Origin: a virus | Virus record (IMG/VR): IMGVR_UViG_3300037485_000435 | Location: 1-32,760 of that record | Length of the DNA: 32,760 nt | Strand: one strand, 5' to 3' | The notes under the pieces: generated by a model | Databases searched by the model: none | What the model was told of the DNA's origin: nothing | Seen by the model: only the letters and a program-made list of their open reading frames with translations | Translations under genes and position numbers: made by a program | Shown: positions 1-32,760 of the stretch, in pieces | Position numbering within the stretch: the first letter of the stretch is position 1 | How the letters are laid out: each line of letters opens with the position of its first letter

Positions 1-78
1 TATGTGAAGACCTTGTTTTGGATGAATTACTTCAAGCTGAAAGCGGAACAAGATTACATATTACAAAGACATGGCTGA
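1..78 (+). CDS. 3' end of frameshifted tail-assembly chaperone (partial)
   Basis: This is the end of the gene that begins at 31924, carried over the circular join. The -1 reading frame entered at the T-run at 32445-32453 stays open through this stretch and ends at the TGA at 76-78, overlapping the next start codon (ATG at 71) by 8 bp. The unshifted frame stops at 5-7. The residues here (for example FWMNYFKLKAEQDY) look like a compact helical domain, as in the T part of G/GT-type tail chaperones. The complete description is under 31924-32711. Confidence 0.75.
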   Translation, partial: YVKTLFWMNYFKLKAEQDYILQRHG

Positions 79-127
79 TGATCTGCAATTTCTTGATTCA
101 CTTGGTATCTCGCAGACTGAGCTTAGT
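1..127. repeat. Terminal overlap, left copy
   Basis: These 127 bases are identical to 32634-32760. Genes read straight through the join, so the contig is a circular or circularly permuted genome of 32,633 bp. The overlap length equals a common maximum assembly k-mer, so it is probably an assembly overlap rather than a packaged terminal repeat. Confidence 0.95.
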
Positions 128-601
128 TTGCCTGAGACAGCTTATGAAAAGTTTATCTTAGGACTAGCCAATGAGGTCACAGCACAATTTCAAGAGTATA
201 TACTTACTAATGTAAGTAATACTGGAGGACTAGCACAATCAGTAGTATACTTTCCTACTGGTGCCATGTCATTTGAGATACAAGCAGATGACTATTATAA
301 ATTCCAAGACCAAGGTGTTAATCCGGTAGGACAACAGAAATTTCAAACACCTTACAGCTTTAACTTTCCAGCTGTCACAAAGAATCATGCACTAGCTATA
401 AAGCAATGGAAAGGATACGACTTGAGTCATGCCTATGCATCAGCATCAGCTACAAAGAACAAGTATGGGATCAAGCCTCGCAATATAACTGAGAACGTGA
501 TGAGTGACGATGTCCTTGAAAGGATATCAAATGATCTAGCTACTTTGACTGGTTTAATGTTTCAGGTTTCATTTACTAAAAATACAAGAACATGGCAATA
601 A
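71..601 (+). CDS. HK97 gp10-like neck/tail completion protein
   Basis: This 176-residue protein most resembles the HK97 gp10-like family, which acts at the head-tail joint of siphoviruses. The middle has the family pattern: a YYKFQDQGVNPVG segment (about residues 75-88), then an alanine-rich helix with an AIKQW motif (about 108-114) and a KYGIKPRN segment near residue 131. It starts at ATG 71 in a GAC-ATG-GC context shared with several other tail genes. Its start overlaps the end of the frameshifted tail chaperone and its end overlaps the next gene by 10 bp, so it belongs to one translationally coupled tail operon. The family assignment is from residue patterns only. Confidence 0.6.
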   Translation: MADDLQFLDSLGISQTELSLPETAYEKFILGLANEVTAQFQEYILTNVSNTGGLAQSVVYFPTGAMSFEIQADDYYKFQDQGVNPVGQQKFQTPYSFNFPAVTKNHALAIKQWKGYDLSHAYASASATKNKYGIKPRNITENVMSDDVLERISNDLATLTGLMFQVSFTKNTRTWQ

Positions 602-1788
602 TGATAATACAAGAGCCTGAGAATTACTGGCCAATATGTAATAATGTAATATGGACCTTTGAATCAGATAAGACAACTCAACAGAATTTTAGTTTTATAG
701 TTGAAGTATATTTAAATACTGATTTACTATCTACTCATGAGGTATTCCCTGAGTCTGCAAATATGGGAAAATTTAATATTAGTGCCATAGGTAGATCTAT
801 ATTATTGACAAACTTTCCTCAACAAACTACATTATCAGCTGAGTTATTAGTTGACAATGTATGGAATTTAGTTGTGTATGAAAAGTATGGTGCTCCTCCA
901 TCTATACAATTTGGATCAGCAGAAACAACTGACAGTTTTAATTTTTTAAATGGATCATTCAGATTTTTAGAAGTATATGCTGGTAATTTTATTCCAGCTC
1001 TATATGATATAGATAATTCAAGAGGTGAATATTTCTTAACTGATTTCCCTAGAGATAAAAAGGAATATGTGCAATATCAAGAAACTAAATTCTTAAGCAT
1101 CATTAATAGTGAGAGTGACAATTGCACAGCTGAAATAAAACTATATAACATAACCAATACTTTAATTACAACAGCAACTTATGCTGTAAATGGATTGGCT
1201 ACTCCTATGTTATCAGTCGGACCAAGCAGATTAGTTGCATCTACATCATTGAATGAAAGTGATTTTACAAACTGCTACTATTATACAGTTAGATTATATC
1301 AAACAGCTACACCAACTAAGACATCTGAATCTTACAAATTATATTATGACCAGAGCTGTTACACATATGACAGCAGAAGATTGACATGGCTTAATAAGTT
1401 TGGTGCATGGGATTCATTCACCTTTAATTTATTATCTGAGAATAGCACAGATATAAAGTCAAATCAATATGAAAGATTGAGCGGTAGATATTATGATGCT
1501 GGCTTTTTATTCACTCCATCTGATGGCAATAAAATGACTATGAGTAAAAGTGTTCAAGACAAGCTAATTCTAAATAGTGATTGGATTAATCAAGATGTGC
1601 AGCAATGGCTTGTCAGAGAGTTATATGAATCGCCAAGGGTTTATATTGATTTTGATGGAATACTTTACCTAGAGCCAGTTAATATAACAAATAGTAATTC
1701 TGTACTCAAGCAAAAACGTAGAGATGGCTTGATTCAAGAGCAAGTTCAGATAGATAGAACATACACTAAACTTTCTCAATTAGGATAG
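592..1788 (+). CDS. Tail structural protein, distal-tail/baseplate candidate
   Basis: This 398-residue protein is rich in beta-strand-like segments and aromatic residues and has no catalytic motif that I recognise. A conserved-looking block around residues 264-280 (LTWLNKFGAWDSFTF) is of a type I associate with Bacteroidetes phage tail proteins of unknown structure. It lies between the gp10-like neck protein and an 801-residue tail-tip-like protein, and abuts the latter with no gap (TAG then ATG). That position and pairing suggest a distal tail or baseplate component. Two in-frame ATGs (592 and 601) are possible starts; the first gives a 10-bp overlap with the upstream gene. Confidence 0.55.
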   Translation: MAIMIIQEPENYWPICNNVIWTFESDKTTQQNFSFIVEVYLNTDLLSTHEVFPESANMGKFNISAIGRSILLTNFPQQTTLSAELLVDNVWNLVVYEKYGAPPSIQFGSAETTDSFNFLNGSFRFLEVYAGNFIPALYDIDNSRGEYFLTDFPRDKKEYVQYQETKFLSIINSESDNCTAEIKLYNITNTLITTATYAVNGLATPMLSVGPSRLVASTSLNESDFTNCYYYTVRLYQTATPTKTSESYKLYYDQSCYTYDSRRLTWLNKFGAWDSFTFNLLSENSTDIKSNQYERLSGRYYDAGFLFTPSDGNKMTMSKSVQDKLILNSDWINQDVQQWLVRELYESPRVYIDFDGILYLEPVNITNSNSVLKQKRRDGLIQEQVQIDRTYTKLSQLG

Positions 1789-4194
1789 ATGGAGCTGTAT
1801 ATAAATAATTATAAGGTAGATATCAATGAGAGACTTCCATTTCCATTGACTTATAATATCTCAGATATCAAAGATTTAAAATCAAGGAAAGGTAACAACT
1901 CCAAGACTATCACACTACCTGGCACTAAAGGTAATTTGTTTCTTTTTTACAATGCATTTAGTTTAACAGTCACAAGAAACATATCAGGACAAGTAAATTC
2001 ATTTGACTTTGATCCTACAGTAAAAGTAACTGCTAGATATTATGAACAAGGTTTGCTGCAATTCAATGGTTTTTGTCAGTTATCAGATTGTGAATTAATT
2101 GATGGTGAATGGGCAATTAATGTCTTGTTATTTAGTGATCAGATAGATTATATTTCAAAGCTTGCAAAAATAAATATCAACGAGCTTGATTGGTCAGAAT
2201 ACAATCATAATTGCTTGAAATCAGATCAAGAGGATTCATGGGCTGGTACCATTCAGGTGAATGGCACACCAACAAGTAATAAGACTGGAGCTAATTGGGA
2301 TGGACTAGGATACTACTATGGACTTATTGACTATGGTTTTAATAGGCCATCACCTTCTGCATTTGCTGTTCAGCATATTGCTCCTCAAGTATTTTGTTAT
2401 GATATTCTAAAAAGAATATTTGACTATTGTGGGATAACATGGTCCTCAGACTTTCTTGAGTCTCAAACATTTAAAAGGTTATTGATAGCATATGGAGGTG
2501 GGGATTTCCCCAACATTACTGAGGCAGAGGCAGATGAATTATCTTCAATAAATGATGAATTAAATAAAACATCAGGATTTATAGCTAGTGCAAATATTAC
2601 AAATACTGCTTTTCAAAGTATATCAGCTGGATTAGTTGGGGCTGGATATAATCCTTTGAGTACATATCAAAGTGTCTCAGTAAATGCTGTTAATGATCCA
2701 ACTGGACAAACTACTTCGGAGGATCCAGTTAAATTTGAAGCAGCATCAGCAGGATTGTATACTATACAATATTCAGGTGATCATGAGGTTACTCTTGACT
2801 TTACTACTGTGGGAGCTACTTTGCTAAGTGCTCATTTAAATATTTCACTCAGATTAAGAATCAGAAAAAATGGTTTTATAATAGATGAAGATACGATTTA
2901 CAACATCGATTATAATGCCATCACTTCAGATAACGTACAAACAATAAGTTTTAATTATACAAGACAATTAAACTTATTTATAAATGATGAGATTACGTTT
3001 GAGTATAGACTATTTAGTAGCATATCAAATAACAATTCTGTCTATTTGAGTGCTATACCTTCATCATTTAGCACAGCTTTTAAAATTAAAAATTTAAATG
3101 CTGAGATTAATTTTCTTAAAAATCCTCAATCTTTTGCTCCTGGTTTATCAATTAATTTGAGCGACTTTTTGCCTAAGATGGATGGAGCTACATTTTTAAA
3201 GGGATTTGTAACTGCTTTTAATTTATATGTAAAGTCATCAGTTGATGATCCAAGCATTCTTGAAATAGAGCCTTTGAATGATTTTTATGATGATTCATCA
3301 ACAGCTTTAAATTGGACACAGAAACTAGATCTTTCTAAAAGCATTAAAGTCACACCGACAATAAATTTTGCCAGTAAAGAATATCTATTCTCATTTGAAA
3401 AGGATGCAGATTACTATAATCAAAATTACCTTCAAGATGTTGGTGATCAATATGGTTCTTTTTTAATAGACTCAAGGAATCAATTCAGCAAAGATACAAC
3501 TGAATTCAAGTTGCCTTTTGCACAGAAGCTGCTAGTTAATATACCTTTTGATGAGACTACATTTACTAATATCATTGTACCTAGGACATTCCAAATAAGA
3601 ACAGATACAGATGGAATATCATCACAAGCGATACAGAATGGCAAGCCATTTATTGTACAGCTTGGACCAATGACTACAGCTAACTGGACATATATTGATG
3701 AGAATGGATTAGGACATGCAGAGACGAGTTATCCATATGTTGGGCATTTAGATAGTTTAACATCACCTACATTTGACTTTAATTTTGGTGTGCCTGATTA
3801 TGTATACTATCAAGATGCAATCTATACAACAAGAAATTTATTCTTTTATCATGAGGAATTTATTAAAGAAATAATATCAAGATATGGCAAGCAAATTAAT
3901 TGCTCAATAAATATCACTCCTGAAATGGTGAATCAGCTTGATTTTAAGAAATTAATCAATATTGATGGCATAGTTTATAGATTACAAAAGATAGAAAATT
4001 GGGATAGTGGAAAGGATCAGACTACAAATGTGGAACTGATTCGCATAATAAAGGGAGAAGGATTGGTGTCATTTGATATTGAATTACCATTTGATCCTTT
4101 TGCTAAACAGAATGTAAGAATGACTGAAGGCAAGTTTACAGCTGGAGCTCAGTCAAGAATAACAGAAGATAATATAACTAGAGTAATAGAATAG
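1789..4194 (+). CDS. Large tail-tip (Tal-like) structural protein
   Basis: This 801-residue protein is a large virion component. Its N-terminus (YINNYKVDINE, then a DIKDLKSRKGNNSKTITLPGT-like stretch near residues 27-46) resembles the first beta domain of large tail-associated proteins of Bacteroidetes phages. The middle is beta-rich, and residues near 675-765 are again compact, ending in a charged tail. The last residues (SRITEDNITRVIE) resemble the end of the 45-residue product encoded at 4463-4600. It is a good candidate for the tail-tip protein that contacts the host surface. No hydrolase motif is evident. The start codon directly follows the stop of the previous gene. Confidence 0.6.
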   Translation: MELYINNYKVDINERLPFPLTYNISDIKDLKSRKGNNSKTITLPGTKGNLFLFYNAFSLTVTRNISGQVNSFDFDPTVKVTARYYEQGLLQFNGFCQLSDCELIDGEWAINVLLFSDQIDYISKLAKININELDWSEYNHNCLKSDQEDSWAGTIQVNGTPTSNKTGANWDGLGYYYGLIDYGFNRPSPSAFAVQHIAPQVFCYDILKRIFDYCGITWSSDFLESQTFKRLLIAYGGGDFPNITEAEADELSSINDELNKTSGFIASANITNTAFQSISAGLVGAGYNPLSTYQSVSVNAVNDPTGQTTSEDPVKFEAASAGLYTIQYSGDHEVTLDFTTVGATLLSAHLNISLRLRIRKNGFIIDEDTIYNIDYNAITSDNVQTISFNYTRQLNLFINDEITFEYRLFSSISNNNSVYLSAIPSSFSTAFKIKNLNAEINFLKNPQSFAPGLSINLSDFLPKMDGATFLKGFVTAFNLYVKSSVDDPSILEIEPLNDFYDDSSTALNWTQKLDLSKSIKVTPTINFASKEYLFSFEKDADYYNQNYLQDVGDQYGSFLIDSRNQFSKDTTEFKLPFAQKLLVNIPFDETTFTNIIVPRTFQIRTDTDGISSQAIQNGKPFIVQLGPMTTANWTYIDENGLGHAETSYPYVGHLDSLTSPTFDFNFGVPDYVYYQDAIYTTRNLFFYHEEFIKEIISRYGKQINCSINITPEMVNQLDFKKLINIDGIVYRLQKIENWDSGKDQTTNVELIRIIKGEGLVSFDIELPFDPFAKQNVRMTEGKFTAGAQSRITEDNITRVIE

Positions 4195-4196
4195 AC

Positions 4197-4463
4197 ATGG
4201 CAATTTGGGAAGAGATCTTGGTGGCAAGCCAAGGAACAGTGATAGTGAATGACACCACTGAGAAAGTAGTAAGTTTTGATGCAATCTTTGTCCTTGAGGA
4301 CACTGTATTCAACAGCATCAAGGTAGCTGGAGTTGACATCAAAGCTGAGTTAATTACAACACCAGGCACAGCAGTGAAAGCTGGTGCTATGATCAGATGT
4401 ACTGGTGCTCGCAAATTTTCAGCTGTAGACTTGACTAGCGGATCTGTAGCAATTATATTGTAA
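4197..4463 (+). CDS. Small beta-rich virion protein, unknown
   Basis: This 88-residue protein alternates hydrophobic and polar residues throughout, as in a small all-beta domain, with a pattern of FDAIFVLEDTVFNSIKV near residues 28-43 and VDLTSGSVAIIL at the end. Similar short proteins lie beside fibre genes in Bacteroidetes phages, but I cannot assign a function. It starts 2 bases after the tail-tip gene, in a GAC-ATG-GC context, and its stop codon shares a base with the next small gene. A role as a decoration or tail-accessory protein is inferred from position only. Confidence 0.5.
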   Translation: MAIWEEILVASQGTVIVNDTTEKVVSFDAIFVLEDTVFNSIKVAGVDIKAELITTPGTAVKAGAMIRCTGARKFSAVDLTSGSVAIIL

Positions 4464-4600
4464 TGTACGGATACGGATTCTCAATGATGTTTAATAGTGT
4501 AAGAACTGCCATCAATGCAGCTGGTTCGCTATTGAATAGACTCACAGAGGATGGAGTGAACAGAGTAATGGAAGACAATCAACAACGAATAATAGAATAA
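4463..4600 (+). CDS. 45-residue protein with TEDG/EDN tail
   Basis: This short frame starts at the ATG that overlaps the stop codon of the gene before it (TAATG) and runs to TAA at 4598-4600, three bases before the next gene. The N-terminus is MYGYGFSMMF and the C-terminus contains RLTEDGVNRVMEDNQQRIIE. The end closely resembles the C-terminus of the 801-residue tail-tip protein (ITEDNITRVIE), which argues that the frame is real and that both carry a shared peptide tag or fold. Without it there would be a 140-bp gap in an otherwise packed operon. Function unknown. Confidence 0.6.
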   Translation: MYGYGFSMMFNSVRTAINAAGSLLNRLTEDGVNRVMEDNQQRIIE

Positions 4601-4603
4601 GAC

Positions 4604-5110
4604 ATGGGAGTAAAGATATCAGGCTTAACGGCTAAAGGAGCAGCACTAGCAACAACAGATTTAATTGAGATATCTCAATCAGCTGGAGGTGGTTTATATA
4701 CAACTCGCAGTGTAACTGGTGCTAATATCAAATCACTTGCTCAGAGTGGATTACCTACAGAGATTCAAGCTGCTGCTTCTGATGAGACAACTGCATTAAC
4801 AACCGGCACTGCGAAGGTCACTTTCAGAATGCCGTATGCAATGACATTAACTGCGGTTCGTGCATCTCTTTCAACTGCTCAAGCAAGTGGTAGTATATTC
4901 ACTGTTGACATCAATGAAAATGCTACCTCAGTACTAAGTACAAAGCTAACTATAGACAACACTGAAAAGACATCTACAACGGCTGCAACTCCAGCGGTAA
5001 TATCTGATAGTGCATTGGCAGATGATGCTGAGATAACTATTGACATTGACCAGATAGGGAATGGTACTGCAAAAGGTTTGAAAGTTACATTGATAGGTAC
5101 AAGAGTATGA
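4604..5110 (+). CDS. Tail fibre-type virion protein
   Basis: This 168-residue protein has two parts. Residues 1-45 (KISGLTAKGAALATTDLIEI) look like the N-terminal attachment segment seen in phage fibres. Residues 52-168 form a beta-sandwich-like domain with the pattern KVTFRMPYAMTLTAVRASL and repeated Thr/Ala/Asp-rich strands, a domain I recognise from phage fibre and virion surface proteins. The end overlaps the start of the next gene (ATGA). With the following lectin-like gene it forms an adhesion module. Receptor binding is inferred. Confidence 0.6.
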   Translation: MGVKISGLTAKGAALATTDLIEISQSAGGGLYTTRSVTGANIKSLAQSGLPTEIQAAASDETTALTTGTAKVTFRMPYAMTLTAVRASLSTAQASGSIFTVDINENATSVLSTKLTIDNTEKTSTTAATPAVISDSALADDAEITIDIDQIGNGTAKGLKVTLIGTRV

Positions 5111-6615
5111 TAATCAATCCATATTTAGTGCAGCCAAGTAATGCCTACGGCACACTAACTACTGCGTGGATAGCAGCTACGGGAGAAACTGATTTAACTA
5201 TCTTGGGCGCATTGAATACGCTTGAGACAGACCTAACTACCTATGGACTTACTTCTAAAATGAAGGCTTTGTATCCAATGGTCGGAGGTACTGCGGGAAA
5301 GCATAAGTTTAATTTTATGGATGCCCGTGATTTAGATGCAGCCTTTAGATTAGTATTCAACGGAGGATGGACTCATTCAGTTAATGGAGCTTTGCCTAAC
5401 GGAACTAATGCCTATGCCGATACTAAATTAAATACAAGCACAGTTTTATCTATATCAAGCGCTCATATCTCACATTATGCAAGAACTACACCGAATGGTG
5501 GTGTATTAATGGCTAATGATAGTTTAGATTGTATCTTACAATTATCAGGTGGACAATTATACGGTTCATTAGCAACTGCAAGTTTTAGTAGTACTACTCA
5601 AGCTAATGTTACTGGTTTCTATATGGTTAATAGACCAAATGGAACAAATCAAAAACTAATTAGAAATTCAACTATATTATTGAATGATTCTAAAACATCT
5701 ACAAGTTTTTCAAATAAAAATATATTTTTAGGTGCATATAACGGAGGTCCAGCATTCCCTTCTAACGCTGAAATAGCAATAGCATCCATAGGTGATGGAT
5801 TTACAGATACGGAAGCAGCTAATTTCTACACTGCGGTACAGACTTTCCAAACAACTTTAGGAAGGTCTATAGGTACACAAACAGTTAGTGATTCAGATGC
5901 ACAAGCATTTGTAACGGCTGCAAGTATTACAGACCAAGTACAAGCTAATGCAGTTAATAACTTTGTAATAGGTCTTAAAGCTGATGGACTATGGACTAAG
6001 ATGAAAGCAATCTATCCTATGGTAGGAGGTACTGCGGCAAGTCATAAATTCAACTTGAAAAATCCTTTAGATACAGATGCAGCCTACAGATTAGTGTTTA
6101 ATGGTGGATGGACACATAGTTCTACGGGTGCATTGCCTAACGGGAGTAACGCTTATGCTGATACTAAATTAAGAGCATTTACTGCTTTATCTGCTTCATC
6201 TTCTCACGTTTCATCATATGTTAGAACTACTCCTAATTCTAATGTATTTGTTGGTCACGATTCATTAGATTTGTTTATGGAAATAGATGCGGGAGTAATG
6301 TATGGTTCATTAGCAACTGCAAGTTTTAGTAGTACTACTCAAGCTAATGTTACTGGTTTCTATATGGTCAATAGACCAAACGGAACAAACCAAAAGTTGA
6401 TTAGAAACTCAACTATATTATTGAATGATAGTAAGGCATCATCAAATTTTGCTAATACACAAGATATAATTTTAGCTGCATACAATCCATCTAATCAATT
6501 TTCTAACGCTGAAATAGCAATAGCTTCAATAGGAGATGGCCTAACAGACACCGAAGCAGCTAACTTCTATACAAGAGTACAAACATATCAAACTGCATTA
6601 AGCAGAAACGTATAA
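5107..6615 (+). CDS. Lectin-like adhesin with two tandem domains
   Basis: This 502-residue protein is built from two copies of a domain of about 200-247 residues. Landmarks recur exactly 247 residues apart: YPMVGG at 56 and 303, followed by FNGGWTHS, ALPNG.NAYADTKL, SLATASFSSTTQANVTG and NAEIAIASIGDG in both copies. The order of strands and the NG.NAYA motif suggest a LamG/concanavalin-type carbohydrate-binding fold. The copies share 65 identical bases at 5563-5627 and 6304-6368 but differ more elsewhere. CG dinucleotides look commoner here than in the neighbouring tail genes, consistent with acquisition by transfer. It probably binds host surface glycan; that role is inferred. Confidence 0.65.
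   Translation: MIINPYLVQPSNAYGTLTTAWIAATGETDLTILGALNTLETDLTTYGLTSKMKALYPMVGGTAGKHKFNFMDARDLDAAFRLVFNGGWTHSVNGALPNGTNAYADTKLNTSTVLSISSAHISHYARTTPNGGVLMANDSLDCILQLSGGQLYGSLATASFSSTTQANVTGFYMVNRPNGTNQKLIRNSTILLNDSKTSTSFSNKNIFLGAYNGGPAFPSNAEIAIASIGDGFTDTEAANFYTAVQTFQTTLGRSIGTQTVSDSDAQAFVTAASITDQVQANAVNNFVIGLKADGLWTKMKAIYPMVGGTAASHKFNLKNPLDTDAAYRLVFNGGWTHSSTGALPNGSNAYADTKLRAFTALSASSSHVSSYVRTTPNSNVFVGHDSLDLFMEIDAGVMYGSLATASFSSTTQANVTGFYMVNRPNGTNQKLIRNSTILLNDSKASSNFANTQDIILAAYNPSNQFSNAEIAIASIGDGLTDTEAANFYTRVQTYQTALSRNV
5563..5627 (+). repeat. Intragenic direct repeat, copy 1
   Basis: These 65 bases are identical to 6304-6368, 741 bp downstream in the same reading frame. They encode GSLATASFSSTTQANVTG and flanking residues. 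Bases on either side differ at many third codon positions, so identity is confined to this core. Confidence 0.9.
6304..6368 (+). repeat. Intragenic direct repeat, copy 2
   Basis: This is the second copy of the 65-base repeat at 5563-5627. The spacing of 741 bp is a multiple of three, so recombination between the copies would delete or add one complete adhesin domain without breaking the frame. Confidence 0.9.
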
Positions 6616-6618
6616 CAT

Positions 6619-6876
6619 ATGAAACTAACAGACATAACACAAGCAGAATATCCTAACTATGTAGGACTTTTGACAGAGGTACAGAAAGATGAATTAGTAG
6701 GTCAGCTTTACACTGAGGATAGCTACTTCAATCCTATTCAAGATGCAGATGATAATTGGATTATCTCAACTGAAGAAATGGACTTCTGTACAAACGTAGA
6801 ATTTATGTGGGTGAAAGATTTGGATTTAATTCCTTACAATCCTAAACCTACTCCACCATTCCCATCTGTAAATTAA
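6619..6876 (+). CDS. Small conserved-type protein downstream of adhesin
   Basis: This 85-residue acidic protein has the motif EDSYFNPIQDADDNWIIS in its centre and ends in a proline-rich tail (NPKPTPPFPSVN). I recognise the SYFNPIQD block from small proteins next to fibre genes in Bacteroidetes phages, but no function is known to me. It follows the adhesin gene by 3 bases and is the last gene before a hairpin terminator. A role as an adhesin chaperone or small tail component would fit its place; this is inference. Confidence 0.5.
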   Translation: MKLTDITQAEYPNYVGLLTEVQKDELVGQLYTEDSYFNPIQDADDNWIISTEEMDFCTNVEFMWVKDLDLIPYNPKPTPPFPSVN

Positions 6877-6897
6877 GAGGTAAAATATTAACTTTAC

Positions 6898-6923
6898 AAA
6901 GGCTGGGTGACTAGCCTTTTTTT
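6898..6923 (+). terminator. Hairpin terminator upstream of tape measure gene
   Basis: The arms AAAGGCT (6898-6904) and AGCCTTT (6913-6919) form a perfect 7-bp stem with an 8-base loop. A run of seven Ts covers 6917-6923. The T-run ends only 10 bases before the tape measure start, and no promoter consensus lies between, so the gene probably depends on read-through. Confidence 0.8.
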
Positions 6924-6933
6924 GAATAAAGAC

Positions 6934-9414
6934 ATGGCAAATAAAGAGGCAGTATTTTCACTCAGAGTTGACACTGGCAATAGTGTACAAGATGTGCAAT
7001 CATTTGACAAGGCAGTCAATAATCTAAACAAGGATCTACAAGGAGCACAGAAGACAGCTTCATCAGGCACTGGACTAGATGACTTTGCTACAAGATTAGA
7101 GGAGCTGAATCAGAGAGTTGAGGCTGGCGGTTTATCATTGCGTGAGATGACTCAGGTCATGAAGCAATATCAGACTATTGCTGCACAAGCTGGAGTTGAA
7201 TCACCAGTGGGAGCACAAGCCATTCAAAATGCTGCAACTTTAAAGGATGAGATAGGTGATTTAAAGGCTGCTACCACAGCACTATCATCTGACTTTGTAG
7301 GCCTTGATACTACTCTTGCCGGAATAGAAACTGGAGCAGCTATCTTTGGCGGCTTTCAGTCAGCTATTGCATTGACTGGAGTTGAGTCTGAGCAATTGGT
7401 GCAGACAATGGTCAAGCTACAAGCGGTGCAAGGTGTGGTCAATGCTGTGAGCACTGTTGCCAACAACTTGAATAAGGATGCTATTTTAGGTATTCAGCTT
7501 AGAAATGTAGCTCAGAAGATTCAGAATGCATTCATCGTTGAGAATACAGCTGTAACGACTGGTAATGCTGTGGCTACTACAGCCATGAGTGTAGGTCAGA
7601 AGGCTGCCGCTGTTGCGACCAATCTAGGTACACTGGCCATGAAGGCTTTGAATGCTGTGATGAAAGCGAATCCAATCTTTCTGATCATTGCTGCATTGGC
7701 TGCCATAGCTGGAGCATTCATTGCGTTTGGTGACAATAGCAAAGCTGCTGCTGAATCAAATGAGAAATTTAACAAGAGTCTTGAGAATGGCCGTAAAGCA
7801 ATAGATAACTCATTCAGTTCATTGCAGAAATATACAAGCAATAAAATTGCATTGATGAAAGCTGCTGGTGCCACAGATGCTGAAGTAACAGCTCAAGAGA
7901 TTGCCAACCTTGAAACATTAGCGAAGGCAAGGCAAGATGCTAGAATGAAAGAACAATTTGCATTTCAAAATCTAAGCAAGAGATACAAGCAGATGCTTGA
8001 TCAAGGAAATGAGGATGAGGCTGCCAAGATTAGAGAACAATTGACTACATCTAGAGAGAGATATGTCCAGCTGGGCCAACAAGCCAAAGACTATTATAAT
8101 GATATAAAGCAGCAAAGAGCATTGGATGCTGCTGAGAATGTTAAGAAAGTAAATGATAACGCTAAGAAAGTAGCCGAGAATGCAGAGAAAGTACAGAAGG
8201 ATCAGGCTGACAAAGCTAGAGAGGCTGGAAAGAAACAAGCTGAACAAAGAAAGCAAGATCTAGCTAAAGTTAAAGAGGCTGAAGATGCTTTCAATTTATC
8301 AATGCTTTCAAGTAAGGAGCAAGAGGTAGCAGCTGAAAACAAGAAATATTCTGAACTGATTAATCTAGCAGTTAAGCATGGACAAGATGCAGGTACTTTG
8401 AGGTTAGCATTAAAGAATTCACTTAATGATATTGAGGCTAAATATACACAGATTGAGATTGATTTAGCTGAGAAGACAGCCAAAGAAAAAAGAGATATTG
8501 AGATTGAGGCATTTAATAAAAAAGAGGCACTCAGAAGAGAAGAGATTGCCACAGAAGAAGCATTCTTTGATGAATACAATGCAGCACTACTCACTCAACA
8601 GCAGACAGAAGAGCAAGCAGTCACAGACAAATACTTCAAACTGATTGAAGGTGCAACACAATATGGCCTTGATATCACAAAACTTGAGGAACAACAGCAA
8701 CAAGAGATTACCAAGATTCAAAACAAATATGCTGCTGAAAGAATTCAGAAACAGCTTGACAATGCTCAATTTATATTTGATCAATTCAGTGCTTTGAATG
8801 ATGCCTTTAGTGCATTAGAAGATGCAAGATTACAAAACATGCAGACTAGAACAAATGATGAACTGTCTGCATTGGATGCAAAACACAAATCTGAGCTAGA
8901 AAATACTAATCTCACAGCTGAACAAAGGAAAGCTATAGATCAAAAATATGCAGAGGCTAAATATCAGATTGAGCTAAAGAATTTTAATGCATCAGAGGCT
9001 ATCAAAAAGAGACAGTTTGAAAGAGATAAAATTCTAAGAATAGGTCAAGCTGCAATAGACACAGCATCTGCTATTGTGAAGGGTATTGCTCAGTTTGGTC
9101 CTCCTCCATCGCCAGCTGGTATTGCTGCCATTGCATCAGCTGCTTTGATTGGTGCCACTCAAATTGCTGCTATCGCTGCCACTAAATATCAGTCAGGAAC
9201 TGCACCAAGTTTTGACAGTGGTGGAGGTGTATCTGCTGGAGCTGGTTCATCAGAGTTAGGTGGACAGAATGCGAACACTAACACACAGCAGACTCAACTT
9301 ACTGGAATGGCTGAACAGCAAGGATCTGGATTCAATCAGGTATATGTACTTGAATCAGATATTACTGGCACACAAAACAATGTAGCCCTACAGAACAAGC
9401 TCAGTGTGTGGTAA
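6934..9414 (+). CDS. Tape measure protein
   Basis: This protein of 826 residues sets tail length during assembly and lines the tail lumen. It is highly helical, rich in Ala, Gln, Lys and Glu. An N-terminal coiled-coil region (about 1-130) is followed by a small-residue region, a hydrophobic segment near residue 250 (NPIFLIIAALAAIAGAFIAF), a long charged coiled coil (about 320-690) and an Ala/Ile-rich segment near 720-755. The rule of about 0.15 nm per residue predicts a tail near 120 nm. An upstream GTG at 6907 lies inside the terminator hairpin, so I take ATG 6934, which has the GAC-ATG-GC context. Unusually, it lies six genes away from its chaperone. Its end overlaps the convergent minus-strand gene by 14 bp. 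Confidence 0.9.
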   Translation: MANKEAVFSLRVDTGNSVQDVQSFDKAVNNLNKDLQGAQKTASSGTGLDDFATRLEELNQRVEAGGLSLREMTQVMKQYQTIAAQAGVESPVGAQAIQNAATLKDEIGDLKAATTALSSDFVGLDTTLAGIETGAAIFGGFQSAIALTGVESEQLVQTMVKLQAVQGVVNAVSTVANNLNKDAILGIQLRNVAQKIQNAFIVENTAVTTGNAVATTAMSVGQKAAAVATNLGTLAMKALNAVMKANPIFLIIAALAAIAGAFIAFGDNSKAAAESNEKFNKSLENGRKAIDNSFSSLQKYTSNKIALMKAAGATDAEVTAQEIANLETLAKARQDARMKEQFAFQNLSKRYKQMLDQGNEDEAAKIREQLTTSRERYVQLGQQAKDYYNDIKQQRALDAAENVKKVNDNAKKVAENAEKVQKDQADKAREAGKKQAEQRKQDLAKVKEAEDAFNLSMLSSKEQEVAAENKKYSELINLAVKHGQDAGTLRLALKNSLNDIEAKYTQIEIDLAEKTAKEKRDIEIEAFNKKEALRREEIATEEAFFDEYNAALLTQQQTEEQAVTDKYFKLIEGATQYGLDITKLEEQQQQEITKIQNKYAAERIQKQLDNAQFIFDQFSALNDAFSALEDARLQNMQTRTNDELSALDAKHKSELENTNLTAEQRKAIDQKYAEAKYQIELKNFNASEAIKKRQFERDKILRIGQAAIDTASAIVKGIAQFGPPPSPAGIAAIASAALIGATQIAAIAATKYQSGTAPSFDSGGGVSAGAGSSELGGQNANTNTQQTQLTGMAEQQGSGFNQVYVLESDITGTQNNVALQNKLSVW

Positions 9415-10042
9415 GGAATTTAACTTGTGTGCTCCCTCTCATCCACTGATCTGAGCATGAGAATGAGCCATAGAGGTCCAGCAACTGTTGGGCCTTTTTT
9501 GTGTCATTAGCTATCTTAACATTTTGACCAGGTGAATGAGGTATCTGATAGTAGTTAAGATACAGAGATTTGACAAAGTGATTATGGCCATCCCAAGATA
9601 TTGAGTCAAACAGATCTATCAGCAGCTGACTATTCATCTTGACTGGTGCATGACATTCAAAATTAATGGTAGTGCATCCCATTGCTTTGAGTGCATCCAT
9701 TGTATTCTGACAAGCCTCTTGGTATGTGGGTGCATGGCTGTCATTGATTGATAGATTACCATTAGACATTACTGCATTCGGATTGAACTTAGGGCCAATA
9801 AAGAAATCATCATTCATATAGATGAAATCACCTTTAACTTTCCTTGCAAATGTCAGCAGCTTGTGAGTCACGTCACATCCTCTTATGGGTGACCTTGCAT
9901 CAGGTGTTAGATTATTGTATCCTGGCACCATATCACCAATGATGTAGATCTCAGCTGTAGGATATTGTTTCAAGGCCCATCTGATTGAGTGCTCAATGGT
10001 ACTGATATCCTTGCTTTTTTTATGTGGGTAAACAAATAACAT
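9401..10042 (-). CDS. Stealth/SacB-like sugar-phosphotransferase homologue
   Basis: This is the only minus-strand gene. From ATG 10042 it encodes 213 residues. Motifs resembling conserved regions of the Stealth family (capsular polysaccharide hexose-1-phosphate transferases) are visible: MLFVYPHKKSKDI at the start, a DFIYMNDDFFIGP block with paired Asp near residue 77, and FECHAPVKMN followed by NHFVKSLYLNYY. The protein is shorter than typical Stealth enzymes. A frame extension to 10111 exists, but the 10042 start gives a family-like N-terminus and avoids a longer overlap. It is wedged exactly between the tape measure and protease genes and needs its own promoter; TATTTTTG at 10054-10047 is a weak candidate. 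It probably modifies a cell-surface or virion glycan. Confidence 0.65.
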   Translation of the reverse strand: MLFVYPHKKSKDISTIEHSIRWALKQYPTAEIYIIGDMVPGYNNLTPDARSPIRGCDVTHKLLTFARKVKGDFIYMNDDFFIGPKFNPNAVMSNGNLSINDSHAPTYQEACQNTMDALKAMGCTTINFECHAPVKMNSQLLIDLFDSISWDGHNHFVKSLYLNYYQIPHSPGQNVKIANDTKKAQQLLDLYGSFSCSDQWMRGSTQVKFLTTH

Positions 10043-10067
10043 GGAACAAAAATACATATTATCTAAT

Positions 10068-10685
10068 ATGATGAAAGATTTGCCTATATATGAGATTGGA
10101 ATAGATCTCAATGAAGAGGATACATCTGTGGAGTTTAATTCACTTGTTGCTGATCCAGCGCATGAGATTAGCTTTCAGACATTCTCACAGCAAAAGAAAT
10201 TTCAATTCAATGATGAGGAGCAAGTTATCACTGGGGTGGCTATATCTGCGGATACACCAATCTATAGACATGATCCTAATAGTGGTGAGGAGTATTATGT
10301 AGTCTTCACAAAGAAAGCAATCAAGGACATCATCTTTGATTATGCTAGAAGAGGCAACTTCAACAATGTAAACATAGAGCACAATTCATCCAATGTGGTG
10401 AAGGGTATTCACATGATCCACAGCTACCAGATAGATAATGAGAAAGGATTCACAGCTCCTGAAAGATTCAAGGATGTGAATGATGGTTCATGGATTACTA
10501 GCTACAAGGTGACTGATCCAGAGGTTTGGGCAAAGGCAAAGGCTGGTGAATGGACTGGCTATTCTGTTGAGGGTGTATTTGTGATGACTGAAACTGATCG
10601 CACTCTTGAGACTGAGATGATGGCAAAGATATTTGATGCCTTGAATGAATTAAATGGAACAATAAAACATAGTATAATTAAATAA
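10068..10685 (+). CDS. Prohead protease, XkdF-like
   Basis: This protein resembles the XkdF-like (peptidase S78-related) prohead proteases that cut scaffold and capsid proteins during head maturation. Visible motifs are EEQVITGVAISADTPIYR, the likely catalytic His in NIEHN, and the likely catalytic Ser in GYSVEGVF. These are residues 114 and 175 counted from the alternative start at 10041. I prefer ATG 10068 or 10071 (MKDLPIYEIGID) because family members start with such a strand; ATG 10041 would add 9 residues and its first bases overlap the start codon of the minus-strand gene. It opens the head module, followed by scaffold and capsid genes in the usual order. Confidence 0.85.
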   Translation: MMKDLPIYEIGIDLNEEDTSVEFNSLVADPAHEISFQTFSQQKKFQFNDEEQVITGVAISADTPIYRHDPNSGEEYYVVFTKKAIKDIIFDYARRGNFNNVNIEHNSSNVVKGIHMIHSYQIDNEKGFTAPERFKDVNDGSWITSYKVTDPEVWAKAKAGEWTGYSVEGVFVMTETDRTLETEMMAKIFDALNELNGTIKHSIIK

Positions 10686-10692
10686 CAATCAA

Positions 10693-11292
10693 ATGAACGA
10701 GAACTTCAAAAAAGTAATGGATGCAATTGCTGACATGAAAGCAATGTTTTCAACATCTGCTGAAGCTACTGATACAACAGAAGCTCAAGTATTTGGTGAG
10801 GCAGTGCTTTTAGATGGTACAGCTGTAGCATACGAGGGTGAATTAGCAGTAGGAACTACTGTATTTATTGTTGCTGATGGTGAGCAAATTCCAGCTCCTG
10901 AAGGTACACATGAATTAGGTGGCGAATTCACTGGAATCAAGATCATCACTGATGCCAATGGTGTAGTGGTAGAGGTAATTGATGAAAGAGCTGTAGAAGA
11001 GCCAGTTGCTGAAGAGGCAACTAAAGAAGAATCAATGAGTGCTGCTGATGTAGAGTCAATTGTGAGTACAAAGATGGAATCATTCTCAAAGGTTATCGAG
11101 TCTTTAGGAGAAATGATGCAGACTATTGTTACTGAAAATGAGACACTACGCACAGAGATGTCATCAATGAAAAATGACTTCGAATCATTCAAGGCAATGC
11201 CATCAAACAGCACTACTGAGAGCGAGAAATTCGCAAGAGTAAATAGTACAATGACTGCAAGACAGTTATTCCTTAAATCACAAATTAAATAA
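10693..11292 (+). CDS. Capsid scaffold protein candidate
   Basis: This acidic protein of 199 residues lies between protease and major capsid protein, the usual place of a scaffold gene. Residues 30-95 form a compact Gly/Val-rich beta-like segment with a lipoyl-like pattern (VAYEGELAVGTTVFIVADG). Residues 96-120 are an acidic linker. Residues 122-175 form a predicted coiled coil (VSTKMESFSKVIESLGEMMQ and onwards). The C-terminus is basic (ARQLFLKSQIK), as expected for a capsid-binding tail. The assignment rests on position and architecture, not on a family match. Confidence 0.65.
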   Translation: MNENFKKVMDAIADMKAMFSTSAEATDTTEAQVFGEAVLLDGTAVAYEGELAVGTTVFIVADGEQIPAPEGTHELGGEFTGIKIITDANGVVVEVIDERAVEEPVAEEATKEESMSAADVESIVSTKMESFSKVIESLGEMMQTIVTENETLRTEMSSMKNDFESFKAMPSNSTTESEKFARVNSTMTARQLFLKSQIK

Positions 11293-11300
11293 CTAGAAAA

Positions 11301-12272
11301 ATGAGCTTAAAAAAGTTTATCAAACAAAAATTCGACTACGATGTAGACGGATTGGCTGCTTATGTAGATGAGCAAAGAGAAGATCTTATCACAAGATCAG
11401 TAACTGAGGCAAAAACTTTGCGTTACATCACTATCCAAGAAGGTATCAAAGGATCTGAAGAGATTAAATTACTTGATGACACTTTGACTTACCAAGCTGG
11501 TGATTGTGAAATGACTCCAGCTGGAGATACAGTATTCACTGATCGTGCAATTGCTGTTGAGACTCTTGGATACATGAAGAGATTTTGTCAAAAAGACCTA
11601 GCTGGTTTTTGGACTCAATTGGCTTTGACTCCAGGTGCATCTGCTGAGGACAAGAATCTTCCTTTCGAAGCGCAAATTACTAACTACCTTTTGAGCCTTC
11701 ATGCTCTTGAGTTAGACAAGTTAATCTGGAAAGGTAATAAAGCAACTGGTACTGGTAACCTTCAGTGGATGAATGGATACCGTCAATTTTTGACTACTGC
11801 TAACGGATGTGTGAACTTGAACACTTCAGCTACTGCAAGTATTGATGCATCTAATGCATACGATGTATTTTATGAGGCATTCACAAACACACCTGAAGCT
11901 GTAGCTGAGGCTGCTGATTTCGTTTGTTTTGCTGGTCGTGAGAACTTCAACTTCTTGATGAAGAACTTGGTAGATCTTAACTTCTTCCATTATTCTCCAG
12001 CACAAATTGCTACAATGGAGGAGATCATTGTACCAGGTACAGATATGCGAGTGGTGAAGGTACCAGGACTTAATGGTCTTGACAATATCTACACTGGTAA
12101 AGCAGCTCATTTCGTATTCGGAACTGACTTGTCTTCTGACTTTGATAACTACGACTTGTGGTACTCACAAGATGATGATGTTATCTACATCAGATCTAAG
12201 TTCAGAGCTGGGGTACAAGTACCATTCTTGGATCAAATCGGAGTTTGGAACGGAACCGGTTCACCTAACTAA
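11301..12272 (+). CDS. Major capsid protein
   Basis: This protein of 323 residues follows protease and scaffold genes and is the best major capsid candidate. It has the size and organisation of a HK97-fold capsid protein: a charged N-terminal helix (LKKFIKQKFDYDVDG), a long central helix region (ITNYLLSLHALELDKLIWKG, about residues 126-145), and a C-terminal strand region with ADFVCFAGREN and YIRSKFRAGVQVPF. Codon use is richer in C-ending codons (ATC, AAC, TAC) than in most neighbours, consistent with very high expression. A hairpin directly follows the stop codon. Confidence 0.85.
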   Translation: MSLKKFIKQKFDYDVDGLAAYVDEQREDLITRSVTEAKTLRYITIQEGIKGSEEIKLLDDTLTYQAGDCEMTPAGDTVFTDRAIAVETLGYMKRFCQKDLAGFWTQLALTPGASAEDKNLPFEAQITNYLLSLHALELDKLIWKGNKATGTGNLQWMNGYRQFLTTANGCVNLNTSATASIDASNAYDVFYEAFTNTPEAVAEAADFVCFAGRENFNFLMKNLVDLNFFHYSPAQIATMEEIIVPGTDMRVVKVPGLNGLDNIYTGKAAHFVFGTDLSSDFDNYDLWYSQDDDVIYIRSKFRAGVQVPFLDQIGVWNGTGSPN

Positions 12273-12284
12273 TTAAAAACAAAT

Positions 12285-12307
12285 GGGGAGGCTGAGGTCT
12301 CCCCTTT
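12285..12307 (+). terminator. Hairpin after capsid gene (weak terminator/attenuator)
   Basis: The arms GGGGAG (12285-12290) and CTCCCC (12299-12304) make a GC-rich 6-bp stem with an 8-base loop, followed by only three Ts. It lies 12 bases after the capsid stop codon and could cause partial termination or protect the 3' end of the capsid message. Confidence 0.6.
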
Positions 12308-12322
12308 AAAAATACAGAAGAG

Positions 12323-12856
12323 ATGGCATGTAATATGACAACGGGTTTTAATGACAGAACATGCACCAATGGAAAGGGTGGCATCAAGTCTGTTATTTTA
12401 TTCCCACTTTCCGCAATCGCTACTGGACCAACTTTAACTGGCAATGAAATCACAACATTGACTGTTACTGGTGAGGTATTCCAGTACAAATTGAAATCAA
12501 ATCTTTCCAGCTATACTGCACCAATCCGAGTGAACAAGGACAATGGTACACTTTGGTATGAGCAAACTTTGAACATGATCCTAGCATCAGACACAAAGGA
12601 GCTTCGTGCTGAGATCCACTTGCTTGCACAGAATGAGGTGGTTTGCCTTGTTGAGAAAGCTGATGGCAACTATGTAGCACTTGGACTTGATGAAGGTCTA
12701 CAAGTGAATGATGCATCTGAATACACTTCAGGAGTTCTTAAGTCAGATAGAAACGGTCACACAATCGTTTTAGCTGGTCTTGAAAACAATGAGGTGCCGG
12801 ATGTAGCAGCTGGTATCATTGCTACTTTGTTGACTCAACAATCTCCAGTAGTTTAA
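12323..12856 (+). CDS. Virion structural protein, tail tube candidate
   Basis: This 177-residue protein begins MACNMTTGFNDRTCTNGKGG, a start I associate with a Bacteroidetes phage structural protein that follows the capsid gene. The rest is beta-rich, with FQYKLKSNLSSY, a QTLNMILASDTKELRAEIHL helix region and paired ENNEVPDV residues near the end, matching the outline of tail tube proteins. No other gene in the window is a better tube candidate. It stands alone between two hairpins, consistent with an abundant product whose message is kept separate from downstream low-copy genes. A head decoration role is the alternative. Confidence 0.55.
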   Translation: MACNMTTGFNDRTCTNGKGGIKSVILFPLSAIATGPTLTGNEITTLTVTGEVFQYKLKSNLSSYTAPIRVNKDNGTLWYEQTLNMILASDTKELRAEIHLLAQNEVVCLVEKADGNYVALGLDEGLQVNDASEYTSGVLKSDRNGHTIVLAGLENNEVPDVAAGIIATLLTQQSPVV

Positions 12857-12879
12857 TATCTGCCTACTCATAAACTAAG

Positions 12880-12914
12880 AAGGGGAGAGGATGAGTATTC
12901 CTTTCCCTTTTTTT
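12880..12914 (+). terminator. Hairpin terminator after tube candidate
   Basis: AAGGG (12880-12884) pairs with CCCTT (12905-12909), and AGGA (12888-12891) pairs with TCCT (12899-12902), with a small internal loop between. The stem runs into seven Ts at 12908-12914. The next gene starts 14 bases later with no promoter consensus visible, so partial read-through is likely. Confidence 0.75.
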
Positions 12915-12928
12915 ATTAAATTAGAGCC

Positions 12929-13171
12929 ATGAAAATACAAAAGAGATTCATTGGAGCAAAAGTAAAGAGTAACTTGGTGAATAGATATTTCATCATTGAG
13001 GAGGGGAATGAGGAGCTTTATATACAACTTGGACTGCTGCACATCTTTGAGGCTGTTGGTCCTAAAATAATAAAGAAGATAGATGTTAAGAATAGAGAGA
13101 TATCAGACATCAACACTGATAGTAACAGTGACGGAGCTGCAAACGATAGCAGCCCCTTATTGGCTATTTGA
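12929..13171 (+). CDS. Small hypothetical protein in head module
   Basis: This 80-residue protein has a basic N-terminal half (MKIQKRFIGAKVKSN) with an aromatic YFIIEEGNEELYIQLG strand-helix segment and a Ser/Asp/Asn-rich C-terminal tail. I do not recognise a family. It starts at an AGCC-ATG context also seen at 15415 and 19525. Its last 89 bp overlap the next gene in another frame, and the low-complexity tail falls in that overlap, which suggests the overlap arose by extension of this gene. It lies between tube candidate and portal and may be a minor head or neck protein. Confidence 0.55.
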   Translation: MKIQKRFIGAKVKSNLVNRYFIIEEGNEELYIQLGLLHIFEAVGPKIIKKIDVKNREISDINTDSNSDGAANDSSPLLAI

Positions 13172-13451
13172 ATTTGAAGAGGAGCAATCCTTTGAAAAGG
13201 TATATTGCATCTTGCCAAACATCTCAACATCTACACAAAGATTTGATGAGTTTGAGATTACTGATGAGGTGGATGTGACATTCCCTTACACTGGATTCTA
13301 CACATACAGAATCTATGAGCAGACATCTAGCAGCAACTTAGATCCTGAATTAGCTGATGGACTATGTGAGGAAGGTAGAGCACATGTCTGGGAGGATGAT
13401 TCACCATCAAATGAATTCCATACGACAATAATAAATAACATATATGAGTAA
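13083..13451 (+). CDS. Small beta-rich virion-type protein
   Basis: This 122-residue acidic protein has the layout of a small beta-sandwich: MLRIERYQTSTLIVTVTEL at the start, then PYWLFEFE, a RFDEFEI strand and the aromatic GFYTYRIYEQ block. I recognise this order from small structural proteins of Bacteroidetes phages, whose exact position in the virion is unclear. The start at 13083 lies 89 bp inside the upstream gene, but the N-terminal strand is part of the pattern, so I keep it. Its end overlaps the portal start by 8 bp, indicating coupled translation. Confidence 0.6.
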   Translation: MLRIERYQTSTLIVTVTELQTIAAPYWLFEFEEEQSFEKVYCILPNISTSTQRFDEFEITDEVDVTFPYTGFYTYRIYEQTSSSNLDPELADGLCEEGRAHVWEDDSPSNEFHTTIINNIYE

Positions 13452-15411
13452 GATCACCAGCCTATCATTCAGCAAGCAATACCTTCAGCCTATTGAGGAG
13501 AAGGATCGCCAGCGTGGATTCATCAAATGGGGGCGCAAAAATGACTATCCTTTCTTTTTGATTGAGCTCTTGCAAGGATCTGCATGGCATCAAGGTATCA
13601 TCAAGAATAAAACATACTACATCGCTGGTGGCGGTCTTGAGACTGTTAGCGGTGACTTGAGTGCATTCCTTGCAAATCCATTCTCTGACTTTGATATGAA
13701 TGAGATTGCACAGCGTATGACATTTGACTTTGAGGTCTTTGGTGCAATGGCTGTGGTAGGTACTTGGAACAGAGAAGGTACCAAGGTAGCTAGATGGGAG
13801 CACATGGATATAGATCTTGTCAGAATGACTGAGGATGAAAGACTGTACTATGTATCTGATGACTGGTCAGCATTGCAGCAGACTCCTGAAACAACTAACT
13901 ACAGAAGCTATCCAGCACTAGATGAGAACAATCGCACTGGATCATTCATGCTGTACTACAAAGAGCCATTCAAGCAAGCTAGAGGAGAGAAGGGAATCTA
14001 TCCAAAGCCTCCATACTATGGTGGAATAACAGCTATTCAGACTGATGTTGACATCTCAAGATTCAATATGTTTGAAATCCAAAACGGATTTAAGGCGGGA
14101 ACGTTGATTAACCTAGCATCAGGTGAGCCTGAGACAGCTGAAGAGGAAAGAAAGATAAAAGAACAAATCAAGGGCCGCACACAATCTGTTGAGGATGCTG
14201 GTGAGATAATCATCACATTCAGTAATGGAGCTGATGAGGCACCAACAGTATTGCCATTGAATGGTAATAACCTACATGAGAGGTATGCAATGACTGAGAA
14301 ATCAGTGCAGCAGAATATCCTTGTGGCACACTCAGTGGTGGCACCATCATTGTTTGGTATTGCTCCGAATGGCTCATTCAATGCAGCTGAAACGGCTGAT
14401 TTGTTTGAAATATACAAGGGCACATACATCAATTCAAGACAGAAGCAGATTGAATGGCTGATTAATTACATGGTCAAGCTATCCGGATATCTTGGATCAC
14501 TTAAATTAGTAGATGTGAATCCTATAACTCTTCAAACAGCAGCTCCAATTGCAGCTCCTACAGCTGATGGTGTGGGTGCAAATGATGTAGCACAAGTAGA
14601 CGTGGCTAAGAGTGCCTTAAATGGTGCTCAAATTGCATCACTTGTTGAGGTGGCTGCTAGTATTAAATCAGGAATATTAACTCCTGATGCTGCATTGCAG
14701 ATAGTATTGGCATCATTCCCAACTATTGCAGAGGAACAAGCTCGCAAAATTGTAGGTTTACCAACGACTACACTATCATCATGTGATCATAAACACGAAT
14801 TCTCAGCTGATGAGATACAGATATTCTCTGAATATGGTGTGGATTCCAAAGATTACAAGGTACTAAAGACTAATATCATTGAATGGGATACACCATCTGA
14901 TGAGGTATTCAGCAAAGAAGAGATGATGTTTGCCACTATTGGTGAGGTAAAAGCTAATATATCTGGACTTGAGAAATCAATCCTATCAATGCTTATTGAT
15001 GGTGAGGATGCTGCTGCAATATCCACAGCAACTGGTGCAAGTATTGAAGAGGTGGCCAAGTCAACTGAGAGACTTATTGCCTTTGAGCTACTTATAGATG
15101 GTGAGGTGACTGATTTGGGAAAGCAATTGCTGGACCAAGCTCCAGCTCCCATTGATCAGTTTATGGTCGTGTACACATACAAGGAAAGACCAGGTGTGCC
15201 AAAGGTGTTGACTAAGTCAAGAGACTTTTGTCTGAGACTATTGTCATTGAATAGACTTTACACAAGGGATGAGATCAACAATATCAGCTCAAGAGTGGAT
15301 CGCAATGTGTGGAATTACAGAGGTGGATGGTATACGAATCCTGATACAAAAGTGAGCACTCCATATTGCCGCCACATTTGGGTACAACAATTAGTAATAA
15401 AAAAACAATAA
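13444..15411 (+). CDS. Portal protein with C-terminal extension
   Basis: The portal forms the ring through which DNA enters and leaves the head. The first 430 or so residues have portal features: GFIKWGRKNDYPFFLIELL near residue 25, VFGAMAVVG near 100, and a long region ending in RQKQIEWLINYMVKLSGYLG near 330-350. Residues beyond about 455 are not typical. A winged-helix-like segment (about 505-565, ILSMLIDGEDAAAISTATG) is followed by a C-terminal domain (about 573-655) ending GGWYTNP..PYCRHIWVQQ, which resembles the end of SPP1 gp7-like minor head proteins. So this may be a fusion of portal with part of a head morphogenesis protein. No separate gp7-like gene is seen. Confidence 0.8.
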   Translation: MSKITSLSFSKQYLQPIEEKDRQRGFIKWGRKNDYPFFLIELLQGSAWHQGIIKNKTYYIAGGGLETVSGDLSAFLANPFSDFDMNEIAQRMTFDFEVFGAMAVVGTWNREGTKVARWEHMDIDLVRMTEDERLYYVSDDWSALQQTPETTNYRSYPALDENNRTGSFMLYYKEPFKQARGEKGIYPKPPYYGGITAIQTDVDISRFNMFEIQNGFKAGTLINLASGEPETAEEERKIKEQIKGRTQSVEDAGEIIITFSNGADEAPTVLPLNGNNLHERYAMTEKSVQQNILVAHSVVAPSLFGIAPNGSFNAAETADLFEIYKGTYINSRQKQIEWLINYMVKLSGYLGSLKLVDVNPITLQTAAPIAAPTADGVGANDVAQVDVAKSALNGAQIASLVEVAASIKSGILTPDAALQIVLASFPTIAEEQARKIVGLPTTTLSSCDHKHEFSADEIQIFSEYGVDSKDYKVLKTNIIEWDTPSDEVFSKEEMMFATIGEVKANISGLEKSILSMLIDGEDAAAISTATGASIEEVAKSTERLIAFELLIDGEVTDLGKQLLDQAPAPIDQFMVVYTYKERPGVPKVLTKSRDFCLRLLSLNRLYTRDEINNISSRVDRNVWNYRGGWYTNPDTKVSTPYCRHIWVQQLVIKKQ

Positions 15412-15414
15412 GCC

Positions 15415-15930
15415 ATGAACTATCTATTATCTGTTGAGAATCTTAAAAAACTTGGACTGATCCACATGAATACAGATGTCAAGATATTGGCAGTCAGTAT
15501 CAAACGATCTCAAGATATGCATCTTCAGCCAGCACTCGGAACACCATTGTATAAGGCCCTATTGAATAGAGTTGAAACAAGCTCATGGACTGCGGACTAC
15601 TTGCTTCTGATGAATGACTATGTGATTCCTTGTCTGGTAGCATTCGTTGACTTCAGATCAGCTGCAATACTCAATGAAAAGCTAACCAATAAAGCTGTAG
15701 GCCGCCAGTCAGATGAAACAATGACAGCCAATACAGATACAGAAACTGCACATCTTAGAGATATGCTACGGAAAGATGCGTACTTTTACAAGCAGAGACT
15801 GATTGGTTTCTTGAAAGATGACAATGGAGTCAAGTATCCTGAATACTTATTGTGCTGCGAGAATAACGAGTGCAATGAATCAGTGACTAAGGATCAGACT
15901 GGATACAAACCTTTTGGATGGATAGTATGA
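15415..15930 (+). CDS. Head-tail connector (gp6-like adaptor)
   Basis: This 171-residue, mostly helical protein directly follows the portal gene. The LQPALGTPLYKALLNRVE block near residues 38-55 is the usual signature of connector proteins in these phages (a helix, then a P.LG..LY..L turn). The C-terminus has a Cys cluster (LLCCENNEC, residues 145-153) and ends in GYKPFGWIV. It should bind the portal ring and form the first layer of the neck. Its stop codon overlaps the start of a tiny gene (ATGA at 15927). Confidence 0.7.
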   Translation: MNYLLSVENLKKLGLIHMNTDVKILAVSIKRSQDMHLQPALGTPLYKALLNRVETSSWTADYLLLMNDYVIPCLVAFVDFRSAAILNEKLTNKAVGRQSDETMTANTDTETAHLRDMLRKDAYFYKQRLIGFLKDDNGVKYPEYLLCCENNECNESVTKDQTGYKPFGWIV

Positions 15931-16052
15931 AAAAATTCACAGCTAGTAAAAAACAGATTGACAAACTCAAAACATACCTAAATGGAAAAGACTCTAAACC
16001 AAATAATGCTGGAGCTGCAAGAGATCGCAACACAGCATCGGCAAATAAATGA
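15927..16052 (+). CDS. 41-residue basic peptide overlapping two genes
   Basis: This short frame starts at an ATGA overlap with the connector stop and ends at TGA 16050-16052, inside the next gene in a different frame. It encodes a Lys/Asn-rich peptide (MKKFTASKKQIDKLKTYLNG then a polar tail). The coupled start favours translation, and the 51 bp before the next ATG would otherwise be empty. It has no family that I recognise and may only help ribosomes reach the next start. Confidence 0.4.
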   Translation: MKKFTASKKQIDKLKTYLNGKDSKPNNAGAARDRNTASANK

Positions 16053-16569
16053 GTTTTTTCAAGGTGACTTCCTTGATGCAATCAGCAGAGATGCTGCTGA
16101 GTATCCTCTCATGGTGGCAACATTGCAACCTGGTGGAATGGGTGCCGGTTATGTCAGAGTAAATATCGTCATCACTATCTGTGATAAATACAATCTTTCA
16201 AACTATAGGCAAATCAATGAGGTCCATTCAGATTGCCTATTGATATGCAATGACATCAAGACTACTTTACAGCAATACAGATGGACTGAATTTGCTGATG
16301 TCACAGCTGAGATAGCAACAGATCCCTTCATCAATCAAGGTCAAGACATGGTGGCTGGATGGACTATGCTACTATCTTTGAATATTTTTGATGCAGAGGA
16401 TTGGTGTGCCATCCCTTATGATGATTATGACTTTGAGAATGGCAATCCTCCATCGACTGAATGTGGTGATCTGACTACCACATACAATGTATATGTGAAT
16501 GGAATACTTGAGGATACATTCACACAGAACACAACAGAAAATAATACAATCAATATAACACTAAGCTAA
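15982..16569 (+). CDS. Tail terminator/completion-type protein
   Basis: This 195-residue protein has the outline of phage tail completion proteins: an N-terminal helix (LNQIMLELQEIATQHRQINEF), an AAEYPLMVATLQPGG strand, a VRVNIVITICDKY strand and the ATDPFINQGQDMVAGWTMLL block near residues 110-130, ending at DWCAIPYDD. It follows the connector gene, the expected place. Residues 160-195 form an extra Thr/Asn-rich tail (TYNVYVNGILEDTFTQN) that may be an added beta domain; it touches the fibre gene that follows, and the stop and start codons share one base. Confidence 0.6.
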   Translation: MEKTLNQIMLELQEIATQHRQINEFFQGDFLDAISRDAAEYPLMVATLQPGGMGAGYVRVNIVITICDKYNLSNYRQINEVHSDCLLICNDIKTTLQQYRWTEFADVTAEIATDPFINQGQDMVAGWTMLLSLNIFDAEDWCAIPYDDYDFENGNPPSTECGDLTTTYNVYVNGILEDTFTQNTTENNTINITLS

Positions 16570-17873
16570 TGGCAACTACAAATATCAACATAACCAATAC
16601 AGCTCAAGATCTTCAATCAGTAACTGATGAAGGGAATACAACAAACAACAACATCAATCTTGATAACAGTGCTATTGTTTTAGACAATGGATCACTTTTG
16701 CAAAAGGGTACTCTTGACAATGGAGCTGGAGGAGGCATTGCTAGAGTTTGTTCAATTGGTTACCAAGATGAGTGGGAAAATGGTGTGCAGTATTTTCTTG
16801 ATAACAATAGTGCTCAAATCATCAGAGCTAATTCAATCAATAATACTGTACCAGATACGTCATTTGATATAACAAAAAATTATATTGTTGGAAGTATATT
16901 CCATGACATGAATAATCAGAACAAGTATATCTGTACTGACAATACAGAAGATGCAGCAACATGGGATTTATTCTATGAGGATGCACCTAATTTGCAAGCT
17001 GTAACTGATGAAGGTGCAATCACCACAAATACTATATCAGTAGGAGATTTGTCTGGGTTATACTCTGAGATATCAGGATCAACTATAGGAACTTCCAGCG
17101 TTCCGAATGGTACTTATGCATATATGTCCCAAGATGGTACTGTAGGGATGAATAATGGAGATGTAGAATCAGCATTCAAAAACACCAATGTAAGTGCTGC
17201 GAATAATGTAGTGCTAGAATTCCCTGACAAGACATCAGGCAGTTATACAATAGCTACCACTGATGATATACCAGCAGCACAGATTCAATCAGACTGGAAT
17301 CAATCAAATAATGCTGCACTTGATTACATCAAGAACAAGCCTACTATCACAGCTGCTACAAATTATGGTCTCTTTGCTCAGACTGCAAACAGCACTTTAA
17401 TTACTAACACTACTGTGGAAAGCAGTCTTATAAATGGCGGTGTAGGTACATTGACTATACCAGCAAATGGATTCTCTGTAGGTGATTCTTTCAGAGCTGT
17501 GTTCGGTGGTATAGTGAATGCTAATAATAATCAAACTATAAGAATTAGAGTTAAGGCTGGATCTATTCTTTTATTAGATAGTGGTGCACAGAATCTAGGC
17601 AGTAGTGTTATAAATGATGTGTGGTCTTTAAATATTGACTTTACCATTAGAGCTATTGGCGCAGCTGGTGTGGCATCAATTGTAAGTTTAGGTTCGTTTC
17701 ACTATACAAAAACTAACAATGCATCTGTTCAAGGATTTGGATTTAACACAGTCAATAACACAACATTTAGCACAACAATTTCTAATGTATTAAATGTCAC
17801 AGCTCAATGGGGATCTGCTTCTGCTGGGAACAATATTTATTCTGACATATTCGTACTCAATAAGATATACTAA
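16569..17873 (+). CDS. Second tail fibre protein
   Basis: This 434-residue protein has a fibre architecture. The N-terminal half is Asn/Thr/Asp-rich with a twice-used LQ(S/A)VTDEG motif (about residues 15 and 142), typical of repeated shaft units. A QSDWNQSNNAALDYIKNKPT block near residues 239-258 is a known fibre motif before the tip. The last 170 residues form a beta-rich domain with NGFSVGDSFRAVFGG, probably a jelly-roll tip. It lies between neck and lysis genes, far from the adhesin cluster at 4604-6876, so the phage has two separate adhesion loci. Receptor binding is inferred. Confidence 0.75.
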   Translation: MATTNINITNTAQDLQSVTDEGNTTNNNINLDNSAIVLDNGSLLQKGTLDNGAGGGIARVCSIGYQDEWENGVQYFLDNNSAQIIRANSINNTVPDTSFDITKNYIVGSIFHDMNNQNKYICTDNTEDAATWDLFYEDAPNLQAVTDEGAITTNTISVGDLSGLYSEISGSTIGTSSVPNGTYAYMSQDGTVGMNNGDVESAFKNTNVSAANNVVLEFPDKTSGSYTIATTDDIPAAQIQSDWNQSNNAALDYIKNKPTITAATNYGLFAQTANSTLITNTTVESSLINGGVGTLTIPANGFSVGDSFRAVFGGIVNANNNQTIRIRVKAGSILLLDSGAQNLGSSVINDVWSLNIDFTIRAIGAAGVASIVSLGSFHYTKTNNASVQGFGFNTVNNTTFSTTISNVLNVTAQWGSASAGNNIYSDIFVLNKIY

Positions 17874-17899
17874 TTTGGAACAAATCTACATATTTTAAT

Positions 17900-18175
17900 A
17901 TGGATCCAGTTGCAATAGCTACAGCAGTTAAAAAGAATGGGATGATAGGGTTATTAACTCTGATTGTCGTCTTGATGTTTAATTATTTCACCAGTAGACT
18001 TGAAATGGTTGAGGGTAAACTAGAGAGAGTTGAGTCCAAACTATATGACTGCCTTGAGGATCGCATTCAAACATCAGACAATGATATGCATTCATCAGTA
18101 AAATATCCTGAACTGATGGCGGCAATACTACCTAAAGAACTAGAATATGGAACTAAAAGAAAGATGGCAAGCTAA
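17900..18175 (+). CDS. Small membrane protein, holin-type candidate
   Basis: This 91-residue protein has one hydrophobic segment (residues 13-30, NGMIGLLTLIVVLMFNYF) followed by a charged helical region (EMVEGKLERVESKLYDCLED). This layout resembles BhlA/UviB-type holin-like proteins. It opens the lysis cassette and overlaps the next small membrane gene by 29 bp. Its exact part in lysis (holin, antiholin or accessory) cannot be read from sequence. Confidence 0.55.
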   Translation: MDPVAIATAVKKNGMIGLLTLIVVLMFNYFTSRLEMVEGKLERVESKLYDCLEDRIQTSDNDMHSSVKYPELMAAILPKELEYGTKRKMAS

Positions 18176-18353
18176 GACTCCTAAGTTTTGGAAGAAAGTA
18201 CAGAAGATTGGTATTGCACTGGGTGTGATCGGTGGCACTATTGTAGCATTACCGGTGGCATTGCCAGCTGCTGTTGTAACTGCTGGAGGATATCTTGTGG
18301 CGGCTGGTACAGTGACAGCTACTTTATCACAACTTACTAAGGAAGATAAGTAA
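18147..18353 (+). CDS. Putative holin
   Basis: This 68-residue protein has a basic amphipathic start (MELKERWQAKTPKFWKKVQK) and two hydrophobic stretches rich in Ala, Val and Gly (about residues 21-40 and 42-60), then a short charged tail. The same arrangement, including the RWQAKTPKFW motif, is common just before endolysin genes in Bacteroidetes phages and is usually taken as a holin. It overlaps the preceding membrane gene and is 2 bases from the next. Confidence 0.6.
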   Translation: MELKERWQAKTPKFWKKVQKIGIALGVIGGTIVALPVALPAAVVTAGGYLVAAGTVTATLSQLTKEDK

Positions 18354-18355
18354 TC

Positions 18356-18652
18356 ATGTATTCCGAAGGTGGATATGTGATGATCTTCGGTGTAATACTT
18401 TCACTTGCATTTATAGCTCTAGGTGTTTGGTATTTTAATAAGATGATTGATTCAAGCCTTGATCAGAAAGCATGGCTCACAAGATTTATATCTTTATTAC
18501 TTGCTGCAATGCTTGGACTTTTTATGGTTGATAAACTTGTTTCTTTTCAAACAAAGTTATTAACTAATGAAATGTCTGACAGTTTATTTGAATTGATTAA
18601 AAATATTGTGTTAGTAGTATTTGGCTACCAGTTTAATGATAAAACAAAATAA
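18356..18652 (+). CDS. Multi-pass membrane protein of lysis cassette
   Basis: This 98-residue protein has three hydrophobic segments (about residues 8-28, 42-62 and 80-93) and a charged C-terminus (NDKTK). It is the third small membrane protein in a row and directly precedes the endolysin gene, with one base between stop and the ATG at 18654. It may be a holin, antiholin or inner membrane spanin-like helper. I do not recognise a specific family. Confidence 0.5.
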   Translation: MYSEGGYVMIFGVILSLAFIALGVWYFNKMIDSSLDQKAWLTRFISLLLAAMLGLFMVDKLVSFQTKLLTNEMSDSLFELIKNIVLVVFGYQFNDKTK

Positions 18653-18653
18653 A

Positions 18654-19118
18654 ATGAATTTAAGCGCACACGTTACATTAGTAGAATTCTGTCATTCAGA
18701 TACTGCGAAAAGAAGAGGCATTGATAATACTATCACTGATCCTATTCACCTGGCATCTGCTAAGCTGCTATGTGAGAAAGTATTCGAGCCATTGCGGAAT
18801 CATTTTGCAGTGCCCATTCATATCTCATCCGGTTATCGTTCCGGTGCATTAAATAGGGCTGTGAAGGGGAGTGCTAGCTCGCAGCATTGCAAAGCTGAGG
18901 CTATGGATTTGGATGCTGATAGATATGGCAAGATAACAAATGCAGAAATTTTTGAATATATCAAGCAAAACATTACCTTTGATCAGATGATATGGGAGTT
19001 TGGCAATGACTCACAGCCTGATTGGGTACATGTCAGCTACAAAGCAAAAGGAAACAGAGGTCAAATACTAAAGGCCAAAAAGATAAACGGTTCAACCGTA
19101 TACCTAGCTTTTTCATAA
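18654..19118 (+). CDS. Endolysin, peptidase M15 (D,D/L,D-peptidase)
   Basis: This 154-residue zinc peptidase of the M15 family cleaves peptide bonds in host peptidoglycan at lysis. Visible residues fit the active site: SSGYRSGALNRAV near residue 58, zinc ligands His78 and Asp85 in SQHCKAEAMDLD, Glu115 as likely base in IWEF, and His126 in DWVHVSY. It is the last gene of the late operon and is followed by a strong terminator. A TTG-initiated extension to 18621 would overlap the upstream gene; ATG 18654 gives the normal family start (MNLSAHVTLVEFCHSDTAKR). Confidence 0.9.
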   Translation: MNLSAHVTLVEFCHSDTAKRRGIDNTITDPIHLASAKLLCEKVFEPLRNHFAVPIHISSGYRSGALNRAVKGSASSQHCKAEAMDLDADRYGKITNAEIFEYIKQNITFDQMIWEFGNDSQPDWVHVSYKAKGNRGQILKAKKINGSTVYLAFS

Positions 19119-19143
19119 AGCCATCAAATGTGGTAATTAGGTG

Positions 19144-19172
19144 AGAGTAGTCAGAAATGGCTACTCTTTTTT
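19144..19172 (+). terminator. Late-operon terminator
   Basis: AGAGTAG (19144-19150) pairs perfectly with CTACTCT (19161-19167) around a 10-base loop and runs into six Ts (19167-19172). It follows the endolysin gene by 25 bases and precedes an early promoter, so it separates late from early transcription. Confidence 0.85.
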
Positions 19173-19212
19173 GTGGACCAATAAAAAAAATGTGAATAAA
19201 TTATGATAATTA

Positions 19213-19243
19213 TTTGCATATATAAAAACAATACCTATCTTTG
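19213..19243 (+). promoter_or_regulatory. Bacteroidetes-type promoter, first early operon
   Basis: A -33 TTTG (19213-19216) and a -7 TATCTTTG (19236-19243) are separated by exactly 19 bases, matching the phylum consensus TTTG-N19-TAnnTTTG. Transcription should begin near 19250, about 12 bases before the first ATG. It directly follows the late terminator. Confidence 0.85.
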
Positions 19244-19261
19244 ACCATATCAAAACCACAA

Positions 19262-19519
19262 ATGATGAAAGAAAAAATTAAGAAAATTGATCAGTTAATG
19301 ACACTTTTAACTGAGATGAGAAAGCAAATTCAAGAGCTACAAGATGAGCAAGCTGCTGAAGAGAGACTTTACACATGGTCAATCAATTTCATATCTCACA
19401 AAGAGTATGAAGACTATCTGTCAAAGCATAACAATATCTCAGACAAAATTAATATGCTTTTAAAGACCTATGCACTGATCTCAAATGAGATGTCAAAAGT
19501 TTGTTTAAATCTAATCTAG
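19262..19519 (+). CDS. Small coiled-coil early protein
   Basis: This 85-residue protein is almost entirely helical, with a charged N-terminal coiled coil (KIKKIDQLMTLLTEMRKQIQ and onwards) and a second helical region after residue 50. It is the first gene after a strong early promoter, a position where phages often encode host takeover or anti-defence proteins; I have no evidence for a specific target. A longer frame from TTG 19241 lies within the promoter, so ATG 19262 (or 19265) is the start. Confidence 0.6.
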   Translation: MMKEKIKKIDQLMTLLTEMRKQIQELQDEQAAEERLYTWSINFISHKEYEDYLSKHNNISDKINMLLKTYALISNEMSKVCLNLI

Positions 19520-19524
19520 GAGCC

Positions 19525-19680
19525 ATGAAAAAAGAAAACAAAAAAGAGAATGAATTTGTATCATTCAGATCACCAGTAAACAGAATGATTAAATGGTGGA
19601 AGTCAAAAGAATCTAATGATGTTAAAAGTTCATCATTCAATGTCAAGTTATATGAACAATTTTTAAAAGCAAGAGCATGA
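19525..19680 (+). CDS. 51-residue basic early protein
   Basis: This short frame starts in an AGCC-ATG context 5 bases after the preceding stop and overlaps the next gene by 4 bases (ATGA). It encodes a Lys/Asn/Ser-rich basic protein with a Trp pair (MIKWWKSKES) in the middle. Its place in a chain of overlapping genes supports translation. No family recognised; a nucleic-acid or membrane-surface role would fit its charge but is unproven. Confidence 0.5.
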   Translation: MKKENKKENEFVSFRSPVNRMIKWWKSKESNDVKSSSFNVKLYEQFLKARA

Positions 19681-19856
19681 AAGCAGCAGCAACATTTTTA
19701 CTCCTATTCTGTAGTGCATTTTTATTTTGGTGGGGAGTTTGGCACTGGTTTAAATGGACCGGTATATTTGTGGCCATAGGATGGACCATTGGAATGATAG
19801 TATATTTTATAATCAAAGCAAAGAGAACTGATGAAGACATTCAAGATAACTTATAG
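19677..19856 (+). CDS. Small two-pass membrane protein
   Basis: This 59-residue protein has two hydrophobic segments (about residues 4-24, rich in Trp and Phe, and 29-47) and a charged C-terminus (KAKRTDEDIQDNL). Its ATG overlaps the stop of the previous gene, and its last 26 bases overlap the next gene. Expressed early from a consensus promoter, it could act at the host inner membrane, for example in superinfection exclusion; that is speculation. Confidence 0.55.
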   Translation: MKAAATFLLLFCSAFLFWWGVWHWFKWTGIFVAIGWTIGMIVYFIIKAKRTDEDIQDNL

Positions 19857-19983
19857 ATTCAAGCTGCATAGCAAAGCTAAATGGCAAGATGCCTATAGAG
19901 TGCTGCAAGCTAATAGCAGAGAGGATGCAATCAAGAAGGCTGATATGTGGCCGCCATTAATTAAAGCAGTGCAAGAGATATGA
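19831..19983 (+). CDS. 50-residue early protein, unknown
   Basis: This frame starts within the preceding gene and ends with an ATGA overlap with the next. The product has a beta-strand-like start (MKTFKITYRFKL), then a helical ANSREDAIKKADM segment. The strand-then-helix outline with REDAIKKA is common in small phage proteins of about 50 residues with unknown function. It lies between a membrane protein and a DnaA-like protein. Confidence 0.5.
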   Translation: MKTFKITYRFKLHSKAKWQDAYRVLQANSREDAIKKADMWPPLIKAVQEI

Positions 19984-20399
19984 ACACATCAATGATTATG
20001 GATCTAGCTGAGAAGCATGGTCTCAAAGTAAGGAATAGAAAGAGAGAGCTGGTGTACAAGAGATACTATCTCTGGTCAGAGCTGCGAAGATGGCACAGTC
20101 TTTCAGCCATTGGTGAAATGTTTAATATGGATCACTGTTCAGTATTGCATGGACTCAAGCAGCACAATGTGTGGATGAAGGCCAAAGATTATGAATATCT
20201 GAAGACAATCAATGAGCTGCACAAGGAAGTACATGAAGATTATCTGATTGATATGGAGGATGAAAAGGTATGGATGTATGTGGATAATATATCAGGCAAC
20301 ACAGTTACTTTGACAATCAAGCTCAATACAGACGATTCTAGCCACTTTCTCAATAGGAATGGATACATAACTAAGGAAGACTTAAAAGAATTGATATGA
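19980..20399 (+). CDS. DnaA domain IV-like DNA-binding protein
   Basis: This 139-residue protein contains a stretch that resembles the DNA-binding domain IV of the replication initiator DnaA: HSLSAIGEMFNMDHCSVLHGLKQ (about residues 39-61), where MDHCSVLHG corresponds to the RDHTTVLHA signature of DnaA. There is no ATPase domain. The C-terminal half (about 80-139) is an unrelated acidic region. The gene lies about 250 bp before a cluster of repeated AATCGG motifs, which are possible binding sites. It may recognise the origin, recruit or compete with host DnaA, or act as a regulator. Confidence 0.65.
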   Translation: MNTSMIMDLAEKHGLKVRNRKRELVYKRYYLWSELRRWHSLSAIGEMFNMDHCSVLHGLKQHNVWMKAKDYEYLKTINELHKEVHEDYLIDMEDEKVWMYVDNISGNTVTLTIKLNTDDSSHFLNRNGYITKEDLKELI

Positions 20400-20650
20400 G
20401 GAACAAAATAAGACGAATGTCGGCTATTGTATATTGCCTTCAACAAAGAGCATACACAATTGAAAGACTGCACAGCAAAGTAAATCACATTCTATCCGAT
20501 AACTTTAGTAAGTCATCCATTGAGAAAGATATGTTTATGCTTAGAGAAGAGTTTGATTGTCCAATTGAAAGATGCACATCTGGCTTGATTATCATTGAGG
20601 ATTATGATTTCATTTCAAAGCTCACAGAATGGGTGCAGCTGTATGAATAA
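20396..20650 (+). CDS. Winged-helix-type small regulator candidate
   Basis: This 84-residue protein reads like the HTH part of DeoR/WYL-type regulators: a basic first helix (RNKIRRMSAIVYCLQQRAYT), a second helix IERLHSKVNHIL, a recognition-type helix with SKSSIEKDMFMLREEF and a wing-like FDCPIERCTSGLIIIEDY. No effector domain is present. It is the last gene before the repeat-bearing control region, making it a candidate to bind those repeats and regulate the early promoter at 20836-20864. It is coupled to the upstream gene through ATGA. Confidence 0.55.
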   Translation: MRNKIRRMSAIVYCLQQRAYTIERLHSKVNHILSDNFSKSSIEKDMFMLREEFDCPIERCTSGLIIIEDYDFISKLTEWVQLYE

Positions 20651-20656
20651 TCTGAT

Positions 20657-20834
20657 TGCCGATTACATCACTCCCTATTCTATATATATTTATTTTTTTT
20701 AGAAATGGTAAAAAAACATTTTTTTCAAAAAACTGCAAAAAAGATTGGAAAATCGGCTGTTGATTGATTATCAATAAGTTACAAGAGAAATAAATCGGCA
20801 GTAAATCGGATGTATAAAAATAAATCGGCAGTGA
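20657..20834. repeat. Cluster of AATCGG repeats (iteron/operator-like)
   Basis: Four forward copies of an AAATCGG core followed by CTG, CAG or ATG lie at 20750-20760, 20791-20801, 20802-20812 and 20821-20831, and one inverted copy of AATCGGCA lies at 20657-20664. Copies two and three are directly adjacent (11-bp step). The last ends 4 bases before the -33 element of the promoter. The spacers are very AT-rich with long A and T runs (20686-20745). This fits a replication origin with iterons, an operator array, or both. The rest of 20651-20969 holds the promoter and a leader RNA. Confidence 0.7.
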
Positions 20835-20835
20835 A

Positions 20836-20864
20836 TTGACTTTAAAAAAATTTATTTACATTTG
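20836..20864 (+). promoter_or_regulatory. Bacteroidetes-type promoter of replication operon
   Basis: TTG (20836-20838) and TACATTTG (20857-20864) with an 18-base spacer match the phylum consensus within its known range. Transcription should start near 20871, far upstream (about 100 bases) of the first ATG at 20970. The repeat ending at 20831 touches the -33 region, so a bound protein could block or activate the promoter. Confidence 0.8.
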
Positions 20865-20870
20865 CATATC

Positions 20871-20952
20871 CTATGCCGAGGATTAGAAAGAACATTATTT
20901 AAAGCTCTTTCGGTTAGTAGTGCGGCATCACGAACACTGAGAGGGCTTTTTT
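20871..20952 (+). ncRNA. Structured leader or small RNA with terminator
   Basis: Between promoter and first gene lies an RNA of about 80 bases. Its 3' half is a hairpin: 20901-20911 (AAAGCTCTTTC) pairs over 11 positions, two of them G-U, with 20939-20949 (GAGAGGGCTTT), followed by Ts at 20947-20952. The loop holds CGGCAT (20923-20928), flanked by GTG and CAC, and this is perfectly complementary to ATGCCG at the very 5' end (20873-20878), allowing a pseudoknot. It could be an independent small RNA or an attenuator controlling the replication genes. Confidence 0.6.
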
Positions 20953-20969
20953 ATTTAAACAACTTGCAC

Positions 20970-21230
20970 ATGAAACATGTAAGAACTGATGGTTCAGGGA
21001 TGAACTATCAAAATGAAAGAATGACAACTTTATCAAACTTTATCAAGCATTCTGCTATAATTGATGATAATAAAATTGACTTGCTAAAGGATCACAAAGG
21101 TGACTTAGAGGTGTACTGGAATGAGATGCCACTATCTCATGAGAAAAAATCTATTAATGCTTTATGGGAATACTTGAATGAGTACATTGTCACTCATTAT
21201 TTAGTAACTAAAAGCATTGAAGAGATATGA
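20970..21230 (+). CDS. Early protein upstream of primase, unknown
   Basis: This 86-residue acidic, helical protein is the first gene after the structured leader and overlaps the primase-helicase start by 4 bases (ATGA). The frame extends up to a TTG at 20862, but that lies in the promoter and the leader hairpin, so I take ATG 20970; ATG 21000 is possible too. Recognisable segments are MTTLSNFIKHSAIIDDNKID and SINALWEYLNEYIVTHYL. No known family. The position suggests a replication accessory role. Confidence 0.55.
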   Translation: MKHVRTDGSGMNYQNERMTTLSNFIKHSAIIDDNKIDLLKDHKGDLEVYWNEMPLSHEKKSINALWEYLNEYIVTHYLVTKSIEEI

Positions 21231-23602
21231 TATCAATCTATAAATCAGTACAGCAAACTTTTGATAAAAACTACATCAGTGTAGAAACAGCCATTGAAAG
21301 AATAAAGAACAGCAGATACAAGGATCGCATCCTAAAGATGAGAACTCTTGGAAAGGATGATTATACCAGTGAGAAAAACAAACTACCAGTCTACAGATGG
21401 TCCGGTATCTTTGAGTATGGCAATGATGCTGGAATCAAAACTCATTCAGGCTTAATTTGTTTAGACTTTGACAAGTATCCAAGTGATGAGGTAATGTCAG
21501 ATCACAGAAAGAAACTGTGCTCAGATCCTTATGTTTACATTCTGTTTACATCCCCATCAGGCAAAGGACTGAAAGTAGTAGTAAAGATTACAGATGTAAT
21601 TGAGAATCACAGAAAGCACTTTCTATCTTTAAAGAATCACTTTGATTCTGAATACTGGGATAACAGCTCAATCAATATATCTAGGAATTGTTTTGATTCT
21701 TATGATCCGTACATCTATGTCAACAATAATAGTGAGGTATATCTGAGCATCATTGAAGAGGTAGAAGATATTGATGTCACTTATGTGGCCACAATACCAA
21801 TGAGGTCAACCAATAAGATTATTCAGAACATACAAAAGTGGTTTGATTCTAAGTACCAGCTGTCAGAAGGCAACAGAAACAACAGCTTTTTTAACCTGGC
21901 ATCAGCATTCAATAGGTATGGGATTCAACAAAGTGAATGTGAGAACTATATCCTAACTAATTATGTGGATGTGCTTGGAAGAGATGAGCTGTTACAGTGC
22001 ATCAAGTCAGGATATAGAGATAAGTCAGGCTTTGGTACATCACAATTTGAAGACAAAGAGATAATTAACTACGTCAAGAATGAACTCAAGCAAGGTGAAA
22101 AACCTAAGACAATCAAGTCTAAACTGAAAGAATACTCAGAGGATGAGGTTGAAATCATAATGGACAAGGCTGAGAGTGAACTAAAAAACTTTTGGAGGAA
22201 AAATGATAAGGGCAAAGTTAGTCTATCACCTACTTTGTACAGAGACTTTCTTGCTGAAAATGGTTTTTTCAAGTATCATAATTCAGAGCTCTCATATTTG
22301 TTCGTAAAAGTTGAAAACAATTTTGTAAAAGAAATCAATGAGGATCTGATAAAAGATTTTGTACTGGACCATGTAGAGAAGCAAGGTGATCCAGTCATCT
22401 TTGACTTCATGGCATCAGTTACAAAGTATTTTAAACGTGACTTTCTGAGCTATATGAAATCAAAGGATGTTGATTTTATCAGAGATGTTAAAGACAAAGC
22501 ATATCTATTCTATAAAAATTGTCTTGTTGAAATCACTGCGGACTCAGTAGAAGAGAAACAATATGTGGACTTCATTCAACATGTTTGGGATAAGCAAGTA
22601 ATAGATAGAGAATATAAAAAGGCTACCACTAAATGTGACTTTCAACAGTTTATTTTCAACATCAGCAAGACTCAAGATAGATATGATTCATTCAGATCAG
22701 TGATCGGTTACATGCTGCATACTTATAAGAATCCATATTTCTCTCCAGCTATTATCCTAAATGATGAGGATATATCTGACAATCCCCAGGGAGGAACTGG
22801 AAAGGGTATAGTCACTGAAGCTCTAAGTAAGTTTAAAAATACATGTACTATCAATGGAAAGAACTTTGATCCATCAAAAGACTTTGCATTTCAGAGAGTC
22901 AGCCTTGATACTCAGATTCTTATATTTGATGACGTAAATGAAAACTTTGACTTTGAAAAGCTATTCAGTATTGTAACTGATGGGATGCCAGTCAACAAGA
23001 AAAACAAGGATGAGTTTTTTATTGAGAAAGATAGAACTCCTAAGATTGCCATCCCTACAAATTATGTTTTGAAAGGGGAAGGTAATTCTCATGAACGTAG
23101 AAAGTTTGAGATTGAGCTTCATAATTATTATGACAAAAAGTTTACACCATATCATGACTTTGGTAGGAACTTGTTTTATGATTGGGATCAATCTGAATGG
23201 TCAAAGTTTGACAACTTTATGATTGAATGTGTACAGTATTATTTACAGAATGGAATAGTGAATTATGTTTCAGTCAACTTAGATGAGAAGAGATTGATGT
23301 CAGAGATAGGTCATGACTTCTACAGCTGGATAAATGAGAATATGAAATTCAATGAAAGAATGGTTCTTAAAGATATGTTTGAGAAATTCTGTGAACACTA
23401 TCCAACATATAGAAAATTCAGCCAAAAATATACATCAGGCAGAATCAGAAAGTATGGCGATTATCTTGTGAAAAAAGGTAAACTCACAAGGGTGGAATCA
23501 GGCAAGCAGAATGGATCTATCCCATACATTGAATATGTCACTGATCAGAAGAAAGAATCTGAGTGGGATAATTTACAAACAATTGATAAAGCACCTTTTT
23601 AA
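21227..23602 (+). CDS. Primase-helicase (BT4734/VirE_N-like plus SF3-like)
   Basis: This 791-residue replication protein combines a primase-type N-terminus with an ATPase. Residues 55-120 match the BT4734-like/VirE N-terminal family, with LICLDFDKY (Asp80, Asp82 as likely metal ligands) and LFTSPSGKGLKVVVK. Residues 195-260 form a helical domain typical after prim-pol cores. The C-terminal part is an SF3/D5-like helicase: Walker A QGGTGKG (521-527), Walker B ILIFDDV (564-570), and PKIAIPTNYVL (605-615) with a sensor Asn, then HERRKFEI. The residue after the Walker A Lys is Gly rather than Ser or Thr. It should unwind and prime phage DNA, probably from the nearby repeat region. Confidence 0.85.
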   Translation: MISIYKSVQQTFDKNYISVETAIERIKNSRYKDRILKMRTLGKDDYTSEKNKLPVYRWSGIFEYGNDAGIKTHSGLICLDFDKYPSDEVMSDHRKKLCSDPYVYILFTSPSGKGLKVVVKITDVIENHRKHFLSLKNHFDSEYWDNSSINISRNCFDSYDPYIYVNNNSEVYLSIIEEVEDIDVTYVATIPMRSTNKIIQNIQKWFDSKYQLSEGNRNNSFFNLASAFNRYGIQQSECENYILTNYVDVLGRDELLQCIKSGYRDKSGFGTSQFEDKEIINYVKNELKQGEKPKTIKSKLKEYSEDEVEIIMDKAESELKNFWRKNDKGKVSLSPTLYRDFLAENGFFKYHNSELSYLFVKVENNFVKEINEDLIKDFVLDHVEKQGDPVIFDFMASVTKYFKRDFLSYMKSKDVDFIRDVKDKAYLFYKNCLVEITADSVEEKQYVDFIQHVWDKQVIDREYKKATTKCDFQQFIFNISKTQDRYDSFRSVIGYMLHTYKNPYFSPAIILNDEDISDNPQGGTGKGIVTEALSKFKNTCTINGKNFDPSKDFAFQRVSLDTQILIFDDVNENFDFEKLFSIVTDGMPVNKKNKDEFFIEKDRTPKIAIPTNYVLKGEGNSHERRKFEIELHNYYDKKFTPYHDFGRNLFYDWDQSEWSKFDNFMIECVQYYLQNGIVNYVSVNLDEKRLMSEIGHDFYSWINENMKFNERMVLKDMFEKFCEHYPTYRKFSQKYTSGRIRKYGDYLVKKGKLTRVESGKQNGSIPYIEYVTDQKKESEWDNLQTIDKAPF

Positions 23603-23604
23603 TT

Positions 23605-23808
23605 ATGAAACAAACAGCAGCAATAATGATCCTAGTATGGGCCGCAATCTTTGCACTATTCATTAGCAAGCTATCAGAGCAGAAGACAATTGAGCCAGCT
23701 GAGAAGCATAAGTTTACATTTGTAAATCACAAGGACTGGGCAAGAGATACAACTATGGCACCAGGTAAAACATTAACACTAGATAGAATTTATGAACAAG
23801 GAAAATAA
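23605..23808 (+). CDS. Small membrane-anchored protein
   Basis: This 67-residue protein starts with a hydrophobic segment (residues 4-21, TAAIMILVWAAIFALFIS), consistent with a signal anchor, followed by a polar domain of 45 residues with a WARDTT motif. The start lies 2 bases after the primase-helicase stop, and the end overlaps the nuclease gene by 17 bp. Function unknown; a periplasm-facing role is inferred from the anchor. Confidence 0.5.
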   Translation: MKQTAAIMILVWAAIFALFISKLSEQKTIEPAEKHKFTFVNHKDWARDTTMAPGKTLTLDRIYEQGK

Positions 23809-24259
23809 ACAAAGACTCATTGATCTTGAGACAGCACATCTCAAAGAGAAATATCCCTCAATGCCTGATTTCGCACTGGCAAAGACCAAGTGGTCAGACT
23901 CATCAGCTAATGCACTGACAAAGGCTGTGACATCATTCATCAACCTATCCGGATATCAAGCTGAGAGAATCAATACCACTGGAATGTGGAGGCAAGGTGC
24001 CAAGTTAAAAGTAGGTGAGGGAACAAGACAGATGCCAGGCAAGTGGACCAAAGGAACTGGCACCAAGGGATCAGCTGATATATCCTCTACAATCAATGGG
24101 AGGTCAGTTAAGATAGAGATAAAATACGGCAAGGATAGACAGTCAGATGACCAAATTAGATATCAAGAAATGATAGAGAAAGCCGGAGGTATTTATATCA
24201 TTGTTAAAAACTTTGATAATTTTATTCAATGGTTTGATTTGTTTATATTAAAAGATTAA
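23792..24259 (+). CDS. VRR-NUC domain nuclease
   Basis: This 155-residue protein ends in a VRR-NUC domain of the PD-(D/E)xK superfamily. The catalytic set is visible: TKGSADI (Asp96), KIEIKYG (Glu109, Lys111) and SDDQIRYQEMIEKAGG (Gln121 region), followed by the IYIIVKN strand. Stand-alone VRR-NUC proteins in phages are structure-specific nucleases thought to act on replication or recombination intermediates. The N-terminal 60 residues are helical. It follows the primase-helicase and precedes a promoter for the recombination genes. Confidence 0.8.
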   Translation: MNKENKQRLIDLETAHLKEKYPSMPDFALAKTKWSDSSANALTKAVTSFINLSGYQAERINTTGMWRQGAKLKVGEGTRQMPGKWTKGTGTKGSADISSTINGRSVKIEIKYGKDRQSDDQIRYQEMIEKAGGIYIIVKNFDNFIQWFDLFILKD

Positions 24260-24268
24260 TTATATTTG
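24238..24268 (+). promoter_or_regulatory. Bacteroidetes-type promoter of recombination operon
   Basis: TTTG (24238-24241) and TATATTTG (24261-24268) are separated by exactly 19 bases, a perfect match to the phylum consensus. Its -33 element lies in the last codons of the nuclease gene. Transcription should start near 24275, about 16 bases before ATG 24291. Confidence 0.85.
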
Positions 24269-24290
24269 TTCAAATTTAATACCACAAATT

Positions 24291-24824
24291 ATGGCAACAG
24301 TTAAAGAAAAGGAGAGTGCAGCTCCAGTACCTATGTACAGAAAACTGCATAACGCAAAGCTAGCAATCGGCAAGGTCCACAAGAATGCTCAGTCACATCA
24401 TTCAAGATACGCAGATCTTAACGCTGTACTGGATGCATGTGAGCATATCCTACTTGAGAATGGACTAATCATCATGCAGCCTATCATTGACCAGATGGTC
24501 TATACCAAGATCATTGATGTTGATTCAGGTGAGCATGTTGAATCAATGATGAAGCTGCCGGATCTACAGAATCCCCAGCAGCTCGGATCGTGCATCAGTT
24601 ATTATCGGAGGTACACATTGACCAGTCTGATTTCATTGGCCGCAACAGATGATGATGGCAAGGCAGCAGCGAAGGCAACAGAAGAGGATAAGCCAGTGGT
24701 GAAACCTACATTACCTGAAGAGAGATTCAAGAATGCACTCATCAAGATTGCAGCAAATGAATACACTGTGCAAGAGCTCAGAGAAAACTATTCACTAACT
24801 AAAGATCAGGAGGCAAGACTATGA
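24291..24824 (+). CDS. ERF-family single-strand annealing protein
   Basis: This 177-residue protein matches the ERF family of phage recombinases, which anneal complementary single strands. Family features are the KNAQSHHSRYADLNAVLDAC block (about residues 35-54), LENGLIIMQ near residue 60, a SGEHVES strand turn, and QLGSCISYYRRYTLTSLISL with DDDG near 100-125. The C-terminal 50 residues are a linker and a small helical tail. It is the first gene behind its own promoter and works with the exonuclease encoded at 25024. Confidence 0.85.
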   Translation: MATVKEKESAAPVPMYRKLHNAKLAIGKVHKNAQSHHSRYADLNAVLDACEHILLENGLIIMQPIIDQMVYTKIIDVDSGEHVESMMKLPDLQNPQQLGSCISYYRRYTLTSLISLAATDDDGKAAAKATEEDKPVVKPTLPEERFKNALIKIAANEYTVQELRENYSLTKDQEARL

Positions 24825-25027
24825 AACCAATGGCAATAATGAGACTAGCAGAGTTTATGCAAGGTGAAGAATGGGCAGATCTAAGTGACTACCTAAGAGA
24901 TCAATGGCTTATAAACTTCTATAAAGCATCAGAGCTTGAGATAACTACAGCCTTCATGAATGGCAAGTACAAGTCAGAAGAGTATAAAGATTCATCAGAT
25001 TATTTTAATCAAACATTTGAGATATGA
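24821..25027 (+). CDS. Small protein between annealase and exonuclease
   Basis: This 68-residue acidic protein is aromatic and helical (LAEFMQGEEWADLSDYLRDQ). It overlaps both neighbours through ATGA junctions and so must be made with the recombination pair. I know no family for it. Its place suggests a partner or regulator of the annealase or exonuclease. Confidence 0.55.
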   Translation: MKPMAIMRLAEFMQGEEWADLSDYLRDQWLINFYKASELEITTAFMNGKYKSEEYKDSSDYFNQTFEI

Positions 25028-25656
25028 AATGGCATCCATCAAGCATCGGTAAGATCATGACAAATCCTAGAAACAAATCAGAGGTCCTATCAGTAGCAGC
25101 AAAGAGCTATATCAAGTCAATTGCAAAGCAAGACTTCTATGGCTACAATATTGAGCTGAATAACAAGTACATCATCAAGGGGATTGAGCAAGAGCAAGAT
25201 AGTATTGATTTGTTAAATAATGTAAGATTCACAAGCTACAAAAAGAACAAGGTAAGACTAGAGACTGAATCAATGACTGGTGAATGTGATATCCTACTAG
25301 ATGATCAAATTATTGATATCAAGACATCATGGTCACTTGAAACATTCCCAGCAACATATGAGGATGGGGATGACTCACTTTACGAATGGCAAGGCAGAGC
25401 ATATATGTATCTGTATGATAGGCCATCATTCGAGCTAATCTATTGCATGGTATCAACAGATCCAACTAATGACCTTGGACTACTTAATCAGTGGGATAAC
25501 ATGTCACTTCACAGAGTGGACCATATTGATCCAGCCAAACGCATCACTGTAATCAAATATGAGAGAGACATGGATCTTGAACTGGCAATGCTTGAGAGAC
25601 TCAGACATGCATCTGAATTCTATGTGCAGTATGTTAATCTTTTAAATAATAAGTGA
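25024..25656 (+). CDS. YqaJ-like recombination exonuclease
   Basis: This 210-residue protein has PD-(D/E)xK exonuclease motifs of the YqaJ/lambda-exonuclease type. GIEQEQDSIDLL (Glu55) is the first metal motif, TGECDILLDD gives Asp89, and QIIDIKTSW gives Asp98 and Lys100. YEWQGRAYMYLY near residue 129 is the usual Gln-containing helix. Such enzymes resect double-strand ends to produce the single strands that ERF proteins anneal, and the gene lies right behind the ERF gene. The C-terminal 40 residues are helical. Confidence 0.8.
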   Translation: MKWHPSSIGKIMTNPRNKSEVLSVAAKSYIKSIAKQDFYGYNIELNNKYIIKGIEQEQDSIDLLNNVRFTSYKKNKVRLETESMTGECDILLDDQIIDIKTSWSLETFPATYEDGDDSLYEWQGRAYMYLYDRPSFELIYCMVSTDPTNDLGLLNQWDNMSLHRVDHIDPAKRITVIKYERDMDLELAMLERLRHASEFYVQYVNLLNNK

Positions 25657-25838
25657 TGGAGGTAATACAAGAGCACATATATGACATCAAGTCTGAGTCA
25701 ATGTATTGGAGAATTTACTTTACACAAATATCTTTAATACCTTTGACGAATGAGGAATATCATGAGGTGTCTGCAAAAATTGACAAGATCCTTGAGGACT
25801 TGGAAGCCAGGAGAAAATTTATGGGTACTGGTAATTAA
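25656..25838 (+). CDS. Small hypothetical protein
   Basis: This 60-residue protein starts at the ATG of a TGATG overlap with the exonuclease stop (a GTG three bases earlier is also in frame). It is acidic at the start, has a YWRIYFTQISL strand in the middle and ends in a charged helix (AKIDKILEDLEARRKF). No family recognised. Confidence 0.5.
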   Translation: MEVIQEHIYDIKSESMYWRIYFTQISLIPLTNEEYHEVSAKIDKILEDLEARRKFMGTGN

Positions 25839-25858
25839 TTTAATCTATAGAAAATAGC

Positions 25859-25981
25859 ATGGCATGCATGGAAATTAAACCAGTAAAGTATCAATGTCCT
25901 GGAGGACCATTGAACATAAACAAAATGATCATTGATATGACCATTGAACAAATCAGAAATTATACACCTATATACTTTTAA
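25859..25981 (+). CDS. 40-residue putative protein
   Basis: This short frame fills the 145-bp gap before the SSB-like gene and stops 2 bases before it. The product (MACMEIKPVKYQCPGGPLNI then NKMIIDMTIEQIRNYTP) has two Cys residues and no known family. Tight spacing on the downstream side supports translation, but its size leaves doubt. Confidence 0.45.
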   Translation: MACMEIKPVKYQCPGGPLNINKMIIDMTIEQIRNYTPIYF

Positions 25982-25983
25982 AA

Positions 25984-26250
25984 ATGGAACAGAAAAACAA
26001 CAGTGGAGCAATCTTCAAAAACGACAAGAAGACAGCCGACAATCAGCCAGACTACAGAGGCAAGATAGTAGTAGACAACAAGGAGTGGGAAATCTCTCTG
26101 TGGCTCAGAGAATCATCCAAGGGAGTAAAATACTTCAGTGCTGCAATCAAAGAGCCTTGGGTGGCACCAACTGAGACACCACAGCTACAGAATACAAGTG
26201 ATAAAATCAAAGCTGATACAAATGATTTTGACGATGGACTTCCCTTCTGA
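25984..26250 (+). CDS. SSB-like small protein with acidic tail
   Basis: This 88-residue protein has a core NSGAIFKNDKKTADNQPDY followed by strands GKIVVDNKEWEISLWLRES and GVKYFSAAIKEPW, an outline of small OB-like/DUF736-type proteins. It ends DFDDGLPF, which resembles the acidic tip of bacterial single-strand DNA-binding proteins (DDDIPF), the site that recruits partner enzymes. In the recombination operon it probably binds single-stranded DNA or competes for host SSB partners. The match is from motif appearance only. Confidence 0.65.
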   Translation: MEQKNNSGAIFKNDKKTADNQPDYRGKIVVDNKEWEISLWLRESSKGVKYFSAAIKEPWVAPTETPQLQNTSDKIKADTNDFDDGLPF

Positions 26251-26431
26251 TGTCAGCTTAAGTGATTGGATGAGAGGAGAGCTTCATAAGAGGCTCTCCA
26301 ATCGTTACAAGCTCACTCATCTGTCAGAAGATAGTGATCTAAACTATTCACAGCTGTGGCGGTTTTCTAATAGCAAGCCAGTATCAGAACAATTTTTAAA
26401 TGAGGTATTCAAATATTTAATAACTTCGTGA
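26234..26431 (+). CDS. Small HTH-type protein
   Basis: This 65-residue protein contains a stretch resembling a lambda-repressor-type HTH: LSEDSDLNYSQLWRFSNSKP, ending in a FLNEVFKYL helix. The frame is open further upstream inside the SSB-like gene; I choose ATG 26234 (ATG 26222 also possible), giving a 17-bp overlap. It lies just before the sigma-like gene and could regulate transcription. Confidence 0.5.
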   Translation: MDFPSDVSLSDWMRGELHKRLSNRYKLTHLSEDSDLNYSQLWRFSNSKPVSEQFLNEVFKYLITS

Positions 26432-26432
26432 T

Positions 26433-26930
26433 GTGTTCTGGAACAGAGAAGCATACAATATCGCACTCAAGATCACTGGCGGATCAGAGCTACATCGTGA
26501 CCTTGTCTCAGATGTGTTCATCATACTCAGCCAGTACAATATCTCAGATGCCGATCTACCAAAGACCTTTGCAAGGTTTGCGTATAATCAGTGGAAATGG
26601 CCTGGTAGTGAATTCAACAAGAAATTCAATCCCCCAATACGTCTCATCCCATACGAGTCAGATGTTGCCTCCAAGGAAACAGATGAAGACATATCAGAAT
26701 ATCAAAAGTATCTTGATTGCTACATGGAGAGATCTCCAGAGAATGATCAAGAGATGTTTTGCAAAGAGATAACCAAGATGCATCTATACGGCATGACATA
26801 CAGAGATATCAAGGCAGAAACTAATCTGCCTCTCAGAGTCATCCATGGTGCCATAAAACAATTTAAAAATGATCTACATTTTATTCATACTGGCGAGCCT
26901 AGGGATAGCGAGAGCATTCATGACCTTTGA
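26433..26930 (+). CDS. Sigma factor-like transcription regulator
   Basis: This 165-residue protein has the size and two-part layout of ECF-type sigma factors. The N-terminal region (ALKITGGSELHRDLVSDVFI, about residues 11-30) resembles region 2 with its DLV.DVF helix. The C-terminal part (MHLYGMTYRDIKAETNLPLR, about 116-135) resembles the region 4 helix-turn-helix. The start is a GTG one base after the preceding stop; no ATG is available. Late genes lack the host-type promoter, so this may direct RNA polymerase to late promoters. Similarity is weak and a different HTH regulator is possible. Confidence 0.55.
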   Translation: MFWNREAYNIALKITGGSELHRDLVSDVFIILSQYNISDADLPKTFARFAYNQWKWPGSEFNKKFNPPIRLIPYESDVASKETDEDISEYQKYLDCYMERSPENDQEMFCKEITKMHLYGMTYRDIKAETNLPLRVIHGAIKQFKNDLHFIHTGEPRDSESIHDL

Positions 26931-27081
26931 GCTGCCTGATGTCAAGCCATTAAACTGCTGGAGCTGCCTATCATTTTGGACTTCAGTAATCCTTTTACTG
27001 ATGTACGACTGGCATACTGTTGGCATCGCATTCATCACATACTTATTAGCTGATTTATTGCAATCATGGGAGAACAAGTAA
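26869..27081 (+). CDS. Small membrane protein with CxxC motif
   Basis: This 70-residue protein has an N-terminal hydrophobic segment (IYILFILASLGIARAFM), a KPLNCWSCLSFW motif in the middle and two further hydrophobic stretches. I recognise the CWSC/CxxC-FW pattern from small phage membrane proteins of unknown role. It starts 62 bp inside the sigma-like gene in another frame and overlaps the next gene. Confidence 0.6.
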   Translation: MIYILFILASLGIARAFMTFELPDVKPLNCWSCLSFWTSVILLLMYDWHTVGIAFITYLLADLLQSWENK

Positions 27082-27227
27082 CCGACAAACTGATGACTGA
27101 TCATGACAAGTATTTTGCCATGATTGGTGCAATACTACTGCATGAGCTGCACAATAGCAGAGAGCTGCGCCGAAAGATTAAAGGAACAAAGCTAGAGTAT
27201 AAACTACTTAAAATTATGAAACCATGA
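27066..27227 (+). CDS. 53-residue hypothetical protein
   Basis: This frame starts 16 bases before the end of the membrane protein gene and ends with an ATGA overlap with the next gene. The product is helical and charged (MGEQVTDKLMTDHDKYFAMI, later SRELRRKIKGTKLEYK). Without it there would be a gap of 142 bp. No family recognised. Confidence 0.5.
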   Translation: MGEQVTDKLMTDHDKYFAMIGAILLHELHNSRELRRKIKGTKLEYKLLKIMKP

Positions 27228-27577
27228 TATCAGAAGAACTGATGAGCCAGGTGCAGAGATACATGAGAAGCAGATCCTTTGCACTGACTGAGCCAATGAA
27301 AGAAGAACTAGGCATATGGTACAAGGTGAACAAGTCTGCTGTGCTCAATAAGAAATGTGGCACATGCCTTCGCAATGCAATGAGAGACCTATCAGGTCAC
27401 ATACAAGAGAATCTCAATACACAGATCAAACCAGCGAAGATCACATTCATTGGAACTAAACAATACAACTACGACACCATGAGCTACAATGATATGAAGG
27501 CATTGGCTAAAGATAGAGGACTAAACCTAGGAGCTGCACCAAAGAAAGCGGACCTACTTAACGCATTGAAATCATGA
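27224..27577 (+). CDS. Protein with SAP/HeH-like C-terminus
   Basis: This 117-residue protein has a Cys pair (KKCGTCLRNAM, about residues 43-53) in its helical N-terminal half and a C-terminal SYNDMKALAKDRGLNLG segment followed by KKADLLNALK, typical of SAP or HeH/LEM helix-extension-helix domains that bind DNA. It probably binds DNA through that tail. It is coupled on both sides by ATGA overlaps and sits at the join between the DNA genes and the glycan-type cassette. Confidence 0.55.
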   Translation: MISEELMSQVQRYMRSRSFALTEPMKEELGIWYKVNKSAVLNKKCGTCLRNAMRDLSGHIQENLNTQIKPAKITFIGTKQYNYDTMSYNDMKALAKDRGLNLGAAPKKADLLNALKS

Positions 27578-28293
27578 TTGTAGCACCCATTCCAGTATTT
27601 GGCAGATTGCCATTACTAAGATTCACCATCACTAGACTTCAAAAAGCTGGTGTCAAAGTTATCTGCATGGGCCATGAGGCTGAGGCTAAAGAGCTAGCCA
27701 TTGAGCTAGGATGTGAGTGGATAGAACAATCCAATGATCCACTGGGTGCCAAATGGAACAGCGGATTTTTGGCAGCTAAGAAATACAATCCTACTGGGGT
27801 GCTATTTGTTGGCTCTTCTGATTGGGTGTCAGACAATTATATCAAGGAGGCTGAAGAAAAGATGAAAGAGTTTGACATGGTAGGAAAGCTAGGATGTCAC
27901 TTCGTGGATGTATCTGATGACATCAGACTTGTCAACTGGACTGGCTACGGCAAAGGACCAAGATCTTATGAGCCAATAGGAATAGGCAGAGTTTTATCTC
28001 ACAGATTCCTTGAGAGGATAAACTGGCAGCCATTCGACAAGAGATTAAACAGCGGACTAGACTGGGCAATGTGGCTCAGAGCAATAGTCACTGATGCATC
28101 TGTGGGAGTATTTGATTCTGATGAGGTTAAATTCTTATCAATCAGCACTGATAAGTGGGATAATAAACATAAATTTGACGATCACTGGGGCAATAAGCTC
28201 AAGAGTGAGAAGATATATGGTGATGATAAAGATGAATTTCTCAAGTCATTCACTGAAATATATGAGCTACAAGAGATATTATGCAAAGAGTAA
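27574..28293 (+). CDS. GT2-like glycosyltransferase
   Basis: This 239-residue protein looks like a GT-A fold glycosyltransferase. MIVAPIPVFGRLPLLRFTIT is the usual first strand and helix, AKWNSGFLAAKKYNPTGVLF precedes a GSSDWVSDNYI motif in the DxD position (about residues 85-95), and GLDWAMWLRAI may be the acceptor-side region. The likely reaction is transfer of a sugar from a nucleotide-sugar donor; acceptor unknown. It opens a chain of overlapping genes with a methyltransferase and an amidotransferase-like enzyme, which suggests work on one glycan. Confidence 0.65.
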   Translation: MIVAPIPVFGRLPLLRFTITRLQKAGVKVICMGHEAEAKELAIELGCEWIEQSNDPLGAKWNSGFLAAKKYNPTGVLFVGSSDWVSDNYIKEAEEKMKEFDMVGKLGCHFVDVSDDIRLVNWTGYGKGPRSYEPIGIGRVLSHRFLERINWQPFDKRLNSGLDWAMWLRAIVTDASVGVFDSDEVKFLSISTDKWDNKHKFDDHWGNKLKSEKIYGDDKDEFLKSFTEIYELQEILCKE

Positions 28294-28820
28294 AGGGTAA
28301 AATAAACACAAACAGCATTGAATTCTGGAATGAATACTATGCTAATGTTATTATTGAAGAGGATAGGCTGATAATTTATGAGCAACTTTCTGAGATACTT
28401 GACTGCATAAAGTTCAATACTATCCTTGAGATCGGATGTGGCACCGGTATAGGAGCTGAATATCTCAAGAGTAAATTCGATTGCATCTATACAGCATCAG
28501 ACTTCTCAAGCAGTGCCATCATAAAAGCATCTGATAAAGCTGACTACACAAAGCTGCTGGATATCAGAACAGATGAGCCAGTGGGCCAATACGATGTGAT
28601 CATCATTGCAGAAACACTAGAACATCTTGAGCATCCATTTGAGGTGATTGACAAATGTAAAAAGCATTGTAAATATCTTGTGCTATCTTTGCCACTAGAT
28701 GAGCCTGAAGATTGTGATTCTGAGCATATCTGGTACAACATTAAACCAGAGGACTTTCTTGATTACAAAATACATACAGTAAAACTAAATGAAAGCTACT
28801 TTCAAATAATTATAACATGA
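28281..28820 (+). CDS. SAM-dependent methyltransferase
   Basis: This 179-residue protein is a class I methyltransferase. Motif I is ILEIGCGTG (residues 48-56), the acidic ribose-binding position is in ASDFS (Asp74), and DVIIIAETLEHLEHP is the following strand motif, as in small-molecule methyltransferases of type 11. It lacks the catalytic motifs of DNA methyltransferases (no DPPY-like or PC motif), so a sugar or other small-molecule substrate is likelier. It overlaps the glycosyltransferase by 13 bp and the next gene by 4. Confidence 0.75.
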   Translation: MQRVKGKINTNSIEFWNEYYANVIIEEDRLIIYEQLSEILDCIKFNTILEIGCGTGIGAEYLKSKFDCIYTASDFSSSAIIKASDKADYTKLLDIRTDEPVGQYDVIIIAETLEHLEHPFEVIDKCKKHCKYLVLSLPLDEPEDCDSEHIWYNIKPEDFLDYKIHTVKLNESYFQIIIT

Positions 28821-29887
28821 AAAAAGAATGTAAAAGATGCCTATTCACTTCTGACTTCTCAGTCTTGAATGACAAGCAATGTAACTACTGTGACCTACAT
28901 GATGAGCTACAGAAACAAGCCAATCCGGATGGGCTGCATGACATGCTCAACAAGATCAGAGAACATGGCTATGGTGACAAATATGATTGCATCATGGGCA
29001 TCAGTGGAGGACTAGACTCATCTACTCTGCTATATACTGCTGTACGTTACTGGGGGCTCAAGCCGCTAGTGATTCACTTCGATAATAACTGGAATGCTCC
29101 AGAGGCTGTACACAATATGCAGCAGCTAATCAAGAAGCTGAACGTGGATGCAATCACATACCAGGTGAATAAGGCTGAGTATGACAAGCTCAACGAAGCA
29201 TTCCTATACGCTGGCCTTCCTGATGCTGACATCCCCAATGACATCGCAATGACTAAACTGATGTACGATACAGCTCACAAGTACAAGATCAAGTATATCC
29301 TCAACGGGCATGATTTCAGAACTGAGGGATCTACACCAGCTGCATGGACCTACATGGATGCCAAATACATCAGGTCAGTGTACAAGGCTTATACTCAGTC
29401 AGAGCTGACCAACTATCCACTATTCACATTCAAGGACCAACTATTCTATGCTTGGAAAGGAATCAAGAACGTGAGACCATTCCACTACGGATTCGATAGA
29501 GATACTATGGAGCTAGAGATGAAACGTCTGATCAGCTGGCAAGACTATGGCGGCAAGCATTGTGAGAATGTTTACACTGAATTCGTAGGTAGCTATCTAC
29601 TGCCAAATAAGTTTGGAATAGATAAACGAATTGTATATCTTTCTGCACAAGTGAGGTCAGGCCGATTGACAAAGCAACAAGCTCGAGAATTGTTTGATGA
29701 GAAAGCTCAGTTTGACATGGAGAAATTCGGTGACTACCTACCTAAAGTTGAGGCACTGATAAACATCCGCAAAGGTGATAGAGCAAAATATGACAAGTAC
29801 AACTTCAAGGCATATAGGCCACTGATATGGATCCTAGTTAAATTGAAGGTAGTACCTTATACATTTTATACTAAATACTGCAAGTGA
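28817..29887 (+). CDS. PP-loop N-acetyl sugar amidotransferase-like enzyme
   Basis: This 356-residue protein belongs to the N-type PP-loop ATP pyrophosphatases, most like the N-acetyl sugar amidotransferases (WbpG/PseA group) that form acetamidino groups on surface sugars. A zinc-binding-type cluster CKRCLF..CNYC (Cys5, Cys8, Cys22, Cys25) opens the protein, SGGLDSS (63-69) is the PP motif, and LNGHDFRTEG is the usual second substrate region. Known partners that supply ammonia (HisH/HisF-like) are not encoded here, so host enzymes or a different nitrogen source would be needed. Modification of a phage or host glycan is the likely role. Confidence 0.75.
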   Translation: MKKECKRCLFTSDFSVLNDKQCNYCDLHDELQKQANPDGLHDMLNKIREHGYGDKYDCIMGISGGLDSSTLLYTAVRYWGLKPLVIHFDNNWNAPEAVHNMQQLIKKLNVDAITYQVNKAEYDKLNEAFLYAGLPDADIPNDIAMTKLMYDTAHKYKIKYILNGHDFRTEGSTPAAWTYMDAKYIRSVYKAYTQSELTNYPLFTFKDQLFYAWKGIKNVRPFHYGFDRDTMELEMKRLISWQDYGGKHCENVYTEFVGSYLLPNKFGIDKRIVYLSAQVRSGRLTKQQARELFDEKAQFDMEKFGDYLPKVEALINIRKGDRAKYDKYNFKAYRPLIWILVKLKVVPYTFYTKYCK

Positions 29888-30318
29888 TGCCAATACCAAC
29901 ACCAACACAATCAGAGTCTGAGAATGAATTCATCTCAAGATGTATGTCTGATGAGAAGATGAAAACTGAATACCAGAATGAAGCTCAAAGATATGCAGTA
30001 TGTGCCAGTCAATTTGCTGGTGAAAAGATATCATTTGATTATGATGGTACCATCTCAACAGCCAATGGCGAGATACTAGCAGCTGAATGGATCAGCAGAG
30101 GGGCAATAGTATACATCATTTCGGCAAGGTCAGGGAAAGTTGGAATGATGGCCAAGGCTGACAAGCTAGCTATACCTGAGTCAAGAGTCTATGCTACTGG
30201 ATCCAATAAGGCAAAAATTGAGAAGGTGCTGGAGCTAGGTGTTATAAAACACTATGATAATAATAATAATGTAGTTAATAGTTTACCTGGTATAGGTATA
30301 CTATATGGAACAAAATAA
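29887..30318 (+). CDS. HAD-like phosphatase with short N-terminal motif
   Basis: This 143-residue protein has HAD phosphatase motifs: SFDYDGT (Asp51, Asp53) as motif I, YIISARS as motif II, a GSNKAKIEK lysine region and HYDNN as the acidic motif. Before it lies a segment ENEFISRCMSDEKMKTEY plus AVCASQF (about residues 13-43) that also occurs as a short stand-alone or fused motif in phage proteins. So it is a fusion of that motif with a small phosphatase. The ATG overlaps the previous stop (TGATG). It ends the glycan-type cassette, 11 bases before the terminase genes. Confidence 0.65.
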   Translation: MPIPTPTQSESENEFISRCMSDEKMKTEYQNEAQRYAVCASQFAGEKISFDYDGTISTANGEILAAEWISRGAIVYIISARSGKVGMMAKADKLAIPESRVYATGSNKAKIEKVLELGVIKHYDNNNNVVNSLPGIGILYGTK

Positions 30319-30329
30319 CATATTACAGA

Positions 30330-30728
30330 ATGGCCTATTCTCAAGAAGTAATTGATCAGCTGGAGGACCTTGGATGGGAATATATTCAAGAGTGCCTGAA
30401 CAATACAAAGCCTCATGTCGCTGGTAGTGGTAAAGTAGTTGAGGTACCTGATAGACATATACCAACTATTGACTACTTTCTCAATATATGGATTCCTTTA
30501 AAATTAGATATGAAGCTAATTGATAGGAGAACTTGGTATAGATGGCTGAGAGAGGAGGGTGATAAAAGTCACACTATAAAAAATATTGACTCTGAATTCA
30601 TATCTCTAGGCAAGAACATTGTGGCCAATGAAGGGAAGGGAATCTTCTATGCTAAGAACAAATTTGGCATGCATGATCGCCAGCAAGTTGAAACTAGAAA
30701 TGTTGAAAACTTTGACTTTGATGAATGA
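30330..30728 (+). CDS. Terminase small subunit
   Basis: This 132-residue helical protein directly precedes and overlaps the large terminase gene (ATGA). The segment TIDYFLNIWIPLKL..LIDRRTWYRWL (about residues 46-70) fits an HTH-bearing DNA recognition domain, and the acidic end (NVENFDFDE) is typical for contact with the large subunit. It should recognise the packaging start on phage DNA. Assignment rests on position and architecture. No promoter consensus lies in the short upstream gap. Confidence 0.75.
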   Translation: MAYSQEVIDQLEDLGWEYIQECLNNTKPHVAGSGKVVEVPDRHIPTIDYFLNIWIPLKLDMKLIDRRTWYRWLREEGDKSHTIKNIDSEFISLGKNIVANEGKGIFYAKNKFGMHDRQQVETRNVENFDFDE

Positions 30729-31927
30729 GTACAATCAAAGGCTACAAGCCACATCCTAATCAGAGGCACATCCATGATGCCATCAATAAGGGATCAGAAA
30801 AATACTATGCTTTAAATATCGGCAGACAGTTTGGCAAGACCTTACTTGGAATCAATCAGCTGCTGTACTGGGCCATCAATGATAGAGGCTGTCAGATAGC
30901 TTGGGTGACTCCAGTATATAAGCAAGGCAAGAAAGTCTTTGCTGAGCTTGAAAGAGCTACAAAGAACAGCGGACTATTTGAATTCAATAAGTCAGATCTC
31001 AGAGTCACTGGCTTTGGATCATCAATAGAATTCTTTAGCGGTGAACGGCCTGACAATATCAGAGGGAATACCTTCCATTACATGGTAGTAGATGAGATGG
31101 CCTTCACAAGACCAGAGCTGTGGAATGAGGTACTATCAGCAACAGTGATGGTGAAGGGTAGAAAGGTGATATTCATCAGCACTCCGAAAGGAAAGAATCA
31201 CTTTCATACCTTGTGCATGCAACCTAACTATGATCCAAGGTACAAGTACATCCACTTCACATCTTATGAGAATCCAATGATAGCTCCTGAAGAGCTTGAG
31301 GAAAGAAAGCGGTCATTGCCTGATCATATATTCAGACAAGAATACCTGGCTGAATTCATTGACAATGCATCCGGACTATTCAAGAACGTAAGGCAATCAG
31401 CTGGCACATGGACCAAGGGTGGCAAGTGCTATGCTGGACTTGACATTGGTAGGGCAGATGACTACACTGTGCTGACAATACTGAATGAGAAAGGTGAGAT
31501 GATATATGTCAACAGATGGCGGCATGATGAGTGGAACAAGATCATTGACAAGGTGGCTGATGTCATCAGAGCATATCAAGCGGTCACATTGATAGAGGTG
31601 AATAATCAAGGGGATATCTTTTACGAGATGCTATCCAGTAGACTGCGTAACCTGGTGAATCCATTCACTACAACTAGCAAGACAAAGCCAGTCATCATTG
31701 AGGATCTAGCACTAGCCTTTGAGCAATCGGATGTGAAGGTGGCTGATGAGCAATGGCTGATAGATGAGCTAGAAAATTTTACTTATATTTACAATCCGAA
31801 TACCAGATCAGTACAATACTCTGCACCACAAGGACTTCATGATGATGGTGTGATATCATTGGCACTGGCATGGCATTGCAAGAAAAACTATTCCAAGAGA
31901 GGTCAATATAAAATACTCAGAGCATGA
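30725..31927 (+). CDS. terL: Terminase large subunit
   Basis: This 400-residue packaging motor has both domains. The ATPase has Walker A GRQFGKT (33-39), Walker B MVVDE (120-124) and the coupling motif STPKG (152-156). The C-terminal RNase H-type nuclease has Asp240 in YAGLDIGRADD, Glu291 in LIEVNNQGD and Asp373/Asp374 in LHDDGVISLA. It cuts concatemers and pumps DNA into the prohead. It overlaps both neighbours by 4 bp. Confidence 0.95.
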   Translation: MSTIKGYKPHPNQRHIHDAINKGSEKYYALNIGRQFGKTLLGINQLLYWAINDRGCQIAWVTPVYKQGKKVFAELERATKNSGLFEFNKSDLRVTGFGSSIEFFSGERPDNIRGNTFHYMVVDEMAFTRPELWNEVLSATVMVKGRKVIFISTPKGKNHFHTLCMQPNYDPRYKYIHFTSYENPMIAPEELEERKRSLPDHIFRQEYLAEFIDNASGLFKNVRQSAGTWTKGGKCYAGLDIGRADDYTVLTILNEKGEMIYVNRWRHDEWNKIIDKVADVIRAYQAVTLIEVNNQGDIFYEMLSSRLRNLVNPFTTTSKTKPVIIEDLALAFEQSDVKVADEQWLIDELENFTYIYNPNTRSVQYSAPQGLHDDGVISLALAWHCKKNYSKRGQYKILRA

Positions 31928-32640
31928 CAAAGACAATAGAGGTAAGCTATCCACAAACAATCAAAGACTGCACTCCTGATCAGTTGACTAAATGGCTGAT
32001 GCTGGCACCAGTGATTCAGACTGCTAATAAATCACTGACTAATATGCTTGACTTTCAGTCACAGATGGTCAGTATATTTACTGGAGTGCCAATCAACAAG
32101 GTCAGAAAGATTCACATTGATGACATCATGCATTCCAGCACTACACTGCTAAAGATGTTGGCTGAGCACAAGACTTCTGAACCATCTGAATTCATAACTA
32201 TCGAAGGTCAGAGATATAGGTTTGAGCGTGACTTCTCACACATTGAGACCGGTCAGATCATTGACATGAAGCTCATTGATGATGTATCACAGAATCCATG
32301 TGAGGCACTAGCTATATGCTACATTGAAGAGGGGATGGAATACTGTCAAGAAGATAACAGAGGCAAGGTTCTGAATCCTAATAAAAAGAGGGAAGAGATA
32401 TTCAAGAGGTCCTTTCCAGGTGATGAGTTTTTGAATTACTTCGCTTTTTTTTTGCGAGAATCAGAGATGCGGAATCTCGCTATCTTGGGAATACAGACAG
32501 CGAAGCTGATGAATCAGAATCAGATAATGCACAAGAAACTCTTAGAGACAGCGAATGGTTTAACTGGACAAGAATCCTCATCAACCTGGCGCAGCAGCTT
32601 AATAAAGATGTGGATGAGATTACGAGGCAGCCGTATGTGA
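31924..32640 (+). CDS. Tail-assembly chaperone, unshifted product (G-like)
   Basis: The unshifted frame encodes 238 residues. The first 176 (up to the T-run) form the body, with IEGQRYRFERDFSHIETGQI near residue 98 and KREEIFKRSFPGDEFLNYF before the slippery site. It follows the large terminase gene. After the T-run at 32445-32453 the frame stays open for another 60 or so codons (LRESEMRNLAILGIQTAKL and a basic end RLRGSRM). G/GT-type chaperones hold the tape measure protein during tail assembly. The role is inferred mainly from the frameshift arrangement. Confidence 0.7.
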   Translation: MTKTIEVSYPQTIKDCTPDQLTKWLMLAPVIQTANKSLTNMLDFQSQMVSIFTGVPINKVRKIHIDDIMHSSTTLLKMLAEHKTSEPSEFITIEGQRYRFERDFSHIETGQIIDMKLIDDVSQNPCEALAICYIEEGMEYCQEDNRGKVLNPNKKREEIFKRSFPGDEFLNYFAFFLRESEMRNLAILGIQTAKLMNQNQIMHKKLLETANGLTGQESSSTWRSSLIKMWMRLRGSRM

Positions 32641-32711
32641 AGACCTTGTTTTGGATGAATTACTTCAAGCTGAAAGCGGAACAAGATTACATATTACAAA
32701 GACATGGCTGA
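31924..32711 (+). CDS. Tail-assembly chaperone, -1 frameshift product (GT-like)
   Basis: Slipping back by one base on the T-run joins codon 176 to a second frame open to TGA 32709-32711 (76-78 in the left copy), for a product of about 262 residues. The added 85 residues comprise an acidic linker (LGNTDSEADESESDN) and a well-formed domain with EWFNWTRILINLAQQLNK and FWMNYFKLKAEQDY, the profile of T domains. That frame is closed by a TGA at 32424-32426, with no ATG, GTG or TTG start before the T-run, so it cannot easily be made independently. Confidence 0.75.
32445..32454 (+). promoter_or_regulatory. Slippery sequence for -1 frameshift
   Basis: Nine Ts followed by G (zero frame GCT TTT TTT TTG) allow both tRNAs to re-pair after a one-base backward slip, the X-XXY-YYZ rule. 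The two overlapping open frames on either side support its use. Confidence 0.75.
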
Positions 32712-32760
32712 TGATCTGCAATTTCTTGATTCACTTGGTATCTCGCAGACTGAGCTTAGT
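32634..32760. repeat. Terminal overlap, right copy
   Basis: These bases are identical to 1-127. They hold the end of the chaperone gene and the beginning of the gp10-like gene, and should be counted once in the genome. Confidence 0.95.
32704..32760 (+). CDS. 5' end of gp10-like protein gene (repeat copy, partial)
   Basis: This is the same gene start as at 71, present again only because of the 127-bp overlap. It is cut by the window end after 19 codons. Confidence 0.9.
   Translation, partial: MADDLQFLDSLGISQTELS

Follow-up and report, generated by a model that had tools for sequence, protein, structure and literature searches.

We consider it probable that the region ahead of the primase-helicase gene in the phage genome examined here is a replication-initiation cassette with two separable elements: a repeat array read by the primase, and a leader RNA that works as a kissing-loop attenuator. 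Little is known about the replication control of Bacteroidota phages, and the comparison of relatives exposes a conserved, covarying kissing-loop RNA at the head of their replication operons. Natural module swaps also link an orphan repeat array to a specific initiator, making origin prediction testable in these phages.

The genome and its replication region

The window, meaning the whole stretch of 32,760 nt that was analyzed, is the IMG/VR record IMGVR_UViG_3300037485_000435. It carries a 127-bp direct terminal repeat, and its end and start adjoin each other in relatives, so we take the record to be a complete genome and read it as a circle. Table 1 lists the features of the region.

Table 1 Features of the replication region, in coordinates of the window
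Feature	Position	Strand	Remark
DnaA domain-IV-like protein, 139 aa	19980..20399	+	Bac_DnaA_C E 1.5e-5, below the Pfam cut-off
84-aa protein	20396..20650	+	its stop codon marks the left edge of the swapped segment; type-B homology ends at 20650
Inverted repeat copy, AATCGGCAATCA on the minus strand	20659..20664	-	identical in all type-A relatives
A+T-rich stretch CTATTCTATATATATTTATTTTTTTT..., between inverted and direct copies; candidate duplex-unwinding element	20672..20742	.	putative role, from sequence
Pair of direct copies at a distance of 8 bp; the first, GATTGG, is degenerate	20743..20756	+	same 8-bp pair in L296/L297
Three direct AATCGG (20793/20804/20823), spacing 11 and 19 bp	20793..20828	+	11/19 also in L295, with the unrelated unit CTTGCAC
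Promoter, Bacteroidota type: -33 TTG 20836-20838; -7 TACATTTG 20857-20864	20836..20864	+	
Leader hairpin 1: stem ATCCT/AGGAT; loop L1 ATGCCG (20873-20878)	20868..20883	+	
Leader hairpin 2: stem 20901-20914/20936-20949; loop L2 CGGCAT (20923-20928)	20901..20952	+	
Small extra ORF, 76 aa, between leader and primase	21000..21230	+	absent from most type-A relatives
VirE_N (BT4734-like)/PriCT/DUF5906 primase-helicase, 791 aa	21227..23602	+	putative cognate initiator of the array

A sequence-only reading of this DNA had reported four direct copies of AATCGG and one inverted copy, and these are indeed present at 20751, 20793, 20804 and 20823 on the plus strand and at 20659 on the minus strand. Type-A relatives (defined below) have one additional direct copy, which in the window is degenerate (GATTGG, 20743). 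The longer unit is approximately (A)AATCGG[C/A][A/T]GT, with a 30-bp imperfect tandem at 20788-20847. The A+T content is 74% over 20651-20860, and the A+T-rich stretch beside the inverted copy, CTATATATATT in the window, is similar in L294, L295 and L306. Between the end of the last AATCGG and the TTG of a Bacteroidota-type -33/-7 promoter there are 7 bp.

Over the whole window the hexamer occurs 9 times against 3.26 expected, a number reached in none of 100 shuffles. Five copies of one 6-mer within the 190 bp from 20651 to 20840 were likewise not seen in any of 300 dinucleotide shuffles, where the maximum averages 2.1. Since two other 6-mers in the genome also have five copies within 175 bp, the AATCGG count alone is only moderately unusual, and it is the conservation in 13 type-A relatives that decides. 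Another local 6-mer cluster is seen upstream of the DnaA-like gene, where ATCTCA/TGAGAT occurs five times within 175 bp (19312-19486).

A minimum of the cumulative GC skew at the array had been proposed as support for an origin. There is none, as each 1-kb bin around the circle has a positive skew. With genes mostly on one strand, GC skew is not able to locate an origin here, and it is uninformative rather than contrary.

Array and primase are exchanged together

Relatives were gathered by two protein-guided scans, which gave 20 and 19 loci. In type A, comprising 13 relatives and the window, the AATCGG array stands with a VirE_N/PriCT/DUF5906 primase-helicase. The six type-B relatives (L023, L027, L030, L031, L037 and L038) have the same DnaA-like and 84-aa genes; the AATCGG array is absent, and a Prim-Pol/DUF3987 protein is found instead. 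Their own array consists of GTGCAC/GGTGTGAAATTA units, with TGCACA ten times in 230 bp (0 of 300 shuffles). Homology of type B to the window stops at 20650, is present over the leader at 20851-20956 and resumes at 23605, right after the stop codon of the primase.

An intermediate arrangement is found in L022. Its identity with the window is 95% as far as 20832, immediately beyond the last repeat; a complete type-B cassette follows, and from 23605 the identity is again 95%. Judging by these junctions, L022 is a natural recombinant in which a recent swap left the old AATCGG array behind. As the array is kept there without its primase, it is able to persist alone for some time.

Judging by the loci compared, the repeat sequence goes with the downstream primase and not with the upstream genes. 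Absence of the repeats from close relatives that keep the flanking genes had been named as evidence against the candidate origin; such absence is found with regard to the upstream genes and not with regard to the primase.

More distant relatives show what is kept when the primase diverges. In L295, with a primase 70% identical to that of the window, an inverted GTGCAAG is followed by CTTGCAC at +135, +11 and +19, the distances in the window being 134, 11 and 19. In L296 and L297 (primase 66% identical) an inverted CCAAT is followed by ATTGG at 82, 8, 44 and 10, compared with 85, 8, 42 and 11 in the window. The primase of L294, like that of L295, is 70% identical and accompanied by other repeat units. 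In this comparison of repeat spacing in relatives, which the sequence-only reading had recommended, the spacing is largely kept while the unit changes along with the primase. Upstream of primases of 42% identity, a simple count of repeats is mostly not above chance, except in L350 and L363.

Within the primase, the C-terminus is the most diverged part, with 26-43% identity compared with 78-88% in the helicase core, and it weakly matches a replication-initiation PHROG. Sequence searches against solved structures gave nothing relevant. Because the unit changes with the primase, the C-terminus diverges most and the PHROG match points to replication initiation, we infer that the primase reads the array. 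Origin function and autoregulation are likewise suggested.

What the array does

The array is probably an initiator-binding, iteron-like element around an A+T-rich stretch, serving as an origin and also as an operator of the adjoining promoter. The sites between 20659 and 20828 would be bound by the downstream primase-helicase, most likely via its C-terminal domain. The sequence-only reading had offered an origin with iterons, an operator, or a switch coupling replication to early transcription. Its general direction is borne out in that the array is conserved, flanks an A+T-rich stretch and swaps with a replication gene, as an initiator-binding array would; the coupling switch fits better the leader RNA at 20868-20952, which that reading had missed.

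It is unlikely, though worth weighing, that the array is only an operator, through which the primase or another phage protein represses the promoter while replication starts elsewhere. The last copy lies so near the -33 element that the overlap would suit operator and origin alike, L295 has its final copy even closer to the -7 element, and GC skew gives no sign of an origin. A single promoter, however, needs no inverted copy 134 bp off across an A+T-rich stretch. Moreover, the spacing is kept in a relative with different units, and the partner with which the array is co-exchanged is a replication enzyme.

Reading of the array by the DnaA-domain-IV-like protein, the 84-aa protein or host DnaA is improbable. 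The DnaA-like gene adjoins the array, and DnaA-IV-like proteins are often encoded upstream of the leader RNA described below (L047, L194, L237, L202, L217, L220, L187, L203 and L228, with a HATI/VxHG-type motif recognized by eye). But the products of 19980-20399 and 20396-20650, which had been put forward for gel shifts as partners of the array, are 84-87% identical in relatives entirely without it, whereas the array follows the primase. Consensus DnaA boxes are not enriched (4 in the window, 5.3 expected), and none lies inside the AATCGG array. A perfect consensus box, TTATCCACA, is located within the DnaA-like gene itself (20279-20287, minus strand). A tblastn search with the DnaA-like protein against named phages gave no match. 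The label of a winged helix-turn-helix protein given earlier to the 84-aa product is unproven, as Pfam gave no match and PHROG a single very weak one, to a group of unknown function (E 0.077).

Two known systems help to place the favored reading of a primase-bound array. The alpha protein of bacteriophage P4 is a primase, helicase and initiator that acts with ori. As there, a primase-helicase gene stands beside a repeat array, and the C-terminal part, which covaries with the repeats, is the likely DNA-reading part. Unlike in P4, the array immediately precedes the gene, the protein has an N-terminal part of the VirE_N/PriCT type and binding is predicted from sequence; furthermore, P4 is a satellite of Enterobacteria, whereas the phages here are caudoviruses of Bacteroidota. 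In iteron plasmid origins, direct repeats adjoin an A+T-rich stretch, and the initiator gene has its promoter next to them. The same three components are found here, but the copies are few and irregularly spaced, a distant inverted copy is added, and the initiator would be a primase-helicase rather than a RepA/RepE-type protein. The array adds a new case to the iteron-like arrays that are linked to a primase.

A leader RNA with complementary loops

Directly behind the promoter, the segment 20868-20952 forms two hairpins whose 6-nt loops are perfect complements. The second contains a loop-E-like AGUA/GAA motif (20916-20919 and 20932-20934) and GUG/CAC, and shows the features of an intrinsic terminator, a 14-bp stem leading directly into a U-tract (20947-20952). 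A simple terminator scan with a loop limit of 8 nt did not report it. The leader is alike in types A and B (77-92% identity) while the sequence on both sides changes, and within this A/B clade the L1/L2 pairs AUGCCG/CGGCAU, ACGCCC/GGGCGU, AUGCAG/CUGCAU and ACGCAC/GUGCGU are each fully complementary. Against a covariance model of the family, the window scores 84.6 bits (E 3.8e-17), being itself one of the training sequences of the model.

Searches of Rfam 15 with the window and 13 other loci gave no match above the gathering score and no relevant sub-threshold match. The L10 leader (RF00557) aligns to 20841-20961 with 24.7 bits, far below its gathering score of 44; unlike in L10 leaders there is no ribosomal protein gene, and it is mostly the A+T-rich flanks and the terminator that are alike. 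The open-access literature searched held no description of an RNA of this kind, which is not proof of absence, and the leader RNA appears to be undescribed. A leader peptide was also considered. A reading frame that crosses hairpin 2 (SSAASR) runs, in several members, into an ATGA that overlaps the following gene. Neither the start codon nor the frame is conserved, however, with differences in the window, L008, L027 and L029, and the conservation is therefore better explained by RNA structure.

The leader RNA family

Further members came from pattern scans of viral contigs, in which stems and genes are unrelated. The search pattern fixed AGTAGTG...CACGAA, so that this core is invariant by construction. 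Of 48 distinct sequences in which hairpin 2 is strong and a U-tract is present, 47 have an exact loop-1 partner in an upstream hairpin, compared with 0 of 26 other pattern matches; the loop partner had played no part in the selection for this count. Covariation was scored on 25 non-redundant sequences selected for an exact loop partner. All six kissing pairs covary with double changes and are 100% paired (score 0.774, 0.171 when shuffled). Over the whole leader structure, double changes are seen in 20 of 25 pairs (0 of 500 shuffles), with helices 1 and 3 covarying too. At least 15 different complementary loop pairs occur in the family.

The position of the RNA is equally regular. In 46 of 47 members loop 1 is preceded, at 7-14 nt (in one case 21 nt), by a -7 element TAnnTTTG, which is present in 3.1% of background windows; the transcript therefore probably starts at hairpin 1. 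The U-tract follows CACGAA by 10-15 nt, also in members found without requiring it; one entry in the compilation of promoter and U-tract positions, L075, is a chance match. From CACGAA to the next ATG the distance is usually 18-40 nt, and in most members 10-30 nt separate the end of hairpin 2 from the first replication gene. With the covariance model, exactly one copy was found in each of 24 phage records. The replication operons that follow are unrelated to one another and include some without an AATCGG array (L047, L057 and L220). Conversely, L294-L297 and the loci with primases of 42% identity gave no match to the covariance model. Array and RNA are thus independent modules.

The loop-1 sequence can occur once more. 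All 47 members have the upstream complement, loop 1, and 28 of them, not including the window, have a downstream copy as well. In 27 of these 28 it lies 3-5 nt before the ATG; this is the clade with XXGCAG loops, and the copy tracks four loop variants. The same six nucleotides before the start codon would give loop 2 two alternative partners.

Isolates were reached via relatives of the primase and the covariance model, as direct BLAST of the leader RNA against named phages returned nothing convincing. Cultivated Flavobacterium and Olleya phages contribute more than 100 records with the leader RNA (47 and 70, some of them duplicates). It is found ahead of the replication genes in the Flavobacterium phages elemoE (E 6.8e-7) and mumin (E 0.008), with loops of 7 and 8 nt, respectively. 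Near relatives differ by compensatory loop changes: GUGGAGG/CCUCCAC in elemoE is UGAGAGC/GCUCUCA in elemoA, and GUGGAACG/CGUUCCAC in mumin is GUGAGACG/CGUCUCAC in filifjonk. The RNAs of mumin and filifjonk are 92% identical while the replication genes behind them differ, the same picture as in types A and B. These isolates open the function of the RNA to bench testing now.

A pattern scan of cellular genomes gave eight matches, none in Bacteroidota, which we take as chance. The pattern ATGCAG...AGTGCTGCATCA likewise found mostly chance matches, L113 being the only new true member seen.

How the leader might act

Both hairpins, the loop-loop pairing and the place between promoter and replication gene are strongly supported by this covariation and positional regularity. 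From these features we infer that hairpin 2 terminates transcription, that kissing changes read-through and that the downstream copy provides a second state. The operon transcript would begin with 20868-20952, hairpin 1 lying at about the transcription start, and the loop of hairpin 1 would kiss that of the terminator-like hairpin 2. The leader would then be a conditional terminator, or attenuator, whose state is set by the loop-loop contact, and attenuation would meter the expression of the initiator and hence replication. In the XXGCAG clade loop 2 could pair with either loop 1 or the translation start, giving two mutually exclusive states. Hairpin 2 looks stable without loop 1, and the effect of the kissing contact is not obvious.

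The leader could instead be a processive antitermination or protein-recruitment element, similar to the put RNA of HK022 or a nut site, its kissing complex acting on RNA polymerase or on a protein to let transcription continue into the operon. Binding would be favored by the rigidity of such a complex and its loop-E motif, and the leader starts the replication operons of phages with unrelated replication genes. Antitermination does not, however, need a U-tract at a nearly fixed distance, as hairpin 2 has, and we regard it as unlikely.

Still less likely is an antisense action of the terminated leader (about 85 nt) in trans, as in P4 immunity or plasmid copy control, in which its loops would pair with those of a second RNA molecule and so limit replication or exclude related phages. 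The loops differ among near relatives, with 4 of the 12 differences between mumin and filifjonk falling in the 16 loop nucleotides (P 0.023), and in the A/B clade 6 of 12 loop columns vary. In P4, the CI RNA pairs with sites on either side of itself, terminating transcription ahead of the replication genes (PMC4825925). Against this, pairing in cis should outcompete pairing in trans, and the A/B loops are not clearly more variable than the linker columns (6/12 and 16/34). Lysogenic immunity in particular appears unlikely, since Phage_integrase is found in none of 22 records and the muminphages are described as only lytic (PMC7077304).

A role as replication primer, resembling RNA II of ColE1 and with the array as its regulator, is very improbable: its transcription, next to the candidate origin, leads away from the array and on into the replication gene, but the same RNA precedes array-less operons, and several of the phages carrying it encode primases or primase-helicases.

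For an attenuating leader, the nearest described logic, by analogy, is the termination control by CI, seqA and seqC in P4. In both, an RNA leads the replication operon, premature termination is a likely output, and a short sequence is complementary to an upstream site and, in one clade here, to a downstream site. Unlike in P4, the contact is a covarying loop-loop pairing inside a single short leader, which has a loop-E hairpin; integrases are lacking in these phages, and the leader RNA, predicted from sequence, gives no sign of a processed trans-acting RNA. Plasmids of the pT181, pIP501 and pMV158 types control their copy number by RNA loop contacts and attenuation. The putative control of initiator expression by such contacts is shared with them, but their partner is an antisense RNA from the opposite strand, whereas both loops here are in one transcript.

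The contact may meter initiator expression or mediate interference between phages. Tentatively, we propose a widespread, uncatalogued family of phage RNAs in which an intramolecular kissing contact of 6-8 nt sets the expression of the replication operon, and whose loops diversify like address codes, so that phages co-circulating on the same host carry mutually non-pairing switches. If the loops are such specificity codes, they would offer ready-made orthogonal RNA switches and a possible means of phage competition.

Further observations on the loci

A hairpin AGUAGUG-UUUAUA-CACGAA with a U-tract is present without a loop-1 partner or an adjacent first hairpin in L226 (7237-7315), L249 and L252. 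Genes of the HNH-like, homing-endonuclease type were noticed by eye beside the leader RNA in L048 (10120-10632) and downstream of it in L202, L245 and L184. Upstream of the array in L296 and L297 lies a short promoter-terminator unit (TATCTTTG or TATATTTG ... ATTCTCTGTTTAATCCTCC ... GGGGAGGGTTTTTTTT), perhaps a different small RNA. The ORF at 21000-21230 is an insertion in the window and in L008; it is in frame with an open frame running through the leader and ends as an ATGA overlapping the start of the primase.

Follow-up and report, generated by a model that had tools for sequence, protein, structure and literature searches.

The window (the whole stretch of viral DNA that was analyzed, 32,760 nucleotides) contains a promoter that leads not into a gene but into about 80 bases with a terminator-like hairpin and a T-run, and the question raised by this locus is what such an RNA does directly ahead of a set of replication genes. 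An initial annotation had described this arrangement, and all of its elements were found where it had placed them or a few bases away.

Promoter, hairpins, and genes of the leader

The features of the locus in the window are as follows.

20836-20838, plus strand: -33 promoter element TTG, spaced as in the Bacteroidetes consensus (PMC7366714)
20857-20864, plus strand: -7 promoter element TACATTTG, which fits the consensus TAnnTTTG; box position from PMC9723704, predicted start at about 20869
20869-20882, plus strand: 5' hairpin A, stem UCCU/AGGA; compensatory changes in 4 of 4 pairs
20873-20878, plus strand: loop AUGCCG of hairpin A, one side of the kissing helix; exact complement of 20923-20928, with covariation
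20884-20900, plus strand: A/U-rich linker of about 18 nt, single-stranded; unpaired in the fold and partly invariant in the alignment
20901-20949, plus strand: terminator-like hairpin T, outer stem 20901-20914/20936-20949, inner stem 20920-20922/20929-20931, internal loop UAGUA/GAAC
20923-20928, plus strand: loop CGGCAU of hairpin T, other side of the kissing helix; complementarity and covariation
20947-20952, plus strand: U-tract (six U) of the predicted intrinsic terminator
20970-21230, plus strand: 86-aa open reading frame (ORF), first gene after the leader; also in relative L008 and absent from the other aligned primase relatives
21227-23602, plus strand: primase-type replication protein, 791 aa, with BT4734-like_N, PriCT_1, and weak DUF5906 matches

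The promoter had been called a consensus one. A promoter is indeed present, but it is of the Bacteroidetes type, and a sigma-70 scan of the window did not flag it because Bacteroidetes use the -7 box TAnnTTTG. In Flavobacterium, this box lies at -12 to -5 (PMC9723704), which would place the +1 position of the leader at about 20869 and make the TTG the -33 element. The Bacteroidetes consensus combines a -33 element with a preference for a purine at the start (PMC7366714), and 20868 is therefore equally possible as +1.

The predicted 5' end of the RNA reads UCCU[AUGCCG]AGGA, in which 20869-20872 pair with 20879-20882 and an extra A-U pair is possible at 20868/20883. The exact complementarity of ATGCCG to the CGGCAT of the terminator loop was confirmed. 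The pairing itself thus stood, but what had been described as a pseudoknot between the 5' end and a loop is better described as a kissing-loop contact from hairpin to hairpin, since ATGCCG is itself a hairpin loop. Likewise, the terminator hairpin was present, although its 11 positions were an undercount: the outer stem has 14 pairs with G-U included, and the inner stem has 3. The predicted fold of hairpin T (-21 kcal/mol) was only mildly better than those of shuffled sequences (z = -2.07), and the case therefore rests on relatives. The internal loop, as AGUA/GAA (20915-20919/20932-20935), fits a bulged-G (loop E) motif that is kept in most lineages; in L361-type members, which have the inner stem CCG/CGG, this motif is replaced and the kissing pairing is still there.

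The first ATG lies 19 to 40 nt past the core of hairpin T in 57 leaders, namely those followed by an ATG-started ORF of at least 60 aa. The first genes encode primases, a DnaD-like helicase loader/replication initiation protein, DUF6291 proteins, and sometimes an HNH endonuclease; the 86-aa ORF of the window had no Pfam or PHROG match and a pN/pS of about 0.56 against L008. This position before replication genes is conserved, which bears out the proposed tie between the leader and the replication operon. Nearly identical leaders precede different genes in L403, L407, and L433; in these relatives and in L406 and L432, the replication gene behind near-identical leaders differs, with an exchange point close to the start codon that suggests that the leader marks a module boundary. 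As the leader lies at the gene for initiation of phage DNA replication and persists when that gene is exchanged for another, it is probably a control on the timing or amount of phage replication.

Several further observations concern the neighborhood. In L344 (1819 onward) and L404, genes for HNH-type endonucleases lie directly 3' of the leader; they appear to have been inserted between the leader and the replication genes and to use the leader's copy of the 5' loop at the start codon (see below). Four AAATCGG repeats (20750, 20792, 20803, and 20822; stretch 20750-20828) adjoin the promoter upstream, with one other copy in the window, and resemble origin iterons or operator sites. Further upstream are genes for a 139-aa protein with a weak match to the DNA-binding C-terminal part of DnaA (19980-20399) and for an 84-aa protein (20396-20650). 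The DnaA-like gene remains in the neighborhood of the leader in many relatives but not in all.

Relatives and covariation of the two loops

Relatives were collected by several routes. With the 791-aa primase as a protein query, 20 viral contigs were retrieved. The 13 alignable leaders already had compensatory changes of the loops: ATGCCG/CGGCAT in the window, ATGCAG/CTGCAT in most, and ACGCCC/GGGCGT in L008. A pattern on the hairpin core that left the loop free then reached phages in which the gene order was unchanged and the primase was another one, of 742 aa, with ACGCAC/GTGCGT among their loops. It also reached the distant phage L150, whose 5' stem was wholly different yet compensated (GGGA/TCCC). 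The third route, a search with the upstream DnaA_C-like gene, added the lineages GTGCAG/CTGCAC (L340 and L344) and the 7-nt GTTGCAG/CTGCAAC (L347); some of the relatives found by this gene had no detectable copy of the leader. The DnaA_C-like route also gave L359, which combined the loops GGGCAT/ATGCCC with the inner stem GCG/CGC, and the L361-type members. A second pattern, again on the core, found 101 stretches of contigs, and each matching phage record had exactly one leader match. In total, 64 distinct leaders were obtained, which fell into 12 clusters at 80% identity; the contigs are partly redundant, the alignments are model guided, and the T loops are partly selected by pattern.

In an alignment of 9 sequences, 98.8% of the cells were paired, hairpin A had compensatory changes at all four pairs, and the kissing helix was fully paired (100%), three of its six pairs having changed on both sides. 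With 18 sequences, the paired fraction was 99.1%, both-sided changes occurred in 14 of 21 pairs, and none of 500 shuffles reached any of five measures. The kissing helix scored alone in these 18 sequences was 94.7% paired, and the misses came from two rows (L361 and L365) in which the 5' hairpin was misaligned. The largest alignment (61 sequences, 57 of them distinct) was 97.1% paired, compared with 28 to 55% for slid controls, and had both-sided changes in 18 of 21 pairs. Alignments fitted to a model lean towards that model, and therefore we also counted loops without an alignment. All 64 distinct leaders carried, after the TAnnTTTG promoter, a sequence exactly complementary to the T loop; for many of them, five letters of the T loop had been fixed by the search pattern, which left the 5' loop free in every case. 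The loops were 6 or 7 nt long and had nine different sequences. A descriptor scan of 168 TAnnTTTG motifs matched only true loci; the reversed control gave no match, and the complement control gave one true locus again. Covariance across relatives, which the initial annotation had named as a way to check its proposal, was strong in both stems and likewise in the pairing of the loops, and this across unrelated downstream genes. At the level of sequence, the matching base changes in many relatives show that the pairing between the loops has been kept by selection.

The leader also recurs in cultured phages. The leader model matched two Flavobacterium phages, with 41.8 bits for elemoE and a weak 28.8 bits for mumin6-4. 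Blastn then identified their relatives as well as Olleya phage Harreka_1, which scored 33.2 bits with the leader model. Harreka_1 has the loops GTGGTGG/CCACCAC and the AGUA/GAA internal loop. The loop pairs of the elemo and mumin phages (GTGGAGG/CCTCCAC in elemoE, TGAGAGC/GCTCTCA in elemoA, GTGGAACG/CGTTCCAC in mumin, and GTGAGACG/CGTCTCAC in filifjonk) were read by eye, those of mumin and elemoE also by the descriptor scan, a basis other than covariation. The elemo and mumin leaders are more diverged and have the same layout, and we place them tentatively in the same family. The proposal that the RNA could tie its own 5' end into the terminator loop is supported by both the covariation and this recurrence.

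Covariance and pattern searches of about 395 Bacteroidota genomes each, which were sampled and loosely filtered and had few candidates scored per genome in the large searches, gave only ordinary flavobacterial terminators or nothing; prophage copies of the leader may exist. A looser genome pattern was dropped because its counts were like those of its control. The matches listed for a pattern built from the loop pair of the window all looked like chance, those listed for a 5'-hairpin pattern included the known loci again, and the descriptor scan run afterwards showed no new loci. A scan of genome contigs gave 29 matches, and none of the 7 inspected had such a promoter and terminator. Blastn of the window leader against phages and plasmids returned nothing meaningful, and we found no description of the leader RNA in open-access papers. 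Taken as sequence evidence, the leader points to an undescribed RNA control of replication genes in Bacteroidetes phages, and it adds a structured RNA family, outside Rfam, to environmental and cultured phages of this group. Few riboregulators are known in Bacteroidetes, and these bacteria make little use of Shine-Dalgarno sites.

Proposed mechanism and alternative readings

We consider it likely, with a probability of about two in three, that this conserved, promoter-proximal leader attenuates the phage replication operon in cis through its kissing loops. The order promoter, structured leader with an intrinsic-terminator-like hairpin, and operon directly after it is that of an attenuator leader. 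The sequences themselves show the promoter motif, the hairpins, the covarying kissing helix, the conserved place before replication genes, and the third loop copy described below; the start and stop of transcription, the action in cis, the sense in which the genes are regulated, and whatever tips the balance are inferred. Transcription would start at about 20869, and the first 14 nt or so would fold into hairpin A. Once the apical part of hairpin T had left the polymerase, its 6-nt loop would pair with loop A, and closure of hairpin T would then yield a terminator joined to the 5' end of the transcript that carries it. Most transcripts would end at about 20952 as a compact RNA of about 80 nt, the replication genes would be reached by read-through transcripts only, and the leader would in this way limit or time their expression in cis. 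In nascent-RNA folds that lacked the 3' arm of hairpin T, most representatives had the two loops paired to one another, and a search for a conserved antiterminator helix found none; the AGTAGTG...CACGAA core was taken as standard in every representative in these folds, so that L359, L361, and L394 were folded with a slightly altered core.

An additional layer is possible in part of the family. Of the 64 leaders, 42 have a third copy of the 5' loop, situated past the terminator and ahead of the start codon, compared with 0 of 64 for each of the reversed, complemented, and reverse-complemented controls, and this copy tracked the changes of the loop (AATGCAG, ATGCAG, GGGCAT, GTGCAG, and GTTGCAG). 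In several lineages, this copy is again a hairpin loop, on a stem of at least four pairs that reaches towards the start codon, and the start codon then often lies in or beside the 3' arm. The GTTGCAG-type copy does not fall in a good hairpin and overlaps what may be an alternative start (ATGTTGCAGATG), which makes the exact start codon uncertain. The third copy was absent in the window, its close group, Harreka_1, and several other clusters. Since it lies at the start codon, the T loop could choose between two partners, and in these relatives (not in the window) pairing with either one would add a translational switch. We therefore propose, with less than even confidence, a three-part RNA switch in which the terminator loop toggles between identical partners at the 5' end and at the start codon of the replication initiator. 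If this is true, one loop couples transcription termination to translation in a portable cassette that is kept while phages swap the replication gene, and the window has a reduced form without the start-codon partner.

A simple strong terminator that yields a stable RNA would look the same as an attenuator in the sequences. The RNA could be mainly a free, stable small RNA that acts in trans on host or phage targets, with the kissing contact shielding its ends from nucleases, a strong terminator ending it, and the downstream genes served by read-through or by other promoters. The complete promoter-to-terminator unit of about 80 nt, the compact fold predicted across lineages, and the lack of a conserved antiterminator fit such an RNA. 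However, the leader stays 19 to 40 nt before the first ATG though the gene is exchanged, and the start-codon copy of loop A ties the RNA to its own mRNA. In addition, the loop sequences vary freely provided that they can still pair with each other, and neither loop therefore fits one fixed target in trans. Position favors a leader in cis, and we regard the free small RNA as unlikely.

Two hairpins in tertiary contact straight after a phage promoter also recall the put RNAs, and the leader could be a processive antitermination element that modifies the polymerase from the nascent transcript, with its terminator as the first one to be overcome. This is quite improbable, because the second hairpin has its own U-tract, which put sites are not known to have. 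We give even less weight to pairing of the loops between molecules, which would join head to tail as dimers or rings and serve in structure or replication. Fully complementary loops would allow this equally well, but the 18-nt linker can by a rough estimate span the stacked rod, so that pairing within one molecule is feasible and favored by proximity, and the positions of the promoter and genes suggest a leader function. Finally, an ordinary terminator with chance complementarity, to which the weakness of a lone 6-mer match in one sequence, the modest fold score, and the scoring of generic flavobacterial terminators against the leader model might point, is refuted by the covariation, with every helix compensated in many lineages and exact loop pairs in every distinct leader, whereas the bacterial terminator matches lack the kissing and loop-E parts.

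Comparison with known RNA families and systems

The initial annotation could name no known RNA family for the leader, and this held: no Rfam family matches it. With Rfam 15, the loci of ten relatives had no match at the gathering score, and the window stretch had two matches, both below threshold. The better of these was L10_leader (RF00557), which is on the right strand and in the right place, with UGCCGAGG plus the terminator in the window stretch. It was rejected, as it reached 24.7 bits where the gathering score is 44, the letters that match are not constant among relatives, and no L10 gene was identified nearby. A type III toxin-antitoxin RNA was also rejected, as the region has no tandem pseudoknot repeats and mostly replication genes lie downstream.

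Like the phi29 pRNA, the leader is a phage RNA with mutually complementary hairpin loops. The pRNA is longer, acts in packaging, and pairs its loops between molecules, whereas the present RNA leads replication genes. With the put RNAs of phage HK022, it shares two hairpins directly after a phage promoter; put is not known to act as a terminator or to have a U-tract of its own. Where the third copy is present, the T loop can pair at the start codon, as in pseudoknots and switches that mask a start codon to repress translation, but here the partner is the terminator loop, for which an identical copy at the 5' end would compete, and the window lacks the start-codon copy. Attenuators with intrinsic terminators and riboswitch leaders likewise have a promoter-proximal structured 5' untranslated region, an intrinsic terminator just before the operon, and a loop-loop contact in the leader. 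In contrast to these, the phage leader has no leader peptide and no conserved antiterminator that we could find, and its terminator loop itself pairs with a hairpin right at the 5' terminus.

Follow-up and report, generated by a model that had tools for sequence, protein, structure and literature searches.

Organization of the locus

What are four overlapping genes of apparent glycan type doing directly before the terminase of a virus, and on what would their product be placed? The question is raised by IMGVR_UViG_3300037485_000435, a single virus record of 32,760 bases, which was analysed over its whole length and is referred to here as the window. In related contigs (e.g., L001), the homologue of ORF 31924-32640 directly precedes the homologue of ORF 71-601, which gives the record the appearance of a circularly permuted genome that is nearly complete. 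All four ORFs are on the + strand, at 27574-28293, 28281-28820, 28817-29887 and 29884-30318 (239, 179, 356 and 144 aa), with successive overlaps of 13 bp or 4 bp, directly 5' of a small terminase-like ORF that is followed by TerL. They lie in a proposed glycosylation slot situated between the replication genes and the terminase, with the following features:

27224-27577, + strand: conserved left flank of the slot, 117 aa with a SAP-like C-terminus, adjoining occupied and empty slots alike
27574-28293, + strand: GTA, predicted GT-A-fold (GT2-like) glycosyltransferase, 239 aa, core gene 1 (AlphaFold2 and Foldseek)
28281-28820, + strand: MT, class I SAM-dependent methyltransferase, 179 aa, alternative occupant of the middle slot (Pfam)
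28817-29887, + strand: NASAT, WbuX/WbpG-type N-acetyl sugar amidotransferase, 356 aa, core gene 2 (TIGR03573)
29884-30018, + strand: first ~45 residues of a 148-aa protein whose intact form occurs in relatives, a neighbour of the cassette only
30019-30318, + strand: HAD-like domain (FDYDGT...SARS...HYDNN), about 99 aa, a separate gene in L026 and a neighbour of the cassette only
30330-30728, + strand: small terminase-like ORF, right flank of the slot (position 5' of TerL and conservation)
30725-31927, + strand: TerL, large terminase subunit (Terminase_6N, E 3e-17; phrog_2, E 2e-46)

The first three ORFs are confirmed as more than chance by low dN/dS and by their presence across dozens of related viral contigs. 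The dN/dS ratios, which indicate purifying selection, were 0.04–0.06 for NASAT, similar to the terminase (0.01–0.08), and 0.07–0.17 for GTA and 0.06–0.19 for MT. Between phages, NASAT was 72–91% identical, near the value for the terminase (75–92%) and far higher than that for GTA (54–80%). Directly upstream of the slot, a 165-aa protein (26433-26930) showed weak similarity to sigma-70 region 2 (E 0.13).

A virus-encoded relative of the O-antigen sugar amidotransferases

ORF 3 had initially been described as a WbpG/PseA-type, amidotransferase-like PP-loop enzyme, and the WbuX/WbpG type is borne out by the TIGR03573 (WbuX) profile. The window protein matched this profile with E 7e-53 over residues 3-303 (profile positions 2-323 of 344), and 17 of 17 phage NASATs tested matched the profile as well. 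Since the score of the window protein, 180.2 bits, falls under the NCBI curated cut-off of 203.2 bits, it is filed here as a divergent relative rather than as certified within the TIGR03573 subfamily of NCBI. The motifs that define NASATs are the tetracysteine CxxCxn[GN]xCxxC and SGGxDS (PMC10607449). Throughout 17 phage sequences, the zinc-ribbon cysteines (C5, C8, C22 and C25) and the PP-loop SGGxDS (63-68) were invariant; the position two residues ahead of C22 can deviate from G/N in the phages, with K in the window protein. Bacterial enzymes of this kind function in O-antigen synthesis and ligate ammonia to the N-acetyl group of a sugar, probably with conversion of ATP to AMP and PPi (PMC10607449).

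A NASAT search of bacterial and archaeal genomes returned a single relative, the WbuX of an O-antigen cluster in a Bacteroidia MAG, with 40% identity over 304 residues. Like WbuX, WbpG and LpNASAT (TIGR03573; PDB 8WEX), the phage protein combines a full-length profile match with CxxC...CxxC and SGGxDS, and it shares the stretches IHFDNNWN and GGKHxExxYTxF with the WbuX of the MAG. It differs from bacterial NASATs at its C-terminus, which ends in YTFYxKYCK, and it stands apart from WbuX, WbpG and LpNASAT in being virus-encoded, in its score below the cut-off, in the absence of HisH/HisF and in its separate, long-stemmed clade. In the phylogenetic tree, the phage NASATs formed one clade beside one subgroup of bacterial O-antigen NASATs (support 100/98), with a stem branch of 1.76 changes per column. 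This long stem, together with the score below the curated cut-off, suggests that substrate or reaction may have shifted in the phage enzymes.

The glycosyltransferase and its alternative neighbours

No Pfam match was obtained for ORF 1, and its assignment comes from the predicted structure. The AlphaFold2 model (pLDDT 83.5) matched, among PDB entries searched with Foldseek, a Leptospira glycosyltransferase best (6p61, E 6e-8), followed by AvpGT (4e-7), POMGNT1 (9e-7), EXTL2 and RmlT; CMP-Kdo synthetases share the fold, from E 9e-7. GTA-type phage proteins in BFVD matched it as well. These results identify GTA, at the level of a model, as a GT-A-fold, GT2-like glycosyltransferase, in agreement with the initial annotation. 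An alignment of 19 relatives showed an invariant GSSDW.SD at residues 80-87, where a DxD would be expected, which is not the canonical motif.

ORF 2, initially proposed to encode a small-molecule methyltransferase, is a class I SAM-dependent methyltransferase with Pfam matches to Methyltransf_23 (E 6e-12) and Methyltransf_12 (E 1e-11). Its place in the cassette is variable. Among 66 cassettes, the position between GTA and NASAT was occupied by MT in 19, by a 245-aa protein in 34 and by a 303-aa GT-B-like protein in 2, and was empty in 11. This position is thus an interchangeable slot, and MT is one of several occupants. The 245-aa protein had no Pfam match; its AlphaFold2 model (pLDDT 85.7) has Gtf3 (1.5e-5), the GT4 enzyme BA1558/BshA, SenB and TarM as Foldseek neighbours, and it is accordingly modelled as a glycosyltransferase of GT-B/GT4 fold.

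Census of the slot in related viruses

Relatives of NASAT are encoded in at least 180 IMG/VR stretches. GTA and NASAT occurred together in 86 of 131 non-redundant loci from related viruses, and neither was found alone wherever room allows. This answers a check put forward in the initial annotation, whether the genes co-occur elsewhere. Slot contents were counted in the 81 loci that span the interval from the 27224 gene to the terminase, 66 with GTA and NASAT and 15 with neither. Nine of the 15 cassette-free loci had only 72–213 bp between the flanks, while six had 767–1886 bp; other glycosyltransferases were present in all five of these six longer slots that were read. The replacements were of two kinds: a GT2 (PF00535, E 6e-7) accompanied by a GT-B-like protein, and a GT2-like protein of 249 aa, the latter classed by eye and without Pfam support. 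Since slots lacking the pair are empty or filled by other glycosyltransferases, the slot is a place for glycan enzymes, of which the GTA and NASAT pair is either the ancestral or the most frequent set. At least two changes of the cassette map onto the terminase tree, and the pair appears to have been lost at least twice among near relatives.

The description of four overlapping genes as a glycan cassette therefore stands in part. The ORFs are real and lie before the terminase; the constant unit consists of ORFs 1 and 3 only, so that its core is a two-gene pair, GTA and NASAT, smaller than the four-gene cassette. A fixed four-gene cassette was ruled out, as HAD and MT are not constant partners.

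In most near relatives, NASAT is followed by a 148-aa protein starting MPIPKPRPAESENEFITRCM, with the motif MPIPxPxxxExxNEFxxRCMxDEKM...QRYxVC, which is intact in L004-L026 and others. In L026, a 99-aa HAD-like protein (FDYDGT...) has a gene of its own (5213-5512) directly behind the 148-aa gene. By this comparison, ORF 4 is a chimera of the first ~45 residues of the 148-aa protein and a DxDGT HAD-like part, a fusion that apparently arose by deletion. HAD genes were found in 10 of the 66 cassette loci and also in L299, where GTA and NASAT are absent. The HAD phosphatase gene named initially is therefore present as a HAD-like part of a chimeric ORF, and this part is a neighbour and not a member of the cassette. 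In a further relative, a ParB/DNA-methyltransferase-like gene (L032:9577-10728) is inserted between NASAT and the terminase.

Ammonia partners

No HisH or HisF homologue was found in 298 viral loci. In a family scan of 148 genomes from the phylum to which the Bacteroidia MAG belongs, 21 carried NASATs above the cut-off, and HisH and/or HisF were near 19 of these 21 loci, within ~1.5 kb at 18 and 5.5 kb upstream in the MAG itself. The initial observation that the amidotransferase lacks its usual ammonia-supplying partners was thus reproduced (0 of 298 viral versus 19 of 21 bacterial loci), whereas the new ammonia route that it was taken to imply is not needed, as host HisH/HisF or free ammonia would suffice.

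The locus of the MAG (L082, JACMRI010000001.1) is of O-antigen type, with HisH, HisF and NASAT, and also encodes a GT4-like protein, enzymes of sugar modification and two large membrane proteins, all functions except that of NASAT being read from sequence. The bacterial hisH-hisF-wbuX loci resemble the phage slot in placing NASAT together with glycosyltransferases and differ in their HisH/HisF, large membrane proteins and sugar-modifying genes; the phage retains just the final steps.

Distribution and likely hosts

In 50,697 phage records, screened for cultured relatives, NASAT had no match with three queries, in a tblastn search that could miss very divergent NASATs, and GTA had no match with one query. 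GTA was also absent from 396 bacterial genomes (0/396), in a search without a positive control. No paper on phage-encoded NASATs was found in an open-access library. Prophage relatives that would indicate a host were limited to distant terminases, found in 4 of the 396 genomes from the MAG's phylum. Phages of Flavobacterium, Polaribacter, Cellulophaga and Bacteroides account for most of the primase's relatives, and the genome encodes BT4734-like_N and DUF6712 domains; the hosts are likely Bacteroidota. MW202710.1, considered as a relative from an exonuclease match, was rejected, with no glycan-type gene annotated and a different gene order.

Comparison with known phage glycosylation genes

Phage glycosylation is usually pictured as the work of single glycosyltransferases or of Gtr sets. 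In Gtr operons, phages carry glycosyltransferases able to change the surface glycans of the host; these operons include membrane proteins and belong to temperate phages. Unlike in Gtr operons, no membrane segment was seen in GTA, MT or NASAT, which are for this reason probably cytoplasmic enzymes, and no integrase was recognised among the scanned ORFs.

A closer parallel is mycobacteriophage Corndog, in which an O-methyltransferase and three glycosyltransferase-type genes (gp35-38) occupy the portal-protease interval and have been suggested to modify the capsid (PMC4351075). Both sets place glycosyltransferase and methyltransferase genes among packaging or structural genes. The Corndog set differs in its location between portal and protease and in having no amidotransferase in the described set; in the present cassette, NASAT is the constant partner and MT one option of several. 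In an uncultured phage family, probably of Bacteroidota, a sugar-amidating enzyme is as tightly conserved as the terminase. The inheritance of GTA and NASAT as a pair, with an exchangeable third gene between them, suggests that an unusual sugar is made and attached by the viruses themselves. Across genomes, the cassette forms a natural series of versions, with a methyl cap, an extra glycosyltransferase, no third gene, a replacement or a loss, and this series makes phage-built charged sugars, and their effect on adsorption or on escape from host defences, open to test.

Proposed pathway and acceptor

We infer what the enzymes act on, which reaction they catalyse in this phage and where the product goes as follows. 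About even credence is given to a modular slot whose enzymes convert a nucleotide sugar of the host into an amidino sugar and transfer this sugar, with the virion as the most likely target. NASAT, an ATP-using, zinc-ribbon PP-loop enzyme, would take a nucleotide-activated N-acetyl sugar made by the host and condense its acetamido group with ammonia, yielding a basic acetamidino sugar. As the phage has no HisH/HisF, the ammonia would be free ammonium or would be supplied by HisH/HisF-type proteins of the host. The soluble GTA would then attach the amidino sugar to the acceptor, and the middle-slot gene would vary the product: a methyltransferase may cap it, a GT-B glycosyltransferase may extend it, or the sugar may be left plain. 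A virion protein would be the most likely acceptor, a preference based on the analogy with Corndog and on the fact that neither seroconversion-type membrane genes nor an integrase were recognised. Since the pair was lost at least twice, the amidino sugar is not essential to virion assembly. More tentatively, a sugar amidotransferase without a dedicated ammonia partner, combined with a swappable third enzyme, could coat the virions of a tailed phage with cationic amidino sugars, the glycan being diversified between relatives in an antigen-like variation of virions.

The same enzymes might instead place the amidino sugar on a host surface polysaccharide or lipid-linked precursor and alter the phage receptor, which would exclude co-infecting phages or stop progeny from sticking to the debris of lysed cells. 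The role of bacterial NASATs in O-antigen synthesis (PMC10607449; the L082 cluster) points in this direction, as do the strong variability of the slot between close relatives, resembling that of receptor-modifying genes, and the hypervariable genes at 71-4194, directly after the terminase region. However, the cassette comes without flippase, polymerase or membrane-anchored GtrA/GtrB, and with no integrase recognised, long-lived seroconversion of a lysogen is unlikely. Overall, we consider a host-surface target less likely than the virion, but the strongest of the rival readings.

That the four genes are unrelated accessory genes brought together by chance is very improbable: the HAD part and MT are inconstant partners and the vicinity of the terminase gathers accessory genes, but in 86 loci GTA never occurred without NASAT or NASAT without GTA, their joint loss happened at least twice, and every slot read holds glycan-type genes or nothing. 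For GTA and NASAT, co-occurrence excludes a chance neighbourhood. Least probable of all is that the enzymes hypermodify DNA or modify tRNA, the PP-loop protein being a base- or tRNA-modifying amidotransferase: such enzymes do belong to the PP-loop superfamily (weak TilS/QueC/LarE matches) and DNA is a possible substrate of phage glycosyltransferases, but WbuX is by far the best match (E 7e-53 against about 1e-5 for the others), sugar NASATs adjoin the phage clade on the tree, and no pyrimidine hydroxymethylase, deazaguanine or other DNA-hypermodification gene was recognised among the larger ORFs of the window. A grouping with tRNA- or nucleobase-modifying enzymes, named in the initial annotation as counter-evidence, was seen in neither scores nor tree, and that identity was rejected.

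With respect to the preferred virion target, two genes track the cassette, picked after the fact from the 46 window genes. Of the fiber-like protein at 16569-17873, the N/T-rich C-terminal domain of ~178 aa was present in 16 of 18 near-complete cassette genomes and in none of 7 without the cassette, which have another fiber or none in its place. An 88-aa protein (4197-4463) was found in 15 of 20 cassette genomes and in 0 of 7 without. The fiber tracks the cassette weakly, as two genomes carry the cassette without the fiber domain. With about two independent losses, two exceptions and a post hoc choice, the link of the fiber domain to the cassette is at most suggestive; it and the 88-aa protein may offer a clue to the target.

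The region at 71-4194 comprises three variable genes, of which the second and third fall to 53–57% identity between genomes in which the terminase and NASAT are 92–99% identical.
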